The notes beneath the pieces were generated by a model that ran no database searches, had not been told where the DNA came from, and was given only the letters and a program-made list of their open reading frames with translations. The position numbers and the translations under genes were made by a program. DNA of 53,634 nucleotides from Edaphobacter aggregans (lineage in GTDB: Bacteria > Acidobacteriota > Terriglobia > Terriglobales > Acidobacteriaceae): assembly GCA_022736715.1 (NCBI GenBank), contig DZDJ01000014.1:1-53634 (forward strand), in the 5' to 3' direction. This document shows, piece by piece, positions 1-53,634 of this stretch (position 1 is its first letter; the number at the start of each line of letters is the position of its first letter).

Positions 1-96
1 ACCCCTCAAAAGAAATGTGGGAAGTGCGTCGGCGCTGGTTTGAACAAAGTGCGGAGCCACCCGACGACGGCAGATACCTGGTGAGCGAATCCAACC

Positions 97-459
97 ATGA
101 AAACTTTGCTCATCGCTCTTTTTGCAGCGTGTGCCTGTGCCAGCCTGCACGCGCAAACCTTTACGTGGCAGCCCTCGCCGGGGCAAACGCAGGTGCCGAT
201 CTGGCCGGGGGCGGCGCCGGATGCGCAGCCTGTCGCGGGGCCGGAGTTTGCAGTCACGACCGGGAAGGACCCGCTGGTGGCTGGCAGGCCGTGGATTGCG
301 GTGGAGAATGTCTCGCAGGCGACGATGACGGTCTACTCGCCCAGGGGAAAGAATACGGGCGCTGCGGTGGGAGGGCGTCGATCTCTCCCGTCCGCCCGCA
401 CCCGATTCCGAGGTGATCGCCCGTTTGGCGGCCACGTTTGCAATGTACCCACAGTTTGA
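97..459 (+). pseudogene. Truncated secreted alpha/beta-hydrolase (esterase-like), N-terminal remnant
   Basis: The reading frame starts with a clean signal peptide (MKTLLIALFAACACASLHAQ) and continues with a segment typical of the N-terminus of acidobacterial BD-FAE/acetyl-xylan-esterase-like hydrolases (VPIWPGAAPDAQP, then TVYSPRGKNTGAAV). In that family the next residues should be a hydrophobic strand and the oxyanion FPGGG motif. Here the similarity ends near base 370 and the frame becomes an Arg-rich tail that stops at 459. The catalytic domain is absent, so the product cannot be an active hydrolase. A different frame remains open across the junction to about 555 (it includes APDSEVIARLAATFAMYPQ), as if a fragment of another coding sequence was fused there; I do not recognise it. 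Bases 460-595 up to the tRNA hold nothing else I can identify. Confidence 0.55.
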
Positions 460-595
460 ATGCAATATCCCTCCCCAAAAAAATATCCCCACAGGCAAGC
501 CAGGCTTCCACGGTGGCTCTTTGGATGTAGAAAGACGGAAATCCAGTATTTCCTGAGGTTATGTTGCTCTTCTGGGATGTCTTGGGAAGGGTTTG

Positions 596-687
596 TGGCG
601 GAGAGGGAGGGATTCGAACCCCCGATACCCGTAAAGGTATGGCTGATTTCGAGTCAGCTGCATTCAACCGGGCTCTGCCACCTCTCC
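596..687 (-). tRNA. tRNA-Ser(CGA)
   Basis: Read on the minus strand, the 92-nt sequence starts GGAGAGG and ends CCTCTCC-G-CCA, giving a perfect 7-bp acceptor stem with encoded CCA. The anticodon arm CTGA-CTCGAAA-TCAG has anticodon CGA, which reads UCG serine codons. A long variable arm (TACCTTTACGGGTA) and the T-arm GGGGGTTCGAATCCCTC fit a class II tRNA-Ser. tRNA genes often serve as integration sites, and the broken esterase lies next to its 3' end. Confidence 0.95.
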
Positions 688-799
688 GTACCTCTATCTT
701 ACAACTCGTCCATGGTTTCTTGAAAGTAGCCAATGGCACATATTGGCGTGTGTGCCCTGAATTGTGCCATTGGCTGTTTGCAGGCGCTCCTGCTGTGGG

Positions 800-2461
800 T
801 TATTGCAGCAGGATGCGGAAGGAGTAGGCGTATTCTCCGGCGGGTTTCGGTGGCAGTTGCAGGTGGAGTCCGTCCTTTTCCTGCTGCCAGCCGATGGTGG
901 CATTGGAGCCGAGGAGTGCGACGCTTTTCACCTTGCTGGCAGCTCCCAGCGAACTGGTGCCCAGGGAGTGGATGACGGCTTTGCCATCGGTGGGCCAGCC
1001 CATTTCAATGGCGTAGAGGGTTGCGCCCTTGGAGGTGAAGCGGAAGTCCTGCGCGGTATAGAGCTTGGTGTCAGTGTCGTGGAACGCGCCACCCTCCACC
1101 TTGGTGGGGCCTTCACCGTAGATCTTCCAGTGGCGGGTGCCGTAGATGGCGTCGCCGTTGATCTTGAGCCATGCGCCCATGTCCAGCAGGGTCTTCTGCG
1201 CAGCTTCCGGAATGGTGCCGTCGGCGCGCGGGCCGATGTTCAGCAGCAGGTTGCCATTTTTGCTGACGATGTCGATGAGCTGGTGGATCAGCACGTCGGC
1301 GGATTTGTAGGTGTCGTTCTGGATGTACCCCCAGGACTTGTCGCTGATGGAGGTGTCCGTCTGCCAGTGTTCGGAGCGGATGCCGGTGAGCTGGCCGCGT
1401 TCGATGTCCAGCGTGCCAGAGTGGTCCGCCATGTCGTGATATTTGTAGTCGATTACGGCACCGGTGCCGCGAGCTGCACCCTGGTTATAGTAGTAGGCAG
1501 CAAATTCACTGAGGTGGTTGCGGTAAGAGGGCTGGCCAATCCACCAGTCGAAGTAGATCAGATCCGGGTGATAGCGCTGCACCAACTCGGCTGTTCGGGC
1601 GACCCAGTCATTCATATAGGCATTGGAAACATGCGTCCAGTCCTGTTCCAGATCATTCCAATTCTTATCGTCATCGCTGTAGTGCGGCAGCGCCGGGCCA
1701 TAGAAGGCGGCATATTTGGGATCGTTGACGTCGGAGGCAAATTCGCGGCCGCCGCCCATGAACCAGTCATGTTCGGCGCGATGGGAAGAGACGCCAAAAT
1801 GCAATCCTTCGGCACGCACGGCTTTCTCAAGTTCGCCAATAATGTCGCGCTTCGGGCCCATCTTGCCGGCGCACCAATCTGTCAGGTTCGACTCATACAT
1901 GGCGAAGCCGTCGTGATGCTCAGCGACAGGAACGACGTATTTTGCGCCGGATTCTTTGAAGAGCTTTGCCCAGCGGTTCGGGTCCCAGTGTTCGGCCTTG
2001 AACATGGGGATGAAGTCCTTATATCCAAACTTGCTTTGTGGGCCGTAGGTGGCAATGTGGTGCTTGTACTCCGATGTACCCTGCACGTACATGTTCCGCG
2101 AATACCATTCGCTGCCGAAGGCGGGGACGGAATAGATGCCCCAGTGGATGAAGATGCCGAATTTGGCGTCCTGGTACCATTCCGGCGCCTGATAGTGGCT
2201 CAGGGATTGCCAGTCCGGACGGAAAGGGCCCTCGAAGTCGCCACGCTGAACATCGGCCAGGATTGCCTTGCGTTCGGGGTCGTACCTGCTGTTGGCTTTG
2301 ATCCAGATTTCGTCAATTTGGTGAGGTGTCAGCTTGCCGGCGGTGGGCGCATCGGGGGAAGAGGTTTGTGCATGAAGGGGAAGAAGTGTACTTGCAAGGA
2401 GCAGGCAGAGAATGGTGATTTGCAGGAAATTTTTTTGAAGTAACCGATTACTATATGGCAT
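800..2461 (-). CDS. Secreted GH29 alpha-L-fucosidase
   Basis: The product is a glycoside hydrolase family 29 enzyme that removes terminal alpha-L-fucose from glycans, probably in the periplasm or outside the cell. The 553-residue protein starts with a signal peptide ending LLPLHAQ near residue 32. It has the family landmarks KFGIFIHWGIYSVPAFGSEW (about 100-119), the AEHHDGFAMY segment (180-189) and the nucleophile region LIYFDWW with Asp305. I chose the ATG at 2461 rather than an upstream in-frame start because it directly precedes the signal peptide and has an AAGAAGGGA ribosome site. The longer frame would also overlap the regulator gene. It lies 31 bp downstream of the DeoR-type gene on the same strand, so the two are probably co-transcribed. 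The C-terminus carries a beta-sandwich-like extension. Confidence 0.93.
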   Translation of the reverse strand: MPYSNRLLQKNFLQITILCLLLASTLLPLHAQTSSPDAPTAGKLTPHQIDEIWIKANSRYDPERKAILADVQRGDFEGPFRPDWQSLSHYQAPEWYQDAKFGIFIHWGIYSVPAFGSEWYSRNMYVQGTSEYKHHIATYGPQSKFGYKDFIPMFKAEHWDPNRWAKLFKESGAKYVVPVAEHHDGFAMYESNLTDWCAGKMGPKRDIIGELEKAVRAEGLHFGVSSHRAEHDWFMGGGREFASDVNDPKYAAFYGPALPHYSDDDKNWNDLEQDWTHVSNAYMNDWVARTAELVQRYHPDLIYFDWWIGQPSYRNHLSEFAAYYYNQGAARGTGAVIDYKYHDMADHSGTLDIERGQLTGIRSEHWQTDTSISDKSWGYIQNDTYKSADVLIHQLIDIVSKNGNLLLNIGPRADGTIPEAAQKTLLDMGAWLKINGDAIYGTRHWKIYGEGPTKVEGGAFHDTDTKLYTAQDFRFTSKGATLYAIEMGWPTDGKAVIHSLGTSSLGAASKVKSVALLGSNATIGWQQEKDGLHLQLPPKPAGEYAYSFRILLQ

Positions 2462-2492
2462 GCGGTTCCCTTCTTTTTGAAATGGTCGGAAA

Positions 2493-3278
2493 TCAGGCCC
2501 GAATAACCTGGATTCCGCGGCTGGTGAACTCGGAGATGGTCTGGTCTGACGCCTCTGTATCCGTGACCAGAACATGGATACTGCTGAGCGGGCAGATGAG
2601 GGAAGCGCTGACCTGACCGATTTTACTGGAATCCGCAACGACGATGACCTGTTTTGCCTGCTTAATCATGGTGCGGAAGGTGAGGGCCTCTTCAGATTCC
2701 AGTGTGGTGGCGCCGCGCTCAATATCAAGGCCGACGACACCCAGAAAAACCTTGTCCAGATAAACATCGTTCAGAAAATTGATGGCTCCCTGTCCGGAGA
2801 GCGAAAAGGACCATGCCCAGGGAATGACGCCGCCGGTGAGAGAGGTCTTGATGCCCGGCTGGTTGCAAAGCTCCATGCCGATGTTGATGGCATTGGTGAT
2901 GACCTTGATGTTGCTGCGGTGGCGGATGCTGCGGCCGATCTGCGTCGTCGTGGTGCCGGCGGCCAGTCCGATGGTCTCATTTTCCTGAATCAGGTCGGCG
3001 GCGGCCAGCCCGATGCGGCGCTTCTGGTCGGCATAACGCTGCTCGCGCGACTGGAACGAAGTGTCGTAACGGAACGGCTCATAGAGCAAAGGCTCGACCA
3101 GTGTGGCTCCGCCGTGGGTGCGGCGCACCAGGCCGCGCTTTTCCAGCTTGGTGAGGTCGCGGCGGATGCTGGGAGCAGAGGTGCCGACTGTAGCAATTAG
3201 TTCGTCAATGGAAGCATTTCCGTTGCGCAGGAGCAGCTTCATGATTCGTTCAGCGCGTTCTTCAGTTTTAGCGGACAT
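2493..3278 (-). CDS. DeoR-family transcriptional regulator of sugar metabolism
   Basis: The 261-residue protein has an N-terminal DeoR helix-turn-helix (ERIMKLLLRNGNASIDELIA followed by SIRRDLTKLEKRGLVRRTHG, about residues 7-57) and a DeoR C-terminal sugar-phosphate sensor domain with the GLAAGTTT loop and the LTGGVI segment. Family members usually repress sugar-phosphate or amino-sugar genes and are released by a phosphorylated sugar. The start at 3278 (MSAKTEE) is chosen because the helix-turn-helix begins right after it; a longer frame reaches 3335. The gene is upstream of the fucosidase on the same strand and diverges from the SIS-domain/kinase pair. The intergenic space contains a 20-bp tandem repeat that is a candidate operator. 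The natural effector is not evident from sequence. Confidence 0.88.
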   Translation of the reverse strand: MSAKTEERAERIMKLLLRNGNASIDELIATVGTSAPSIRRDLTKLEKRGLVRRTHGGATLVEPLLYEPFRYDTSFQSREQRYADQKRRIGLAAADLIQENETIGLAAGTTTTQIGRSIRHRSNIKVITNAINIGMELCNQPGIKTSLTGGVIPWAWSFSLSGQGAINFLNDVYLDKVFLGVVGLDIERGATTLESEEALTFRTMIKQAKQVIVVADSSKIGQVSASLICPLSSIHVLVTDTEASDQTISEFTSRGIQVIRA

Positions 3279-3434
3279 ATCAATAAGGGCTTTATCTGGT
3301 GAATGTATAGTGAACAAGATGCGCAGGTCTAGCAAAATCTGTGCAGTCGCTGCTATTTTTGGTCGATATGCTAGAGATTATCATCAAAACGTGCATTGAA
3401 TTGACTGTATTATCTGTAAATAATCAAAATCTCG

Positions 3435-3474
3435 GCTGTCCTGGAAGTAATAAAGCTGTCCTGGAAGTAATAAA
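3435..3474. repeat. Perfect 20-bp tandem duplication in a regulatory region
   Basis: The unit GCTGTCCTGGAAGTAATAAA occurs twice with no spacer and no mismatch (3435-3454 and 3455-3474). It lies between the DeoR-type gene and the GTG start at 3554, just after an AT-rich stretch with a TTGACT hexamer (3401-3406). The spacing of 20 bp (two helical turns) suits cooperative repressor binding, but it may also be a recent replication slippage event. Confidence 0.75.
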
Positions 3475-3553
3475 ATTTCAGAGGGACAACACTCGCTGGT
3501 CTGCTATGCGGAGATTTCCGGCGAGGGGTGTGTGCCCGCAAGGTGGAATACAA

Positions 3554-4684
3554 GTGACTGATAAACAAGGAAATACTTTTCAGCATGCGATGCTCAGGGA
3601 GATCTACGAGCAGCCCCGCGCGATGGAAGAGACAATTGCACGCTATGTGAGCAACGGCGCGTTGAACGAGGAGCAGTTTGCAGCAGTACGCAAATGGGTG
3701 AAGGATCATAGCGAAATCGTGATCGCCGCCAGCGGATCGAGCCGTCATGCCGGGCTGGCAGGGGAAATCATGATTGAAGACATGAGCGGCATTGCAGTGG
3801 ACGTGGAGTATGCCAGTGAATACTGCTACCGCTCGGTGAATACGCTGCGGAATCCGGCGGTGGTGGTGATTTCGCAGTCCGGAGAAACAGCGGACACGCT
3901 GGCGGCACTGCGGGAGGCGGTGACGCGCAAGCATGGGACGCTGGCGATTACGAATGTACATGGTTCGACTATGGCCCGCGAGGCCGATGTGGCATTGCCG
4001 ACCTGTGCCGGTGTGGAAAAGGCGATTCCGGCGACCAAGAGCTTTACCACTCAGTTGGTGGTGCTGTATTTACTGGCGCTGGCGGCGGCGGAAGAGCGTG
4101 GCACGCTGGACAAAGCGGCGATTGCCAGGCGCATTCAGGAATTGCAGGCTCTGCCGACGCTGATCGCTGGCCAGCTGCAGCAGTGGCAAAAGGACGTGGA
4201 AGCGGTTGCGCGGGAATACTACCAGGCGGCGACCTTCCTGTATCTCGGCCGCGGGATTCACTATGCCATGGCGCGCGAAGGTGCGCTGAAGTTGAAGGAA
4301 TCGTCGTATGTGCATGCGGAGGGGTATCCTACGGGCGAGCTGAAGCATGGGCCAAATGCGCTGGTGAGCGAGAAGACTCCGCTGATTGTGCTGGCGACGG
4401 TGGACAAGGCGGATGCTGATTCCGAAGTGCGCTATCAGAAGACGCTGCAACTGCTGAAGGACATGCAGGAGCAGGGGGCCAGGGTGCTGGCGATTGCCAA
4501 CCAGGGCGACATGGAAGTGGCTGCGTTGAGTTCGCACTGCATTTTTGTGGCGCCAACGACGGAGTATCTGCTGCCGGTCTGCGAAGTGGTTCCGCTGCAG
4601 ATGCTGGCATATTTTGTGGCGATTCTGAATGGCGTGGATGTGGACCGTCCGCGGAACCTGGTGAAGGCAGTCGTAACGGAGTAG
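3554..4684 (+). CDS. SIS-domain amino-sugar-phosphate deaminase/isomerase (NagB-II/GlmS isomerase-like)
   Basis: The 376-residue product has two SIS domains like the isomerase half of glucosamine-6-phosphate synthase, without the glutaminase domain. This is the architecture of NagB-II type glucosamine-6-phosphate deaminases and related fructosamine/tagatosamine isomerases. Visible motifs are SGSSRHAG and SQSGETADTLAALREA in the first SIS domain, and LGRGIHYAMAREGALKLKE with EGYPTGELKHGPNAL in the second. I chose the GTG at 3554 because an AAGGTGGA ribosome site precedes it by about 6 nt; the open frame extends to 3341 but that part has no family similarity and covers the tandem repeat. With the kinase 79 bp downstream it would convert GlcN-6-P to Fru-6-P and ammonia in amino-sugar or peptidoglycan-sugar catabolism. 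Substrate assignment is inferred. Confidence 0.85.
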   Translation: MTDKQGNTFQHAMLREIYEQPRAMEETIARYVSNGALNEEQFAAVRKWVKDHSEIVIAASGSSRHAGLAGEIMIEDMSGIAVDVEYASEYCYRSVNTLRNPAVVVISQSGETADTLAALREAVTRKHGTLAITNVHGSTMAREADVALPTCAGVEKAIPATKSFTTQLVVLYLLALAAAEERGTLDKAAIARRIQELQALPTLIAGQLQQWQKDVEAVAREYYQAATFLYLGRGIHYAMAREGALKLKESSYVHAEGYPTGELKHGPNALVSEKTPLIVLATVDKADADSEVRYQKTLQLLKDMQEQGARVLAIANQGDMEVAALSSHCIFVAPTTEYLLPVCEVVPLQMLAYFVAILNGVDVDRPRNLVKAVVTE

Positions 4685-4763
4685 TAGAAGCGCAAGGAAT
4701 GGCAGTCCTGCAGCCAGCATTGGGAGATGCTGGCTTGCAGTTCCATCGAGGGACGATTCAGGG

Positions 4764-5699
4764 ATGCGATATTTTCTGGCGGCGGACGCAGGTGGCACAA
4801 AAACGGAATATGTACTGGCAGACGAGACGCGCGAGCTGGCGCGGGTGCAGGGAGCCACGATCAAGCGCCTGCGCGTGGGGCCGGAGGTAGCACGGCAGAA
4901 TCTGGAAGCGGCGCTCAAGGAATTGTCTGCCAAGGCGGGTGTGAGCCTGCAGTCCGTTACCCGCAGTTGTATTGGAACTTCCGGCGCTTCGGTGCCTCTG
5001 GTGGCGGAGTGGATTCGCTCCACCATGCAGTCGCTGGTGAGCGGCGAGCTGGAGCTGTGTGGCGATGAGGAAATTGCGCTGGATGCTGCCTTTCATGGCG
5101 GCCGTGGCGTGCTGGTGATTGCGGGGACGGGATCCAATGTGGTGGGCCGTACGCAGGCGGGCGTGCTGGTGAGTGCAGGTGGATGGGGTCCGGCGCTGGC
5201 GGATGAAGGCTCTGGGTACCGAATTGGGCATCAGGGGTTGCGCAAGGCATTTCAGTCATTGAATGAGCACCGGCCAACGACATTGATTGAACAGTTCCAG
5301 AAGCACTGGGGAGTGACCACGCTGGGGGAACTGATTGAAAAGGCGAATGCAAATCCTGCGCCGGACTTCTCAGAACTGACCCCGGTTGTGGTGGCCTGCG
5401 CGGCAAATGGGGATGCTGTGGCGGCAGAGGTGTTGCGCGAGGGTGGCGAGGAACTGGCGCATCTGGTGTTGGTGGTGATTCAACACATGCGCAATCTGGA
5501 GGCCGCAGAAAGATTGCCGTTGCCCGTGGTGGCGGTGGTGGGAAGCATTTTTCATCATGTTAAGCCGGTACTGCAGGCCATGACTGTGGCATTGCAGCGG
5601 ACGTATCCGGAGATTGTGGTGCAGCCGGAGGTGGTGGATGCGCCGGGCGGAGCACTCTGGCGCGCTCGGCAGGCGGTTGCGGCCACTGCCGGAGCATAG
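4764..5699 (+). CDS. BadF/BadG-type ATPase, probable N-acetylglucosamine kinase
   Basis: The 311-residue protein belongs to the ASKHA sugar kinase fold. It has the phosphate-1 loop AADAGGTKTEYVLAD (residues 6-20), a phosphate-2 like segment GVLVIAGTGSNVVG, a GWGPALADEGSGYRIG segment typical of GlcNAc kinases, and the adenosine-loop PVVAVVGSIF. Members of this group phosphorylate GlcNAc or glucosamine. The neighbour is the SIS-type deaminase, so the pair may make and use amino-sugar 6-phosphate. No nagA deacetylase is in the window. A ribosome site (GGGACGATTCAGGG region) precedes the ATG at 4764. Confidence 0.85.
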   Translation: MRYFLAADAGGTKTEYVLADETRELARVQGATIKRLRVGPEVARQNLEAALKELSAKAGVSLQSVTRSCIGTSGASVPLVAEWIRSTMQSLVSGELELCGDEEIALDAAFHGGRGVLVIAGTGSNVVGRTQAGVLVSAGGWGPALADEGSGYRIGHQGLRKAFQSLNEHRPTTLIEQFQKHWGVTTLGELIEKANANPAPDFSELTPVVVACAANGDAVAAEVLREGGEELAHLVLVVIQHMRNLEAAERLPLPVVAVVGSIFHHVKPVLQAMTVALQRTYPEIVVQPEVVDAPGGALWRARQAVAATAGA

Positions 5700-5722
5700 C
5701 GGATCGCGGTACTCTATTGCCT

Positions 5723-6628
5723 ATGGCGAAAAAGGCAGTGAGCGAAGCAAAGCAGACGGGCGCCGCAGTGCAGGGGAAGCGGATCGGCATTCACCTTTCG
5801 ACCACCGGCGGGGTGTGGAAGGCGGTGGAATATGCGCGCGAGATTGGCGCGAACACCCTCCAGATTTTTTCTGCCAGTCCGCGGACGTGGCGGGCGGCCA
5901 GCGTGAAACCGGCGGACGCGGAAAAGCTGAAGCAGGCGCGCCTGCAGTTGGATGTGGGGCCGCTGGTGGTGCATGTCAGTTATCTGGTGAATGTGTGCAG
6001 CCAGTCCGACGAGACGCGGCAGAAGTCGATTACGGCTTTTCGTGGCGAAGTGGAACGTGCGCTGGCGCTGGGCGCGGAGTATCTGGTGCTGCATCCGGGG
6101 TCGTACCGTGGCATGACGCGGGAGCAGGGGCTGGTGCTGGCGGCGGAATCGATTGAAAAGGCCATTGATGGGCTGCCGTGGCAGGACGCCGATTTCCATA
6201 TTTTGATTGAGAACACGGCCGGGGCGGAGTTTTCGCTGGGTGGCAGTTTTGAGCAGGTGGCGGAACTGATTGAGCGGCTGCGCAAACATGCTCCGGTGGG
6301 GGTCTGCCTGGACACTTGCCATACGCATGTTGCCGGTTACGACATTGTGACGGAAGCTGGCTACGCCGAAACGATGAAGCAAGTGGGCCAGACGATAGGG
6401 TTCGACACGGTATGTGTGTGGCATTGCAACGATGCCAAGGCTGCGCGCGGGTCTAAGCTGGACCGCCATGAACATATTGGCGAGGGGATGATCGGGGCCG
6501 AGGCCTTCCGGCGGCTGTTGCACGATCAGCGCTTTGCCCATGCCGCTTTTATTGCGGAAACCCCGGTGGATGAGCCGGGAGACGATGCCCGCAACGTGGC
6601 CCTACTACGCACGCTTTCTGCTGGGTGA
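5723..6628 (+). CDS. nfo: Endonuclease IV (AP endonuclease)
   Basis: The protein of 301 residues is a TIM-barrel AP endonuclease that cuts 5' to abasic sites and carries out base excision repair. Signature segments include IGANTLQIFSASPRTW, the zinc-ligand regions VVHVSYLVN and LVLHPGS, LIENTAGAE, VCLDTCHTHVAGYD and the C-terminal HEHIGEGMIG. The start is the ATG at 5723; a TTG two codons earlier is also open. It follows the kinase gene by only 23 bp and may be in the same transcript, although its function is unrelated. The last codons run almost directly into the first foldback repeat. Confidence 0.95.
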   Translation: MAKKAVSEAKQTGAAVQGKRIGIHLSTTGGVWKAVEYAREIGANTLQIFSASPRTWRAASVKPADAEKLKQARLQLDVGPLVVHVSYLVNVCSQSDETRQKSITAFRGEVERALALGAEYLVLHPGSYRGMTREQGLVLAAESIEKAIDGLPWQDADFHILIENTAGAEFSLGGSFEQVAELIERLRKHAPVGVCLDTCHTHVAGYDIVTEAGYAETMKQVGQTIGFDTVCVWHCNDAKAARGSKLDRHEHIGEGMIGAEAFRRLLHDQRFAHAAFIAETPVDEPGDDARNVALLRTLSAG

Positions 6629-6630
6629 AA

Positions 6631-6980
6631 GGCAACCGCCGATCACACCGATTTGCCACCGATTGCGAATACCAGAAAGGCCGACCACGGATTACACGGA
6701 TAAACACGGATGTAAAGCAAAGCCTGTTTAAAAGACAAAACCCAGGGAACACTCAAATCTTCTTCTATAGCAGTTCTCCAGTTTTCGTGGAGTTTCCAGG
6801 AATATGCAGGACGGCTTTTTCTTGAGAAAAAAGCCATTTCAGGGCATCACGTTCCCTCTACACCAACTGGAAAACCGCTATAAAATTTTAAAGACGTTTG
6901 ATCCGCGATCATCCGTGTAATCCGTGGTCGGCCTTTTCCGGCTTTATAAGATCGGCGGCAAACCGGTGTGACCGGTGGTC
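6631..6980. repeat. Long nested foldback repeat, copy 1
   Basis: The 350 bp between nfo and leuS is built of nested inverted repeats. The outer arms 6637-6663 and 6951-6978 match at about 24 of 28 positions. The inner arms 6680-6702 and 6911-6933 are perfectly complementary over 23 bp and carry the motif ACCACGGATTACACGGAT. A third arm pair (6766-6783 with 6865-6882) matches at 16 of 18, and a central GGCTTTTT/AAAAAAGCC stem lies near 6812-6835. There is no open frame that looks coding. Related elements occur at 10553-10721 and 52915-53068. The form resembles a non-autonomous mobile element or a large REP-type structure. Confidence 0.85.
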
Positions 6981-7013
6981 ATTCTTTGTTCACAGTTACA
7001 ATCGATATACGCT

Positions 7014-9602
7014 ATGAGCACGAGCAAAAGAGACGTGGAAACTACCCGGAAACAGGAAAATACGGCCGCCAATGCGGAAGCGGCCCAGCCGTTGCGCTAT
7101 AACCCGGCAGAGATTGAGCCGCGGTGGCAGCAGCAGTGGGATGCGGATGCGGGGCTGTATGCGGCCGAGCCGGCGACCTCCGGCAAGCCGAAGTATTACG
7201 TGCTGGAAATGCTGCCATATCCCAGTGGGCAGCTGCACATGGGACACGTGCGCAACTACTCCATTGGGGATGCGTTGGCGCGTTATATGTGGATGCGCGG
7301 CCACAATGTGCTGCATCCGATGGGCTGGGACGCCTTTGGTCTGCCGGCAGAAAATGCTGCGCTGAAGAACAATACGCCGCCGCGGGAGTGGACGCTGGCC
7401 AACATTGCCGCCATGCGGCGGCAGATGCGCCGCATGGGGCTGAGCTATGACTGGGCCAACGATGAGGTGACCACCTGCCTGCCGGATTATTACCGCTGGA
7501 ACCAGTGGTTCTTTCTGCAGATGTACAAGCAGGGGCTGGCGTATCGCCGCAAGAGCAAGGTGAACTGGTGCCCGCAGTGCGCAACGGTGCTGGCCAATGA
7601 GCAGGTGGTGAATGGCTGCTGCTGGCGGCATGAAGACACGATTGTGGAGCAGCGGGACCTGGAGCAGTGGTTCCTGCGGATCACGAAATATGCGGATGAT
7701 TTGCTGAACGGGCTGGAGCAACTGGAGGGTTGGCCGGAAAAAGTGCGCACGATGCAGCGCAACTGGATTGGCCGCAGCGAGGGAGCCGAGGTCACGTTTG
7801 CCGTGGAAGAGAACACGGAGACGGTGACGGTGTTTACGACGCGCATCGATACGATTTATGGCGCTACGTCGTTGCAACTGGCTCCGGAGCACGCGCTGGT
7901 GAAGCAGTTTGCCGCGCAGGATGCGAGGCTGGCGGCGGAAGTGGACGCGCTGCTGGAGCAGCAGAAGAAGGCGCGCGATGCGGGAGACATTGGCGCGATC
8001 GAGAAGCACGGTGTCTTTACCGGGAAATACGCCATCAATCCGTTTAATGAGGAGCGGCTGCCGATCTGGGTAGGTAACTATATTCTGTCGGACTATGGCA
8101 CGGGCGCGATCATGTCTGTTCCGGCGCATGATGAGCGCGATTATGAATTTGCGCAGAAATATGGGATGGAAATCAAGATTGTAGTGCTGCCGCATGCGCA
8201 CTCCAACCATGGAGAGGCGGGCGAGAAAGAGCACATCCTTCCGATCGTGACGGAAGACAGTCTGGTCATTAATTCCGGCGAGTTCAGTGGGGTGGGATGC
8301 GAGGAAGCGCAGCAGAAGATGGCCGTCTTTGCGGAAAGCAGGGGCTTTGGCAAGGCCACGGTGACGTATCGGTTGAAGGACTGGGGTGTAAGCCGCCAGC
8401 GCTACTGGGGCACGCCGATCCCGATGCTGTATTGCGAGAAGGACGGCATTGTTCCTGTACCGGAAGACCAGTTGCCGGTGCTGCTGCCGGAACAGGTCGA
8501 CATCACGCAGCAGGGCGGTTCGCCTCTGGGCCGTGTGCCGGAGTTTGTGGATGCCATCTGCCCGAAGTGCGGCGGCGCGGCGCGGCGCGAGACAGACACG
8601 ATGGATACTTTCGTCGACTCGTCCTGGTACTTCTATCGCTATACCGATGCGAAGAACGCCAGCGCCCCGTTTGATTCGGAGAAAGTCAATTACTGGTTTC
8701 CAATTGACCAGTACATCGGCGGCGTTGAGCATGCCATTCTGCACCTCATCTATTCGCGCTTCTGGACGAAGGTGATGCGTGACCTCGGACTGGTGAAGAA
8801 CGATGAGCCTGCGCAGCGGTTGTTTACGCAGGGCATGGTCATCAAGGACGGCGCGAAGATGTCAAAGTCGAAGGGCAACGTGGTTTCGCCTGACGACATG
8901 ATTGCCCGCTATGGCGCTGATGCGACGCGGATGTATGCGCTGTTTGCGGCCCCGCCGGACCGTGACCTCGACTGGCAGGAGGATGGTGTTGCGGGTGTCA
9001 GCCGCTTCCTGAGCCGTGTATATCGCTTTGTGATGAAGTATGGCAACGCAGCAACGGCGGTCGCGGCAGAGCAGATGGCAGGTGCGACGGGCAGCGCGAC
9101 GGAGCAGGCGTTGCTGCGCAAGCTGCATCAGACAATCGCCAAAATCTCTCTCGATTTCAGCGGGCGGTGGCACTTCAACACGTGCATTGCGGCGATCATG
9201 GAGCTGCTGAATGCACTGACGGCGGCGGAAGCGGCCATCGATACGGGCGAAGTATCTCCATCTGCGCTGGCGCAGGTGCTGGAGAATCTGGTGTTGCTGC
9301 TGGCGCCGTTTGCTCCATTTGTTGCACAGGAGCTGTGGCTGCAGACGGGGCACGAGGGCGCGGTTTTCCGTTCGGCGTGGCCGGTTGCGAACGAAGAGCT
9401 TGCGCGAGAGAACGAGATTGAAGTGCCGGTGCAGGTGAACGGCAAGCTGGTGAATGTAGTGAAGGTGCCAGCGGGAAGCACGGAAGCTGTGGTGCGCGAA
9501 GTGGCCCTGACGGATGCAAAAGTGCAGGCGCGCGTGGAAAGCAAGCAGGTAGTGAAGGTGATTGTAGTGCCGGGCAAGCTGGTGAATCTGGTGGTGAAGT
9601 AA
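7014..9602 (+). CDS. leuS: Leucyl-tRNA synthetase
   Basis: The 862-residue class I aminoacyl-tRNA synthetase charges tRNA-Leu. The HIGH-type motif reads PYPSGQLHMGHVRNYSIGD (about residues 69-87), the CP1 editing domain contains the threonine-rich VFTTRIDTIYGAT segment, a zinc-ribbon-like CPKCGG is present near residue 520, and KMSKSKGNVV lies around residue 616. The start is set at ATG 7014 (MSTSKRDVE); in-frame codons upstream belong to the repeat region. The N-terminus has about 25 extra residues before the conserved YNPAEIEPRWQ. It is followed after 14 bp by a membrane protein gene, suggesting co-transcription. Confidence 0.98.
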   Translation: MSTSKRDVETTRKQENTAANAEAAQPLRYNPAEIEPRWQQQWDADAGLYAAEPATSGKPKYYVLEMLPYPSGQLHMGHVRNYSIGDALARYMWMRGHNVLHPMGWDAFGLPAENAALKNNTPPREWTLANIAAMRRQMRRMGLSYDWANDEVTTCLPDYYRWNQWFFLQMYKQGLAYRRKSKVNWCPQCATVLANEQVVNGCCWRHEDTIVEQRDLEQWFLRITKYADDLLNGLEQLEGWPEKVRTMQRNWIGRSEGAEVTFAVEENTETVTVFTTRIDTIYGATSLQLAPEHALVKQFAAQDARLAAEVDALLEQQKKARDAGDIGAIEKHGVFTGKYAINPFNEERLPIWVGNYILSDYGTGAIMSVPAHDERDYEFAQKYGMEIKIVVLPHAHSNHGEAGEKEHILPIVTEDSLVINSGEFSGVGCEEAQQKMAVFAESRGFGKATVTYRLKDWGVSRQRYWGTPIPMLYCEKDGIVPVPEDQLPVLLPEQVDITQQGGSPLGRVPEFVDAICPKCGGAARRETDTMDTFVDSSWYFYRYTDAKNASAPFDSEKVNYWFPIDQYIGGVEHAILHLIYSRFWTKVMRDLGLVKNDEPAQRLFTQGMVIKDGAKMSKSKGNVVSPDDMIARYGADATRMYALFAAPPDRDLDWQEDGVAGVSRFLSRVYRFVMKYGNAATAVAAEQMAGATGSATEQALLRKLHQTIAKISLDFSGRWHFNTCIAAIMELLNALTAAEAAIDTGEVSPSALAQVLENLVLLLAPFAPFVAQELWLQTGHEGAVFRSAWPVANEELARENEIEVPVQVNGKLVNVVKVPAGSTEAVVREVALTDAKVQARVESKQVVKVIVVPGKLVNLVVK

Positions 9603-9616
9603 ACGGGGCGAAGCAG

Positions 9617-10552
9617 GTGACCAAGCAGGCAATCGCGCAGAATGCTCCAGACCGTGTGTCGGCACGGGGAACGCAGTCGCTGGTGGACATTATCTTCCGG
9701 TGCTGGCGGCGCCCTTCGCTGACGGCGCTGGAGATTCTGTGGCGGTGGCTGTATGGCATTCCGATGCTTTGGCTGTTGCACCACTATGGCCTGCAGATTC
9801 TGGCGCAGGTGCCAGTGGAGCAGACCGGCCTTCAGCACTTTGACATAACAAATCCAATGCATTCGGCGGATGTGGTGGCCAATGCGGCCTTGCTGTGGCT
9901 GCCTCCCGCGTTGGATGTAGCTAAATGGCTGGTTCCGGTGCTGCTGGCGGGCTGGGCAGTGGCTTCCGGTCTGGGACGAACGCTGGTGCTCTATGCGTTG
10001 GATAAAACACTGCATCGCAAACCATTCACTTTAATTGCACTGCAACTGGTGCGCATTCTTGCGTTGGCAAGCAGTTTTGCTCTCTGGTTCCTTGGATTGC
10101 AGTGGGCATCTCGCGTGGCTGTTTCCGGACCGCTGTTACGCGGGTTGGAGCCCAATCTGGTGCAGTATTTTGCCATTGCGATTGTGTTGTCGCTGGGGTT
10201 GTTCAGCTTGTGGGCACTGGTGAGCTGGATCTTTTCTGCTGCACCGCTGCTGGCTGCGCTCAAAGGAACAGGCGTCTGGAGCAGCTTGAGAGCCACCTTC
10301 CAGTTGGGGGCATTGCGGGGCAAGCTGATTGAAATCAACCTGGTGATGGGCATTGTGAAGATTGCCCTGATTGTGTTGGCGATGGTGTTCTCCGCCACGC
10401 CGCTGCCGTTTGAAACAGTGGCGACCGCAGCGTTTCTGCACTGGTGGTGGGTCCTTGTCTCGATTCTTTATTTTGCTGCGACAGATTTTTTCCATGTTGC
10501 GCGGCTGACGGCCTATCTTGCACTGTGGCGGTTGTGGAATCCAGCCGGGTAG
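9617..10552 (+). CDS. Conserved membrane protein of unknown function
   Basis: The 311-residue protein begins at GTG 9617, preceded by an AAGCAGG ribosome site, 14 bp after leuS. I do not recognise a named family. It has a soluble N-terminus of about 30 residues and then several hydrophobic segments: around residues 40-60 (ILWRWLYGIPMLWLLHHYG), 105-125, 145-170, 185-215, 250-270 and 275-300. The pattern suggests about six membrane helices of an inner-membrane protein. Polar loops are short and no catalytic motif is evident. The position after leuS suggests co-expression but not function. Confidence 0.75.
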   Translation: MTKQAIAQNAPDRVSARGTQSLVDIIFRCWRRPSLTALEILWRWLYGIPMLWLLHHYGLQILAQVPVEQTGLQHFDITNPMHSADVVANAALLWLPPALDVAKWLVPVLLAGWAVASGLGRTLVLYALDKTLHRKPFTLIALQLVRILALASSFALWFLGLQWASRVAVSGPLLRGLEPNLVQYFAIAIVLSLGLFSLWALVSWIFSAAPLLAALKGTGVWSSLRATFQLGALRGKLIEINLVMGIVKIALIVLAMVFSATPLPFETVATAAFLHWWWVLVSILYFAATDFFHVARLTAYLALWRLWNPAG

Positions 10553-10721
10553 AGGCAACCACCGATACTGAGTTACCAAAACGGACCGCGGATCACACGG
10601 ATTTGCACGGATCAAAACCTTTAAAATTTTCCCCTTTGTTTTTAAATCCGTGTTCATCGGTGTGATCGGTGGTCAATCGCTTTCAAGATCGGTGGCGCAT
10701 CGCTGTGATCGGTGGTTGCCT
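10553..10721. repeat. Nested foldback repeat, copy 2
   Basis: This copy fills the gap before guaA. Outer arms AGGCAACCACCGAT (10553-10566) and ATCGGTGGTTGCCT (10708-10721) are perfect inverted repeats of 14 bp. Inner arms 10583-10612 and 10643-10673 carry the same GACC..CGGATCACACGGAT motif as copy 1, in inverted order. The centre is an AT-rich loop (AAAATTTTCCCC). The right end is 26 bp upstream of the guaA start, so transcription of guaA either begins inside the element or crosses it. Confidence 0.85.
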
Positions 10722-10747
10722 TGGCCTGATTTACACTGGAAAGAATC

Positions 10748-12298
10748 GTGAATACCTCCACTATTGTCATTCTGGATTTTGGCTCGCAGTATACGCAGTT
10801 GATTGCACGGCGCATCCGCGAGTTCAACGTGTTTTCCGTCGTGCTGCCTTGTACGTCGAAGCTGGACGAAATCCTATCGTATCGGCCAAAGGGCATCATC
10901 CTGTCAGGCGGTCCGTGCTCGGTGTATGACGCGGACGCGCCACCGGCGGACCCGAAGGTGCTGGAGCAGGGAGTACCGGTTCTTGGTATTTGCTACGGAT
11001 TGCAGTTCATCACTCATCACCTTGGCGGCAAGGTGCGTTCGGCGGAAAAGCGCGAATATGGCCATGCAGAAGTGAGTGTGGTGGATGCGGGTACGGAGCT
11101 GTTTGCTGAGTTGCCGGCCGAGCTGCAGGTGTGGATGTCGCATGGGGACGAGGCGCTGGAACTGCCGACGGGCTTTCATCTGACGGCGAAAACCGCCAAT
11201 GCGGTGGCGGGGATTGCAGATGCGCAGCGTGGTATCTGGGCGGTACAGTTTCATCCGGAAGTGCAACACACAAAGCAGGGAAGTGTACTGCTGAAGAATT
11301 TTGTTTTCGGCATTTGCAAAGCTGAGGCGGACTGGACTCCAGAACATTTTATCCAGGCGACGGTGGAGCGTGTGCGGGAGCAGGTGGGCGATGGGCATGC
11401 GATTTGCGCCCTGAGTGGTGGCGTGGATTCGTCGGTGGCTGCGGTGCTGGTGCATCGTGCCATTGGGGACAGGCTGACCTGCGTTTTTGTGGACAATGGT
11501 GTGCTGCGCAAAAATGAATTTGAAAAAGTGCAGAAGAATCTGCGCGAAAATCTTGGCTTGAATCTGGTGGCCGTGGATGCCCGCGAACGCTTCCTGAAAA
11601 AGCTGCAAGGGGTGACGGACCCGGAACAGAAGCGCAAGATTATTGGCAACGAGTTTATTGCGGTGTTTGATGATGAAGCGCATCGCATTACCCAGCAGAC
11701 GGGCGGTGTGGATTGGCTGGTGCAGGGAACGCTATATCCGGATGTGATTGAGTCGTCTTCGGTAAATGGGCCATCGCAGACGATCAAGAGCCACCACAAC
11801 GTAGGTGGATTGCCGGAGACGATGAAGTTAAAACTGATTGAGCCGCTGCGCGATCTTTTCAAGGATGAAGTTCGCCGCATTGGGCGTGACCTGCAAATGC
11901 CGGAAGACATCCTGGAGCGGCAGCCATTTCCAGGGCCAGGGTTGGCAGTACGCATTCTGGGCGAAGTAACTGCAGACCGAGTTGCTTTGTTGCAGGAGGC
12001 AGATGATATTGTGGTTTCGGAAATCAAAGCGGCAGGGTTGTACCGTAGGATATGGCAGTCCTTTGCGGTGCTGTTGCCGGTGAAGTCCGTTGGCGTGATG
12101 GGGGACCAGCGCACGTATGCTTATACTTGTGCGGTTCGAGCCGTGCATTCCGAAGATGGCATGACGGCGGATTGGGTGCCGCTGCCGTATGAGGTGCTGA
12201 AGACGATCTCCAGCCGCATCGTAAATGAAATTCACGGGATTAATCGCGTGGTATACGATGTAACTTCCAAGCCGCCGGGAACCATCGAGTGGGAATAA
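10748..12298 (+). CDS. guaA: GMP synthase (glutamine-hydrolysing)
   Basis: The 516-residue enzyme converts XMP to GMP in purine synthesis. The N-terminal class I glutamine amidotransferase shows [18 protein letters not shown] and the nucleophile segment [10 protein letters not shown] (Cys near residue 82), with the [10 protein letters not shown] His/Glu pair. The ATP-pyrophosphatase domain has the P-loop [14 protein letters not shown] (about 221-234), and the C-terminal dimerisation domain ends in PPGTIEWE as usual. Translation starts at GTG 10748 after a GGAAAG ribosome site. Gene length is normal. It marks the left border of the accessory block that runs to rpmB. Confidence 0.98.
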
Positions 12299-12332
12299 TA
12301 TGGCCCCTGGCAGCAGGTGCAAGCTTGTATTG

Positions 12333-12379
12333 AAATGGGCATACAGATCAGCAAGGGTGCTGAGTTTGTATGCCCATTT
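12333..12379 (+). terminator. Long double hairpin downstream of guaA
   Basis: A perfect 12-bp inverted repeat (AAATGGGCATAC at 12333-12344, GTATGCCCATTT at 12368-12379) encloses a second stem TCAGCA-AGGG-TGCTGA (12348-12363). The structure starts 34 bp after the guaA stop. The T-tract after it is weak, so it may act as a terminator or a transcript-stabilising hairpin. Confidence 0.6.
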
Positions 12380-12422
12380 ATGTTGGGGCAGGGCAGCAGC
12401 GGGCGGATACGGAAAGTAACAC

Positions 12423-13898
12423 TTATATGTTGACGAGGGTCGAAGCGTGAGGAGCTTCGATCTTCTCTCCCGTCACACGAGGCCAGTAAATCGACAGTAA
12501 TACCCCTCCTTCTGGACGGTTGGCCGCCGTCACGGTCCCACCGTGAGCGCGCACTACGGCTTCAACAAAGGCCAGCCCAAGGCCATGCCCCCTGGAGTCT
12601 CTTCCTTTCACCCTCTGCTCAAACATGTGGAGGCTGATCTCCGAAGCAAATCCCGGACCATCATCTTCCACAATCAGCACCGCAGCGTCCTCGCTTGCGT
12701 CCAGTTTTATGGAAATGGTGCATGAGGCGGGTAAGTGGTTAAGTTCATTATCGAGAAGGTTTGCAATCACTCGATGCAGAAGTGCAGTGTCTGCCAGTAC
12801 AGTGACAGGACCAGCGCTGTGCAAATTCACTCGAAGCCCTTTCTCTGACATGCAAGGCTCGTACAGACCAATCATGACTCGAAGCAGTTCATCGAGATCG
12901 ACTGCTGTGAGCGAAAGCCTAAGCGCGTCAGCTTTCGCTTCAGCAACATCAAGCGAAGCAGTCAAGAATTCCGTTAGTCGATCTAATTCATCGATGGCCG
13001 AGACGATTGGCTCACTTTGCGCGACATTTAAATCGCCCGATAGAACGATCTCCAGCTTTCCCCGAATTGCCGTCAACGGGCTGCGAAGATCATGAGCAAG
13101 AGACCCAGTGATGGTGTGCAGTTGATGCATCGAGCTTTCTATCCGGTCCAGCATGTGGTTGAGCGTCAGCGCCAGATGCGCCACTTCATCATTCCGCTTG
13201 CTGGTCGGAACCCTGCTGCTCAAATCGGACTGTCCAATCCGGGACGCTGCTTCGGTAATCTCACGAACATGGCCCAGCATACGTCTGGTCAGGAAAAAGA
13301 CAATCGCGGAGCCGAACAGCACAATGAGCAGCCAGAGACAGAAAAAGCGGAAGCGGAAATTTTCAAGCACGCGTAATTCATCCCGTTCCGAAAGCCCGAG
13401 ATAGATGCGGCTCCCATCATCAAGCCGCACTGATGCTACTCGAAAAGGGTAATTGAACCCTTTGACGTTCAGGTCGTAGGGAACGTCGGAAATGAACTTT
13501 TGCGCACGAATCGCGGTCAGGTTTGGCAACCCGTCACCGGCGCCCACCCAAAGCTTCAGAGTCCCGTCGTCACCAACCTGAAGAAAGAAGACGGAGTCGT
13601 TCTCATTGCCGCCGGAGTGGAGTTTGTTTGGCACCTCTCTACTTGCAAGTTCCGCGACCTCCCGCACTACCCGATCGTAGAGGCGGTCCTTTGGCGTTCG
13701 CGTGGCCACATCACTGAGAACTGCCACCTCTCCAGTGAGCCACGCGTCGCTCCTGCGCTGAATGTCATTCGCCACGAAGCGCTGAAGCATGATAAAAACC
13801 AGCATTATTCCAATGGCAAATGCGAGCGTTGCCCAAAGAGAAATACGCCATGCGGCGCTACGGATGCTGGAACTACCGGTCTTTGAGGACATAGCCAA
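12423..13898 (-). CDS. Two-component sensor histidine kinase
   Basis: The 491-residue protein is an inner-membrane sensor kinase. It has a first membrane segment (about residues 18-40, ISLWATLAFAIGIMLVFIML), a periplasmic domain of about 145 residues, a second membrane segment (about 188-208, FFCLWLLIVLFGSAIVFFLT), a HAMP linker ending before the H-box GSLAHDLRSPLTAIRG, the N-box ANLLDNELNHLP, and G-boxes VEDDGPGF and GHGLGLAFVEAVV. The layout resembles CusS/QseC-type kinases. The start overlaps the end of the response regulator gene by 26 bp, so translation is coupled. The stimulus is unknown. Codon use (many TCT, ACG, GAA and ATC codons) differs from the CTG/GTG-rich genes to the left. Confidence 0.93.
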   Translation of the reverse strand: MAMSSKTGSSSIRSAAWRISLWATLAFAIGIMLVFIMLQRFVANDIQRRSDAWLTGEVAVLSDVATRTPKDRLYDRVVREVAELASREVPNKLHSGGNENDSVFFLQVGDDGTLKLWVGAGDGLPNLTAIRAQKFISDVPYDLNVKGFNYPFRVASVRLDDGSRIYLGLSERDELRVLENFRFRFFCLWLLIVLFGSAIVFFLTRRMLGHVREITEAASRIGQSDLSSRVPTSKRNDEVAHLALTLNHMLDRIESSMHQLHTITGSLAHDLRSPLTAIRGKLEIVLSGDLNVAQSEPIVSAIDELDRLTEFLTASLDVAEAKADALRLSLTAVDLDELLRVMIGLYEPCMSEKGLRVNLHSAGPVTVLADTALLHRVIANLLDNELNHLPASCTISIKLDASEDAAVLIVEDDGPGFASEISLHMFEQRVKGRDSRGHGLGLAFVEAVVRAHGGTVTAANRPEGGVLLSIYWPRVTGEKIEAPHASTLVNI

Positions 13899-14550
13899 TA
13901 CCTCGTAAGGTCTTGATCAGCGGTTCACGGCCTTCTGTGTCGACCTTGCCGCGCAGGCGGTAGATATGGACATCAACGATATTGGTGTCAGGTTGAATTC
14001 GCATCCCCCATACTTCGGAGAGAAGCATCGACCGGGTAACAACACGGCCGGCGTGCCGGCATAGATATGCCAGAAGCACGAACTCCTGCGGGCTTAGATT
14101 TAAAATCTCCCCGCTGCGGGAGGCTCTACGGCTGATGAAATCCAGCTCCAGATCCAGTATGCGGAGACGGGTCGCCTCCTCGCCCGTAGCAAGATTACGC
14201 CGCAGAAGATTACGCAATCTTGCCAGTAACTCTGCGAGTGCGAAGGGTTTTGTCAGGTAATCGTCGCCACCTTGTTCTAAACCTTTGACTCTATCGTCGA
14301 CAGATCTTCTGGCTGAAAGTATCAATACGGGGCTGCTCATGCCGGAGCGCCGAAGCTGAAGAATCAGGTCAATGCCATCCTGATCCGGAAGACCTAAATC
14401 GACAATGAGACCGTGGTAGGCGTACTTAGAGACCAACTGAGACGCGGCGATCCCGTCATCCGCCGTGTGCACCTCATACCCCGCCTCAACCAGGGACTGC
14501 TTAACAAAGCTCTGAATCTCGGGTTCGTCCTCGACCAGTAGAAGCCGCAT
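13873..14550 (-). CDS. OmpR/PhoB-family response regulator
   Basis: The 225-residue protein pairs with the downstream histidine kinase. The receiver domain (residues 1-115) has the acidic pair EDEPE near the start, the phosphoacceptor in LIVDLGLPDQDG, the conserved ILSARRSVDDRVKGLEQGGDDYLTKPF run split around Thr/Lys positions, and a C-terminal winged-helix DNA-binding domain with LSPQEFVLLAYLCRHAG and VDVHIYRLRGKVD. Targets are not evident; the neighbouring polyketide group begins 350 bp upstream in the opposite direction. Confidence 0.95.
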   Translation of the reverse strand: MRLLLVEDEPEIQSFVKQSLVEAGYEVHTADDGIAASQLVSKYAYHGLIVDLGLPDQDGIDLILQLRRSGMSSPVLILSARRSVDDRVKGLEQGGDDYLTKPFALAELLARLRNLLRRNLATGEEATRLRILDLELDFISRRASRSGEILNLSPQEFVLLAYLCRHAGRVVTRSMLLSEVWGMRIQPDTNIVDVHIYRLRGKVDTEGREPLIKTLRGIGYVLKDR

Positions 14551-14900
14551 GGCTCATGGTAAGACATTTGAGCCACGGTCCGCATCTTTGAGTGCACATG
14601 CGATGTATTATGATGCGGGCTGGAGTCTCATGACGACATCATCTGGCACATGAATGGAAAAAATCAGTGGCACTGCGATGATTGCGCCTTTCATGAACAA
14701 ATCGTCATCCTGATCTCCCTGCAGCGTGCTATCAAAAAGGACAAAGGCATCGTCTCAACGAGTAGCCATCGTATCGAAAATACGGAGTCTGTTCTCTCAA
14801 GCAGTCGACCATCACTGGGTGTCGTCTCTTCGTGGTTCAGCTTCTCCAACACACAAACGCGACATTAAATCCCGATGATCCGGGCTGAGGACTGTTCCGC
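14551..14900. other. Intergenic region between response regulator and type III PKS
   Basis: This 350-bp divergent space holds the promoters of both neighbours. No clear sigma-70 promoter, operator palindrome or RNA gene stands out. Small open frames exist on both strands (for example 14650-14868 on the plus strand, with an HCDDC segment), but none has a good ribosome site or a recognisable product. It may contain gene debris. Confidence 0.5.
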
Positions 14901-15962
14901 TTGACTACGGCTTACCTGAACCGCATCGCCACTGCCGTACCAGAGCACGATGTGCATGAGACCTTCGTCATCTTTGCCGAGAAGATGCTCGCAGCCCCGC
15001 GGCTGCGCACGGTCTTCCGCCGCATGGCGGTCCGCGCCGGCATTACGCATCGCTATTCGTTCCTGGATCCGCAGAAAGATTCCAGCCAGTTCTCGTCGCA
15101 TGGCACGGACGAGTTTTACCGGCCGGGCAATTTCCCCGACACGGCACGGCGTATGGAGTTGTTTGAGCAGAGTGCTCCGGTGTTGATGCGCAAGGCCGTG
15201 GACCGGCTTGCGCTGAGCGAGGAGGAACGCTCCGGTATTACGCATGTGCTGGTGACCTGCTGCACGGGGCTCTATGCGCCGGGGCTGGACTTTGAGATCG
15301 TCGACCACCTCGGGCTTTCGGCGGGCGTGGAGCGCACGATGATTGGATTCATGGGATGCTATGCCGCGATCAATGCGTTGAAGCTGGCGCGGCACATTGT
15401 GCGCTCCGATCCGAAAGCGGGTGTTCTGATGGTCAACCTGGAGCTGTGTACGCTGCACTTCCAGGAAACGCAGGAGCTGGAGCAGGTGCTCTCCTTCCTG
15501 CTCTTTGCCGATGGTGCAGCGGCGAGCCTGATTACTGCTCGCGAGCAGGGTCTCGCGCTGGACAGCTTCAAGGCGGTGATGGTGCCGGAAACCCGTGGGC
15601 TGATTACCTGGAAGATTGGCGGGCTGGGTTTCGACATGCTGCTCTCCGGGCAGGTTCCGGGGGAGCTGGGTCGCGCTCTACGTGAGGGCGAGTTGATGTC
15701 CGGGCGCGATGACATTGACCTGTGGGCGGTGCATCCCGGCGGGAGGTCGATTCTGGATGCGGTAGAAAAGGCACTGGAACTGCCAGTTGAAGCGCTGTCG
15801 GCATCGCGAGAGGTGCTGTCGTGCTTCGGCAACATGTCATCGGCGACAGTGATGTTTGTGTTGCAGAGAATAATGCAACATGCGCGCCCCGGGCAGCGTG
15901 GGTGTGCGATGTCGTTTGGGCCTGGTCTGACAGCGGAGACGATGCGCTTCCATGTGGCCTAG
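14901..15962 (+). CDS. Type III polyketide synthase (chalcone/stilbene synthase-like)
   Basis: The 353-residue thiolase-fold enzyme condenses malonyl-CoA units onto an acyl-CoA starter and cyclises the product. The catalytic triad can be read directly: Cys153 in IGFMGCYAAINAL, His278 in DLWAVHPGGRSIL and Asn311 in CFGNMSSATVMF. Length is normal for bacterial members. The start is a TTG at 14901 with a TGAGGA sequence 10 nt upstream; the next Met lies too far inside. The 3' end overlaps a methyltransferase gene by 11 bp, so the two are translationally coupled. Bacterial relatives make alkylresorcinols, alkylpyrones or tetrahydroxynaphthalene; the product here cannot be told from sequence. Confidence 0.93.
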   Translation: MTTAYLNRIATAVPEHDVHETFVIFAEKMLAAPRLRTVFRRMAVRAGITHRYSFLDPQKDSSQFSSHGTDEFYRPGNFPDTARRMELFEQSAPVLMRKAVDRLALSEEERSGITHVLVTCCTGLYAPGLDFEIVDHLGLSAGVERTMIGFMGCYAAINALKLARHIVRSDPKAGVLMVNLELCTLHFQETQELEQVLSFLLFADGAAASLITAREQGLALDSFKAVMVPETRGLITWKIGGLGFDMLLSGQVPGELGRALREGELMSGRDDIDLWAVHPGGRSILDAVEKALELPVEALSASREVLSCFGNMSSATVMFVLQRIMQHARPGQRGCAMSFGPGLTAETMRFHVA

Positions 15963-16665
15963 AGTCGAGTTTGATTTCAGTCGGCGGGTCTCTCCGCGTG
16001 AGTTGCCGGAGTTGATGGATGGAGACTGTAGTTATGAGGATTTCCGCGATTGCCTGCGCAGTCTGGAAAAAGTCAATCGCTGGCTGCTGGGTTATCGGCC
16101 GACGCTGTCCTGGCTGGAGCGGTTGCCGCGTGGATTGCGCGGTCCGGTACACATTGTCGATGTGGGCAGTGGCGGCGGCGACCTGTTGCGGCAGATTGCA
16201 GGCTGGGCACGAAGACGGGACATTGCTGTGCAGTTAACGGGGATCGACCTGAATCCTTATGCCGCAGGTGCAGCGGCGGAGTCGACCCCGAAGGAGCTCG
16301 GAATCGAATGGGTGACCGGCGATGCTCTGGAGTACCGGCCGGAGAAGCCAATCGATATCGTCGTGAGCTCGCTGTTGACACATCATCTGGAGGACGAGGA
16401 GATCGCCGCGCTGCTGAGGTGGATGGAAACGACCGTGCAGATGGGTTGGTTCATCAACGATTTGGAGCGGTCCGAGTTGGCGTCCCGGTTGTTTGGGTGG
16501 ATGCGGTGGCACTGGATCGTGCGGCATGACGGGCCGGTGTCGTTCCGTCGGGCCTTCCGGAAGGAGGATTGGGAACGCCTGCTGGCCAAGGCTGAGATCC
16601 AGCGAAAGGCGGCGACGGTGGAGCATTGGCGGCCAGGGCGGTTGTGTGTAGGGCGGTGGAAGTGA
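15952..16665 (+). CDS. SAM-dependent methyltransferase of the type III PKS group
   Basis: The 237-residue protein has a class I methyltransferase fold: motif I is VHIVDVGSGGGDLLRQIA (about residues 66-83), the acidic end of strand 2 is LTGIDLNPYA, and the later strand IDIVVSSLLTHHLEDEE precedes a WFINDLERS segment. Its ATG lies within the last codons of the polyketide synthase gene (ATGTGGCCTAG). The type III PKS plus methyltransferase plus FAD-reductase combination is known from several bacterial phyla, so O- or C-methylation of a polyketide or phenolic lipid is likely. The exact substrate is unknown. Confidence 0.88.
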   Translation: MWPRVEFDFSRRVSPRELPELMDGDCSYEDFRDCLRSLEKVNRWLLGYRPTLSWLERLPRGLRGPVHIVDVGSGGGDLLRQIAGWARRRDIAVQLTGIDLNPYAAGAAAESTPKELGIEWVTGDALEYRPEKPIDIVVSSLLTHHLEDEEIAALLRWMETTVQMGWFINDLERSELASRLFGWMRWHWIVRHDGPVSFRRAFRKEDWERLLAKAEIQRKAATVEHWRPGRLCVGRWK

Positions 16666-16772
16666 GGCCGATGGTTCTGAAGTTTCCTGTCAGACCGAGA
16701 GATGCGAAACAGCCCGCCCTCGGTGGTCCTCATGGCGCATCTCAGCACTTCCAATCATCTGAGAAGAGAATC

Positions 16773-17408
16773 ATGCCAATTTCGACTCTGCCAGCACCCC
16801 GCTCCGCCGGTTCCAGATTCAAGACTGTTCTCTGGGTATTGCTTGGTCTCACTACGCTCTTCGTTTTCATCACCTCAGAGCTGCTCCTCATCACCGACTA
16901 TCCGATGTACCACGCCTACCGTCTGCAGGTCATCGCTGACCGTCATCTCCTCATTCCGCATACACTCGCCGGAACCTTCGCTCTCCTGATCGGCCCCATC
17001 AATTTCTCTTCGCGGATCCGCCAGCGTTTTCTCCGACTCCATCGCATCCTCGGCCGCATCTACGTCATCTCCGTGTTTGTTGGTTCCTTCACAGGCATCG
17101 CTCTCGCCTGGGGTCGTCCGGGTCTTCCCGGAACATCCATGCAGGCCGCCGCCTGGATGGTCTGTACCACCGCCGCCTTCATCACCGCGCGCAACCGCCA
17201 AATCACACAACACCTGCAATGGATGGCGCGTTCTTATGCGGTCACCTTTACCTTTGTCTCCAGCCGCGTACTCAACCTCTGGCCGCGCTACTGGAGCCAT
17301 CTTGGCGACTCCCTGGCTGCCGTCGGCGTGATTGCCTTCACGCTTGCCTCACTACTAATCGTGGAGCTCGGCCTCAACTGGCGCGAACTCACTACGCGCC
17401 GTGACTGA
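16773..17408 (+). CDS. DUF2306-like multi-pass membrane protein
   Basis: The 211-residue protein has a hydrophobic helix near residues 18-40 (VLWVLLGLTTLFVFITSELL), a second around 70-85, and others near 105-120, 130-150 and 180-200. Conserved-looking features include PMYHAYRLQ, HLLIPHTLAGTFALLIGPINF, RLHRILGRIYVISVF and HLQWMARSYA, a pattern I associate with DUF2306 proteins; the histidines may bind heme or metal. The start at ATG 16773 has a GAGAAGAGAA ribosome site; the open frame goes back into the methyltransferase gene. It uses C-ending codons (CTC, ATC, GTC) more than the two genes before it. Confidence 0.7.
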   Translation: MPISTLPAPRSAGSRFKTVLWVLLGLTTLFVFITSELLLITDYPMYHAYRLQVIADRHLLIPHTLAGTFALLIGPINFSSRIRQRFLRLHRILGRIYVISVFVGSFTGIALAWGRPGLPGTSMQAAAWMVCTTAAFITARNRQITQHLQWMARSYAVTFTFVSSRVLNLWPRYWSHLGDSLAAVGVIAFTLASLLIVELGLNWRELTTRRD

Positions 17409-17457
17409 TCGTGGGCCAGCGGTCATATGAGTTGAAGATGTGGGTCTGCAAAATGTC

Positions 17458-18237
17458 CTATTTTCCGAAGCTGGTCCCCACCAGATCCGAGCTGATTACA
17501 GGCCCGTAACCACCGAGCTGTCCAACTATTACCGCCACCGCAGGATCCTCCCCCTCCAGTACCCACACCATCACATCTTTCGGCTGCAGGCCAATCAGCC
17601 GCGCAATCACGCCCACGATGCCGCCCAACTCCGGATGAATGCGAAACACGGTCGCTTTGAAGGTCTGTCCTGCCAGGTGAACAGTCTGCTCGTCCACCGA
17701 CGAGATCAGGAGGTGAATCAACCGGCCGCCGCCGACTGGCACCAGCATCCCCACCCGAAATGGCGCCGTATTGTACGGCACGTTCAACAGCAACGTCCCA
17801 ACGAAGCCATTCGCCAGGTCATCCGGCAGGTTCATGTGCTTGCTCTCGGTGTGTGTCCTGCCATTCCTGTCTATTGTGCGGCTGGTCACTAAGCCGGTAG
17901 CGGCTTCTACCGTAAAGTCGATGGGCTTTGTAAAGAACGGCCCTTTCTGTATGTGACGGTCGCGCACTAATCGAAACGTACCCTGCTGTCTGTACGTCGT
18001 GGTCTCATCATCAATCGATCCATCGACAAAGTGATAGGTCAGGCGCATCGTTACTTCATCGCCCTGCACAACCTGCGAAAACTCACCACTGGCAATGGTT
18101 CTTCCATCCCCGGAGCGGGCCACCATAAACCGGTGCATTGGCTGTTGAATATGTCTCACTGAAACCGGTTCAGCCAGCGCTGCAGTGGCTACCATCATCG
18201 TCCAGAAAACGACGACCAGGAAATCGCTTCGCCTCAT
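17458..18237 (-). CDS. Secreted protein of unknown function
   Basis: The 259-residue product has a signal peptide (MRRSDFLVVVFWTMMVATAALAEP) and a beta-rich body with alternating polar residues (EVTMRLTYHFVDGSIDDETT, FRLVRDRHIQKGP). It resembles uncharacterised lipocalin- or DUF3108-like periplasmic proteins only in general character; no family can be named. The start at 18237 is chosen for the signal peptide; the longer frame runs into the inverted-repeat copy. It is on the opposite strand to the polyketide-related genes and separates the FAD oxidoreductase from them. Confidence 0.65.
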   Translation of the reverse strand: MRRSDFLVVVFWTMMVATAALAEPVSVRHIQQPMHRFMVARSGDGRTIASGEFSQVVQGDEVTMRLTYHFVDGSIDDETTTYRQQGTFRLVRDRHIQKGPFFTKPIDFTVEAATGLVTSRTIDRNGRTHTESKHMNLPDDLANGFVGTLLLNVPYNTAPFRVGMLVPVGGGRLIHLLISSVDEQTVHLAGQTFKATVFRIHPELGGIVGVIARLIGLQPKDVMVWVLEGEDPAVAVIVGQLGGYGPVISSDLVGTSFGK

Positions 18238-18251
18238 CCAATACCCCGTTC

Positions 18252-18373
18252 TAAAGCTAAAGCAGAGAGTGCGTAAGACGCGGCCACAGGCCTTGAGCCG
18301 ACACGGCCAACAGGGAGCGGAGGCCGGACACTCCCCGCAAAAAGCGTATGTCTCACAGTAACTCTGCTTTTGC
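18252..18373 (-). repeat. Dispersed ~120-bp repeat, copy A
   Basis: Read on the minus strand this segment matches 20384-20506 over about 120 bp at roughly 80 per cent. Shared blocks include GCAAAAGCAGAGT at one end, GGCTCAAGGCCTG in the middle and GTCTTACGC towards the other end. The two copies are in inverted orientation and bracket the FAD oxidoreductase and YceI genes. Copy A lies in the divergent space between 17458-18237 and 18527-19657. Confidence 0.8.
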
Positions 18374-18526
18374 CTTAACACCTTAGACGCCTTCCGGTTC
18401 CAGCTTTACCGGCTTCAAAATGACGATTTGTACAGAATGACGTGCCAAACTGCTTTCCGGACGTCTACCAGAAATGGAACCCAGCCACAAATTGATGGAA
18501 CATCCGGGTGAAGCAGGAGTGACGCA

Positions 18527-19657
18527 TTGCAAGACGAAGTTCTGATTCTTGGTGGTGGAGTGGCAGGTTGTGCGGCCTCGATCGCGCTCGCCCGCAAGGG
18601 ACGAAGTGTCACGCTGATTGAACGCGAGCCCATACCCCGCCATAAGGTTTGCGGAGAGTTTCTGAGCGGCGAGGCCCTTGAAGACCTGCGCACACTTGGT
18701 ATCGACGTGACTGCGCTCGGCGCGGTGCCGATCAACTGTGTTCGACTTGCCGCAGCCAGACGTGCGGCGGAGGCTCCTCTGCCTTTTCGTGCGGCCTCGC
18801 TCACGCGCAGGGCGCTGGACACAGCGCTCATCGCCGCAGCTGTTGCCGCGGGAGTCCGCGTTAAGCGTGGTCGCGGTGTGCAGTCGCTCAACCGTACGGC
18901 CGCCAACCTCTGGCAGGCCACTCTCGATGATGGCGCCACGTGCGAAGCTCCAACCGCCTTTCTTGCCACGGGCAAGCATGATCTGCGCGGCCACAGCCGC
19001 CCGAAAGACCCTCACCAATGGGTCGCCTTCAAGATGTATTATCGGCTGTCTGCCGCCCAGACCGCTGACCTGGCGGATGCCTCCGAGTTGACGCTCTATT
19101 CCGGAGGCTACGGTGGTATCCAACCAGTGGAAGACGGCATTACGAATTTCTGCTGCGTGGTGCAACGGCGGTATTTTGCGCGTGCAGGCCTTCGCTGGGA
19201 GGGCCTCCTTGCGAAGATGCAGCAGGACTGTCCTCACCTCACGATGCGGCTTGACGGTGCGCAGCCGTTGCTCGACAAACCGGTCACCGTCACTCATATC
19301 CCGTACGGTTACCTTCGCCGCGCAACTGAGGATGGGCTCTACTGCATCGGCGATCAGGCGGCCGTAATCCCCTCGTTCACTGGCGACGGTATATCCATCG
19401 CCCTGCATACCGCCCGCCGCGCCGCCGCTGCCTGTCTTGCTGCGGAGCCGGCGCCGGTCTTTCAGCCCAAACTGCGCTCCGCAATGCTGCCTCAGATGCG
19501 TCTTGCCGAGGCCGCTGCCAATGGCCTGAACAACCCACTTGCGCGTGCTGTACTGCCATTCTGCCTCCGGGTCTGGCCCGGCGCAATGCGCGTAACGGCA
19601 AGACTCACGCGTGTCACTCAGCCAGCCGCTGTTGCTCCACATGCGTTCGCCAACTGA
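18527..19657 (+). CDS. FAD-dependent oxidoreductase (geranylgeranyl reductase-like)
   Basis: The 376-residue flavoprotein has an N-terminal Rossmann motif ILGGGVAGCAASIALARKG (about 6-24), the geranylgeranyl-reductase-type segment RHKVCGEFLSG (about 40-50), and the C-terminal FAD motif YCIGDQAAVIPSFTGDGISIAL. It probably reduces or hydroxylates a lipid or polyketide intermediate. Members often accompany type III polyketide synthases and methyltransferases, which are present 1.9 kb upstream but are here separated by two other genes and repeat A. Translation starts at TTG 18527 after an AGGAG site. Confidence 0.88.
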   Translation: MQDEVLILGGGVAGCAASIALARKGRSVTLIEREPIPRHKVCGEFLSGEALEDLRTLGIDVTALGAVPINCVRLAAARRAAEAPLPFRAASLTRRALDTALIAAAVAAGVRVKRGRGVQSLNRTAANLWQATLDDGATCEAPTAFLATGKHDLRGHSRPKDPHQWVAFKMYYRLSAAQTADLADASELTLYSGGYGGIQPVEDGITNFCCVVQRRYFARAGLRWEGLLAKMQQDCPHLTMRLDGAQPLLDKPVTVTHIPYGYLRRATEDGLYCIGDQAAVIPSFTGDGISIALHTARRAAAACLAAEPAPVFQPKLRSAMLPQMRLAEAAANGLNNPLARAVLPFCLRVWPGAMRVTARLTRVTQPAAVAPHAFAN

Positions 19658-19714
19658 TGTCGAACCAGACCAAAATAACTCCCGGCAGTTAAAACTTTCA
19701 GAGAAGATGAAACA

Positions 19715-20284
19715 ATGAAAACCTTCGTAGTCCTGGCCCTTGCGGGCATGCTCGCTCCAGCCGCTCTCGCCCAGCGTCAGACCTTCGCCGTCAACCCCGG
19801 CGCCAGCGAGGTCAGGATGATGCTCAACACGACCCACGAGGTCGTCCACGGCACATTTCACATTCAATCCGGATCGGTTGAGTTTGATCGCACCAGCCCT
19901 GGGATGTCAGGTTTGGTGATCGTACTGGCCGATAGCGGAAAGACCGGCAACGGCATCCGCGACAAGAAGATGAATAACGACATTCTTAAGGTGGACCAGT
20001 ACAGGGTCGTCTCCTTTGCGCCAAAAACCTACACGGGGACAATCACGCCATCTGGTGACTCAACCATTCAGGTGAGCGGGGTGTTCACCCTGCTCGGCAG
20101 TCCCCACGACCTGACGATTCCGATGCAGATTCAATTGGATGGATCGAAGGCTACGGCAAGAGCGCATTTCGTCGTTCCCTATGTTCAGTGGGGGCTCAAG
20201 AACCCGAGCTTCCTGTTCTGGAAAGCTGCGCAGGACGTTGCGATTGATCTTGACCTCGTTGGCCAGGTTTCGCCTCAAAAGTAA
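19715..20284 (+). CDS. Secreted YceI-family lipocalin-like protein
   Basis: The 189-residue protein has a signal peptide (MKTFVVLALAGMLAPAALAQ) and a YceI beta-barrel with the typical VSFAPKTYTGTI, VSGVFTLLGSPHDLTIPM and VPYVQWGLKNPS segments. YceI proteins bind polyprenoid or amphipathic molecules in the periplasm. The gene follows the FAD oxidoreductase by 57 bp on the same strand, and a role in carrying a lipid product of the polyketide group is possible but only inferred. It has a MKTF start with an AGAAGATGAAACA ribosome area. Downstream lie repeat B and a terminator. Confidence 0.9.
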   Translation: MKTFVVLALAGMLAPAALAQRQTFAVNPGASEVRMMLNTTHEVVHGTFHIQSGSVEFDRTSPGMSGLVIVLADSGKTGNGIRDKKMNNDILKVDQYRVVSFAPKTYTGTITPSGDSTIQVSGVFTLLGSPHDLTIPMQIQLDGSKATARAHFVVPYVQWGLKNPSFLFWKAAQDVAIDLDLVGQVSPQK

Positions 20285-20383
20285 GCTGCTCCCGCTGGAT
20301 GCCGGGCAGGTCCCCTTTCCCTCATTCCGCAACCTGACAGCAGGGGGCCAACCTCAACCCGCGTACCTCAGTCGAAGGCCAAA

Positions 20384-20506
20384 GCAAAAGCAGAGTGGCT
20401 GTGAGGTATACGCCTTTTGAGGGGGGAGTTTGGCCGCCGCTCCCTGCTGGCCGCGTTGGCTCAAGGCCTGCGGCTTCGTCTTACGCTTCCTCTGTTTTTA
20501 CTTCAG
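20384..20506 (+). repeat. Dispersed ~120-bp repeat, copy B
   Basis: This is the partner of copy A at 18252-18373, in opposite orientation. It lies 100 bp after the YceI stop and contains the CTCCCTGCTGGCCGCGTTGG segment that corresponds to CTCCCTGTTGGCCGTGTCGG in copy A. No open frame or transposase is associated with either copy. The rest of 20285-20694 holds only this repeat and a terminator. Confidence 0.8.
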
Positions 20507-20620
20507 CCGCAACAATCCAGCAGTTTTGACCCTTTGAAACTCTTTGCCTGGCAGATTTTCCGCCTCTGCACTGTGCCACGGAACACTGTGCGTTGGCCAT
20601 GACAATTCCGTCCTGCACAA

Positions 20621-20652
20621 AGAGCCATCCGCAGGTCTCCCCGGATGGCTCT
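20621..20652. terminator. Rho-independent terminator between yceI and gntR
   Basis: The stem AGAGCCATCCG pairs perfectly with CGGATGGCTCT across a 10-nt loop (20621-20652), followed by TTCTT on the plus strand. It lies 43 bp from the 3' end of the minus-strand GntR gene, and its reverse complement also ends in a short T run, so it may serve both converging transcripts. Confidence 0.85.
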
Positions 20653-20694
20653 TTCTTATATCACGCCCGACATTGCAGCCTGTAACATGCTCCG

Positions 20695-21444
20695 TTACCA
20701 GCTGCCGCGCTCGCCAAACATATCAATCACGTGGCCCAGCCGTTCCGCGCCATTCAGCCAGTTCTTCTGCAGACCCGTTTCCACCCGGCTTGCATCTCCG
20801 GCCACAATTCCCTGCACAACCTGGTCATGCTCCTCCAGCGATTTGTGCAGGTTCCTAATAATGGAGCTGGCATACAACCGCCAGTAGCGTTCTGCCTGCG
20901 GCTCAATCGCATTATGCAGCGTCAGCAGGCGAGGCCCCGCGCCCTGTTGCACAATCAGCCGGTGAAAATTCCGGTCCAGGTCAAAAATCTCGCCAGCATT
21001 GCCGCGCCCTTCCGCAATCTGCGACAGATGCTCGTTGATCTTCCGCAACTGCGCCGCCAGCGCTTCCCGGTTCGGCTTCGGCAACTGCGCCACGCCCCGG
21101 CCCGCAATCCCCTCCAGCCTGCCAATAATCATGTACATGTCGTTGGCGTCTTCCTTCGTCAGCGGCGCTACAATCATCCGCGATTTGCTGACATTGCGGT
21201 GTTCGAGAATGTAGCCCTCACGCTGCAGCCAGTGAATGGCTCCTCGTACAGGGGTGCGGCTCATGTTCAGGCGCTCAGCCAGGTCAGCTTCCACAATCCA
21301 GGCTCCGGGCGAAAGCCGCCCGTGAACAATCAACTCCCGAATCTCCCGAAACGCCGTTAGCAGACTTGTGCCATGCTCCGCTTTTTCCCGTTTTTTCGCA
21401 GAAACCACCGATTTCGCCTGTTTATTTGCGGTCGCAGTCTTCAT
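20695..21444 (-). CDS. GntR-family regulator with FCD domain
   Basis: The 249-residue protein has a lysine-rich lead of about 23 residues, then a GntR winged helix (FREIRELIVHGRLSPGAWIV, ERLNMSRTPVRGAIHWLQRE, about 30-75) and an all-helical FCD ligand-binding domain (LEGIAGRGVAQL, then the metal-ligand type FDLDRNFHRLIVQQ and HDQVVQGIVAGD). Such regulators answer to carboxylic acids or sugar acids. The start at 21444 is chosen because upstream residues are not family-like. It diverges from the sulfur operon at 21966 with a 521-bp intergenic region between them. Control of that operon is possible but unproven. Confidence 0.9.
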   Translation of the reverse strand: MKTATANKQAKSVVSAKKREKAEHGTSLLTAFREIRELIVHGRLSPGAWIVEADLAERLNMSRTPVRGAIHWLQREGYILEHRNVSKSRMIVAPLTKEDANDMYMIIGRLEGIAGRGVAQLPKPNREALAAQLRKINEHLSQIAEGRGNAGEIFDLDRNFHRLIVQQGAGPRLLTLHNAIEPQAERYWRLYASSIIRNLHKSLEEHDQVVQGIVAGDASRVETGLQKNWLNGAERLGHVIDMFGERGSW

Positions 21445-21592
21445 TGTGGATCTAAGTGAGTTCTCCTGAGTCGAAAACTGTCCTTCTGACACTCTAATCC
21501 TATCTACACGGAAACAAAAGACATTGAGAGGGGCAGGAACATATAACGAACAAGTGTCCAAAATAGTCTGCAATTTAGCGGAAGGAAACATA

Positions 21593-21640
21593 TACCCCTT
21601 GACCTACCCCTTGACTAGGCGCGGCATCGACCGCGGTCAA
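21593..21640. promoter_or_regulatory. Direct repeats and palindrome in the gntR/sulfur-operon divergent region
   Basis: The sequence TACCCCTTGAC occurs twice 12 bp apart (21593-21603, 21605-21615), followed by the near-palindrome TCGACCGCGGTCAA (21627-21640) that repeats the TTGAC core in opposite directions. TATAAA follows at 21641. These are plausible regulator sites and promoter parts within the 21445-21965 gap, which otherwise holds no gene. Confidence 0.5.
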
Positions 21641-21965
21641 TATAAATCAGGAATGCGCTTATTTTCAGTTGTTTACAGTGTCCACCTGCTCGCCCGCGTC
21701 CATTTGCACTACGAATGTGAGCGCGGTCACCGAAACTCCGCCCCTCAGCCGCTACTTTGGAAGCTGGACAGGGGTGGGCCCTGATGGGTCTTGATAAATT
21801 GCGGATGGATCGCGGCAGGAAGGCCCGAAAGCGCCGCAGAAGCGAATCCAGATGCAGATTTCTTCTACGCGCGGCAGGTCGGACTGGAAAAAGATTTTTT
21901 TTACTGTAACGCTGTACCCGTGCACGGTCTTTATCCAGATGGAAGATTTTTGAAAGGACAACCCT

Positions 21966-23201
21966 ATGCGGCACCTTCTGATTCTTGGCGGTGGAACCGC
22001 CGGCACCATGATGGCGAACAAGCTCGCCCCTGTTCTTGACGAGCAGGAATGGAAAATCACTCTCGTCGACGGCACTGAGCAGCACTACTATCAGCCGGGA
22101 TTCCTCTTCATACCCTTCGGCACCTATCGTTTGCGCGACATCGTCCGCCCGCGCCGCCAATATCTGCCGCCAAACATTAAGGTCATCATCTCAGCCGTCG
22201 ACCACATCGACACCAGCAAAAACTCCGTCACCCTCAGCAACCAGGCCATCATCAAATATGACTACCTCATCATCGCCACCGGATCCGACATCCACCCGGA
22301 ACATATCGACGGCCTGGTCGACGAAGAGTGGGGGCGCAGCAAATTCGACTTCTACACGCCCCACGGCACCGATCGTCTGGGCAACTTCTTTCGCACCTGG
22401 CAGGGCGGCCGTCTGGTCATCAACATTGCGGAAATGCCCATCAAGTGTCCCGTTGCACCACTGGAGTTCGCCTTTCTCGCTGACGATTACTTCACCCGCC
22501 GCGGTATCCGCGACAAAGTCGATCTCCACTTCGTTACACCGCTTTCCGGCGCCTTTACCAGACCCACGGCCAGCCGCGTGCTGGGTGATTTTCTCGGACG
22601 GAAAAGGATCACCGTCACTCCCGATTTCAACATCGCCCGTGTCGACAGCAAGGAGAAAAAGATCGTCTCCTGGGACGACATCGAGGTCCCCTACGACGTG
22701 CTCATCTCCGTGCCCACCAATATGGGAGATGCCTGCATCGCGCGCAGCGGACTTGGCGATGAGCTCAACTTTGTCCCCACCGACAAGGGGACCCTTCAGG
22801 CCAACGGCCTGGACAACGTCTTTGTCCTGGGCGACGCCACCAACCTGCCCACCTCCAAGGCTGGCTCCGTCGCGCACTTCCAGGCGGAAGTTCTCTTTGA
22901 AAACTTCCTTGAGCACATCGAAGGTCTCCCCATGCCGGCGCGTTCTGATGGCCACGCCAACTGCTTCATCGAGTCCGGTTTCGGCAAAGGCCTTCTCATC
23001 GACTTCAACTACGACACGGAACCGCTGCCCGGCGAATTCCCGCTGCCCGGCATCGGCCCCATGTCGCTGCTCCAGGAAAGCCATATCAACCACTACGGCA
23101 AGCTCATGTTCCGCTGGATCTATTGGAACATTTTGCTTCGCGGCATGGAGCTCCCCATCGGCTCGGCCATGTCCATGGCAGGAAAGAGGGCATTACCATG
23201 A
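21966..23201 (+). CDS. Sulfide:quinone oxidoreductase-like flavoprotein
   Basis: The 411-residue protein is in the FAD-dependent pyridine nucleotide-disulfide oxidoreductase superfamily. It has the N-terminal Rossmann motif LLILGGGTAGTMMANKL (4-20), the YDYLIIATGSDIHPE segment (98-112) and the second FAD motif NVFVLGDATNLPTSKAG (284-300). Cys161 in PIKCPVAPLEF and Cys333 in HANCFIESG sit where sulfide:quinone oxidoreductases keep their two essential cysteines. A C-terminal amphipathic region (YGKLMFRWIYWNILLRGMEL) would fit membrane association. It should oxidise sulfide, passing electrons to quinone and producing persulfide sulfur. It starts a four-gene operon with tight spacing; its stop overlaps the next start as ATGA. 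Codons are strikingly C-ending. Confidence 0.85.
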   Translation: MRHLLILGGGTAGTMMANKLAPVLDEQEWKITLVDGTEQHYYQPGFLFIPFGTYRLRDIVRPRRQYLPPNIKVIISAVDHIDTSKNSVTLSNQAIIKYDYLIIATGSDIHPEHIDGLVDEEWGRSKFDFYTPHGTDRLGNFFRTWQGGRLVINIAEMPIKCPVAPLEFAFLADDYFTRRGIRDKVDLHFVTPLSGAFTRPTASRVLGDFLGRKRITVTPDFNIARVDSKEKKIVSWDDIEVPYDVLISVPTNMGDACIARSGLGDELNFVPTDKGTLQANGLDNVFVLGDATNLPTSKAGSVAHFQAEVLFENFLEHIEGLPMPARSDGHANCFIESGFGKGLLIDFNYDTEPLPGEFPLPGIGPMSLLQESHINHYGKLMFRWIYWNILLRGMELPIGSAMSMAGKRALP

Positions 23202-23911
23202 CCATGACCAATACTCCGGTGGAAGACCGCATCACCGAACTCAACGCCAAGCTCGACTACATCGTTGAGGAAATCCATCACCTCAGACGCCTGCGCAACA
23301 GTGCCGAGGACCTGGTTGCCGATCTTTCCCTGGTGGGCAAAGATGCCATGGGCGAGGCCGCCGCCGCCCTCAGCGCCGTTGACCTTCGCCCGCAGGACGC
23401 CATCCAGCTCCTCAAGACCGTGCTGGTAGACGCCCGCCTGCTCACCACCGCGCTGCAGCAGCTCGAAAGTGCCAGCGATTTTGTGCAGGATGCGCAGCCC
23501 ATCGTCCGCGACCTCTACCAGCAGGCCGTCACCCACCTGCAGCAACTCGAAGAGAAGGGCTACTTCAACACCGCGCGCTCCGGCGTCCGCATCGCCGATG
23601 CGCTCATCCAGGCCCACTCCGCTGAAGACCTCAAGCAAGTGGAGGCCAGCATCCCGCAGCTCATCGGCTTCCTGCGCGAACTTACCCGGCCCGAGGTGCT
23701 GGAAGCACTCGAATCCATCATTCATGGCTTTGGCCGCGTTCAGGCCACCATGAACGTCAACAAGTCCATCTTTCAGATCGTCCGCGATCTCAACTCGCCC
23801 AATGCGCGCCGCGGCACCGCCATCCTGGTCGAGTTCCTCAAGATTGTGGGAGAGCGCAGCAGCACCGTCGCTCCTGCCACATCACCCGCCGCAACAGCAC
23901 AGGAGAAATAA
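23198..23911 (+). CDS. DUF1641 protein of the sulfur operon
   Basis: The 237-residue protein matches the general form of DUF1641 proteins: a coiled N-terminus (DRITELNAKLDYIVEEIHHL, about 10-29), long amphipathic helices, then a C-terminal segment with GFLRELTRPEVLEALESIIHGFGRV typical of the family, ending in an Ala/Pro/Thr-rich tail. DUF1641 genes occur next to SQR-like flavoproteins and formate dehydrogenases in other bacteria, with unknown role, possibly as a membrane or scaffold partner. The start at 23198 overlaps the SQR stop by 4 bp and follows a GGAAAGAGGG ribosome site. Confidence 0.8.
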   Translation: MTMTNTPVEDRITELNAKLDYIVEEIHHLRRLRNSAEDLVADLSLVGKDAMGEAAAALSAVDLRPQDAIQLLKTVLVDARLLTTALQQLESASDFVQDAQPIVRDLYQQAVTHLQQLEEKGYFNTARSGVRIADALIQAHSAEDLKQVEASIPQLIGFLRELTRPEVLEALESIIHGFGRVQATMNVNKSIFQIVRDLNSPNARRGTAILVEFLKIVGERSSTVAPATSPAATAQEK

Positions 23912-23913
23912 CC

Positions 23914-24231
23914 ATGACAACACTGACCGTACTTGGAAAACCACTGGAACTGGATGCCGATGGCAATCTGGCCAACCGCAACGACTGGAATGAAGATGTA
24001 GCGCGCGAACTGGCCACGCAGGAAGACATTCCCGATCTCACCCCGCAGCACTGGGCTGTCCTCAACTACATGCGCAAAGTCTTTGAGGCCGAAGGCGATG
24101 CCCCGTCCATCCGCCGCCTTACCAAAGAGAGTGGCGTCGACACCAAGACGCTCTACCAGCTCTTTCCCAAAGGACCCGCCAAACGCGCAGCTCGTATTGC
24201 TGGCCTGCCCAAACCCAAAGGCTGCATCTGA
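23914..24231 (+). CDS. TusE/DsrC-family sulfur relay protein with a single C-terminal cysteine
   Basis: The 105-residue protein aligns over its length with DsrC/TusE: the segment DADGNLANRNDWNEDVA, then LTPQHWAVLNYMRKVFE, RRLTKESGVDTKTLYQLFP and the flexible C-terminal arm ending GLPKPKGCI. The penultimate cysteine (CysA, residue 104) is present and is the sulfur carrier. The second cysteine (CysB, 11 residues earlier), needed by DsrC partners of dissimilatory sulfite reductase, is alanine here (KRAARIAG). The protein is therefore a TusE-like or DsrC-like persulfide carrier, not a trisulfide-forming DsrC. It lies 2 bp after DUF1641. Confidence 0.9.
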   Translation: MTTLTVLGKPLELDADGNLANRNDWNEDVARELATQEDIPDLTPQHWAVLNYMRKVFEAEGDAPSIRRLTKESGVDTKTLYQLFPKGPAKRAARIAGLPKPKGCI

Positions 24232-24245
24232 ATCAGGAGACGATT

Positions 24246-24725
24246 ATGGCAGACACACCAGCACAACCAATCGAAAAAATTGCACTCGTCATCTCCCGCG
24301 GCTCGCTCGACGGCGTCTACCCCGGCCTCATCATGGCCAACGGCGCGCGTATGGAAGGCATTGAGGTCTCCGTCTTCTTCACCTTCTTCGGTCTCGACGC
24401 CATCCTCAAAAAGCGTATGAACGACCTCAAGGTCGCCACCGTCGGCAATCCGGGCATGCACATCCCCACCCTGATCGGCGCTTTGCCCGGCATGTCCGCC
24501 TTCGCCACTTCCCAAATGAAGAAGGGGATGGAAAAGCTTGATATCCCACCCATCGGCGAATTCATCACCATGATCCACGATGCCGGCGCCGACATCTACG
24601 CCTGCCGCGCCACCGTCGACATGTTCGACCTCAAAGCCAGCGACTTCTGCCCCGAACTCGATGCCGTCATCTCCGTCGGACAGTTCTATGAAAAAGCCGC
24701 CGGGAGCCAGATCATCTTCACTTAG
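24246..24725 (+). CDS. DsrE/DsrF-like sulfurtransferase (DsrE2 type)
   Basis: The 159-residue protein belongs to the DsrE/DsrF/DrsH-like group: ALVISRGSLDGVYPGLIMAN at the N-terminus, EVSVFFTFFGLDAILKK in the core and a cysteine in ADIYACRATVDMF (Cys120) where family members carry their active persulfide. Cys135 is a second cysteine near the C-terminus. It could take sulfur from the SQR product and hand it to the TusE/DsrC-like protein. It follows that gene by 14 bp. No TusA or rhodanese gene is in the window, which are frequent partners elsewhere. Confidence 0.88.
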   Translation: MADTPAQPIEKIALVISRGSLDGVYPGLIMANGARMEGIEVSVFFTFFGLDAILKKRMNDLKVATVGNPGMHIPTLIGALPGMSAFATSQMKKGMEKLDIPPIGEFITMIHDAGADIYACRATVDMFDLKASDFCPELDAVISVGQFYEKAAGSQIIFT

Positions 24726-24770
24726 GCTGCGTCGGCGTGCCGGCAGAAAAGGAACCTGGGAGAGCAGGCA

Positions 24771-24810
24771 GCAATCACAGGGCATGACGTGCGCAGTGCC
24801 CCGTGATTGC
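24771..24810 (+). terminator. Hairpin after the sulfur operon
   Basis: GCAATCAC-A-GGGC pairs with GCCC-C-GTGATTGC around a short loop (24771-24810), 46 bp after the DsrE-like stop. There is no clear T-tract, so termination would be imperfect. The remainder of 24811-25094 holds no gene or signal that I can identify. Confidence 0.55.
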
Positions 24811-25094
24811 TGGTAATTCCGGCTTCACGGAATCAAGAATCAAAGAGCCGCGGTTTCAATGACAACCGCGCTGGTCAACCTGAAGACGCATACCTTTCGC
24901 TTCAAGAGTTAGCTCTGGCCAGCCCAATGCTTTGCGCCAAGCGGAAAATTGGTGAGCGCGGACAACACTGAGCTGAAGTCTTCATGCCCCTTGGTGTTTG
25001 TCAGACATGCCGCGGGTGCCGGAGGTCTGCACCCCAGCAAGGAGCGTTGGCCCAACGGCGTGCAGTGAACGCACCACGATCGAGGCAGAATCTT

Positions 25095-26060
25095 CTACCT
25101 GCACACGGCATCCAGTTGTCGTACCGGCTCTGGCGTCAACTGCGGAGACTCAAGATGATGCAGCACTAAAAATTGCTTGGGTAATGGTCCTCCATCGGCA
25201 AGTGCAATGCCAGGATCGACACCATAAATGGAGTTCCTCTCTACTGCGGATAAAGACTTAAAACGGAACCCCTCCCTGCGCAGCATTTGCATCAGGTCTG
25301 GCAGCATCAGCACGGTGAAGTCCGTTGCATGTAGTAGAAGAACGTTGGGGATCTCATGCCCAAAAGCAATATCTTCCTCTACACGTCCAAACCGTATCAA
25401 CTCCTTGGCATTCGCGATGTAACTTTGGCGAAGCCATGCGATACCAGCCTCATCCTGCTTGCCCATGCAGCGAAGATAAGGATCGCCCCAGTCATCGTCG
25501 CCAAAATCCAATGTGACCTGCGCAATCCGATACCCATGCGCCTCTAACCAGAAGCGCACGGCGTTGCGCTTGTCCAATGTGTTTCCTTCCTGAAGATAGG
25601 GATACCGAAACCAGTGCCAATCTTTTCTGGCACTATATTCATGGAGTGCTGGTTCATCGAGAGCGATGTTATTTATAAATTCATCTGCATCAACTTCTGT
25701 CAAAGAAGGATGCGACCACGTGTGATTGCCAATCTTCATGCCGGCTTTCATCCACACGCGCAAGGCCTGCTGCGTGTCCGGATCACCCTGCAAATCCACC
25801 GCAGTCACAAATCCATAGACGCCCTTCAAATGATGCGTCTTAAGCTCCCTCACAAGACGTGTGGCGATGTCCACACGCGTCTCGCCACTGCGAAGCCCTC
25901 CAGCCGCCGGAAGATCATCAAAGGTGAGCGCGACAACGGGGTGACGCTTGAGGTGCCGGGTAATTGAGGCATGCTGCGAAGCTCCACCCTGGATTGCTGA
26001 TGCAAATCCGACACTGCACAACAGCAACACTGCCCAGCACGTCAGTCCGAAGCGCCACAT
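25095..26060 (-). CDS. Secreted polysaccharide deacetylase (NodB homology)
   Basis: The 321-residue protein carries a signal peptide (MWRFGLTCWAVLLLCSVGFASA) and a NodB-type deacetylase fold. Motif 1 is VVALTFDDLPA (catalytic Asp and metal Asp), motif 2 is the zinc-binding KIGNHTWSHPSLTE (H-x3-H) and motif 3 the WHWFRYPYL arginine/proline segment. It presumably removes N- or O-acetyl groups from a cell-wall or extracellular polysaccharide. The C-terminus after VLLLHATDFTVLMLPDL matches the last family motif. The gene is followed on the left only by the non-coding stretch after the sulfur operon. Confidence 0.92.
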   Translation of the reverse strand: MWRFGLTCWAVLLLCSVGFASAIQGGASQHASITRHLKRHPVVALTFDDLPAAGGLRSGETRVDIATRLVRELKTHHLKGVYGFVTAVDLQGDPDTQQALRVWMKAGMKIGNHTWSHPSLTEVDADEFINNIALDEPALHEYSARKDWHWFRYPYLQEGNTLDKRNAVRFWLEAHGYRIAQVTLDFGDDDWGDPYLRCMGKQDEAGIAWLRQSYIANAKELIRFGRVEEDIAFGHEIPNVLLLHATDFTVLMLPDLMQMLRREGFRFKSLSAVERNSIYGVDPGIALADGGPLPKQFLVLHHLESPQLTPEPVRQLDAVCR

Positions 26061-26121
26061 GCTCTTATTTTCTCTTAATTTGCACCGGGAATTCAGCCAT
26101 CAATTGCCGGGACTATACCGC

Positions 26122-26607
26122 CTAGGCAGGTGGGAGGGTGGCGACCGGTACGGTGGGCATTTCGGCGGGCGAGTCCGGGAGCGGGCCGAGGATTTGAATG
26201 CCGTAGGTGGCGGCGGTGGCGACGAGCTTTTCGAGATCGGGTGGAGCAGGCGGGGCGTTGAGGGGAGTGGCCAGCTCGAGGACGAACTGCTCAAAACCAC
26301 TGGGTGCTGCGAAGATGAGGAGGCGGGCGGGCTTGTTGCCGGTGATCTTAAAGCCGTGGGGAATATTGCGCGGGCCGTAGACGAAGGAACCGGCGTTGGC
26401 GCGCTGCCATTTGCCGTCGAGGATGAAGGCGACTTCACCTTCAATGATGTAGAAGGATTCGTCTTCGCGGGTGTGGACGTGGAGGGGCGTTGCGAAGCCA
26501 GGTTCGGCGGCGAGTTGCTCGACGATGCCGTAGGCGTTGTGGGTGAGCTGGCCAGAGGCATGCACAACGGAGGGGGTTCCAAAGAAGCGAAAGAGAGTGT
26601 CGCTCAT
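26122..26607 (-). CDS. Single-domain cupin protein
   Basis: The 161-residue protein has one double-stranded beta-helix cupin domain: motif 1 is TPLHVHTREDESFYIIEGE (H-x-H-x4-E type metal site, about residues 41-59) and motif 2 is GPRNIPHGFKITG. The C-terminal 50 residues are Pro- and Ala-rich. It resembles quercetin-dioxygenase-like cupins; a catalytic function cannot be assigned. Codons differ from the deacetylase next to it (GCG and CTG rich). Between it and 26730 there is no gene. Confidence 0.82.
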   Translation of the reverse strand: MSDTLFRFFGTPSVVHASGQLTHNAYGIVEQLAAEPGFATPLHVHTREDESFYIIEGEVAFILDGKWQRANAGSFVYGPRNIPHGFKITGNKPARLLIFAAPSGFEQFVLELATPLNAPPAPPDLEKLVATAATYGIQILGPLPDSPAEMPTVPVATLPPA

Positions 26608-26729
26608 AGTAGTTGGATTTCCTTACGTGTGGAAGTAGATGGGCTCACCTTGCGGCGATCTCGGCTTGACTTTACTGGGTGGATGCGGGTTGTGTCAACG
26701 CCGTTTGAAAATTCCTCGGATCCGGGACT

Positions 26730-26879
26730 ATGAGGCACGCCAATAGCAGAATCACACTGGATGTCTACACGCAGGCAGTGAGTTCCAATAAGCGCGCCGC
26801 GCAGAGCAAGGTTGTAAGGATGATGGTGCCCGACGTGGGCACAAACGACTCTGGGGAGCAGGCCAATTTTGCTTGGTAA
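26730..26879 (+). pseudogene. 3' remnant of a tyrosine recombinase/integrase gene
   Basis: The 49-codon frame encodes MRHANSRITLDVYTQAVS and then NKRAAQSKVVRMM, the typical C-terminus of phage-type tyrosine recombinases: the RHA(N)S...YTQA block holds the conserved histidine and the catalytic tyrosine. An in-frame TGA at 26706 and loss of similarity upstream show that the rest of the gene is missing. The remnant sits 70 bp from a tRNA 3' fragment, which is the usual arrangement at the end of an integrated element. Confidence 0.8.
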
Positions 26880-26948
26880 CGCGCTTATTGTGCCCATATT
26901 TGCTTGTCACTGTAGGTCGCCAATTGATTCTAAGAACTTTGGAATCAA

Positions 26949-26995
26949 TGGCGGGGACGACGGGGGGCGAACCCGCGACCTCTGCCGTGACAGAG
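26949..26995 (-). pseudogene. 3' half of a tRNA-Asp-like gene (attachment-site fragment)
   Basis: On the minus strand the segment reads CTGTCACG (Asp-type anticodon loop with GTC), a GAGGTC variable loop, the T-arm GCGGGTTCGCCCCCCGT and CGTCCCCGCCA with CCA. The 5' half of a tRNA is absent; the rpmB terminator hairpin occupies its place. The T-loop carries C where tRNAs have A or G, so it is decaying. Next to it lies the inverted repeat ATTGATTC...GAATCAAT (26922-26949 region). I read it as an att site left by site-specific integration. Confidence 0.6.
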
Positions 26996-27003
26996 AAAAG
27001 TTT

Positions 27004-27019
27004 GCCGGGTGCGCCCGGC
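27004..27019 (-). terminator. Rho-independent terminator of rpmB
   Basis: On the minus strand GCCGGG-CGCA-CCCGGC is followed by AAACTTTTCT, starting 6 bp after the rpmB stop. The T-rich tail runs directly into the tRNA fragment. Confidence 0.85.
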
Positions 27020-27025
27020 GAAGAG

Positions 27026-27214
27026 TTACCCCTTCACGACCTTGCCGGACTTGATGCAGCTGGTGCAGACGCGGACGCGCTTGGACGCGCCATTCACAAC
27101 AGCCTTGACCGGCTGCAGATTCACATTCCAGCGGCGACGCGTTACGTTGTGCGCGTGCGAAACGTTGTTACCAAACTGCGGGCCTTTGCCGCAAAACTCA
27201 CATACCTGTGCCAT
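27026..27214 (-). CDS. rpmB: 50S ribosomal protein L28
   Basis: The 62-residue protein has the L28 signature: two CxxC-type zinc-binding pairs ([12 protein letters not shown] and [13 protein letters not shown]), [19 protein letters not shown] in the centre and a short basic tail. It is a structural component of the large ribosomal subunit. Upstream, 27215-27429 contains only its control region; a possible promoter on the minus strand (TTGCTC, 18 bp, TATTCT, near 27352-27385) is visible but weak. It forms the right border of the accessory block that starts after guaA. Confidence 0.96.
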
Positions 27215-27429
27215 GACTTAACTCCGGTTCCTTGGCGGAAAATTTTTCGTGCAGAGGAAGCAGTCTGGCAAACCAAGGCCTGTGTTCTGGCAGGGTAGAC
27301 TGCTCCAGCGTGTGCGCGGAACCCGACAGAACGCAGTTCCGGCCTGCTACCGAACCTATAGAATAGCCCAAACCGGGCCGATAGAGCAAACCGGGATTAC
27401 AACTGCTGTGCAAGTCCGGCGAATAGCAG

Positions 27430-27678
27430 CTACTGCAACCGGGTCGGCCAGCCGATCCGCACCAGAGTGCCTTCGGGGTCGCTGAGGGCAAACGCATACA
27501 TTCCCCAAGGCTTATCTTCGGGGCCGTTCTCTCCCAGAATCTCTTTCGGGAGGGCCGCAGCCAGCTCGTCTACGGCTTCTGTGGCTTCTGTGTAGAGGTA
27601 AACGCCAAAGGGATTTTGGCCGGGAACCAGCCAGCCTTCTACGGCCTGGTTCAGGTGCAGCGCTCCTCCCCGGCGATT
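27430..27678 (-). pseudogene. C-terminal fragment of a VOC/glyoxalase-family gene
   Basis: The minus-strand frame reads GGALHLNQAVEGWLVPGQ, then a VYLYTE segment, DELAAALPKEILG and PWGMYAFALSDPEGTLVRIG before a TAG stop. This is the C-terminal half of a vicinal-oxygen-chelate protein with its closing LVRIGWP strand. Upstream of 27678 the frame runs into a stop and a short tandem repeat, and no start codon or N-terminal half is present. The gene is therefore a broken remnant, or its 5' half was lost when the repeat expanded. Confidence 0.75.
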
Positions 27679-27689
27679 GGCACGTCACA

Positions 27690-27720
27690 GGGCACGTTGC
27701 GGGGCATGTTGCGGGGCATG
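27690..27720. repeat. 12-bp tandem repeat upstream of mntR
   Basis: The unit GGGCAYGTTGCG occurs at 27690-27701 and 27702-27713, followed by a partial third GGGCATGACA. It lies between the broken VOC gene and the mntR operator. Confidence 0.7.
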
Positions 27721-27731
27721 ACAAGTTGCCT

Positions 27732-27745
27732 TTTACCGTGGTTAA
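27732..27745. promoter_or_regulatory. Candidate MntR operator at the mntR start
   Basis: TTTACC-GT-GGTTAA is a 14-bp palindrome with one mismatch, ending 3 bp before the mntR ATG and covering the ribosome site. The same pattern (TTWACC-N2-RGTTAA) recurs before mntH and in the TonB receptor gene. It suggests autorepression. Confidence 0.7.
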
Positions 27746-27748
27746 CTA

Positions 27749-28441
27749 ATGGCTATGCCGGAAGAGATCACAATTTCCAAAGAAGATTACCTCAAGGCCA
27801 TTCTGGAAGCGGAGAGCGAAGGGCACACCGTGATTCCTGCGCTGCTGGCGCACTGGCTGGAGGTTTCTCCGCCTGCGGTGACCAAGGCCGTGAAGCGGTT
27901 GAAGCAGGATGGCTACATCGATGCCAAGGCCGATGGTGTGTTGCGGCTGGCGGCCAAAGGCAAGGAAGCGGCCTATCACACCGCGCTGCGGCATCACTTG
28001 ATTGAACGCATGCTTTCCGAGATTTTTGGCATGGAGTGGCACCAGATCCATGCCGAGGCGGAGCGTCTGGAGCATGCCGTTTCCCCGGCATTTGAGGCGC
28101 GGCTGATTGAAAAGCTGGGGGACAAGGGTCTTTGTCCGCATGGCAACGAGGTGCTGCCGGAGACGCCCGCGCAAAAGCGGCGGCGCGGTCTGCTGCCGTT
28201 GATAGAAGCGGCCGAGCAGACGGATTACGCGGTGGCCAGCCTCTACGAACGCGATCCGAAGCTGCTGGAGTTTCTGCATAAGCTGGGCATCGGCCCCAAC
28301 GCGCCGATTCGTGTGATGGAGCGCAATTACGACGATACCTGGCGGATTCAGACCAGCGTCGGCCCGACGACGATCGGAAAATCGGCCGCCGGGCGCGTCT
28401 GGGTGCGTCCCAGAGCAGCGCGGGAACCGAAGGGAAAGTAG
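27749..28441 (+). CDS. mntR: DtxR/MntR-family metal-dependent repressor
   Basis: The 230-residue protein starts with a DtxR-type winged helix (TISKEDYLKAILEAES, then LEVSPPAVTKAVKRLKQDGYI, about 8-60), followed by the metal-binding dimerisation domain (HHLIERMLSEIFGMEWHQIHAEAERLEHAVS with the His and Glu ligands, and KGLCPHGNEV with Cys/His), and a C-terminal SH3-like FeoA domain. It represses transport genes when Mn(II) or Fe(II) is bound. The neighbour mntH and three matching palindromes point to manganese, but an iron-responsive role cannot be excluded. Confidence 0.9.
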   Translation: MAMPEEITISKEDYLKAILEAESEGHTVIPALLAHWLEVSPPAVTKAVKRLKQDGYIDAKADGVLRLAAKGKEAAYHTALRHHLIERMLSEIFGMEWHQIHAEAERLEHAVSPAFEARLIEKLGDKGLCPHGNEVLPETPAQKRRRGLLPLIEAAEQTDYAVASLYERDPKLLEFLHKLGIGPNAPIRVMERNYDDTWRIQTSVGPTTIGKSAAGRVWVRPRAAREPKGK

Positions 28442-28443
28442 TA

Positions 28444-28457
28444 TTAACCTAAGTTAA
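28444..28457. promoter_or_regulatory. Candidate MntR operator upstream of mntH
   Basis: TTAACC-TA-AGTTAA lies directly after the mntR stop and 95 bp before mntH. It differs from a perfect palindrome at one position. A second GTTAAC half-site lies at 28476-28481. Confidence 0.75.
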
Positions 28458-28499
28458 TTATTAAAAAGCTACAAAGTTAACATTTCTTCCTATACCCGG

Positions 28500-28529
28500 T
28501 TGATCATTCTGTGACATACTAAGCATAAT
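28500..28529 (+). promoter_or_regulatory. Possible sigma-70 promoter for mntH
   Basis: TTGATC (28500-28505), an 18-bp spacer and CATAAT (28524-28529) precede the mntH ATG at 28552. The match is moderate. The operator at 28444 lies upstream of the -35 element, so either a second promoter exists or the repressor acts at a distance. Confidence 0.4.
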
Positions 28530-28551
28530 TGCTGCTTCAGGATACACAGAA

Positions 28552-29886
28552 ATGCCCGCGCCCGTTACGACACAAGTTGAGACCACGAGACGTCCGTCCC
28601 TGTCGGATGTGCACGGCACGGTGCGCATTTCGCGGTCGCCGCAGTTCTGGCGGCGGATGCTGGGCTTTGCCGGGCCGGGCTTTCTGATTTCTGTGGGATA
28701 CATGGATCCGGGCAACTGGGCCACGGACCTGGCGGGCGGTTCGCGTTACGGGTATACGCTGCTTTTCGTCATTATGATCTCTAACCTGATGGCGATTCTG
28801 TTGCAGGCGTTGTCGTTGCGGCTGGGCGTGGCTGCGGAACGCGACTTGGCGCAGGCCTGCCGCGAGCGGTACAGCCGTCCGGTGACGATTGGGCTGTGGC
28901 TCTTTGCCGAGGTTGCGATTGCCGCCTGCGATCTGGCGGAGGTGGTTGGCTCGGCCATTGCGCTGCAACTGCTGTTTGGGCTGCCGCTGGTGGCAGGCGT
29001 TCTGATTACAGGCGTGGACGTGCTGCTGTTGCTGCTGTTGCAGAATCGCGGCTTCCGCTATCTGGAAGCGCTGATCATCACGCTGATCGCCACGATTGCG
29101 GTGCTCTTTGGCATGGAGATTCTGTTGTCGCGGCCGGACTGGGCGCCGATTCTGCGTGACATGTTCATTCCTTCGCGGTCCATCCTCACCAATCCGGACA
29201 TGCTGTACATCGCCATCGGCATACTGGGCGCTACTGTGATGCCGCACAATCTGTATCTGCATTCGGCCATTGTGCAGACGCGCGATTACCAGCGCACACC
29301 GAAGGGCAAGCGTGAGGCCATCCGCTTTGCCAGCATCGATTCCGCGGTGGCGCTGATGCTGGCGCTCTTTGTAAATGCGGCGATTCTGATTGTGGCGGCT
29401 GCGGTCTTCCATCGCGGCGGGCATCCGGAAGTGGCCGAGATTGGCGATGCCTACAAGCTGCTCTCGCCCATGCTGGGCGTGGCTGCGGCCAGCACCATGT
29501 TTGCCGTGGCGCTGCTGGCCTCCGGGCAGAACTCCACCATTACCGGCACGCTGGCCGGGCAGGTGGTGATGGAAGGCTTTCTCGATATTCGCCTGCCGGG
29601 CTGGTTGCGCCGGCTCATCACGCGTTCGCTTGCCATTATTCCTACCGTCATCGTTACGTTGATCTACGGCGAGCGCGGCACGGCGCAGTTGCTGATTCTG
29701 AGCCAGGTGGTGCTCAGCATGCAGCTCAGCTTTGCTGTCTTCCCGCTGGTCATGTTTACCAGCGACCGCCAGTGGATGGGAGAGTTCGTCAACCCGCGCT
29801 GGCTGAAATACCTGAGCTATGGGGTTGCGGTGCTGATTGCAGCACTCAATCTGTGGCTGCTGATTCAGACATTTCAGGGGCGCTGA
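28552..29886 (+). CDS. mntH: NRAMP-family Mn2+/Fe2+ transporter
   Basis: The 444-residue integral membrane protein is a proton-coupled divalent metal importer of the NRAMP family. The metal-site motif in helix 1 is [15 protein letters not shown] (DPGN, about residues 60-63) and helix 6 carries [18 protein letters not shown] (MPH metal site). About eleven hydrophobic helices can be read. Codon use and length are normal. It lies 110 bp after mntR and 59 bp before the TonB receptor, likely sharing a transcript with it. Its candidate operator at 28444 suggests derepression at low manganese. Confidence 0.96.
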
Positions 29887-29945
29887 CCGGAGCGTTGACC
29901 AGAAACGCCGGAGCGCACCGAGTACAAACTTTTCAGGAGAAACCG

Positions 29946-32900
29946 ATGCAACGTAGCTGGACGAGAGACTTGCTTCCCGCAAAATCCTTTGCCGTGAGCC
30001 GCGTATATTTTTTTGCCTTCATTTTTACATTAACCTCGGTTAACAGTTTTTCGTTATACGCGCAAAGCGGGACCTCCAGCGCCATCGCCGGAACGGTGGT
30101 GGATGCGAGCGGAGCGGTGATCGCCAATGCGGACGTGATTGCGACGAACGTGGACACCAGAGCTGGGCGCACGATGGCAACCAACGCGGATGGCCGCTTT
30201 TTGTTTGCGCAGGTGAATCCGGGGATGTATCTGGTTGCCGTGCGGGCAAAGGGATTCGCAGAGCAGGAGTCGCAGCCGGTTGCGGTGGCCGTGGGACGCA
30301 CGGTGACGCTGCGCTTCCAGTTGCAGCTCTCCTCGACAACGCAAAGCGTGGAGGTGCATGCGCAGCAGGGCCTGCTAAGCCTGGAAAATCCGAACACCAC
30401 TACGACGCTGGCGGCAAAGACCATCTCCAGCCTGCCAAATCCGGGCCAGGACCTGACCTATATAGCGCAGTTTGCGCAGGGGGCGCTGATGAACACGGCC
30501 GGTTCGTCGAACGATGCCAAGGCAGCGGGCGGCTACGGCAACGTGGAGTTCAACGGGTTGCCGGCCACCTCGAACGGCTACATTCTGGATGGATACGATA
30601 CGAACGATCCGTGGCTGGGGCTGAACATCGGGCTCTCCACGAACCTGGTGATCGGCCTGGATGCGGTGCAGGTGGCAACGGTCAACACGAATTCCTTCTC
30701 TGTCGATCAGGGACGGTACGGCGCTTCGCAGGTGAACTACTTTACCAAATCTGGCACGAACCAATTTCACGGCGATGTGTATGAGATATGGAACGGCTCG
30801 CTGCTGAATGCGGAGAACTATTTTCTGCATGCCAACGATACGGCGGGGAACATTGCGAAAAAACCACGGTCGACGGTGAATGAGTTTGGCGCGAGCGTGG
30901 GAGGGCCAATCCGCCGGGACAAGCTCTTCTTCTTTGCGCATTTTGAAGGCATTCGTATTGCGCTGCCGCTGGTTTCGCAGACGGTGGTGCCTTCGCCCGC
31001 GTATCAACAGTATGTGCTGAGCCAGTTGCCCGCCGGAGGCACGGACCCGATCACGGGAACGGCGCTGCCGGCACAGCCGGAGGAGGTCCCCTTCTACCGC
31101 GGGATGTTCCAGCTTTACAGCAACACGGCGGGCAGTCCGGTGCCGGTCAACAGCTGCCCGCTGGATGCCAACGGACAGTTATTAACCGGCACGCAGAGCA
31201 GCGGCAATCTGTTCAATGGCAGCGGCTGCGCCAATCAGCGGCAGGAGTCGCTGAACAACAGCGACAGCGAGAATCTGGTTGTGGTAAAGATTGACCACAA
31301 CATCAACGCGAACAATACGGTCTGGTACCGCTTCCAGCAGGACACCGGATTACAGGCGGCATATACCGACGCGATCAATCCGATCTTCAACTCCTACTCG
31401 CCGCAGCCGCAGCGTACGCTGGTGGCAGGATACACGCATGTCTTCAGCCCGAATCTGGTGAACCAGTTCAATCCGGGGGCGAGCTGGTATGCCAGCATCT
31501 TTGAGCCGAACAATTTTGCGCAGGTCTTGCGGACCTTCCCCATCGTGCTGGCCGCAGGCAGCAACAATGCGCCGTTCACCACGGTTGGCGGCAACAACAA
31601 CACCTATCCGCAGGGACGCAAGGTGACGCAGTGGCAGATCAACGACAACCTGATCTGGACGCGCGGCAAACATACGTACAAATTCGGCGTCAATACGCGG
31701 CGCATCGACGTGAGCAACTACGACCTGGGCGAAGGCACGGTGCCGACGGTGATCTACAACGACCTGGCGCAGTTTACCTATGGCGCTGCCTACACGGCCA
31801 GCCAGACCTTTCCGGTTGCGCTCAAGGAGCGCGTGGCGGCCGGAAATCTGGAAATGTATGCGATGGACACCTACCGGCCCACGGCGCGCATGACATTGAC
31901 TGCCGGGCTGCGGACGGCATGGAACACGAATCCGGTGAATCAGCAGCGGTTGTTTGCGCGTCCGGCCGGGTCATTTCTCGATCTCCCGCACGACATCAAT
32001 CAGCCGCTCAATCAGACAATTCTGACGCAGGTGCGCGGGTTGTTTCCGGCAACGCCGCTGTTTGCCTGGCAGCCGCGTGTTTCCGTTGCCTATCAGGTGG
32101 CCTCCGGCACAGCGCTGCATGCGGGCTTTGGCGTCTTTAACGACATTATTCCCGCGCAGATTGCCGATCTTGCCGCCACCAATCCGCCGTATGCGCCAAC
32201 CTTTACCGGAGGAGTTGCCGGGCAGGTGGGGGGCATTGGCATTGCGCCGGGCGTTGCCAACAGCGCTGTGGATGCAACCGCCAGCGCCAACCAGAGCTTC
32301 CAGACGGCCTTCCACGCTGGAGCTGCGCCCTGCGCGGGGATTGCGGCAGGTGCGCCAACGTGTCCGCTGGCCGTGGGGCTGAACACATTTCCCAGCGGCA
32401 CGCTCAAAACGCCGTATTACTACCAGTACAACCTCGGCATCGAGCAGCAGGTGGGCGCGCATGGCAATGTGCGCGTGGACTACGTGGGCACGCGCGGCGT
32501 GCACGAGCCGTATCAGGTGCAGTTGAACGGCTACCAAACAGTGTGCGCCGGTTGCTTTGCGCCGTATCCATATCAGAAGCCGCTCGACCCGCGCTTTGGC
32601 AATGTGAACGAGTTTCGCACGGACGCCAACAGCAGCTACTCCGGCCTGCAGACCAGCGTCACAGAGCAGTTGCACAACCTGACGTTGCGCGGCAATTACA
32701 CCTTCAGCCATTGCCTGGACGAGGTCTCCAACGGCGGCCTGCTGGCCTTCTCCACGCAGGGCATTCTTTCACCATTGCCCGGCGAACTGAGCCGCCAGTA
32801 CGGCGATTGCGACTACGACGTGCGGCACAATCTTTCGGCCTTCGGCGTGTACCAGATTCCGTTCCACTCCAGCCATGCGCTGCTGCGGCAGGTGCTGGGA

Positions 32901-33482
32901 GGATGGTCGTTTTCGCAGACGGTCTTCTTCCATACCGGGTTGCCGTTTACGGTGCTCAGCCAGCCGTATACGGCGAACAATCGCGGCATCTTTCAGAGCA
33001 GCGGCCCGCAGTTCGCCAGACGAGTTCCCGGCGTGCCGCTGTATCGCAAAACGGCCTATTCTGGCGTGACCGTGGCCGGCACAAAGCAATGGCTCAATCC
33101 GGATGCCTTTGTTTCTGTCGTCGATCCCAGTACAGGCGCCTGCGTTGGCGGAGATTCGCCGACGAACTGCCAGTTTGGCGACTCCGGCCGTAACACCGTG
33201 CGTGGGCCGCACTTTACGGACTCCGACATCTACATCACCAAGCGGTTTCCAATTACCCGGGAGGTTACGCTGCGGATGGATGTGCAGATGTTCAACGCCT
33301 TCAACCATCCGAATTTCGCCCTGCCTGACTCTGTTGAGGCGGGCCTTCCGGGAGTTTCGATTCCGGCAAAATTTGGCACGCTGGAGAGCACGATTTCCCC
33401 GCCAACCGGATTGCTGGGCGTCGGGCTGGGTGGTGACAGCTCGCCACGCATGATTGCCTTGCAGGGGCGGATCGAGTTCTGA
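29946..33482 (+). CDS. Oar-like TonB-dependent receptor with carboxypeptidase-regulatory domain
   Basis: The 1178-residue outer-membrane protein has a signal peptide ending SFSLYAQ, an N-terminal carboxypeptidase-regulatory-like beta-sandwich (SSAIAGTVVDASGAVIANADV, about 40-120), a plug domain with the NEFGASVGGPIRRDKLFFFAHFEG segment, and a long barrel ending in a phenylalanine (RIEF). This is the large TonB receptor type abundant in acidobacteria. I set the start at ATG 29946 because an AGGAGA site precedes it at 29935-29940; the longer frame overlaps mntH. Its placement after mntH and the MntR-type palindrome in its signal-peptide codons suggest uptake of a manganese or iron complex, though family relatives often bind glycans. 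Confidence 0.92.
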   Translation: MQRSWTRDLLPAKSFAVSRVYFFAFIFTLTSVNSFSLYAQSGTSSAIAGTVVDASGAVIANADVIATNVDTRAGRTMATNADGRFLFAQVNPGMYLVAVRAKGFAEQESQPVAVAVGRTVTLRFQLQLSSTTQSVEVHAQQGLLSLENPNTTTTLAAKTISSLPNPGQDLTYIAQFAQGALMNTAGSSNDAKAAGGYGNVEFNGLPATSNGYILDGYDTNDPWLGLNIGLSTNLVIGLDAVQVATVNTNSFSVDQGRYGASQVNYFTKSGTNQFHGDVYEIWNGSLLNAENYFLHANDTAGNIAKKPRSTVNEFGASVGGPIRRDKLFFFAHFEGIRIALPLVSQTVVPSPAYQQYVLSQLPAGGTDPITGTALPAQPEEVPFYRGMFQLYSNTAGSPVPVNSCPLDANGQLLTGTQSSGNLFNGSGCANQRQESLNNSDSENLVVVKIDHNINANNTVWYRFQQDTGLQAAYTDAINPIFNSYSPQPQRTLVAGYTHVFSPNLVNQFNPGASWYASIFEPNNFAQVLRTFPIVLAAGSNNAPFTTVGGNNNTYPQGRKVTQWQINDNLIWTRGKHTYKFGVNTRRIDVSNYDLGEGTVPTVIYNDLAQFTYGAAYTASQTFPVALKERVAAGNLEMYAMDTYRPTARMTLTAGLRTAWNTNPVNQQRLFARPAGSFLDLPHDINQPLNQTILTQVRGLFPATPLFAWQPRVSVAYQVASGTALHAGFGVFNDIIPAQIADLAATNPPYAPTFTGGVAGQVGGIGIAPGVANSAVDATASANQSFQTAFHAGAAPCAGIAAGAPTCPLAVGLNTFPSGTLKTPYYYQYNLGIEQQVGAHGNVRVDYVGTRGVHEPYQVQLNGYQTVCAGCFAPYPYQKPLDPRFGNVNEFRTDANSSYSGLQTSVTEQLHNLTLRGNYTFSHCLDEVSNGGLLAFSTQGILSPLPGELSRQYGDCDYDVRHNLSAFGVYQIPFHSSHALLRQVLGGWSFSQTVFFHTGLPFTVLSQPYTANNRGIFQSSGPQFARRVPGVPLYRKTAYSGVTVAGTKQWLNPDAFVSVVDPSTGACVGGDSPTNCQFGDSGRNTVRGPHFTDSDIYITKRFPITREVTLRMDVQMFNAFNHPNFALPDSVEAGLPGVSIPAKFGTLESTISPPTGLLGVGLGGDSSPRMIALQGRIEF
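30030..30043. promoter_or_regulatory. Intragenic MntR-type palindrome in the TonB receptor gene
   Basis: TTAACC-TC-GGTTAA is a perfect 14-bp palindrome at codons 29-33 of the receptor, encoding L-T-S-V-N. It uses TTA for leucine, a rare codon in this GC-rich DNA. It matches the sites at 27732 and 28444. Confidence 0.65.
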
Positions 33483-33489
33483 GGGCGGT

Positions 33490-34725
33490 CTATGCCAGCA
33501 GCAGAAAACCCGCGGCCAGGGCGGCCACAATCGCCAGCAGTTCTGCGGTTGCGCGCAGACGAAAGGCGTTGCGTCCGTAGAGCAATGTGGCCGCGGCTTT
33601 CACAATGGTGTTGGCGGTCACGCCCAGCAGCAGCAGGCGCGCCACCAGATTTACCGGGACGCCCTGCGAGAAGAGCGCAGGAAAGGACGCCAGCAGTGCA
33701 TCAATATCTGTGGAACCGATGAGCGCCGCTGTGCCGAAAAGGCCGGCGTGGCCGAACCATTGGTGTGCCAGCGTCACGATGTATTGCACCACGACAAAGA
33801 GCAGAGCCAGTTGCAGCGCGGTCACAATCTGCAATGGGTTTTTCTTTTCCAGGACCGTTCCGGCGTCTTTGGCGGAGCGCAGTCCATACAGCGAAAGCAG
33901 CGCACCGATCAGGCAGGGGGCCACAAAGGCAGGCAGCACCGTTTTGACCAGGGACGGGTCCAGAATCCAGGCAATGGTGAGCACACGCAGCAGCGAAACC
34001 ACGGTGGCGGCCACAACGCCGCCCACCAGGGCATTGGTGGCGCCGGTATGCTCACGGCTTTCGCGGGAAAATGCCACCGAGACCTGCGTGGAGGAAACCA
34101 GTCCGCCGATGGTTCCTGTCAACAGCCAGCCGGATTTTGCGCCGAAGAACCTGCGCGCCAGATAGCCGAGGAATGCCAGTCCGGAGAAGATGAGCACCAG
34201 CGCCCAGATGTTGCGCGGATGAAAGACGCCATACGGCCCGTAACTGCCATGCGGCAGCGCAGGAAAAATAATCAGCGCCATGGCCAGAAACTGCACCATG
34301 GCGCGCAGTTCCACTGTGCCAATGCGCTGCACCAGCGCATGCAGCCAGGATTTTTCCAGCAGAATGAGCACCAGCCAGGCATAAAGCGCCGCGGCCAGGC
34401 GAAGATGGCCGTGGCCGGCGACAACACCGAAGAGCAGCACGGCGATGGCGGCCACTTCTGTGGTGGCATCGCGCTCCAGCCTGCCTGCGGAAAGGCGAAC
34501 AATGGCCAGCAGCGCCACGCAGGCAGCAAGAATGAGGATGGCAATCGTGTGCAGCCCGATCAGCAACAGATAGCCGCACAGCCCGGCAATGGTGCCAAGC
34601 AGGGTAAAGGTGCGCAGGCCGCCAATGGCTCCGGGCTCGGCATCGCCGTAAGCGCGCTGGCGGTCAATGCCCACGGCAGCGCCGCCGACCGCGGCAATCA
34701 CAATTCCAAAGAGCCTTGCGTCCAC
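33490..34725 (-). CDS. MgtC/DUF4010 membrane protein
   Basis: The 411-residue protein consists of an N-terminal MgtC/SapB-type domain (IVIAAVGGAAVGIDRQRA, then GGLRTFTLLGTIAGLCGYLL, about 8-60) and a C-terminal DUF4010 region with about eight more membrane helices (SGWLLTGTIGGLVSSTQVSV and later GSTDIDALLASFPALF). Members are inner-membrane proteins of unknown transport role; MgtC relatives influence magnesium homeostasis and ATP synthase. It ends only 7 bp from the TonB receptor stop, so the two genes converge without a visible terminator. Gene length is usual for this combined architecture. Confidence 0.88.
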   Translation of the reverse strand: MDARLFGIVIAAVGGAAVGIDRQRAYGDAEPGAIGGLRTFTLLGTIAGLCGYLLLIGLHTIAILILAACVALLAIVRLSAGRLERDATTEVAAIAVLLFGVVAGHGHLRLAAALYAWLVLILLEKSWLHALVQRIGTVELRAMVQFLAMALIIFPALPHGSYGPYGVFHPRNIWALVLIFSGLAFLGYLARRFFGAKSGWLLTGTIGGLVSSTQVSVAFSRESREHTGATNALVGGVVAATVVSLLRVLTIAWILDPSLVKTVLPAFVAPCLIGALLSLYGLRSAKDAGTVLEKKNPLQIVTALQLALLFVVVQYIVTLAHQWFGHAGLFGTAALIGSTDIDALLASFPALFSQGVPVNLVARLLLLGVTANTIVKAAATLLYGRNAFRLRATAELLAIVAALAAGFLLLA

Positions 34726-34893
34726 CGCCAGTTCCTCCGCCGCAAGTGTATCAACGGGAAAGGTGGTGCGGCATTTTTCTGTGCGCGGAAAGAGGAGAAA
34801 TTTTCACGCAGCCGTAATGATGGTTGCCCTTGTTTCCTTTCCCCGGAGCATGTTTCCCGGATAAGCTGAAGAGGTATGGATTGGGAGATGACG

Positions 34894-36531
34894 ATGAAGC
34901 CCAGGTTGATTTTTTCTGCAGCTCTGCTGGCTGTAGTGTTGATGCTGACCTCTGTCACCGCGCATGCTGCCAGTAATGAGACGCCCACCGCCACGCCGAT
35001 CAAGCATGTGGTTGTGATTTTTGGCGAGAACATCTCCTTCGATCATTACTTCGGCACTTATCCGCACGCGGTGAACCCCGCCAATGAGCCGCAGTTCACC
35101 GCCGCGCCAGATACGCCGACCGTGAACGGATTGACGAAGACACTGCTGGAGCACAATCCCAATCTACTGAATACACAGGTCAACAAAGACGACGCCAGCA
35201 GTCCTTTCCGGCTGGCCCGTTCGCAGGCGGCCACCGAGGACGAAGACCATAGCTACACGGCCGAGCAGCGCGCCTTCCATGCCGGACTGATGGATTCGTT
35301 TCCACGCTATACCGGCATCGCAGGTTCGCCTGCCGTGCAGCAGCGGCTGGGCACCGCAATGGCCATGCAGCCGCAGTATGCGCACCAGACCAAGGGCCTG
35401 GTGATGGGCTATTTCGATGGCAACACGGTAACGGCGCTGTGGAACTATGCGCAGAACTATGCGATGAACGACAACTCGTTCGGCACCACGTTTGGTCCGT
35501 CCACGCCGGGTGCGATCAATTTGATTTCTGGCCAGACGAATGGCGTTTCCGACAAGGTGAATGCTGGCAGCACCGTGATTGCAGGCGGTGACGGCACCTT
35601 TACAGAAATCGATGACGGAGACCCGCTGGGCGATGTCTGCTCCACCACAACGGAGTCTCTGCTACGGTTTGAAGGCAACAACATTGGCGACATGCTCAGC
35701 AGGAAAGACATTACCTGGGGATGGTTTGAGGGTGGCTTTGACCTGAGCAAAAAGAACCCCAATGGCACCACCAGTTGCATGCGCAGCACCTACTCCAGGG
35801 TGACGCGCGTGGATGTGCGCGACTACAGCCCGCATCATGAGCCCTTCCAGTACTACAAGCAGACGGCGAATCTCTTCCATCTGCGGCCAACTTCGGTGCA
35901 GATGATCGGCCACGACGGCGACCGGGCCAACCATCAGTACGACATCGACGATTTTTATGACACGGTGCGCGCAGGGAATTTTCCGGCAGTCAGCTTCCTG
36001 AAAGCGCCAGCCTATCAGGACGGCCACGCCGGTTACTCTGATCCGCTGGACGAGCAGGCTTTCATCGTGAAGGTCATCAACTTTCTGCAACAGCAGCCGG
36101 AGTGGAAGGACACGGCGGTGATTCTGGCCTATGACGATTCCGACGGCTGGTATGACCATCAGATGGGCCCCATCGTGAACACCTCGTCTACGCCGGCGGA
36201 TGCGTTGACGGGTGAAGGGGCCTGCGGCGATGGCGGCACCGCGCTGCCTGGTCCGCAAACGGCGCATGCGCAGGGCCGCTGCGGCTATGGGCCGCGGTTG
36301 CCGCTGCTAGTGGTTTCTCCGTATGCCCGGCGCAACTTTGTGGACCACACGCTGACGGACCAGACCTCGATTCTGCGCTTTATAGAAGACAACTGGCTGA
36401 GCGGCGAACGCGTCGGACATGGTTCGTTTGACGCCATTGCCGGCCCCATCACCGGCATGTTTGACTTCAGCCATCCGCAACTGCGCAAGCTGCGGCTGAA
36501 GGAAAGCACTGGAGTGGTGGACGCGCAATAG
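34894..36531 (+). CDS. Secreted phosphoesterase (acid phosphatase/phospholipase C family)
   Basis: The 545-residue protein has a signal peptide (MKPRLIFSAALLAVVLMLTS) and the phosphoesterase fold related to AcpA and phospholipase C: the N-terminal VVVIFGENISFDHYFGTYP with metal and nucleophile residues, MGYFDGNTV, and the C-terminal VILAYDDSDGWYDHQMGP and RLPLLVVSPYARRNFVDHT motifs. Two further in-frame ATGs lie at 34876 and 34888; I chose 34894 because GGGAG stands 6 nt before it. It probably hydrolyses phosphomonoesters or phospholipids outside the cytoplasm. The multicopper oxidase gene follows after 29 bp. Confidence 0.9.
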   Translation: MKPRLIFSAALLAVVLMLTSVTAHAASNETPTATPIKHVVVIFGENISFDHYFGTYPHAVNPANEPQFTAAPDTPTVNGLTKTLLEHNPNLLNTQVNKDDASSPFRLARSQAATEDEDHSYTAEQRAFHAGLMDSFPRYTGIAGSPAVQQRLGTAMAMQPQYAHQTKGLVMGYFDGNTVTALWNYAQNYAMNDNSFGTTFGPSTPGAINLISGQTNGVSDKVNAGSTVIAGGDGTFTEIDDGDPLGDVCSTTTESLLRFEGNNIGDMLSRKDITWGWFEGGFDLSKKNPNGTTSCMRSTYSRVTRVDVRDYSPHHEPFQYYKQTANLFHLRPTSVQMIGHDGDRANHQYDIDDFYDTVRAGNFPAVSFLKAPAYQDGHAGYSDPLDEQAFIVKVINFLQQQPEWKDTAVILAYDDSDGWYDHQMGPIVNTSSTPADALTGEGACGDGGTALPGPQTAHAQGRCGYGPRLPLLVVSPYARRNFVDHTLTDQTSILRFIEDNWLSGERVGHGSFDAIAGPITGMFDFSHPQLRKLRLKESTGVVDAQ

Positions 36532-36560
36532 CAGCGGCAATGCAGAAGGGGGCCTGGCTC

Positions 36561-38186
36561 ATGAACCGCCGCAGTTTTCTGGAAGCCGCAGGCACCGCAG
36601 CCGCAGGACTGCTGTTGCCCGCTTCTGCACGGGCAGGCGCTGCCATGCCAGCACCGCAGGTGGACCCGGCGGAGGTGCTGGATCCGTCCACGCTCACGCC
36701 GTTTGTCGATCCATTGCCACTGCCGCCAGTGGCGCGTCCGCTGGGTATGCGGCCCAATCCGATGCAGTCCAGTCCTATGCGGCCTGGGCGCTCCGTGCCG
36801 TACTATCGCATGGCCATGCGGCAGATGCGCGTCCGGCTGCATCGCTCACTGCCGCCAACCCGCATCTGGGGATTCAACCAGAGCTCACCGGGGCCGATCC
36901 TGGAAACGCGCAGCGGAGAGCCGTTCCTCGTGGAGTGGGCCAATGAATTGCCGTTGCAGCACTTCCTGCCGATCGATCATCGCATTCACGGCGCAGAAAA
37001 GAACAAACCGGATGTGCGTAGTGTGATCCATCTGCATGGCGGCAAAACGCCGCCGCAGTACGACGGTTACCCGGAGGAGTGGTATGTGCCGGGTAAGTCC
37101 GCAACATACTACTATCCCAACCAGCAGGACGCAGCACTGCTCTTCTACCACGATCATTCGATGGGCACCAACCGGCTGAACATTTACGCCGGGCTGCAGG
37201 GGCTCGCGGTGATTCGGGATGCGGAAGAAGACGCGCTGAACCTGCCGCGCGGCAGGTATGAAGTTCCGTTGCTGCTGTGCGATCGGCTGCTGCGCAAGGA
37301 CGGGCAGTTGTACTATCCCACGTCGGGCATTCCCGGCGCGCCGTGGGTGCCGGAGGTCTTTGGCAATGCCGTGCTGGTGAATGGCAGGCTGCTGCCGTAT
37401 CTGGAGGTGGAGCCGCGCCGCTATCGGCTGCGCATTCTGAACGGTTCCAATGGCCGCTTCTATCGCTTGTCGCTTGGCCAGCAGCACACGATGTACGTGA
37501 TTGGCTCAGACCAGGGGCTGCTCTCCGCGCCGGTGGAGCTGGAGTCGCTGCAACTGGCTCCGGCAGAGCGCGCTGACGTGGTGGTGGACTTCAGCGGCCA
37601 CGCTGGAAAGCAACTGGTGCTGGCCAGCGATTCACTGCCAATCCTGCAGTTCCGCGTGGCCAGCGGCAAGGTGAAGGATGCAAGCTCGCTGCCGGCAACG
37701 CTGCGCCCGGTGCAGCGCATTCCGGCGTCGCAGGCGGTGCGCACGCGGCGGCTGACGCTGGACGAACACCTGAACCACGCCGACCAGTCCATGAACATGC
37801 TGCTGAACAACACGCCGTGGAGCTACCCGGTCACGGAAAAGCCAACGCTCAACACCACGGAGATATGGGAGCTGCTGAACCTGACGAAGGACACGCATCC
37901 CATTCATCTGCATCTGGTGCGGTTTCAACTGCTCGACCGGCGGCCTTTCGATATTTCAGAGTACTTCGACAGCGGCGAGGTCAAATTCTTGGGAGAGGCT
38001 ACTCCGCCGGAGCCTGCCGAAGCTGGCTGGAAGGACACGGTGCGCGCCGACACCGGCATGCTGACGCGCATCCTTGTGCCCTTCACCGGTTATACCGGAC
38101 GCTATGTGTGGCACTGCCACATTCTGGAACATGAAGACAATGAAATGATGCGCCCGTATGAGGTTGTTCCAGCAGCGCAGAGCTGA
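36561..38186 (+). CDS. Tat-exported multicopper oxidase (CotA/bilirubin-oxidase-like)
   Basis: The 541-residue enzyme has a twin-arginine signal (MNRRSFLEAAGTAAAGLLLP). All four copper-binding segments are present: VIHLHGGKT (about 157-161), LLFYHDHSMG (about 195-203), THPIHLHLVRF and the C-terminal VWHCHILEHEDNEMM with the type 1 copper Cys-His pair. The overall form resembles spore-coat CotA and bilirubin oxidases. Such enzymes oxidise phenols, bilirubin or Mn(II) and reduce oxygen to water. The start at 36561 is chosen since AAGGGGG stands 8 nt upstream and the Tat motif then lies at residue 3. It forms an operon with the phosphoesterase. Confidence 0.93.
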   Translation: MNRRSFLEAAGTAAAGLLLPASARAGAAMPAPQVDPAEVLDPSTLTPFVDPLPLPPVARPLGMRPNPMQSSPMRPGRSVPYYRMAMRQMRVRLHRSLPPTRIWGFNQSSPGPILETRSGEPFLVEWANELPLQHFLPIDHRIHGAEKNKPDVRSVIHLHGGKTPPQYDGYPEEWYVPGKSATYYYPNQQDAALLFYHDHSMGTNRLNIYAGLQGLAVIRDAEEDALNLPRGRYEVPLLLCDRLLRKDGQLYYPTSGIPGAPWVPEVFGNAVLVNGRLLPYLEVEPRRYRLRILNGSNGRFYRLSLGQQHTMYVIGSDQGLLSAPVELESLQLAPAERADVVVDFSGHAGKQLVLASDSLPILQFRVASGKVKDASSLPATLRPVQRIPASQAVRTRRLTLDEHLNHADQSMNMLLNNTPWSYPVTEKPTLNTTEIWELLNLTKDTHPIHLHLVRFQLLDRRPFDISEYFDSGEVKFLGEATPPEPAEAGWKDTVRADTGMLTRILVPFTGYTGRYVWHCHILEHEDNEMMRPYEVVPAAQS

Positions 38187-38245
38187 CGGAAGCGCGGTGT
38201 CCCGCATGGAATGCAGCCAGATGCGGGACAGGCTTCGGCGTAGCG

Positions 38246-38845
38246 TTACATGCCGCCCTGGCCAATATCGGCTGCGGCCACGGTGGCGCTGTCTTCCTGT
38301 AAAAACTCCTCAATCACCGTGTCCAGCATCCCTTTTGCATTCAGGATGAACTCGATGGCGTCGCGTCCGGCGCCTTGTCCGCCGGGCAGTGGAGTGACGT
38401 AGTGCGCTGCGGCCTTCACCTGGGCACGGGCATTGGCCACGGCAATCGCCAGCCCGCAGACGCGCATCACCGGCAGATCTATCAGGTCGTCGCCCACGTA
38501 TGCAATCTCGTCGATGGAGACGTCTTCCCTGGCCATGATCTCGCGGACGGCCTTCAGCTTGTGCGACTGCCCCATGTAGACATGCTCCAGCCGCAGATCG
38601 CGGGCGCGCAGCGCTACCGTGTCAGAAACCCGCTTGGTGATGATGCCGCACTTCAGCCCGCCGAGCCGCGCCAGCGTAATGCCGGCGCCGTCGTGCGCGT
38701 TGAAGCCCTTGGCCTCCACCATGGAGGTGCCTGTTGCTCCGGCCGGTGCGGGAAACAGCCAGATGCCGCCGTCCGTCAGTACGCCATCCACATCGAACAG
38801 GATGACCTTGATGCGCTGTGCGCGTTCGTTTGCTGTAAGAGACAT
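38246..38845 (-). CDS. kdsC: 3-deoxy-D-manno-octulosonate 8-phosphate phosphatase (HAD family)
   Basis: The 199-residue HAD-type phosphatase removes phosphate from KDO-8-P in lipopolysaccharide core synthesis. It has VILFDVDGVLTDGGI (nucleophile Asp in motif I), KGFNAHDGAGI, GIITKRVSDTVALRARDL (motif II), and YVGDDLIDLPVM with VCGLAIAVANA (motif IV), all typical of KdsC. There is no cap domain, as usual for the family. It stands alone here, with no kdsA or kdsB nearby. A tail of about 20 residues (EEFLQEDSATVAAADIG) extends past the normal end. Confidence 0.92.
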   Translation of the reverse strand: MSLTANERAQRIKVILFDVDGVLTDGGIWLFPAPAGATGTSMVEAKGFNAHDGAGITLARLGGLKCGIITKRVSDTVALRARDLRLEHVYMGQSHKLKAVREIMAREDVSIDEIAYVGDDLIDLPVMRVCGLAIAVANARAQVKAAAHYVTPLPGGQGAGRDAIEFILNAKGMLDTVIEEFLQEDSATVAAADIGQGGM

Positions 38846-38922
38846 GCAGCCATTCTAAAGTTGCAGTGCGCTGGAGCGCCATTGCCCCGGCTGCGATAAT
38901 GCTGAGGGAGAGGCAGAGCGGC

Positions 38923-39132
38923 ATGGCGAACGAGGACTGGCTCACGGGAGATGCGCCGGGCGTAGATGCGCTGCAGGAGGGCGATTTCTACTACGATGGG
39001 CCCTACCTGGTCTTTACCGCGGCGTACCATCTGCGGCGCGGCACCTGCTGTGGTTCGCACTGCCGGCATTGCCCGTATGGACTGGCGCCAGAGCCGCCCC
39101 CGGCATCTTCGCAGAAAAAGGAATCCGGGTAA
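38923..39132 (+). CDS. Small Cys-rich DUF5522-like protein
   Basis: The 69-residue protein has the pattern LQEGDFYYDGPYLVFTAAYH followed by RRGTCCGSHCRHCPYG, that is a Cys-Cys-x3-Cys-x2-Cys cluster, which fits DUF5522. The cluster could bind zinc or an iron-sulfur centre. The start at 38923 has an AGGGAGAGG ribosome site; the open frame goes further upstream. The gene runs divergent from kdsC with about 77 bp between them. Bases 39133-39313 hold an intergenic region with an AGTTT-GATTT-AAACT inverted repeat near 39287-39301. Confidence 0.75.
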   Translation: MANEDWLTGDAPGVDALQEGDFYYDGPYLVFTAAYHLRRGTCCGSHCRHCPYGLAPEPPPASSQKKESG

Positions 39133-39313
39133 GCGCATCCCACTGACGGATTTTGCCGTTGCAGGAGGTGCCTGTGCGGGTCAGCAGTTCCCCAGCCGGC
39201 GTAGAGGGAACGCACTGCTGGTCATCACGCGCACCGGGGCATTGTTTCCGGCGGGCTGGCGTACAGAAACGGCGCATTGGTGGTAAGTTTGATTTAAACT
39301 ACACAGGATGCAC

Positions 39314-40018
39314 ATGGAAGCCGTCCCAGCTCACCCGGAAGACCACTTTGAGTCGTCAGAATCTGTCCGCGATGTCGTCATCGGCATGTCCGATGGCCTC
39401 ACGGTTCCCTTTGCACTGGCAGCCGGACTTTCCGGGGCCGTCAGCTCGGCGCATGTGGTGGTGCTGGCTGGTTTGGCGGAGATTGCTGCTGGCTCCATTG
39501 CCATGGGGCTGGGTGGTTATCTGGCCGCCCGCGGCGATGCCGAGCACTACGCCAGCGAGCGCCGCCGCGAAGAACTCGAAATTGTGGAGCGCACGCAGGA
39601 CGAAGAGGAAGAGGTCTACGAAATCTTTGAGCAGTATGGCGTTGACCGGCTGGAAAGCGAACCGGTGCTGACGGCGCTCAAGCGCAATCCCGCGGCGTGG
39701 GTCAACTTTATGATGCGCTTTGAGCTGGGGCTGGAAGAGCCAGCCAAAGGCCGCGCCAGCCGCAGCGCACTCACCATTGCTGTTTCTTACGTTGTGGGTG
39801 GGCTGGTGCCGTTGCTGCCCTACATGCTGGTGACGCACAGCGCCGATGCGCTTCGTGATTCGGTATTGATAACCTTGGCTGCGCTTTTTGTTTTTGGTGG
39901 CATCAAGGGCCGGTTGACTGGCTCCGGCTGGTTGCGCAGCGCTTTGCAGACTTCGCTGATCGGGGGCGTGGCTGCCAGCGCGGCCTATGGTCTGGCGACG
40001 TTGCTGAGCGCCCACTGA
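39314..40018 (+). CDS. VIT1/CCC1-family Fe2+/Mn2+ transporter
   Basis: The 234-residue membrane protein has the VIT1/CCC1 hallmark segments: RDVVIGMSDGLTVPFALAAG in helix 1, ALGLGG-type glycine-rich helix 2 (GSIAMGLGGYLAARGDAEHY), a cytoplasmic metal-binding stretch rich in Glu (RRREELEIVERTQDEEEEVYEIFEQYGVD), and three C-terminal helices (LTIAVSYVVGGLVPLLPYML). These export or store iron and manganese. An ATG two codons earlier (39308) is also possible; the later one has an AGGA ribosome site at the usual distance. Its presence near mntR and mntH supports a metal-homeostasis theme, but no MntR-type palindrome lies upstream. Confidence 0.88.
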   Translation: MEAVPAHPEDHFESSESVRDVVIGMSDGLTVPFALAAGLSGAVSSAHVVVLAGLAEIAAGSIAMGLGGYLAARGDAEHYASERRREELEIVERTQDEEEEVYEIFEQYGVDRLESEPVLTALKRNPAAWVNFMMRFELGLEEPAKGRASRSALTIAVSYVVGGLVPLLPYMLVTHSADALRDSVLITLAALFVFGGIKGRLTGSGWLRSALQTSLIGGVAASAAYGLATLLSAH

Positions 40019-40199
40019 TGCAAAAAAGTGCATACGCGGCCACACCTCCGGCGAAGAAATTGCTGCACCGCTGGTAAAAAGAACTGACTGAATCCTTTGT
40101 AACTTTGTCCGCCGCTGACGAATCCAACCAACAGCGGCATAGGCTGAGCAACGGTACTGCCGGTTTTGCCGTCCCACTCCAGAAGGTCAAGGGTGACAG

Positions 40200-41531
40200 A
40201 TGCTGAGCAATCTTTCCCTCGTGAGCAACGATGCAAAGTTGGCAACTGCGCTGGATGCGGATGTGCTGCAGGCCGGTCTGCGGCAGCAGTTTCCGCGTGT
40301 GCGGCAGGCAACGGAGGCGCTTTGCCGGCCGCTCTCCGCAGAAGACCAGATGGTGCAGTCCTGCGCCGAAGCCAGTCCGGTCAAGTGGCATCTGGCGCAC
40401 ACCAGCTGGTTCTTTGAGACGTTTGTCCTCCGCGAATTTCTTGCCGGGTATCAACCCTTCCATCCGGATTTCGGCTGGCTCTTCAACAGTTACTACCGCT
40501 CGCTGGGCGAGCATCCGGAGAAGAAGCTGCGCGCCTCGTTTTCGCGGCCGCCGCTGGAGTCTGTCCGCGCCTACCGCCAGCATGTGGAGCACGGAATTGC
40601 GCAGTTGTTGCAACAACCGGCGCCGCTGGAGGCCTTGCAGCGCATCGAGCTGGGCCTGCACCACGAGCAGCAGCATCAGGAACTGATTGCAACCGATGTC
40701 AAGCATGCCTTGTGGACGAACCCGCTGCATCCTGACTATCTGGAGCCATTGCCGGCGGCGGCCATAGCGGCCATAGCGGAGCTGCGCTGGCTGGAATATA
40801 ACGGTGGCCTGCACGAGATCGGCTTTTCTGGAAGCGGCTTCTGTTTCGACAACGAACAGCCGCGGCACAAAGTGTATCTGCAGCCATTCCATCTGGCGTC
40901 GCGTACCGTCACCTGCGCGGAGTATCTGCAATTTATGCAGGATGGCGGCTACCGCAAACCTGCGCTGTGGCTTTCCGAGGGCTGGGACACGCAGCAGACG
41001 CAGGGCTGGCAGGCGCCACTCTACTGGCAGCAGAGCGGGGACGGCGAATGGCAGATTTACACGCTGCGCGGCCTGCGTTCCTTGGCGGAACTGGCCGCCA
41101 CGCCGGCCTGCCACCTCAGCCTCTTTGAGGCCGATGCTTACGCGCGCTGGGCCGGTGCGCGGCTGGCGACGGAGGCCGAGTGGGAAGCGGCCGCAGCGGC
41201 GGCTCCGGTGGCAGGCAATCTGCTGGAAAGCGGCGTGCTGCATCCGGGGGCGGCAGATGTATCGCAATACGATACTCCGGCGCAGTTGTATGGCGATGTG
41301 TGGGAGTGGACGCAAAGCGCGTATGCGGGCTATCCCGGTTACAGGCCGCAGCCCGGCGCGCTGGGCGAGTACAACGGCAAATTCATGAGCAGCCAGATGG
41401 TGCTGCGGGGCGGATCGTGCGTTACGCCGTCGGCCCATGTCCGCGCCACGTACCGCAACTTCTTTTCTCCGGCAACGCGCTGGCAGTTCTCCGGCATTCG
41501 CCTGGCCAAAGATGCGGCGGTCGACGTATGA
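40200..41531 (+). CDS. egtB: Ergothioneine biosynthesis sulfoxide synthase EgtB
   Basis: The 443-residue enzyme joins hercynine with cysteine or gamma-glutamylcysteine in an iron-dependent oxidation. The N-terminal DinB-like domain has the iron ligands in KWHLAHTSWFFE (His at 64 and 67) and LGLHHEQQHQELI, and the C-terminal formylglycine-enzyme-like domain has PRHKVYLQPFHLASRTVTCAEYL, GDVWEWTQSAY and RATYRNFFSP. The stop overlaps the egtD start as ATGA, so the two genes are translationally coupled. No egtA, egtC or egtE is nearby. The 181 bp before the gene show no clear operator. Confidence 0.93.
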   Translation: MLSNLSLVSNDAKLATALDADVLQAGLRQQFPRVRQATEALCRPLSAEDQMVQSCAEASPVKWHLAHTSWFFETFVLREFLAGYQPFHPDFGWLFNSYYRSLGEHPEKKLRASFSRPPLESVRAYRQHVEHGIAQLLQQPAPLEALQRIELGLHHEQQHQELIATDVKHALWTNPLHPDYLEPLPAAAIAAIAELRWLEYNGGLHEIGFSGSGFCFDNEQPRHKVYLQPFHLASRTVTCAEYLQFMQDGGYRKPALWLSEGWDTQQTQGWQAPLYWQQSGDGEWQIYTLRGLRSLAELAATPACHLSLFEADAYARWAGARLATEAEWEAAAAAAPVAGNLLESGVLHPGAADVSQYDTPAQLYGDVWEWTQSAYAGYPGYRPQPGALGEYNGKFMSSQMVLRGGSCVTPSAHVRATYRNFFSPATRWQFSGIRLAKDAAVDV

Positions 41532-42538
41532 ACATCACACATCTTTCTGCCGAGCAGGCCGCCGTGGCCGATGCAGTGCAGCAGGGGCTGACGGCTGTGT
41601 CCAAATCGCTGCCGCCCTGGCTTTTTTATGATGCAGCCGGGTCGCTGCTCTTTGAGCAGATCACTGAATTGCCGGAGTATTACCTGACCCGCGTGGAGCG
41701 CGGCATTTTTGCGGCGCATGCGCGGCAGATGCTGGCCGGGGCCGCGCAGGGCCAGCGGCTGAGCCTGTGGGAGCTGGGCGCGGGCACCGCCAGCAAGACG
41801 GGCCTGTTGCTGCGCGCAGCACTCGAGCAGCAGGGGCGGGTGGTCTACCATCCGATTGATGTGAGTGAGAGCGCGCTGGCCGCGGCCTGCCGGCAGATTG
41901 AGCGCTCTTTGCCCGGCGTGCAGGTGGTGCCGCATGTTGCCGACTACACGCGCAATCTGGTGCTGCCAGCGGCTGCGGCCGCATCGCCGGAGCGCCGGCT
42001 GGTGCTCTACATCGGCTCCAGCATCGGCAATTTCTCTCCGCAGGAGGCATTGGCCCTGCTGCGCAGCGTGCGTCGTCAACTGGCTCCGCAGGATGGGCTG
42101 CTGCTGGGAACCGATCTGGTAAAGGATGAGGCCACGCTGCTGGCCGCGTATGACGATACCGCCGGGGTCACGGCCGCTTTCAATCGCAACATACTGCTGC
42201 ACATTAACCGGGAGCTGGGCGCGGATTTTCATCCGGAGCGTTTTGCCCATCGTGTGCGCTGGAACGCGGTGGCCTCGCGCATGGAGATTTATCTGGAAAG
42301 CCTTGCCGCGCAGCGTGTGCGCATTCCGGCAACCGGGCTGGAGATTTCCTTCACCGCAGGCGAGACCATTCATACCGAGAACAGTTACAAATTCACTGTG
42401 CCCGGCGCGCAGCGCCTGCTGGAAGCAGCCGGATTTACACTGCGCACAACCTGGATGGACCGCCGCAACTGGTTTGGCGTGCATCTGGCGCAGGCGAACA
42501 GAGCAGAACAAGTTCGCGCAGTCAGCGGAATGCAGTAA
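41528..42538 (+). CDS. egtD: L-histidine N-alpha-methyltransferase EgtD
   Basis: The 336-residue enzyme trimethylates histidine to hercynine, the first step of ergothioneine synthesis. SAM-binding landmarks are LWELGAGTASKTGLLL (motif I), VYHPIDVSESAL and VLYIGSSIGNFSPQEAL. The histidine-binding region includes NRNILLHINRELGADF and the C-terminal EISFTAGETIHTENSYKFT. The overlap with egtB and shared strand indicate one operon. It ends at a strong terminator. Together they make a low-molecular-weight thiol antioxidant, in keeping with the neighbouring metal and oxidase genes. Confidence 0.94.
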   Translation: MNITHLSAEQAAVADAVQQGLTAVSKSLPPWLFYDAAGSLLFEQITELPEYYLTRVERGIFAAHARQMLAGAAQGQRLSLWELGAGTASKTGLLLRAALEQQGRVVYHPIDVSESALAAACRQIERSLPGVQVVPHVADYTRNLVLPAAAAASPERRLVLYIGSSIGNFSPQEALALLRSVRRQLAPQDGLLLGTDLVKDEATLLAAYDDTAGVTAAFNRNILLHINRELGADFHPERFAHRVRWNAVASRMEIYLESLAAQRVRIPATGLEISFTAGETIHTENSYKFTVPGAQRLLEAAGFTLRTTWMDRRNWFGVHLAQANRAEQVRAVSGMQ

Positions 42539-42565
42539 GCGGGAGCCACTGGCCCCCGCTCTTTT
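42538..42565 (+). terminator. Terminator of the egtBD operon
   Basis: AGCGGG-A-GCC pairs with GGC-C-CCCGCT (42538-42560), followed by CTTTT. The stem begins within the egtD stop codon. Confidence 0.88.
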
Positions 42566-42582
42566 GTGCTGGCGAGGTTGCT

Positions 42583-43770
42583 TTACGGCTGCACGCGCAG
42601 CAACACCACCCCATGCTGCGGCACTTCCGCCGTGTAGGAGTCATGCAGCGGGCCCAGGTCCTTGCCTGCCCAGATGTCGCGGGCGTGAATGGTGGAGGGC
42701 AGACCCGCATCCTTGAAGTGGAAGGTGATGGTCAAGGGGAAGTCACCACGGTTGAAGAGACCCACGGCCATCGCTCCATTGGCCAGCGGACGCGTCCAGA
42801 TTTCCTGCGGTCCTTCGGCAGAGAGGCGGTCGCCCTGTTTGCCCAGCGCATCCTGATCAATGGCAATCACGTCCTTGTTCATCAGGATGTCCTTGGTCTC
42901 CTGCGTCATCTGGCTCAGGTCATTGCCAGCCAGCAGCGGCGCGGCCAGAATCGCCCACAGGCTCATGTGCGTGCGATACTCGTCGCGGCTCATGTGCCCG
43001 TTGCCCACTTCCAGCATGTCCGGATCATTCCAGTGGCCCGGCCCGGCATACTTGGCCAGTCCTGCCTGGCCAAAGCCGATCTGGCTCATGCGTGCGTAGT
43101 TGTCCTTGATGTCGTCCGTGGTGCGCCACAGGTTGCCGCCCACCTTCGGCCCCCACTTCCACACTTCATCCCAGCCGTACTGGCACATGCTCAGCACAAT
43201 CGGACGGCCGGTCTTCAGGATGGCCCGGTGCATCTTCTCGTAGGCCTGCTGCATCAGGGCGTTGGCAATCTTTGGATCGCCGTGCGACTCGTCCTTCATG
43301 ATATTGCCGTAGCTGCACAGGTCGTACTTCAGGTAGTCCACGCCCCAGGATGCGTAGGTGGCTGCGTCCTGGTCCTCGTGGCCATAGCTGCCCTCATAGC
43401 GGGCGCAGGTCTGCGGCCCCGGAGAAGAATAAATGCCGAACTTCAGCCCCCTGGAGTGGATGTAGTCTCCGAGGGCCTTCATGTCTGGAAATTTGCTGTT
43501 GGAGTGGATGAAGCCCTTCGCGTCGCGCTGGCCCTCCCAGGTGTCGTCAATGTTCACGTAGACGTAGCCCGCATCACGCATACCAGAGGAGACCATGGCG
43601 TCAGCGGCTGCGCGCACATCGGCGTCCGTTACCTGACCGGCAAAGTGGTTCCAGCTGTTCCATCCCATGGGAGGAGTCGCAGCCAGCGTAGTGGACTGGG
43701 CAGAGAGACTGCCTGTGGCGGCCAGCAGCAGACCGGCCAGCAGTAAACAGAAATGAAAAGTCCTTTGCAT
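42583..43770 (-). CDS. Secreted GH27 alpha-galactosidase
   Basis: The 395-residue enzyme cleaves terminal alpha-galactose (or a related sugar) from oligosaccharides. It has a signal peptide ending LSAQSTTLA, the GH27 start TPPMGWNSWNHF (about 32-43), YVNIDDTW, the nucleophile Asp150 in VDYLKYDLCSYGN, the acid/base Asp220 in NLWRTTDDIKD and the GPGHWNDPDMLEVGNG run. The C-terminal antiparallel domain ends with HGVVLLRVQP. A LacI-type operator lies 41 bp before the start, so expression is probably induced by a sugar. No galactose-metabolic gene is adjacent. Confidence 0.95.
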   Translation of the reverse strand: MQRTFHFCLLLAGLLLAATGSLSAQSTTLAATPPMGWNSWNHFAGQVTDADVRAAADAMVSSGMRDAGYVYVNIDDTWEGQRDAKGFIHSNSKFPDMKALGDYIHSRGLKFGIYSSPGPQTCARYEGSYGHEDQDAATYASWGVDYLKYDLCSYGNIMKDESHGDPKIANALMQQAYEKMHRAILKTGRPIVLSMCQYGWDEVWKWGPKVGGNLWRTTDDIKDNYARMSQIGFGQAGLAKYAGPGHWNDPDMLEVGNGHMSRDEYRTHMSLWAILAAPLLAGNDLSQMTQETKDILMNKDVIAIDQDALGKQGDRLSAEGPQEIWTRPLANGAMAVGLFNRGDFPLTITFHFKDAGLPSTIHARDIWAGKDLGPLHDSYTAEVPQHGVVLLRVQP

Positions 43771-43811
43771 CTGGTGAAATTCTCCTTCGTTGGTCGTTTC
43801 TCAATCTATGG

Positions 43812-43825
43812 TGTAATCGCTTACA
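43812..43825. promoter_or_regulatory. LacI-family type operator before the alpha-galactosidase
   Basis: TGTAATCGCTTACA is a near-perfect palindrome with the central CG, matching the TGTAANCGNTTACA form typical of LacI-family repressor sites. It lies 41 bp upstream of the GH27 start, in the 154-bp space between two divergent genes. No LacI-family gene occurs in the window. Confidence 0.75.
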
Positions 43826-43924
43826 GGTCAACCCGCCTCTACGGAAATTTTCCGGGTTCCCTCGTTTACACTGTATTCACGCAGTTTCAGCGCTCTTCAT
43901 ATTCCACATTGAGAGACCAGGACG

Positions 43925-44743
43925 ATGACCGAGACCCGGCCCGGCGATTCTGCCCTTAAAAATCCGCGACGCCCATTGCCGGTTCTGCTGCCTGCCATGC
44001 AGGGGGCCAGCCTGGGGGTGCAGTATCGCGGAGCGGCCGGGGGGGCTGTCCGCGGCGACTTCTTTGATGTTGTGCAAATGGATCCTCACCATGTGCTCTT
44101 CCTGCTGCTGGATCTGGCAGCGCCCACCAACCGGGATTTGCAGGAAGTTCTGCCGGTGATGGCGCAAGTGCAGGAGGTTTTTCGCCAGCAGGCGCAGGAG
44201 CTGCGATCCGCAGCGCGTTCCGGGCAGGAAGGCTGGCTGGCGCGGCTGGTGCCGGAGGTGAATCGCGGCCTGATTGCCGCCGCCGAAGGTGCGCACTCGG
44301 CCACGGCCGTGCTGGGATGGTATGACCAGCAGCAGGGGCGGCTGACGTATGCCAATGCAGGCGCGCAGCCCATGCTGCTTCGCAATGGCGATGCCGTTCG
44401 CAAACTGGATGCCACCGGCGTTCCGCTGGGCCTGTCTGCGCAGAGCAGTTACGAGGTGCAGACCCTTGCGCTTGGTCCTGGAGCTGCCGTGGTGATTGCT
44501 TCGCGCGGTGTGGTGGAGGCGCGACGTCATGAGGAGGTCTTCGGGCTCGATCGCGTAGGGGAAGTGCTGGCCGTCAATGCGGATGCACCCGCGCAGCCGC
44601 TTTGCGATGCTGTGCTGCAGGCCGCATGGCGCTTTCGCCAGCAGACATCGCACTTTGGCCCGGCACTGCGGTTGCCGGATTTTCAGCAGCAGCATCTGGA
44701 TGGGGACATGACGGTGGTGGCGCTGGCGCGCGCGGCATTGTAG
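43925..44743 (+). CDS. SpoIIE/RsbU-like serine phosphatase, partly degenerate
   Basis: The 272-residue protein has the PP2C-type SpoIIE fold: GAVRGDFFDVVQMDPHHVLFLLLD resembles the GGDFYD motif, AHSATAVLGWYDQQQGRLTYANAG covers the central part, and GDMTVVALARAA resembles the C-terminal DDITLLVL. The usual GHG loop after the second metal-binding Asp is replaced by LAAPTNRDLQE, so metal binding or activity may be altered. Relatives act on anti-sigma factor antagonists. There is no receiver or PAS domain. The gene diverges from the alpha-galactosidase. Confidence 0.75.
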   Translation: MTETRPGDSALKNPRRPLPVLLPAMQGASLGVQYRGAAGGAVRGDFFDVVQMDPHHVLFLLLDLAAPTNRDLQEVLPVMAQVQEVFRQQAQELRSAARSGQEGWLARLVPEVNRGLIAAAEGAHSATAVLGWYDQQQGRLTYANAGAQPMLLRNGDAVRKLDATGVPLGLSAQSSYEVQTLALGPGAAVVIASRGVVEARRHEEVFGLDRVGEVLAVNADAPAQPLCDAVLQAAWRFRQQTSHFGPALRLPDFQQQHLDGDMTVVALARAAL

Positions 44744-44751
44744 CGCCAGCC

Positions 44752-45246
44752 TCAGCCGCGCCTGTACTCGCCGCTTTTGCCGCCGCTCTTGCGCAGCAAC
44801 ACCACTTCGCGGATCGCGATGCCTTTGTCCAGCGCCTTGCACATGTCATAGATGGTAAGCGCGGCAATACTGGCGGCCGTCATGGCCTCCATCTCCACAC
44901 CGGTGCCTGCCGTGGTGGCGGCGGTTGCGGTAATGCGCACGCCTTTGGCAACGATCTTCGTCTGCACATCCACAAAGCTGAGCGGCAGCGGATGGCACAT
45001 CGGAATCAGCTCCGCTGTTTTCTTCGCTGCCTGTATTCCGGCAAAGCGGGCCACTTCCAGCGGATTGCCCTTCGGATTGGCCGGCAGCGCGCGCAGCACA
45101 GCGCGGGAAAGCTCCACAAAGGCCTGGGCCGTGGCTTCGCGGCGCGTGGCTGCCTTGTTGCTGACGTCGACCATGTGTGCCTGTCCATCCGCATCGTAAT
45201 GGGAGAGCTGCGCCGCCGGTTTTGCAGTTCGAGTTCGGGTTGCCAT
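44752..45246 (-). CDS. moaC: Cyclic pyranopterin monophosphate synthase
   Basis: The 164-residue enzyme makes cyclic pyranopterin monophosphate in molybdenum cofactor synthesis. Signature residues are HMVDVSNKAATRREATA, the ELIPMCHPLPLSFVDV segment with its catalytic-site histidine, GVEMEAMTAASIAALTIYDM and CKALDKGIAIREVVLL. A short Lys/Thr-rich N-terminus precedes the core. It follows moeA by 10 bp on the same strand, making a two-gene operon. It ends only 8 bp from the converging phosphatase gene. Confidence 0.96.
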   Translation of the reverse strand: MATRTRTAKPAAQLSHYDADGQAHMVDVSNKAATRREATAQAFVELSRAVLRALPANPKGNPLEVARFAGIQAAKKTAELIPMCHPLPLSFVDVQTKIVAKGVRITATAATTAGTGVEMEAMTAASIAALTIYDMCKALDKGIAIREVVLLRKSGGKSGEYRRG

Positions 45247-45256
45247 CTCTATCAGC

Positions 45257-46519
45257 CTACTGCAACAGCACGGTCACCGGTTCACCTGCGGCCAGAGTTT
45301 CGCGGTCCGGCGGCACCACCAGGTAGCCATTGGCGCGCGCATTCGCGGCCTGGTCGCCAGAGCCCTGCCACGGCACCTGCCGTACCGTGGGCGTGTGCAG
45401 ATCGTAGTGCAGCAGCGCTGGCAGAAAGCGCGTCAGCCCGGTTTTGGTGCGCAGCGGCTCCGCCAGCGTGGCCTGCACAAATCGTGGTTGCTGCTGCCGC
45501 TCTCCGCAAAGCGCGCGCAGCAGCGGCGCTGCAAACAGCAGAAAGGTGACCTGCGTCGAAACCGGATTGCCCGGCAGGCCAAAGAAGTATTGTGGCGGAC
45601 GATCGGCGGTGCCGGGCAGCCTGCCAAAGACGACCGGTTTGCCCGGCTGCATGCGGACGCCGGTAAAGAAAAACTCCGCTCCCAGCTCCAGCAGCACCGC
45701 TTCCACCAGATCGTATTTGCCCATGGAGACGCCGCCGGTCAGCAGCAGCAGGTCGCAGGCACGCGCCGCCCGTATGCTGGCCAGCAGCGCCTCGCACGTG
45801 TCCTGTGCAACCGGCTGGCGAATCGCCTCGGCACCGGCAGCGGCAATCTGCGTGGCCAGGGCATAGCTGTTGGAGTTGCGAATCTGGTGGGGCAGCGGAC
45901 TGTCTTCCACCTCCACCAGCTCGTCGCCGGTGGCGATCACAGCAATCCGTGGCCGGGCAAAGACCTGTAATGTTGCGCGCCCGCAGGCGGCGGCAATGGC
46001 AATTTCCGCTGCGCCCATGCGTGTCCCGGTTGGCAGCAGCACTTCTCCGGCGCGTGCTTCGCTGCCGCAGGGCACAACGTTTTCTCCGGCGTGGATGCTG
46101 CGGCCTTCAGCCAGATGAACCCTGCGCAGGCCAGATGGTTCCTCATCAAGGACGTGCTCCAACATCACTACGCAGTCGGCTCCGGCGGGGATGGGAGCGC
46201 CGGTCATCACTTCCACGGCCTGGCCGGGTAGCAGCGCAGCGCCTTGCCAAATCTCTCCGGCTCGAACCTGGCCGATCACCTGCGCGGCTGCTCCCTGCTG
46301 CACGCTGGCGGCCTGGGTGGCAAAGCCATCGCGGGTGGAGCGGTCAAACGGCGGCTGCGGACGGTCTGCGGCCACAGCCTCGGCCAGCGTGCGCCCCTGC
46401 GTGGCCAGCAGCGCCAGCCGTTCCGGAGCAGGCCTTGCCGTCAGCTTGCCAGCGTGGTCCAGCACCAGGGCCAGAGCGTCAGGAAAATCCAGGATGCGAA
46501 GGTGGGTTTCCGGCTGCAT
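45257..46519 (-). CDS. moeA: Molybdopterin molybdenumtransferase
   Basis: The 420-residue enzyme inserts molybdate into adenylated molybdopterin. Motifs include FDRSTRDGFATQA near the N-terminus, PVEVMTGAPIPAGADCVVM (as GQAVEVMTGAPIPAGADCV), the LLTGGVSMGKYDLVE segment, and PVVFGRLPG and YFFGLPGNPVSTQVTF in the C-terminal MoeA domains. Size is standard. The gene is first of the moeA-moaC pair. The start is the ATG at 46519. Confidence 0.95.
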   Translation of the reverse strand: MQPETHLRILDFPDALALVLDHAGKLTARPAPERLALLATQGRTLAEAVAADRPQPPFDRSTRDGFATQAASVQQGAAAQVIGQVRAGEIWQGAALLPGQAVEVMTGAPIPAGADCVVMLEHVLDEEPSGLRRVHLAEGRSIHAGENVVPCGSEARAGEVLLPTGTRMGAAEIAIAAACGRATLQVFARPRIAVIATGDELVEVEDSPLPHQIRNSNSYALATQIAAAGAEAIRQPVAQDTCEALLASIRAARACDLLLLTGGVSMGKYDLVEAVLLELGAEFFFTGVRMQPGKPVVFGRLPGTADRPPQYFFGLPGNPVSTQVTFLLFAAPLLRALCGERQQQPRFVQATLAEPLRTKTGLTRFLPALLHYDLHTPTVRQVPWQGSGDQAANARANGYLVVPPDRETLAAGEPVTVLLQ

Positions 46520-46587
46520 TTGTTGCGATTGTAGAAGAGAAGCCGCACCGGCGCAGCGATGGTGGCCTTGAGCGGTATTCGGGCAGC

Positions 46588-46624
46588 AAAAGCCCTCGCC
46601 AGAGCGAATCGGACGAGGGCTTTT
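46588..46624 (-). terminator. Rho-independent terminator after the TPR gene
   Basis: AAAAGCCCTCG (46588-46598) pairs perfectly with CGAGGGCTTTT (46614-46624). The structure lies 39 bp beyond the TPR gene stop on the minus strand and is symmetric enough to work in both directions. Confidence 0.9.
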
Positions 46625-46662
46625 GGGGGTTGGTCGAGGGCCGGTTTACTCCTGCTGGCGGA

Positions 46663-47793
46663 TTAGCGCTTCTTCTTGCCCGCCTTGAAGGACGAGGTCA
46701 CTGACTGGCCAATGCCGGTCAGAATCTGCTTGACCTCTTCGGCATGCGCGCCGTTGGGGGCCAGCTCCAGATACTTCTGGTAGGCATCAACGCAGCCCGG
46801 AGGCGGCACCAGCCTGTGCGTCTTCGGATCTTCGGTGGTCTGTGCGATCAGCGCCTGGCCCTTCACGTAGTAGGCGTCCACCTTGGTTGGATCGGCAGCA
46901 ACGGCCTTGTCCGCGGCGGCGGCGGCTTCCGTGCCCTTGCCGAGCTTGTAGAGCACGATCGCCTCGTTCAGGTAGTACATGCCCGCGTTTTTCGGGTCCA
47001 GCTTGGCGGCGGCCTCATAGGCAGCCACAGCGTCTTCCGTTTTGCCGGTGTTGGCCAGCGCCTGGCCCATGTTGTTGTTGGCAGAAGCCGCCACATCCGG
47101 GTTGGGCTTCTTGGAGGCGCTGTTCAGGTCGATCGATTTTTTATAGGACGTGATGGCGTCGTCATACTTCTTGGCGCCCAGCTGCGCGTCGCCCAGGGTG
47201 TACCACAGCAGCGGCTCGTCCGGCTTGGCCTGCGTGGCTTCCGTCATTTCGCTGATCGCCTTGTCAAAGTTGCCGGCGTGCATATCGTCACGCGACTGCT
47301 TCAGCAGTGCATTCAGGTTCTTGATCTTGGAGTTTTCCGCCATCGCCGCGGTGTTCTGCTTGCGGTACTCCTCCAGCATCTTCTTCTGTTCCGGCGTCAT
47401 CTTGTCGATGTAGGCCTGGCGGCTCAGGTCAAAGTTCAGCGTGGTGTCTGCCCCGGCAGTCACCTTGATGTTGTAGGAGAAGTCGATCGTCTTGTCGTTC
47501 TGGAAGAGCACAGCCTGGTAGGTGCCGACCGGAAGATCAGCGCCCTTGAAGTCGCCGTTCTGGTCCGTCGGGAAGTTGAACTCGAACTTGCTGTCCTTGG
47601 TCAGTGGTCCGGAGCCGGAGCTGAGCTTCACAATACCGTTGGTGATGGCAATGCCAAGCGGATCATTCACATGGCCGTGGATGCTGCCATTGGCTGTCTG
47701 TGCGGTGGCGGCCTGTGGCTGCAGCAAAAAGGCCATCGAGAGGGCCGCTGCGGCCACCATGGCTGCGCGGAATCTGGATCGTAGTGTGTACAT
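46663..47793 (-). CDS. Secreted TPR protein with carboxypeptidase-regulatory-like N-domain
   Basis: The 376-residue protein has a signal peptide (MYTLRSRFRAAMVAAAALSM, cleaved near AATAQ), an N-terminal beta-sandwich (GSIHGHVNDPLGIAITNGIV to about residue 115) similar to that of acidobacterial TonB receptors, a charged helical linker and at least three TPR repeats (LLWYTLGDAQLGAKKYDDAI, NNMGQALANTGKTEDAVAAY, MYYLNEAIVLYKLGKGTEAA). It ends in KAGKKKR. It is probably a periplasmic or outer-membrane interaction protein. The start at 47793 has an AAGGAGA site; the frame extends further upstream without family features. Confidence 0.85.
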   Translation of the reverse strand: MYTLRSRFRAAMVAAAALSMAFLLQPQAATAQTANGSIHGHVNDPLGIAITNGIVKLSSGSGPLTKDSKFEFNFPTDQNGDFKGADLPVGTYQAVLFQNDKTIDFSYNIKVTAGADTTLNFDLSRQAYIDKMTPEQKKMLEEYRKQNTAAMAENSKIKNLNALLKQSRDDMHAGNFDKAISEMTEATQAKPDEPLLWYTLGDAQLGAKKYDDAITSYKKSIDLNSASKKPNPDVAASANNNMGQALANTGKTEDAVAAYEAAAKLDPKNAGMYYLNEAIVLYKLGKGTEAAAAADKAVAADPTKVDAYYVKGQALIAQTTEDPKTHRLVPPPGCVDAYQKYLELAPNGAHAEEVKQILTGIGQSVTSSFKAGKKKR

Positions 47794-47927
47794 CTTGCAA
47801 TCTCCTTGCAATCTTCGTTGGTTTTGCGCGTTGCCGAGGCCACGCGCACAAATCGTTTGTTGCCAAAATCTGTTTCTGCTCCGTCCCATCCGCAATAGAA
47901 GAATGCGCCCTGGCGCCACCTCTTGCC

Positions 47928-48635
47928 TTATTGGATGCGGGCATACGGAATCGGGTCAACTGCCCCGGCTTCCCGGAAAGCGCGCAGCCGCAACACACAA
48001 CTGTCGCACACGCCGCAGGCCAGCTCCACTCCAGAGTAGCAAGACCACGTTAAATGGAATGGAGCGCCAAGTTCAAGGCCAAGCCGGACGATCTCCACTT
48101 TTCGCAGTGCGATCAACGGCGTTGCCACTGCAATATCGCCCTCTTTGGTGCCGGTGCGGATGAGCTGGTTAAACGCCTCATAATACGCGGGCCGGCAGTC
48201 CGGATAGCCGGAGCTGTCCTGCTCTACAGCGCCGATAAAGACCTTTTTTGCGCCAAGCACCTCTGCCCAGCTCACGGCCGCCGAAAGAAAGTGCGCATTG
48301 CGGAAGGGCACATAGGTCACCGGAATTTCCGCGCCAATCTCGGCCTCCTGCGCAGGCGCATCCGGCACGGCGATGTTGTGGTCGGTCAGCGCGGAGCCGC
48401 CAATCCGGCGGAAGAGATCGATGCGCAGGTGCATCACTTCGCGAATGCCCACAGCAGCGGCCACGGCCTGCGCGGCCTGCGTTTCCCGTGCTTCGGTACG
48501 CTGCCCATAACTGAAGTGGACAGCATAGGCGTCGTAGTGGCGTGCCGCCAGCGCAGCGCAGACGGACGAATCCATGCCACCGGAAAGGCACACCACCGCG
48601 CGCGGCTTTTCTGTCAAAATACTCACGCTTTCCAT
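47928..48635 (-). CDS. queC: 7-cyano-7-deazaguanine (preQ0) synthase
   Basis: The 235-residue ATP-dependent enzyme turns 7-carboxy-7-deazaguanine into preQ0. The P-loop VVCLSGGMDSSVCAALAAR (about 14-32), the FSYGQR segment, TYVPFRNAHFLSAAVSWAE, the GAVEQDSSGYPDCR run, and the zinc-binding WSCYSG...CGVCDSCVLRLRAF cysteines are all present. It is separated from queE-queD by a nucleoside permease-like gene and a hypothetical gene on the same strand. It begins with MESVSILTEKPR. Confidence 0.95.
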   Translation of the reverse strand: MESVSILTEKPRAVVCLSGGMDSSVCAALAARHYDAYAVHFSYGQRTEARETQAAQAVAAAVGIREVMHLRIDLFRRIGGSALTDHNIAVPDAPAQEAEIGAEIPVTYVPFRNAHFLSAAVSWAEVLGAKKVFIGAVEQDSSGYPDCRPAYYEAFNQLIRTGTKEGDIAVATPLIALRKVEIVRLGLELGAPFHLTWSCYSGVELACGVCDSCVLRLRAFREAGAVDPIPYARIQ

Positions 48636-48662
48636 GATACCGGGAGCGGTCAGGGCAACAGA

Positions 48663-49712
48663 TCAGGGCAGTTGGTCCCGGTACCGGCTCCAGTGCTGCA
48701 CCAGCGCGTCCACCACCACATGGCCCACGCGATAGGCGGAGTCCAGTGCTGGCAGATAGGCGCTGTATCTGGTCACTTTGGTTTCGGCCAGACTTTGCGC
48801 TGCCGTCAGTCCGCGGCGCTGCTGGTCGTAGTTGCTGGCCGTGCGCAGCACCAGCGCGCGGCGCGGATCCACTTTTCCGGCATGTGCCAGATACATAAGG
48901 GATTGCAGCGTTCCCGTATCTTCCATCCCGCTGGTCACAAAGTTGCCCTTGCCATCGGTCTGGTACTGCACCCAGGCATTTGCCCATGTGTCCATTCGCT
49001 TGCCGTGCCAGAAGGTGGAGGCCGAGAGCGTGTCCCCTTTCAATACAAAGGGCGGCCGGTGCGCCGCGGCTCCGTTATATCCCATGCGGCGCGCGCGCAT
49101 CTCCGGCGTATCCGGCAAAGGGACATTTTTCGTCAGGTTGTAGGCCCAGTTCACCAGTTGCGGATTCAGGTGGAAGGCGATGCCGTTTTCCGCCGTGCGT
49201 GGCTTTTCGTAGGGCACGGACTTGCGCAGCGGCACGTATCCCGTGGGCCAGCTTTTGGGGATTTCGCGGGCGTCTATCTCATGCGCCAGGTCGCCATCCA
49301 CCACCCACTCTGCCCATGCAGCCGAACCAAGCGACGCATCCTGCGGATCGACGCCGGCAATGCCCGCAACCAGCCAGTAAGTATGCGTCAGGTCAAAACG
49401 CGGATCCATGCCCAGCGCCATAATGTTGGCCGCCGCGCGCGCCGTGCCCACGCCGGTCACCATACCCAGCACGCCGTCCCGGTTCATGCGCAGAGGATGC
49501 TCGCCCTGCGGAAACGGAAGGAGGGTGTCCAGATGTTCGCGCTCGACCCAGTACTGAAACTCGCCCGGAGTATCGCCCGTGTCGGCACCCGGCTCAAACA
49601 TGGTGACGACGACCACCTTCACCGGAATGGGGGCGGCACTGGCCGCGAAGGCGGTAAAAGGAATCAGGCTAGCCGTGAAGGCCAGGAAAAAGTGGGCGAA
49701 TCTGCGGGGCAT
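48663..49712 (-). CDS. Purine nucleoside permease (NUP) family, secreted
   Basis: The 349-residue protein has a signal peptide (MPRRFAHFFLAFTASLIPFT) and the NUP/nucleoside-phosphorylase-like fold: VKVVVVTMFEPGADTGDTPG, GMVTGVGTARAAANIMALG, YWLVAGIAGVDPQDASLGS, VTSGMEDTGT and VLRTASNYD. Family members were described as purine nucleoside permeases, though the fold suggests nucleosidase or binding activity in the periplasm. The start at 49712 begins the signal peptide; another start 9 codons upstream is possible. The gene lies between queC and queE, and the neighbour gene's stop overlaps its start by 44 bp. Confidence 0.85.
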   Translation of the reverse strand: MPRRFAHFFLAFTASLIPFTAFAASAAPIPVKVVVVTMFEPGADTGDTPGEFQYWVEREHLDTLLPFPQGEHPLRMNRDGVLGMVTGVGTARAAANIMALGMDPRFDLTHTYWLVAGIAGVDPQDASLGSAAWAEWVVDGDLAHEIDAREIPKSWPTGYVPLRKSVPYEKPRTAENGIAFHLNPQLVNWAYNLTKNVPLPDTPEMRARRMGYNGAAAHRPPFVLKGDTLSASTFWHGKRMDTWANAWVQYQTDGKGNFVTSGMEDTGTLQSLMYLAHAGKVDPRRALVLRTASNYDQQRRGLTAAQSLAETKVTRYSAYLPALDSAYRVGHVVVDALVQHWSRYRDQLP

Positions 49713-50169
49713 GGCCAAATGATAACGCGCCCGTTGCATCTACAAAAGAGGCAGTCTGTTGCGTCCGCTCATAAAAACTGTGTGCCACGGCCCGCACCCG
49801 CTCTTCCTGCGCCACAGAAAGAAACTGGATCAGCAGACCTTCTTCCGGAGCAAAACGCTCGCGGAAACGCGCCGCGCACAACTCAATCAGGCTTTGCCGC
49901 TGCCGCCGACCGGCGCGCAGGCACAAGGCCACCTTGGGCCCGGTCACTTCCTGATGCAGAATGCGCACCAGATATGCGGCCACCACATCCGGATGCGTCA
50001 GGAAAAGCTGCACCCAGTCTGCCTTCAACTCCCGCTCCACCGGCCCGTCCTGCTCGCGCAGATAAGTGAACCGCGGATGAGCTGACGACGGCCCCTCCTC
50101 CGTGGCGGATGGTTTCCCGCCAGTCCAGAGAGGCTGCTGCCGAAGCCGCTCCTTCAATTGTTCCATCAT
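49669..50169 (-). CDS. Uncharacterised protein, possibly SseB C-terminal-like
   Basis: The 166-residue protein has a charged N-terminus (MMEQLKERLRQQPLWTGGKP), then LKADWVQLFLTHPDVVAAYL and a KVALCLRAG-type strand followed by SLIELCAARFRERFAPEEGL and VRAVAHSFYERTQQ. The last part resembles the C-terminal domain of enhanced-serine-sensitivity protein SseB, but the match is weak and I assign no function. Several in-frame ATGs exist upstream; 50169 has GGGAG at 8 nt. It overlaps the start of the NUP gene by 44 bp. Confidence 0.6.
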   Translation of the reverse strand: MMEQLKERLRQQPLWTGGKPSATEEGPSSAHPRFTYLREQDGPVERELKADWVQLFLTHPDVVAAYLVRILHQEVTGPKVALCLRAGRRQRQSLIELCAARFRERFAPEEGLLIQFLSVAQEERVRAVAHSFYERTQQTASFVDATGALSFGHAPQIRPLFPGLHG

Positions 50170-50350
50170 GGCAATTGCTCCCATGGCAGTGGTTCCGTCA
50201 TGGCAGTATCGTTTCACAGGGCAGCACCTTGCCGCATCGTACTTCCGTAACTACTAACCTGATCGGTTAACAGCCATCCACCATAGCAGGAAACCCGGCT
50301 GCGCCGGTTCCGTTTTTCCTGAAGTTGCTCACGGTCGATGCTCGTCCGGC

Positions 50351-51040
50351 TCAGACGCCCTTTTTTGCCGGTTCCCAGATGAATTTGTGGATCTGCAGGC
50401 TCAGCCGCGCGGGCAGTCCATCGGCCAGCATCCATTCCACCAGCAGCCGCGGATCCAGCGTGCAGTTGGCGGTGTCGCGCGTCCGGCTGGGTGTTTTAGA
50501 GAAAGCAGGCGACAGCAAAAGATGGCCGGTGCGCTGCTCCAGCCGGTGCTCGCGGATAAAGTCCCGCGCAAACTCATAGTCGGCGCGGTCGCTGATGACG
50601 AATTTCACCTCATCGCGCGCCGTCAGCGCCTGCAAATTGGGCAGATGAAAGCTGCCAAAGGCCGGACCGGAGCCGGGGCACTTCACGTCCACAATCTTGT
50701 GCACGGCCTGCGGCACCTGCTCCAGCGGACGCTCGCCGCTGGTCTCCATCATGAGCGTATAGCCCTGGGCCAGCAGCAGCTCCATCAGCGGCAGCAGCTC
50801 TTTGGCCTGCAGCATGGGCTCTCCGCCGGTGAACTCCACCAGCCGCACCGGAGCCAGCGCGGCAATCTCCGCTTCCACTTCTTCCAGCGTGCGCTTGTAG
50901 CCGCCGGTAAAGGTGTATTCGGAGTCGCACCAGCTGCAGCGCAGGTTGCACCCGGCCAGCCGCACAAAGATGCACGGCACGCCGGCAAAGCTCGATTCGC
51001 CCTGGACGGATTTGTAAAGCTCAATGAGATACATGGTCAC
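50351..51040 (-). CDS. queE: 7-carboxy-7-deazaguanine synthase (radical SAM)
   Basis: The 229-residue radical SAM enzyme converts 6-carboxytetrahydropterin to 7-carboxy-7-deazaguanine. The cluster motif reads GCNLRCSWCDSEYTFTGG (C-x3-C-x2-C), preceded by YKSVQGESSFAGVPCIFVRL, and VEFTGGEPMLQ follows as the SAM-binding GGE motif. The C-terminus includes LSLQIHKFIW, as in other family members. The first codons overlap the end of queD by 4 bp (ATGA), so queD-queE form an operon. The gene is a short member of the family, without the extra SPASM-like region of some radical SAM enzymes. Confidence 0.95.
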   Translation of the reverse strand: MTMYLIELYKSVQGESSFAGVPCIFVRLAGCNLRCSWCDSEYTFTGGYKRTLEEVEAEIAALAPVRLVEFTGGEPMLQAKELLPLMELLLAQGYTLMMETSGERPLEQVPQAVHKIVDVKCPGSGPAFGSFHLPNLQALTARDEVKFVISDRADYEFARDFIREHRLEQRTGHLLLSPAFSKTPSRTRDTANCTLDPRLLVEWMLADGLPARLSLQIHKFIWEPAKKGV

Positions 51041-51414
51041 TCGTAATAGGTGGCCGTGGTGGTGTCGGTCTCGTAAATGGTGCAGTCCTTCACGGTCACG
51101 CGGCCCTGGGTCATCTCATGGAGCTGCTTGTTGGTCTCGTCGAAAAAGTAGCGGGCCAGGTTTTCTGCCGAGGGGTTGATCCCGGTAAACGGCGGCAGAT
51201 CGTTGATCATCTGGTGGTCCAGATACTCCACCACTGGACGCATCACCTGCTTCAGCAGCTTGAAGTCCAGCAGCAGCCCGGCCTCATCCAGTTCCTTGCC
51301 GCGCAGCGTTACGCGGACCTTGTAGTTATGTCCATGCGGATTCTCGCACTTGCCGCGATAGTTCCGCAGGTAGTGACCGGACGAAAACCCGGCTTCCACG
51401 GTTACTTCATACAT
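51037..51414 (-). CDS. queD: 6-carboxy-5,6,7,8-tetrahydropterin synthase
   Basis: The 125-residue enzyme converts 7,8-dihydroneopterin triphosphate into 6-carboxytetrahydropterin, the first committed step to queuosine. The zinc ligands are His in FSSGHYLRN and HGHNY, the catalytic cysteine lies in YRGKCENPHGHNY and the PSAENLARYFFDE segment follows. It starts the queD-queE operon, with AAGGATG upstream as ribosome site. In the space to tyrS I found no convincing preQ1 riboswitch. Confidence 0.95.
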   Translation of the reverse strand: MYEVTVEAGFSSGHYLRNYRGKCENPHGHNYKVRVTLRGKELDEAGLLLDFKLLKQVMRPVVEYLDHQMINDLPPFTGINPSAENLARYFFDETNKQLHEMTQGRVTVKDCTIYETDTTTATYYE

Positions 51415-51540
51415 GCTTCGTACATCCTTCTTTCGCCGCGCACGCAGCCGCGCACAGCCTGTCTTTTAAGATTGTACCGTCCTGATTGGATGCAGGCGCG
51501 CCGCCGCAGAGCGCAGACCCCGCCGCCGGGCAAAGGCAGG

Positions 51541-51615
51541 CGCAGAAACGCCATTTTTTCTGCGCATTAGCAGAGGATTTCAGCGGAAGCGGGAAATCCC
51601 CAGGGGCTTCAGCCC
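51541..51615. other. Two hairpins between queD and tyrS
   Basis: CGCAGAAA/TTTCTGCG (51541-51564) is a perfect 8-bp stem, and GGGCT-TC-AGCCC (51604-51615) a second short stem inside AGGGGCTTCAGCCCT, 22 bp after the tyrS stop. The second may be the tyrS terminator; its T-tract is poor. The 222-bp gap holds no gene. Confidence 0.5.
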
Positions 51616-51636
51616 TCACAATTACTGAGGTTTGCT

Positions 51637-52887
51637 TTACGAAATCACCGCGATTTTGGCGCGCTTGCCCAGGCGCAGGGTGATGCGTGCGGGCAGGGCT
51701 GGCAGTGGAATGGTCAACTCCTTCACCACTTCGCCTTCCACGCGCACCGCACCCTCGGCGATCTTGCGGTTGGCTTCGCTGGCAGAGGTTGCCAATGCGG
51801 CCTGCGTCAGCAGCTTTGGCAAACGCACCGCAGGCTCCGTCCCGGCAATGGATGCGGCAATGGCGTCATAGGCCACGGACACCTCTTCCAGGTCTTCCGC
51901 CACTTCGCCGCGCTGGAACTGCTTCGCCCAGTTCTCATCGGCCTTTTGCGCCTCTTCGGCAGAGTGGAAGTCGGTGGTGATGGTGCGCGCCAGCCGCTTC
52001 TTTACATCCATCGGATGCAGCTTGCCTGCGGCCACATCGGCCTGCATCTGGCCAATTTCGGCCTGGCGCAGGTCGGTCAGCAGTGCCCAGTAGCGCCACA
52101 TCAGCTCGTCGGAGATGCTCATCAGCTTGCCGTACATCTCTCCCGGCGGCTCCTTGATGCCGATCGCATTGCCCAACGACTTCGACATCTTCTGCACGCC
52201 GTCCAGCCCTTCCAGAATCGGCATCATCAGCACAATCTGCTGTGGCTGGCCAAAGTGCCGTTGCAGGTCGCGGCCGCGCATCAGGTTGAACTTTTGATCG
52301 GTGCCGCCCAGTTCCACGTCCGACTCCAGCACCACGGAATCATAGCCCTGCGCCAGCGGATACAGCATTTCATGCAGGCTGATGGGATGCTCTTCGTTGA
52401 AGCGCTTGTGGAAGTCTTCGCGCTCCAGCATCTGCGACACGGTGAACTGCGCCGCCAGCCGGATGATGCCTTCAAAGCCCAGCTTGCCCAGCCACTCGGA
52501 GTTGAAGCGCACTTCAGTCCGCGCGGGGTCCAGAATCTTGAAGACCTGTTCCTTATAGGTCTCGGCATTGGCGTCAATCTGCTCGCGTGTGAGCGGCGGG
52601 CGGGTGGTGCTGCGGCCCGTCGGGTCGCCGATGAGCGCGGTGGCGTCGCCGATGAGGAAGATCACCTGGTGGCCAAGATCCTGGAAGTGTTTTAGTTTGC
52701 GGATGAGCACGGTGTGGCCCAGGTGCAGGTCGGGCGCAGTCGGGTCAAAGCCCGCCTTGATGCGCAGGGGCCTGCCGCTGGCAATGGACTGCGCAATGCG
52801 CTCTTTCAGGGCCGGCAACGGAATGATCTCCGCTGTGCCTTTCTGCAGGTAATCCATCTGTTCTTCTATGGGCGGAAATGTAGCCAT
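51637..52887 (-). CDS. tyrS: Tyrosyl-tRNA synthetase
   Basis: The 416-residue class I synthetase charges tRNA-Tyr. The HIGH motif is [34 protein letters not shown] follows, and the KMSKS loop is [14 protein letters not shown]. The C-terminal S4-like RNA-binding domain contains [20 protein letters not shown]. The length and the LHLGH variant are typical of the TyrZ-like branch. It diverges from the YjbR-type gene; the third foldback repeat lies in the 192 bp between them, so both promoters are within or beside the repeat. Confidence 0.97.
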
Positions 52888-52914
52888 GGTCGTTTTTCAG
52901 TATAAAGCGAATGC

Positions 52915-53068
52915 GTCGACCACGGATTTTAAGGATCACCACGGATTCCTTTGCCTATAAATTGCAATAGAGCTGTCTCGTTTGCTGCTTCGCGCAAACT
53001 CCAGCTCCATGGCTATTTAATCCGTACCGGTCCTGAAAATCCGTGGTCGACAGGGCCGCATCCGTGGT
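52915..53068. repeat. Nested foldback repeat, copy 3
   Basis: The left arm 52915-52935 (GTCGACCACGGATTTTAAGGA) and the right arm 53031-53051 are inverted with one mismatch in 21 positions. A second CACCACGGAT and ATCCGTGGT pair lies at 52937-52946 and 53060-53068. The centre contains a GTTTGC-TGCTTCGC-GCAAAC stem. The ACCACGGAT core is shared with the copies near leuS and guaA. It fills the divergent promoter region of tyrS and the YjbR gene. Confidence 0.85.
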
Positions 53069-53079
53069 AACTTCCCCGC

Positions 53080-53553
53080 ATGGATGCTGAACGAGTCCGC
53101 GGACACCTGCTGACGTTGCCGCATGTGGTGGAGACAATGCAGTGGGGCGCGAATCTGGTCTTCTGGGTGGGTGACAAGGCCGTTGGCGGCAAGATGTTTG
53201 CCCTCGCCAATCTGGAGGAGGATGGCCGTGCCGTGCTCTCCTTTGCCGCCGGGCCGGAGCGCTATGCCGAGCTGGTGGAACTGGAGGGTATTGTTCCTGC
53301 TCCGTACATGGCGCGCATCTACTGGGTGGCGCTGGAGCGCTGGAATGCGCTGCGTCCGGCAGAGTTGCAGCAGCATCTGAGCGCGGCCCACGCGCTGGTG
53401 TATGCCAGGCTGCCCAGGCAGGCGAAGAACGCGCTGGCGCTGCCTGCGGCCGAGTTGCGCCAGTTGCTGACGACGCGCCGCAAGCTGCTGGCCGAGCGTG
53501 CCAGCGCAGGGAAGCAGGCCAAAGCCATAAAAAATCAGCCAAGAAGGCCGTAA
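53080..53553 (+). CDS. MmcQ/YjbR-family protein, C-terminal tail apparently frameshifted
   Basis: The 157-residue frame encodes a YjbR-like fold: VRGHLLTLPHVVETMQWGAN, VFWVGDKAVGGKMFALANL, PERYAELVELEGIVPAPYMA and YWVALERWNALRPAELQQHL. These proteins are thought to bind DNA. The frame ends QAKAIKNQPRRP, but the next frame continues from a run of six A's at about 53528 with Lys-Lys repeats to the window edge. One added A would join the two frames, so either the tail was lost by a single-base deletion or slippage at the A-run makes both products. Confidence 0.85.
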   Translation: MDAERVRGHLLTLPHVVETMQWGANLVFWVGDKAVGGKMFALANLEEDGRAVLSFAAGPERYAELVELEGIVPAPYMARIYWVALERWNALRPAELQQHLSAAHALVYARLPRQAKNALALPAAELRQLLTTRRKLLAERASAGKQAKAIKNQPRRP

Positions 53554-53634
53554 CGGAAGCGGCAAAAAAGACTACAAAGAAGACTACAAAGAAGACTGCA
53601 AAGAAGGCCGTAAAGAAGGCTGTGAAAAAGCCTG
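53530..53634 (+). other. Out-of-frame lysine-rich tail (histone H1-like), continues beyond window
   Basis: In the frame offset from the YjbR gene, the sequence encodes SAKKAVTEAAKKTTKKTTKK and then TAKKAVKKAVKKP, built of AAGAAGACTACA-type repeats and with no stop before the window ends. Repeats of this kind occur in histone-like or DNA-binding tails. There is no start codon of its own, which favours it being the tail of the YjbR gene. Confidence 0.6.

Follow-up and report, generated by a model that had tools for sequence, protein, structure and literature searches.

The Islander catalogue of tRNA-gene-targeting genomic islands defines such an island by an intact tRNA gene, a displaced fragment of that gene, and the island lying between the two (PMC4383910). 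SGI1 targets the 3' end of thdF/trmE rather than a tRNA gene, and a secondary attachment site for this element, located between sodB and purR, was tested by mating (PMC2297512). The locus described here lies behind rpmB in Edaphobacter aggregans, within the first 53,634 bases (the window) of contig C318 (73,525 bp), which belongs to a draft genome of 3.56 Mb in 349 contigs with 5.88% contamination. The sole tRNA called by ARAGORN in the window is a tRNA-Ser (596–687). The first-pass annotation had proposed looking elsewhere in the genome for an intact tRNA-Asp gene, and a genome-wide pattern and tRNA search showed that no complete copy is present in the assembly. The start of another contig of this assembly, C16 (positions 1–60, L044), falls within a different tRNA-Asp 3' half (80% identity), and the genes which follow resemble another mobile element; this contig start may represent contamination or a second integrated element.

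On the plus strand, positions 26730–26879 had been taken for the 3' remnant of an integrase gene, and homology to the C-termini of integrases in relatives bears this out. The remnant specifies 49 amino acids followed by a TAA stop (MRHANSRITLDVYTQAVSSNKRAAQSKVVRMMVPDVGTNDSGEQANFAW) and is related to public sequences with up to 92% identity over 37 residues and 85% over 46 (E values down to 1e-22). Alone it gave no Pfam or PHROG match; the family of its full-length relatives is PF00589. Homology starts at approximately residue 360 of the 411-residue frame of locus L176, and the left breakpoint lies at about 26728–26730. The region of the catalytic tyrosine is kept while the remaining catalytic domain is gone, so that the domain is incomplete; the piece is a dead remnant and no active member of the family. 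Two more C-termini of the same integrase occur in this genome, both convergent with an intact tRNA gene: one beside tRNA-Val(GAC) (C311:37546–37857, L042:7546–7858; C-terminus at C311:37603) and the other beside tRNA-Glu(TTC) (C316:29311–30037, L043:9311–10038; C-terminus at C316:29453). These are relics of related elements at normal sites. Truncation within approximately 30 residues before the sequence RHANSR recurs at L163, L164, L190, L206, L207, L208, L214 and L223, as well as in the window and on C311, which exceeds what even spacing would lead one to expect. Since the search pattern demands a surviving C-terminal end, the clustering before RHANS(R) is likely due to detection bias.

A search of 41 genomes with the full-length integrase of relative G021 placed most of the best matches just past the CCA end of, and convergent with, a tRNA gene or tRNA 3' half (Asp, Val, Glu, Ala, Lys, Ser, Met and Gly). 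Scans for the C-terminus yielded 83 loci, 80 from public genomes and three from viral contigs; the public loci are nearly all from Acidobacteria, and many are from named Acidobacteriaceae, Granulicella, Edaphobacter, Bryocella and Silvibacterium. An intact tRNA gene within 400 bp was tRNA-Asp at 33 of the 83 loci, tRNA-Glu at 12 and tRNA-Val at five, and on the strength of the 33 the window remnant belongs to a tRNA-Asp branch. Full-length members of this branch match PF00589 and phrog_1, and named phages offered distant integrases only (<28% identity among the best matches listed). Intact members carry the tRNA 3' half next to the integrase gene, so that integration rebuilds the tRNA. The family is one of tyrosine integrases whose recombination takes place at the anticodon loop of the target tRNA gene, and the scar behind rpmB falls in its tRNA-Asp-specific branch. 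A limited literature search found no published description of the branch, which is here documented as widespread in Acidobacteriaceae.

Two loci in relatives hold genes of other kinds. In G008 (contig C100) a CRISPR-like repeat array, visible as a repeated GDGRESPLKYT in translation, occurs at L123:1500–8000, within a few kb of an integrase remnant of the tRNA-Asp type, with ORFs of 152, 306 and 1091 aa that are cas2-, cas1- and cas9-like (names from sequence reading only); the array may be element cargo. In G021 (contig C60) the 8.7 kb between two tRNA-Asp 3' halves (L118:1794–10544) encode a second tyrosine recombinase as well as a Type ISP restriction-modification protein of 1038 aa, and this interval is likely a defence element in tandem.

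Opposite the integrase remnant, on the minus strand, lies the 3' half of a tRNA-Asp(GUC) gene, 45 nt running from the anticodon loop to the CCA (CTGTCAC...CCA). The first-pass annotation was right as to its identity and drew it slightly too long, to 26995; its exact extent is 26949–26993. It is 96% identical over 46 nt to the tRNA-Asp 3' halves of relatives and deviates solely in the T loop, with TTCGCC for TTCGAG. This AG to CC change abolishes the near-invariant A58, is private to the window copy and was seen in the functional gene of no relative examined. Neither ARAGORN nor Rfam called the piece, as is expected because it is half a gene. The remnant and the tRNA piece converge, with a spacing of 69 bp (26880–26948). 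The first part of this spacing, from the integrase stop to a hairpin at the CCA (26880–26919), is an element-derived spacer which aligns with that of relatives and bears a conserved AGTGAC on the minus strand. The locus thus has the layout of the branch, that is, an integrase convergent on the tRNA 3' end, the conserved spacer, AGTGAC and the CCA hairpin.

This layout is not due to chance, since the full block 26731–26993 (263 bp) is collinear as one piece with more than 40 of the fetched loci at approximately 69–79% nucleotide identity (E values as low as 1e-60); most of these Acidobacteriaceae elements lie in an intact tRNA-Asp gene. All alignments reaching the right end halt at 26993, though most of the loci run on into the tRNA 5' half. 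The fragment begins there at a known crossover subsite, the anticodon loop. Position 26993 is thus the crossover point, and the 264 bases from 26730 to 26993 are what survives of an element specific for tRNA-Asp, namely its att region on the side of the integrase; the remainder has been lost. The integrase-proximal att regions of L164–L205, from Edaphobacter, Granulicella, Bryocella, Silvibacterium and Acidobacterium, are alike over the whole 263 bp and share the integrase C-terminus, spacer, AGTGAC, hairpin and tRNA-Asp 3' half; beyond CTGTCAC most of them have the tRNA 5' half or the distal end of an element, whereas the window has the terminator of rpmB.

The hairpin (CCATTGATTCCAAAGTTCTTAGAATCAATTGG, 26920–26951, minus strand) takes the tRNA CCA as its first three bases and carries in its loop an arm-like motif, AAANNACTTA, which is similar to the motif in the distal arm of the elements. 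It is found at the same place in L163–L205 and forms a constant feature of tRNA-Asp element ends; tRNA-Asp genes without this integrase have mostly short stems at best in this position. Among 24 distinct sequences 83% of the cells at stem positions 4–9 pair, versus 56% with the arms shuffled between sequences, and none of 2000 shuffles reached the observed pairing, a covariation which is only suggestive because the shuffling ignores relatedness, leaving kinship in the statistic, and the stems were aligned on their outer pairs by eye. At stem position 5 AT, TA, CG and GC pairs all occur. An intrinsic terminator was considered for this hairpin and rejected, since by reading there is no T-run after it on either strand. 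The limited literature search found no published description of a covarying hairpin at the CCA. One might tentatively suggest, as a possibility that we hold to be on the doubtful side, that the att region is structured, a stem of 9–12 bp nucleated on the tRNA CCA presenting AAANNACTTA in its loop. Such a structure, encoded by the element, would serve recombination through arm presentation, or else control how the rebuilt tRNA is insulated or has its 3' end processed, and it may travel with the element even to non-tRNA sites such as rpmB.

On its other side the tRNA piece abuts ordinary host DNA. The intact core gene rpmB (ribosomal protein L28; 27026–27214, minus strand) is followed on its own strand by a GC-rich hairpin, a weak T-rich tail and then directly CTGTCAC. 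This terminator-like host sequence (26994–27019, minus strand) contains GCCGGG CGCA CCCGGC, and the hairpin at 27004–27019 has a predicted energy of -12.7 kcal/mol (z -3.5). Among the loci compared, three kinds of sequence occur beyond CTGTCAC. Intact sites continue into the tRNA 5' half (GGGGACGTAG...GCTGCC), tandem arrays continue into the distal end of an element with the motif TTYANNNAGTTAC (L168, L174, L187, L188, L190, L192, L207, L115 and L118), where the tRNA 5' half is missing too, and the window continues into the rpmB terminator. The distal-arm motif is absent from the window flank, the best score of 1.5 being chance-like (equalled by 91 of 500 shuffles) against 13.6–24 for the sites used to build the matrix. 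Of the other loci, L208 (JAICSO010000013.1) resembles the window in being an orphan, with an integrase remnant riddled by stops and a tRNA-Asp 3' half lacking the 5' half, and at L179 merely ten bases of the tRNA 5' half remain.

In the relatives rpmB has no such neighbor. ARAGORN found no tRNA in the 29 relative rpmB loci examined, nor is there a tRNA-Asp half after rpmB in relatives with readable downstream sequence. Their tRNA-Asp genes sit away from rpmB; the single contig of G017 has rpmB at 0.73 Mb and tRNA-Asp at 2.96 Mb. There is no tRNA gene at the rpmB site, and the tRNA piece arrived with the element. The first-pass annotation had described one end of an element integrated in a tRNA gene; a degraded integrase-proximal end of a tRNA-Asp family element is indeed present, but the tRNA gene supposed to be its site is not. 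The distance from rpmB to lepA is 4 kb in G004, approximately 185 kb in G019, approximately 221 kb in G017 and 35 kb here; this loose linkage, seen in several genomes, marks the rpmB side of the contig as ordinary host DNA. At L239:3400–6633 (JAJYSV010000077.1) approximately 3 kb separate rpmB from a tRNA-Glu which holds an integrase of this family, probably a coincidence.

How then did the end of a tRNA-Asp element come to lie behind rpmB? With somewhat better than even confidence, we favor integration of an element of the tRNA-Asp family at a non-tRNA secondary site behind rpmB, followed by deletion. As the relatives show, elements of this branch carry the tRNA-Asp 3' half by their integrase gene and recombine at the anticodon loop. 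One such element would have used a CTGTCAC-like site behind rpmB, giving the order rpmB terminator, crossover at CTGTCAC, tRNA-Asp 3' half, arm-containing hairpin and integrase. A deletion from approximately codon 360 of the integrase to beyond the other border, with its break at about 26728, would have come afterwards. The tRNA piece, free of selection on this reading, has lost its T-loop A58, and the integrase remnant no longer works. An element end is joined sharply, at the CTGTCAC crossover of the family, to non-canonical host DNA, the rpmB terminator, and we infer that the integrase made this junction. The C311 and C316 remnants, which likewise converge on intact tRNA-Val and tRNA-Glu genes, and the lack of a tandem-like distal-arm motif in the flank were also counted in favor, and SGI1 offers a precedent, being one of the integrative elements with documented secondary att sites (PMC2297512). 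Counted against it are the want of an intact tRNA-Asp in this draft and the fact that a deletion ending at the crossover would look identical. Secondary-site integration is unproven because scans of the window failed to reveal the second junction, in which a distal arm and a CTGTCAC-like short direct repeat of the overlap would meet the host DNA; it was presumably deleted.

The main rival is a deletion or rearrangement that happened to stop at the crossover, though we regard it as unlikely. Here the element would have integrated normally into tRNA-Asp elsewhere, alone or in tandem, and a later event would have brought the 3' half up against the rpmB terminator, with a breakpoint that coincided with the crossover by chance or through failed excision. 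Rearrangement is frequent in the Acidobacteriaceae, with guaA, rpmB, lepA and tRNA-Asp linked differently between genera; in G012 tRNA-Asp is approximately 11 kb from lepA, a gene which here is on the scar contig, 35 kb off. Such a breakpoint must, however, match to the base the crossover of the other 3'-half junctions, and the genes flanking the scar are unlike those flanking tRNA-Asp in G006, G008, G012, G017, G019 and G021, comparison with these six giving, besides paralogous regulators, just one beta-barrel protein and one weak match to a polysaccharide deacetylase. On this mismatch the scar was also rejected as the ancestral tRNA-Asp locus; the one shared block, the lepA region of G012, is not near tRNA-Asp in G017 or G019. 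A chimeric contig, misjoined at a repeated tRNA-Asp 3' half, is improbable. The draft is fragmented into its 349 contigs and contaminated, its complete tRNA-Asp was not assembled, and a contig of relative G008 begins at exactly this tRNA-Asp 3' half. The rpmB junction, however, falls on the outer margin of the repeat and not inside it, so that repeat collapse alone cannot have joined rpmB, and the copy has private substitutions (the T-loop AG to CC), both of which make a chimera less likely; nor does the assembly have another copy of the repeat with more than 80% identity.

The first-pass annotation had gone further and suggested that the whole interval between guaA and rpmB might be an old tRNA-integrated island with the scar as one border. 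The integrase remnant and tRNA piece do stand at one end, and the GC content of the block is somewhat below that of the right part of the window, but the region left of guaA is likewise lower in GC and there is no GC step at guaA. The proposed comparison of guaA-rpmB spacing in relatives gave no empty-site counterpart, for the two genes are not neighbors there: they lie at 2.16 and 0.73 Mb in G017 and on different contigs in G019 and G006. Being unlinked, they do not allow the interval to be read as host plus insert. Pattern, repeat and arm scans of the window found nothing convincing by way of the second tRNA-Asp half anticipated at the other border, a matching direct repeat, or a distal arm with CTGTCAC. 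Besides a two-component system and a GntR regulator, the interval encodes a type III polyketide synthase with a methyltransferase, a pyridine-nucleotide oxidoreductase accompanied by DsrC- and DsrE-type proteins, and YceI, cupin and polysaccharide-deacetylase proteins; all have ordinary metabolic and regulatory domains, and Pfam revealed no further mobility gene between guaA and rpmB. The island is thus largely refuted already, and we consider it highly improbable. As the scar shows, a tRNA 3' half carried along by an element can end up as an orphan away from tRNA genes, so it is unsafe to pair each tRNA fragment with the nearest block and name that block an island.

Returning to the secondary-site reading, the scar is a genuine fossil of mobile DNA of a known type in an unusual place and not the edge of a large island. 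The att anatomy is recognizable by the CTGTCAC crossover, an arm motif on both sides and the covarying CCA hairpin, and is usable to find and delimit elements and scars in soil bacteria of the Acidobacteriaceae. Compared with the islands of Islander (PMC4383910) it is alike in the adjacent tyrosine integrase, in the 3' tRNA fragment starting from the anticodon loop (site class A), here at 26993, and in the tandem arrays of its relatives. It differs in that only an orphan fragment is present beside rpmB: there is no intact tRNA at one end, here or behind rpmB in relatives, and no element body between two att copies, the window holding no second copy. The likeness to SGI1 is that an integrative element inserts between genes, at a site which is not the canonical one and resembles the primary site to a limited degree; the SGI1 event concerns a thdF/trmE-type element and was tested by mating (PMC2297512), whereas the event at rpmB is read from a fossil.
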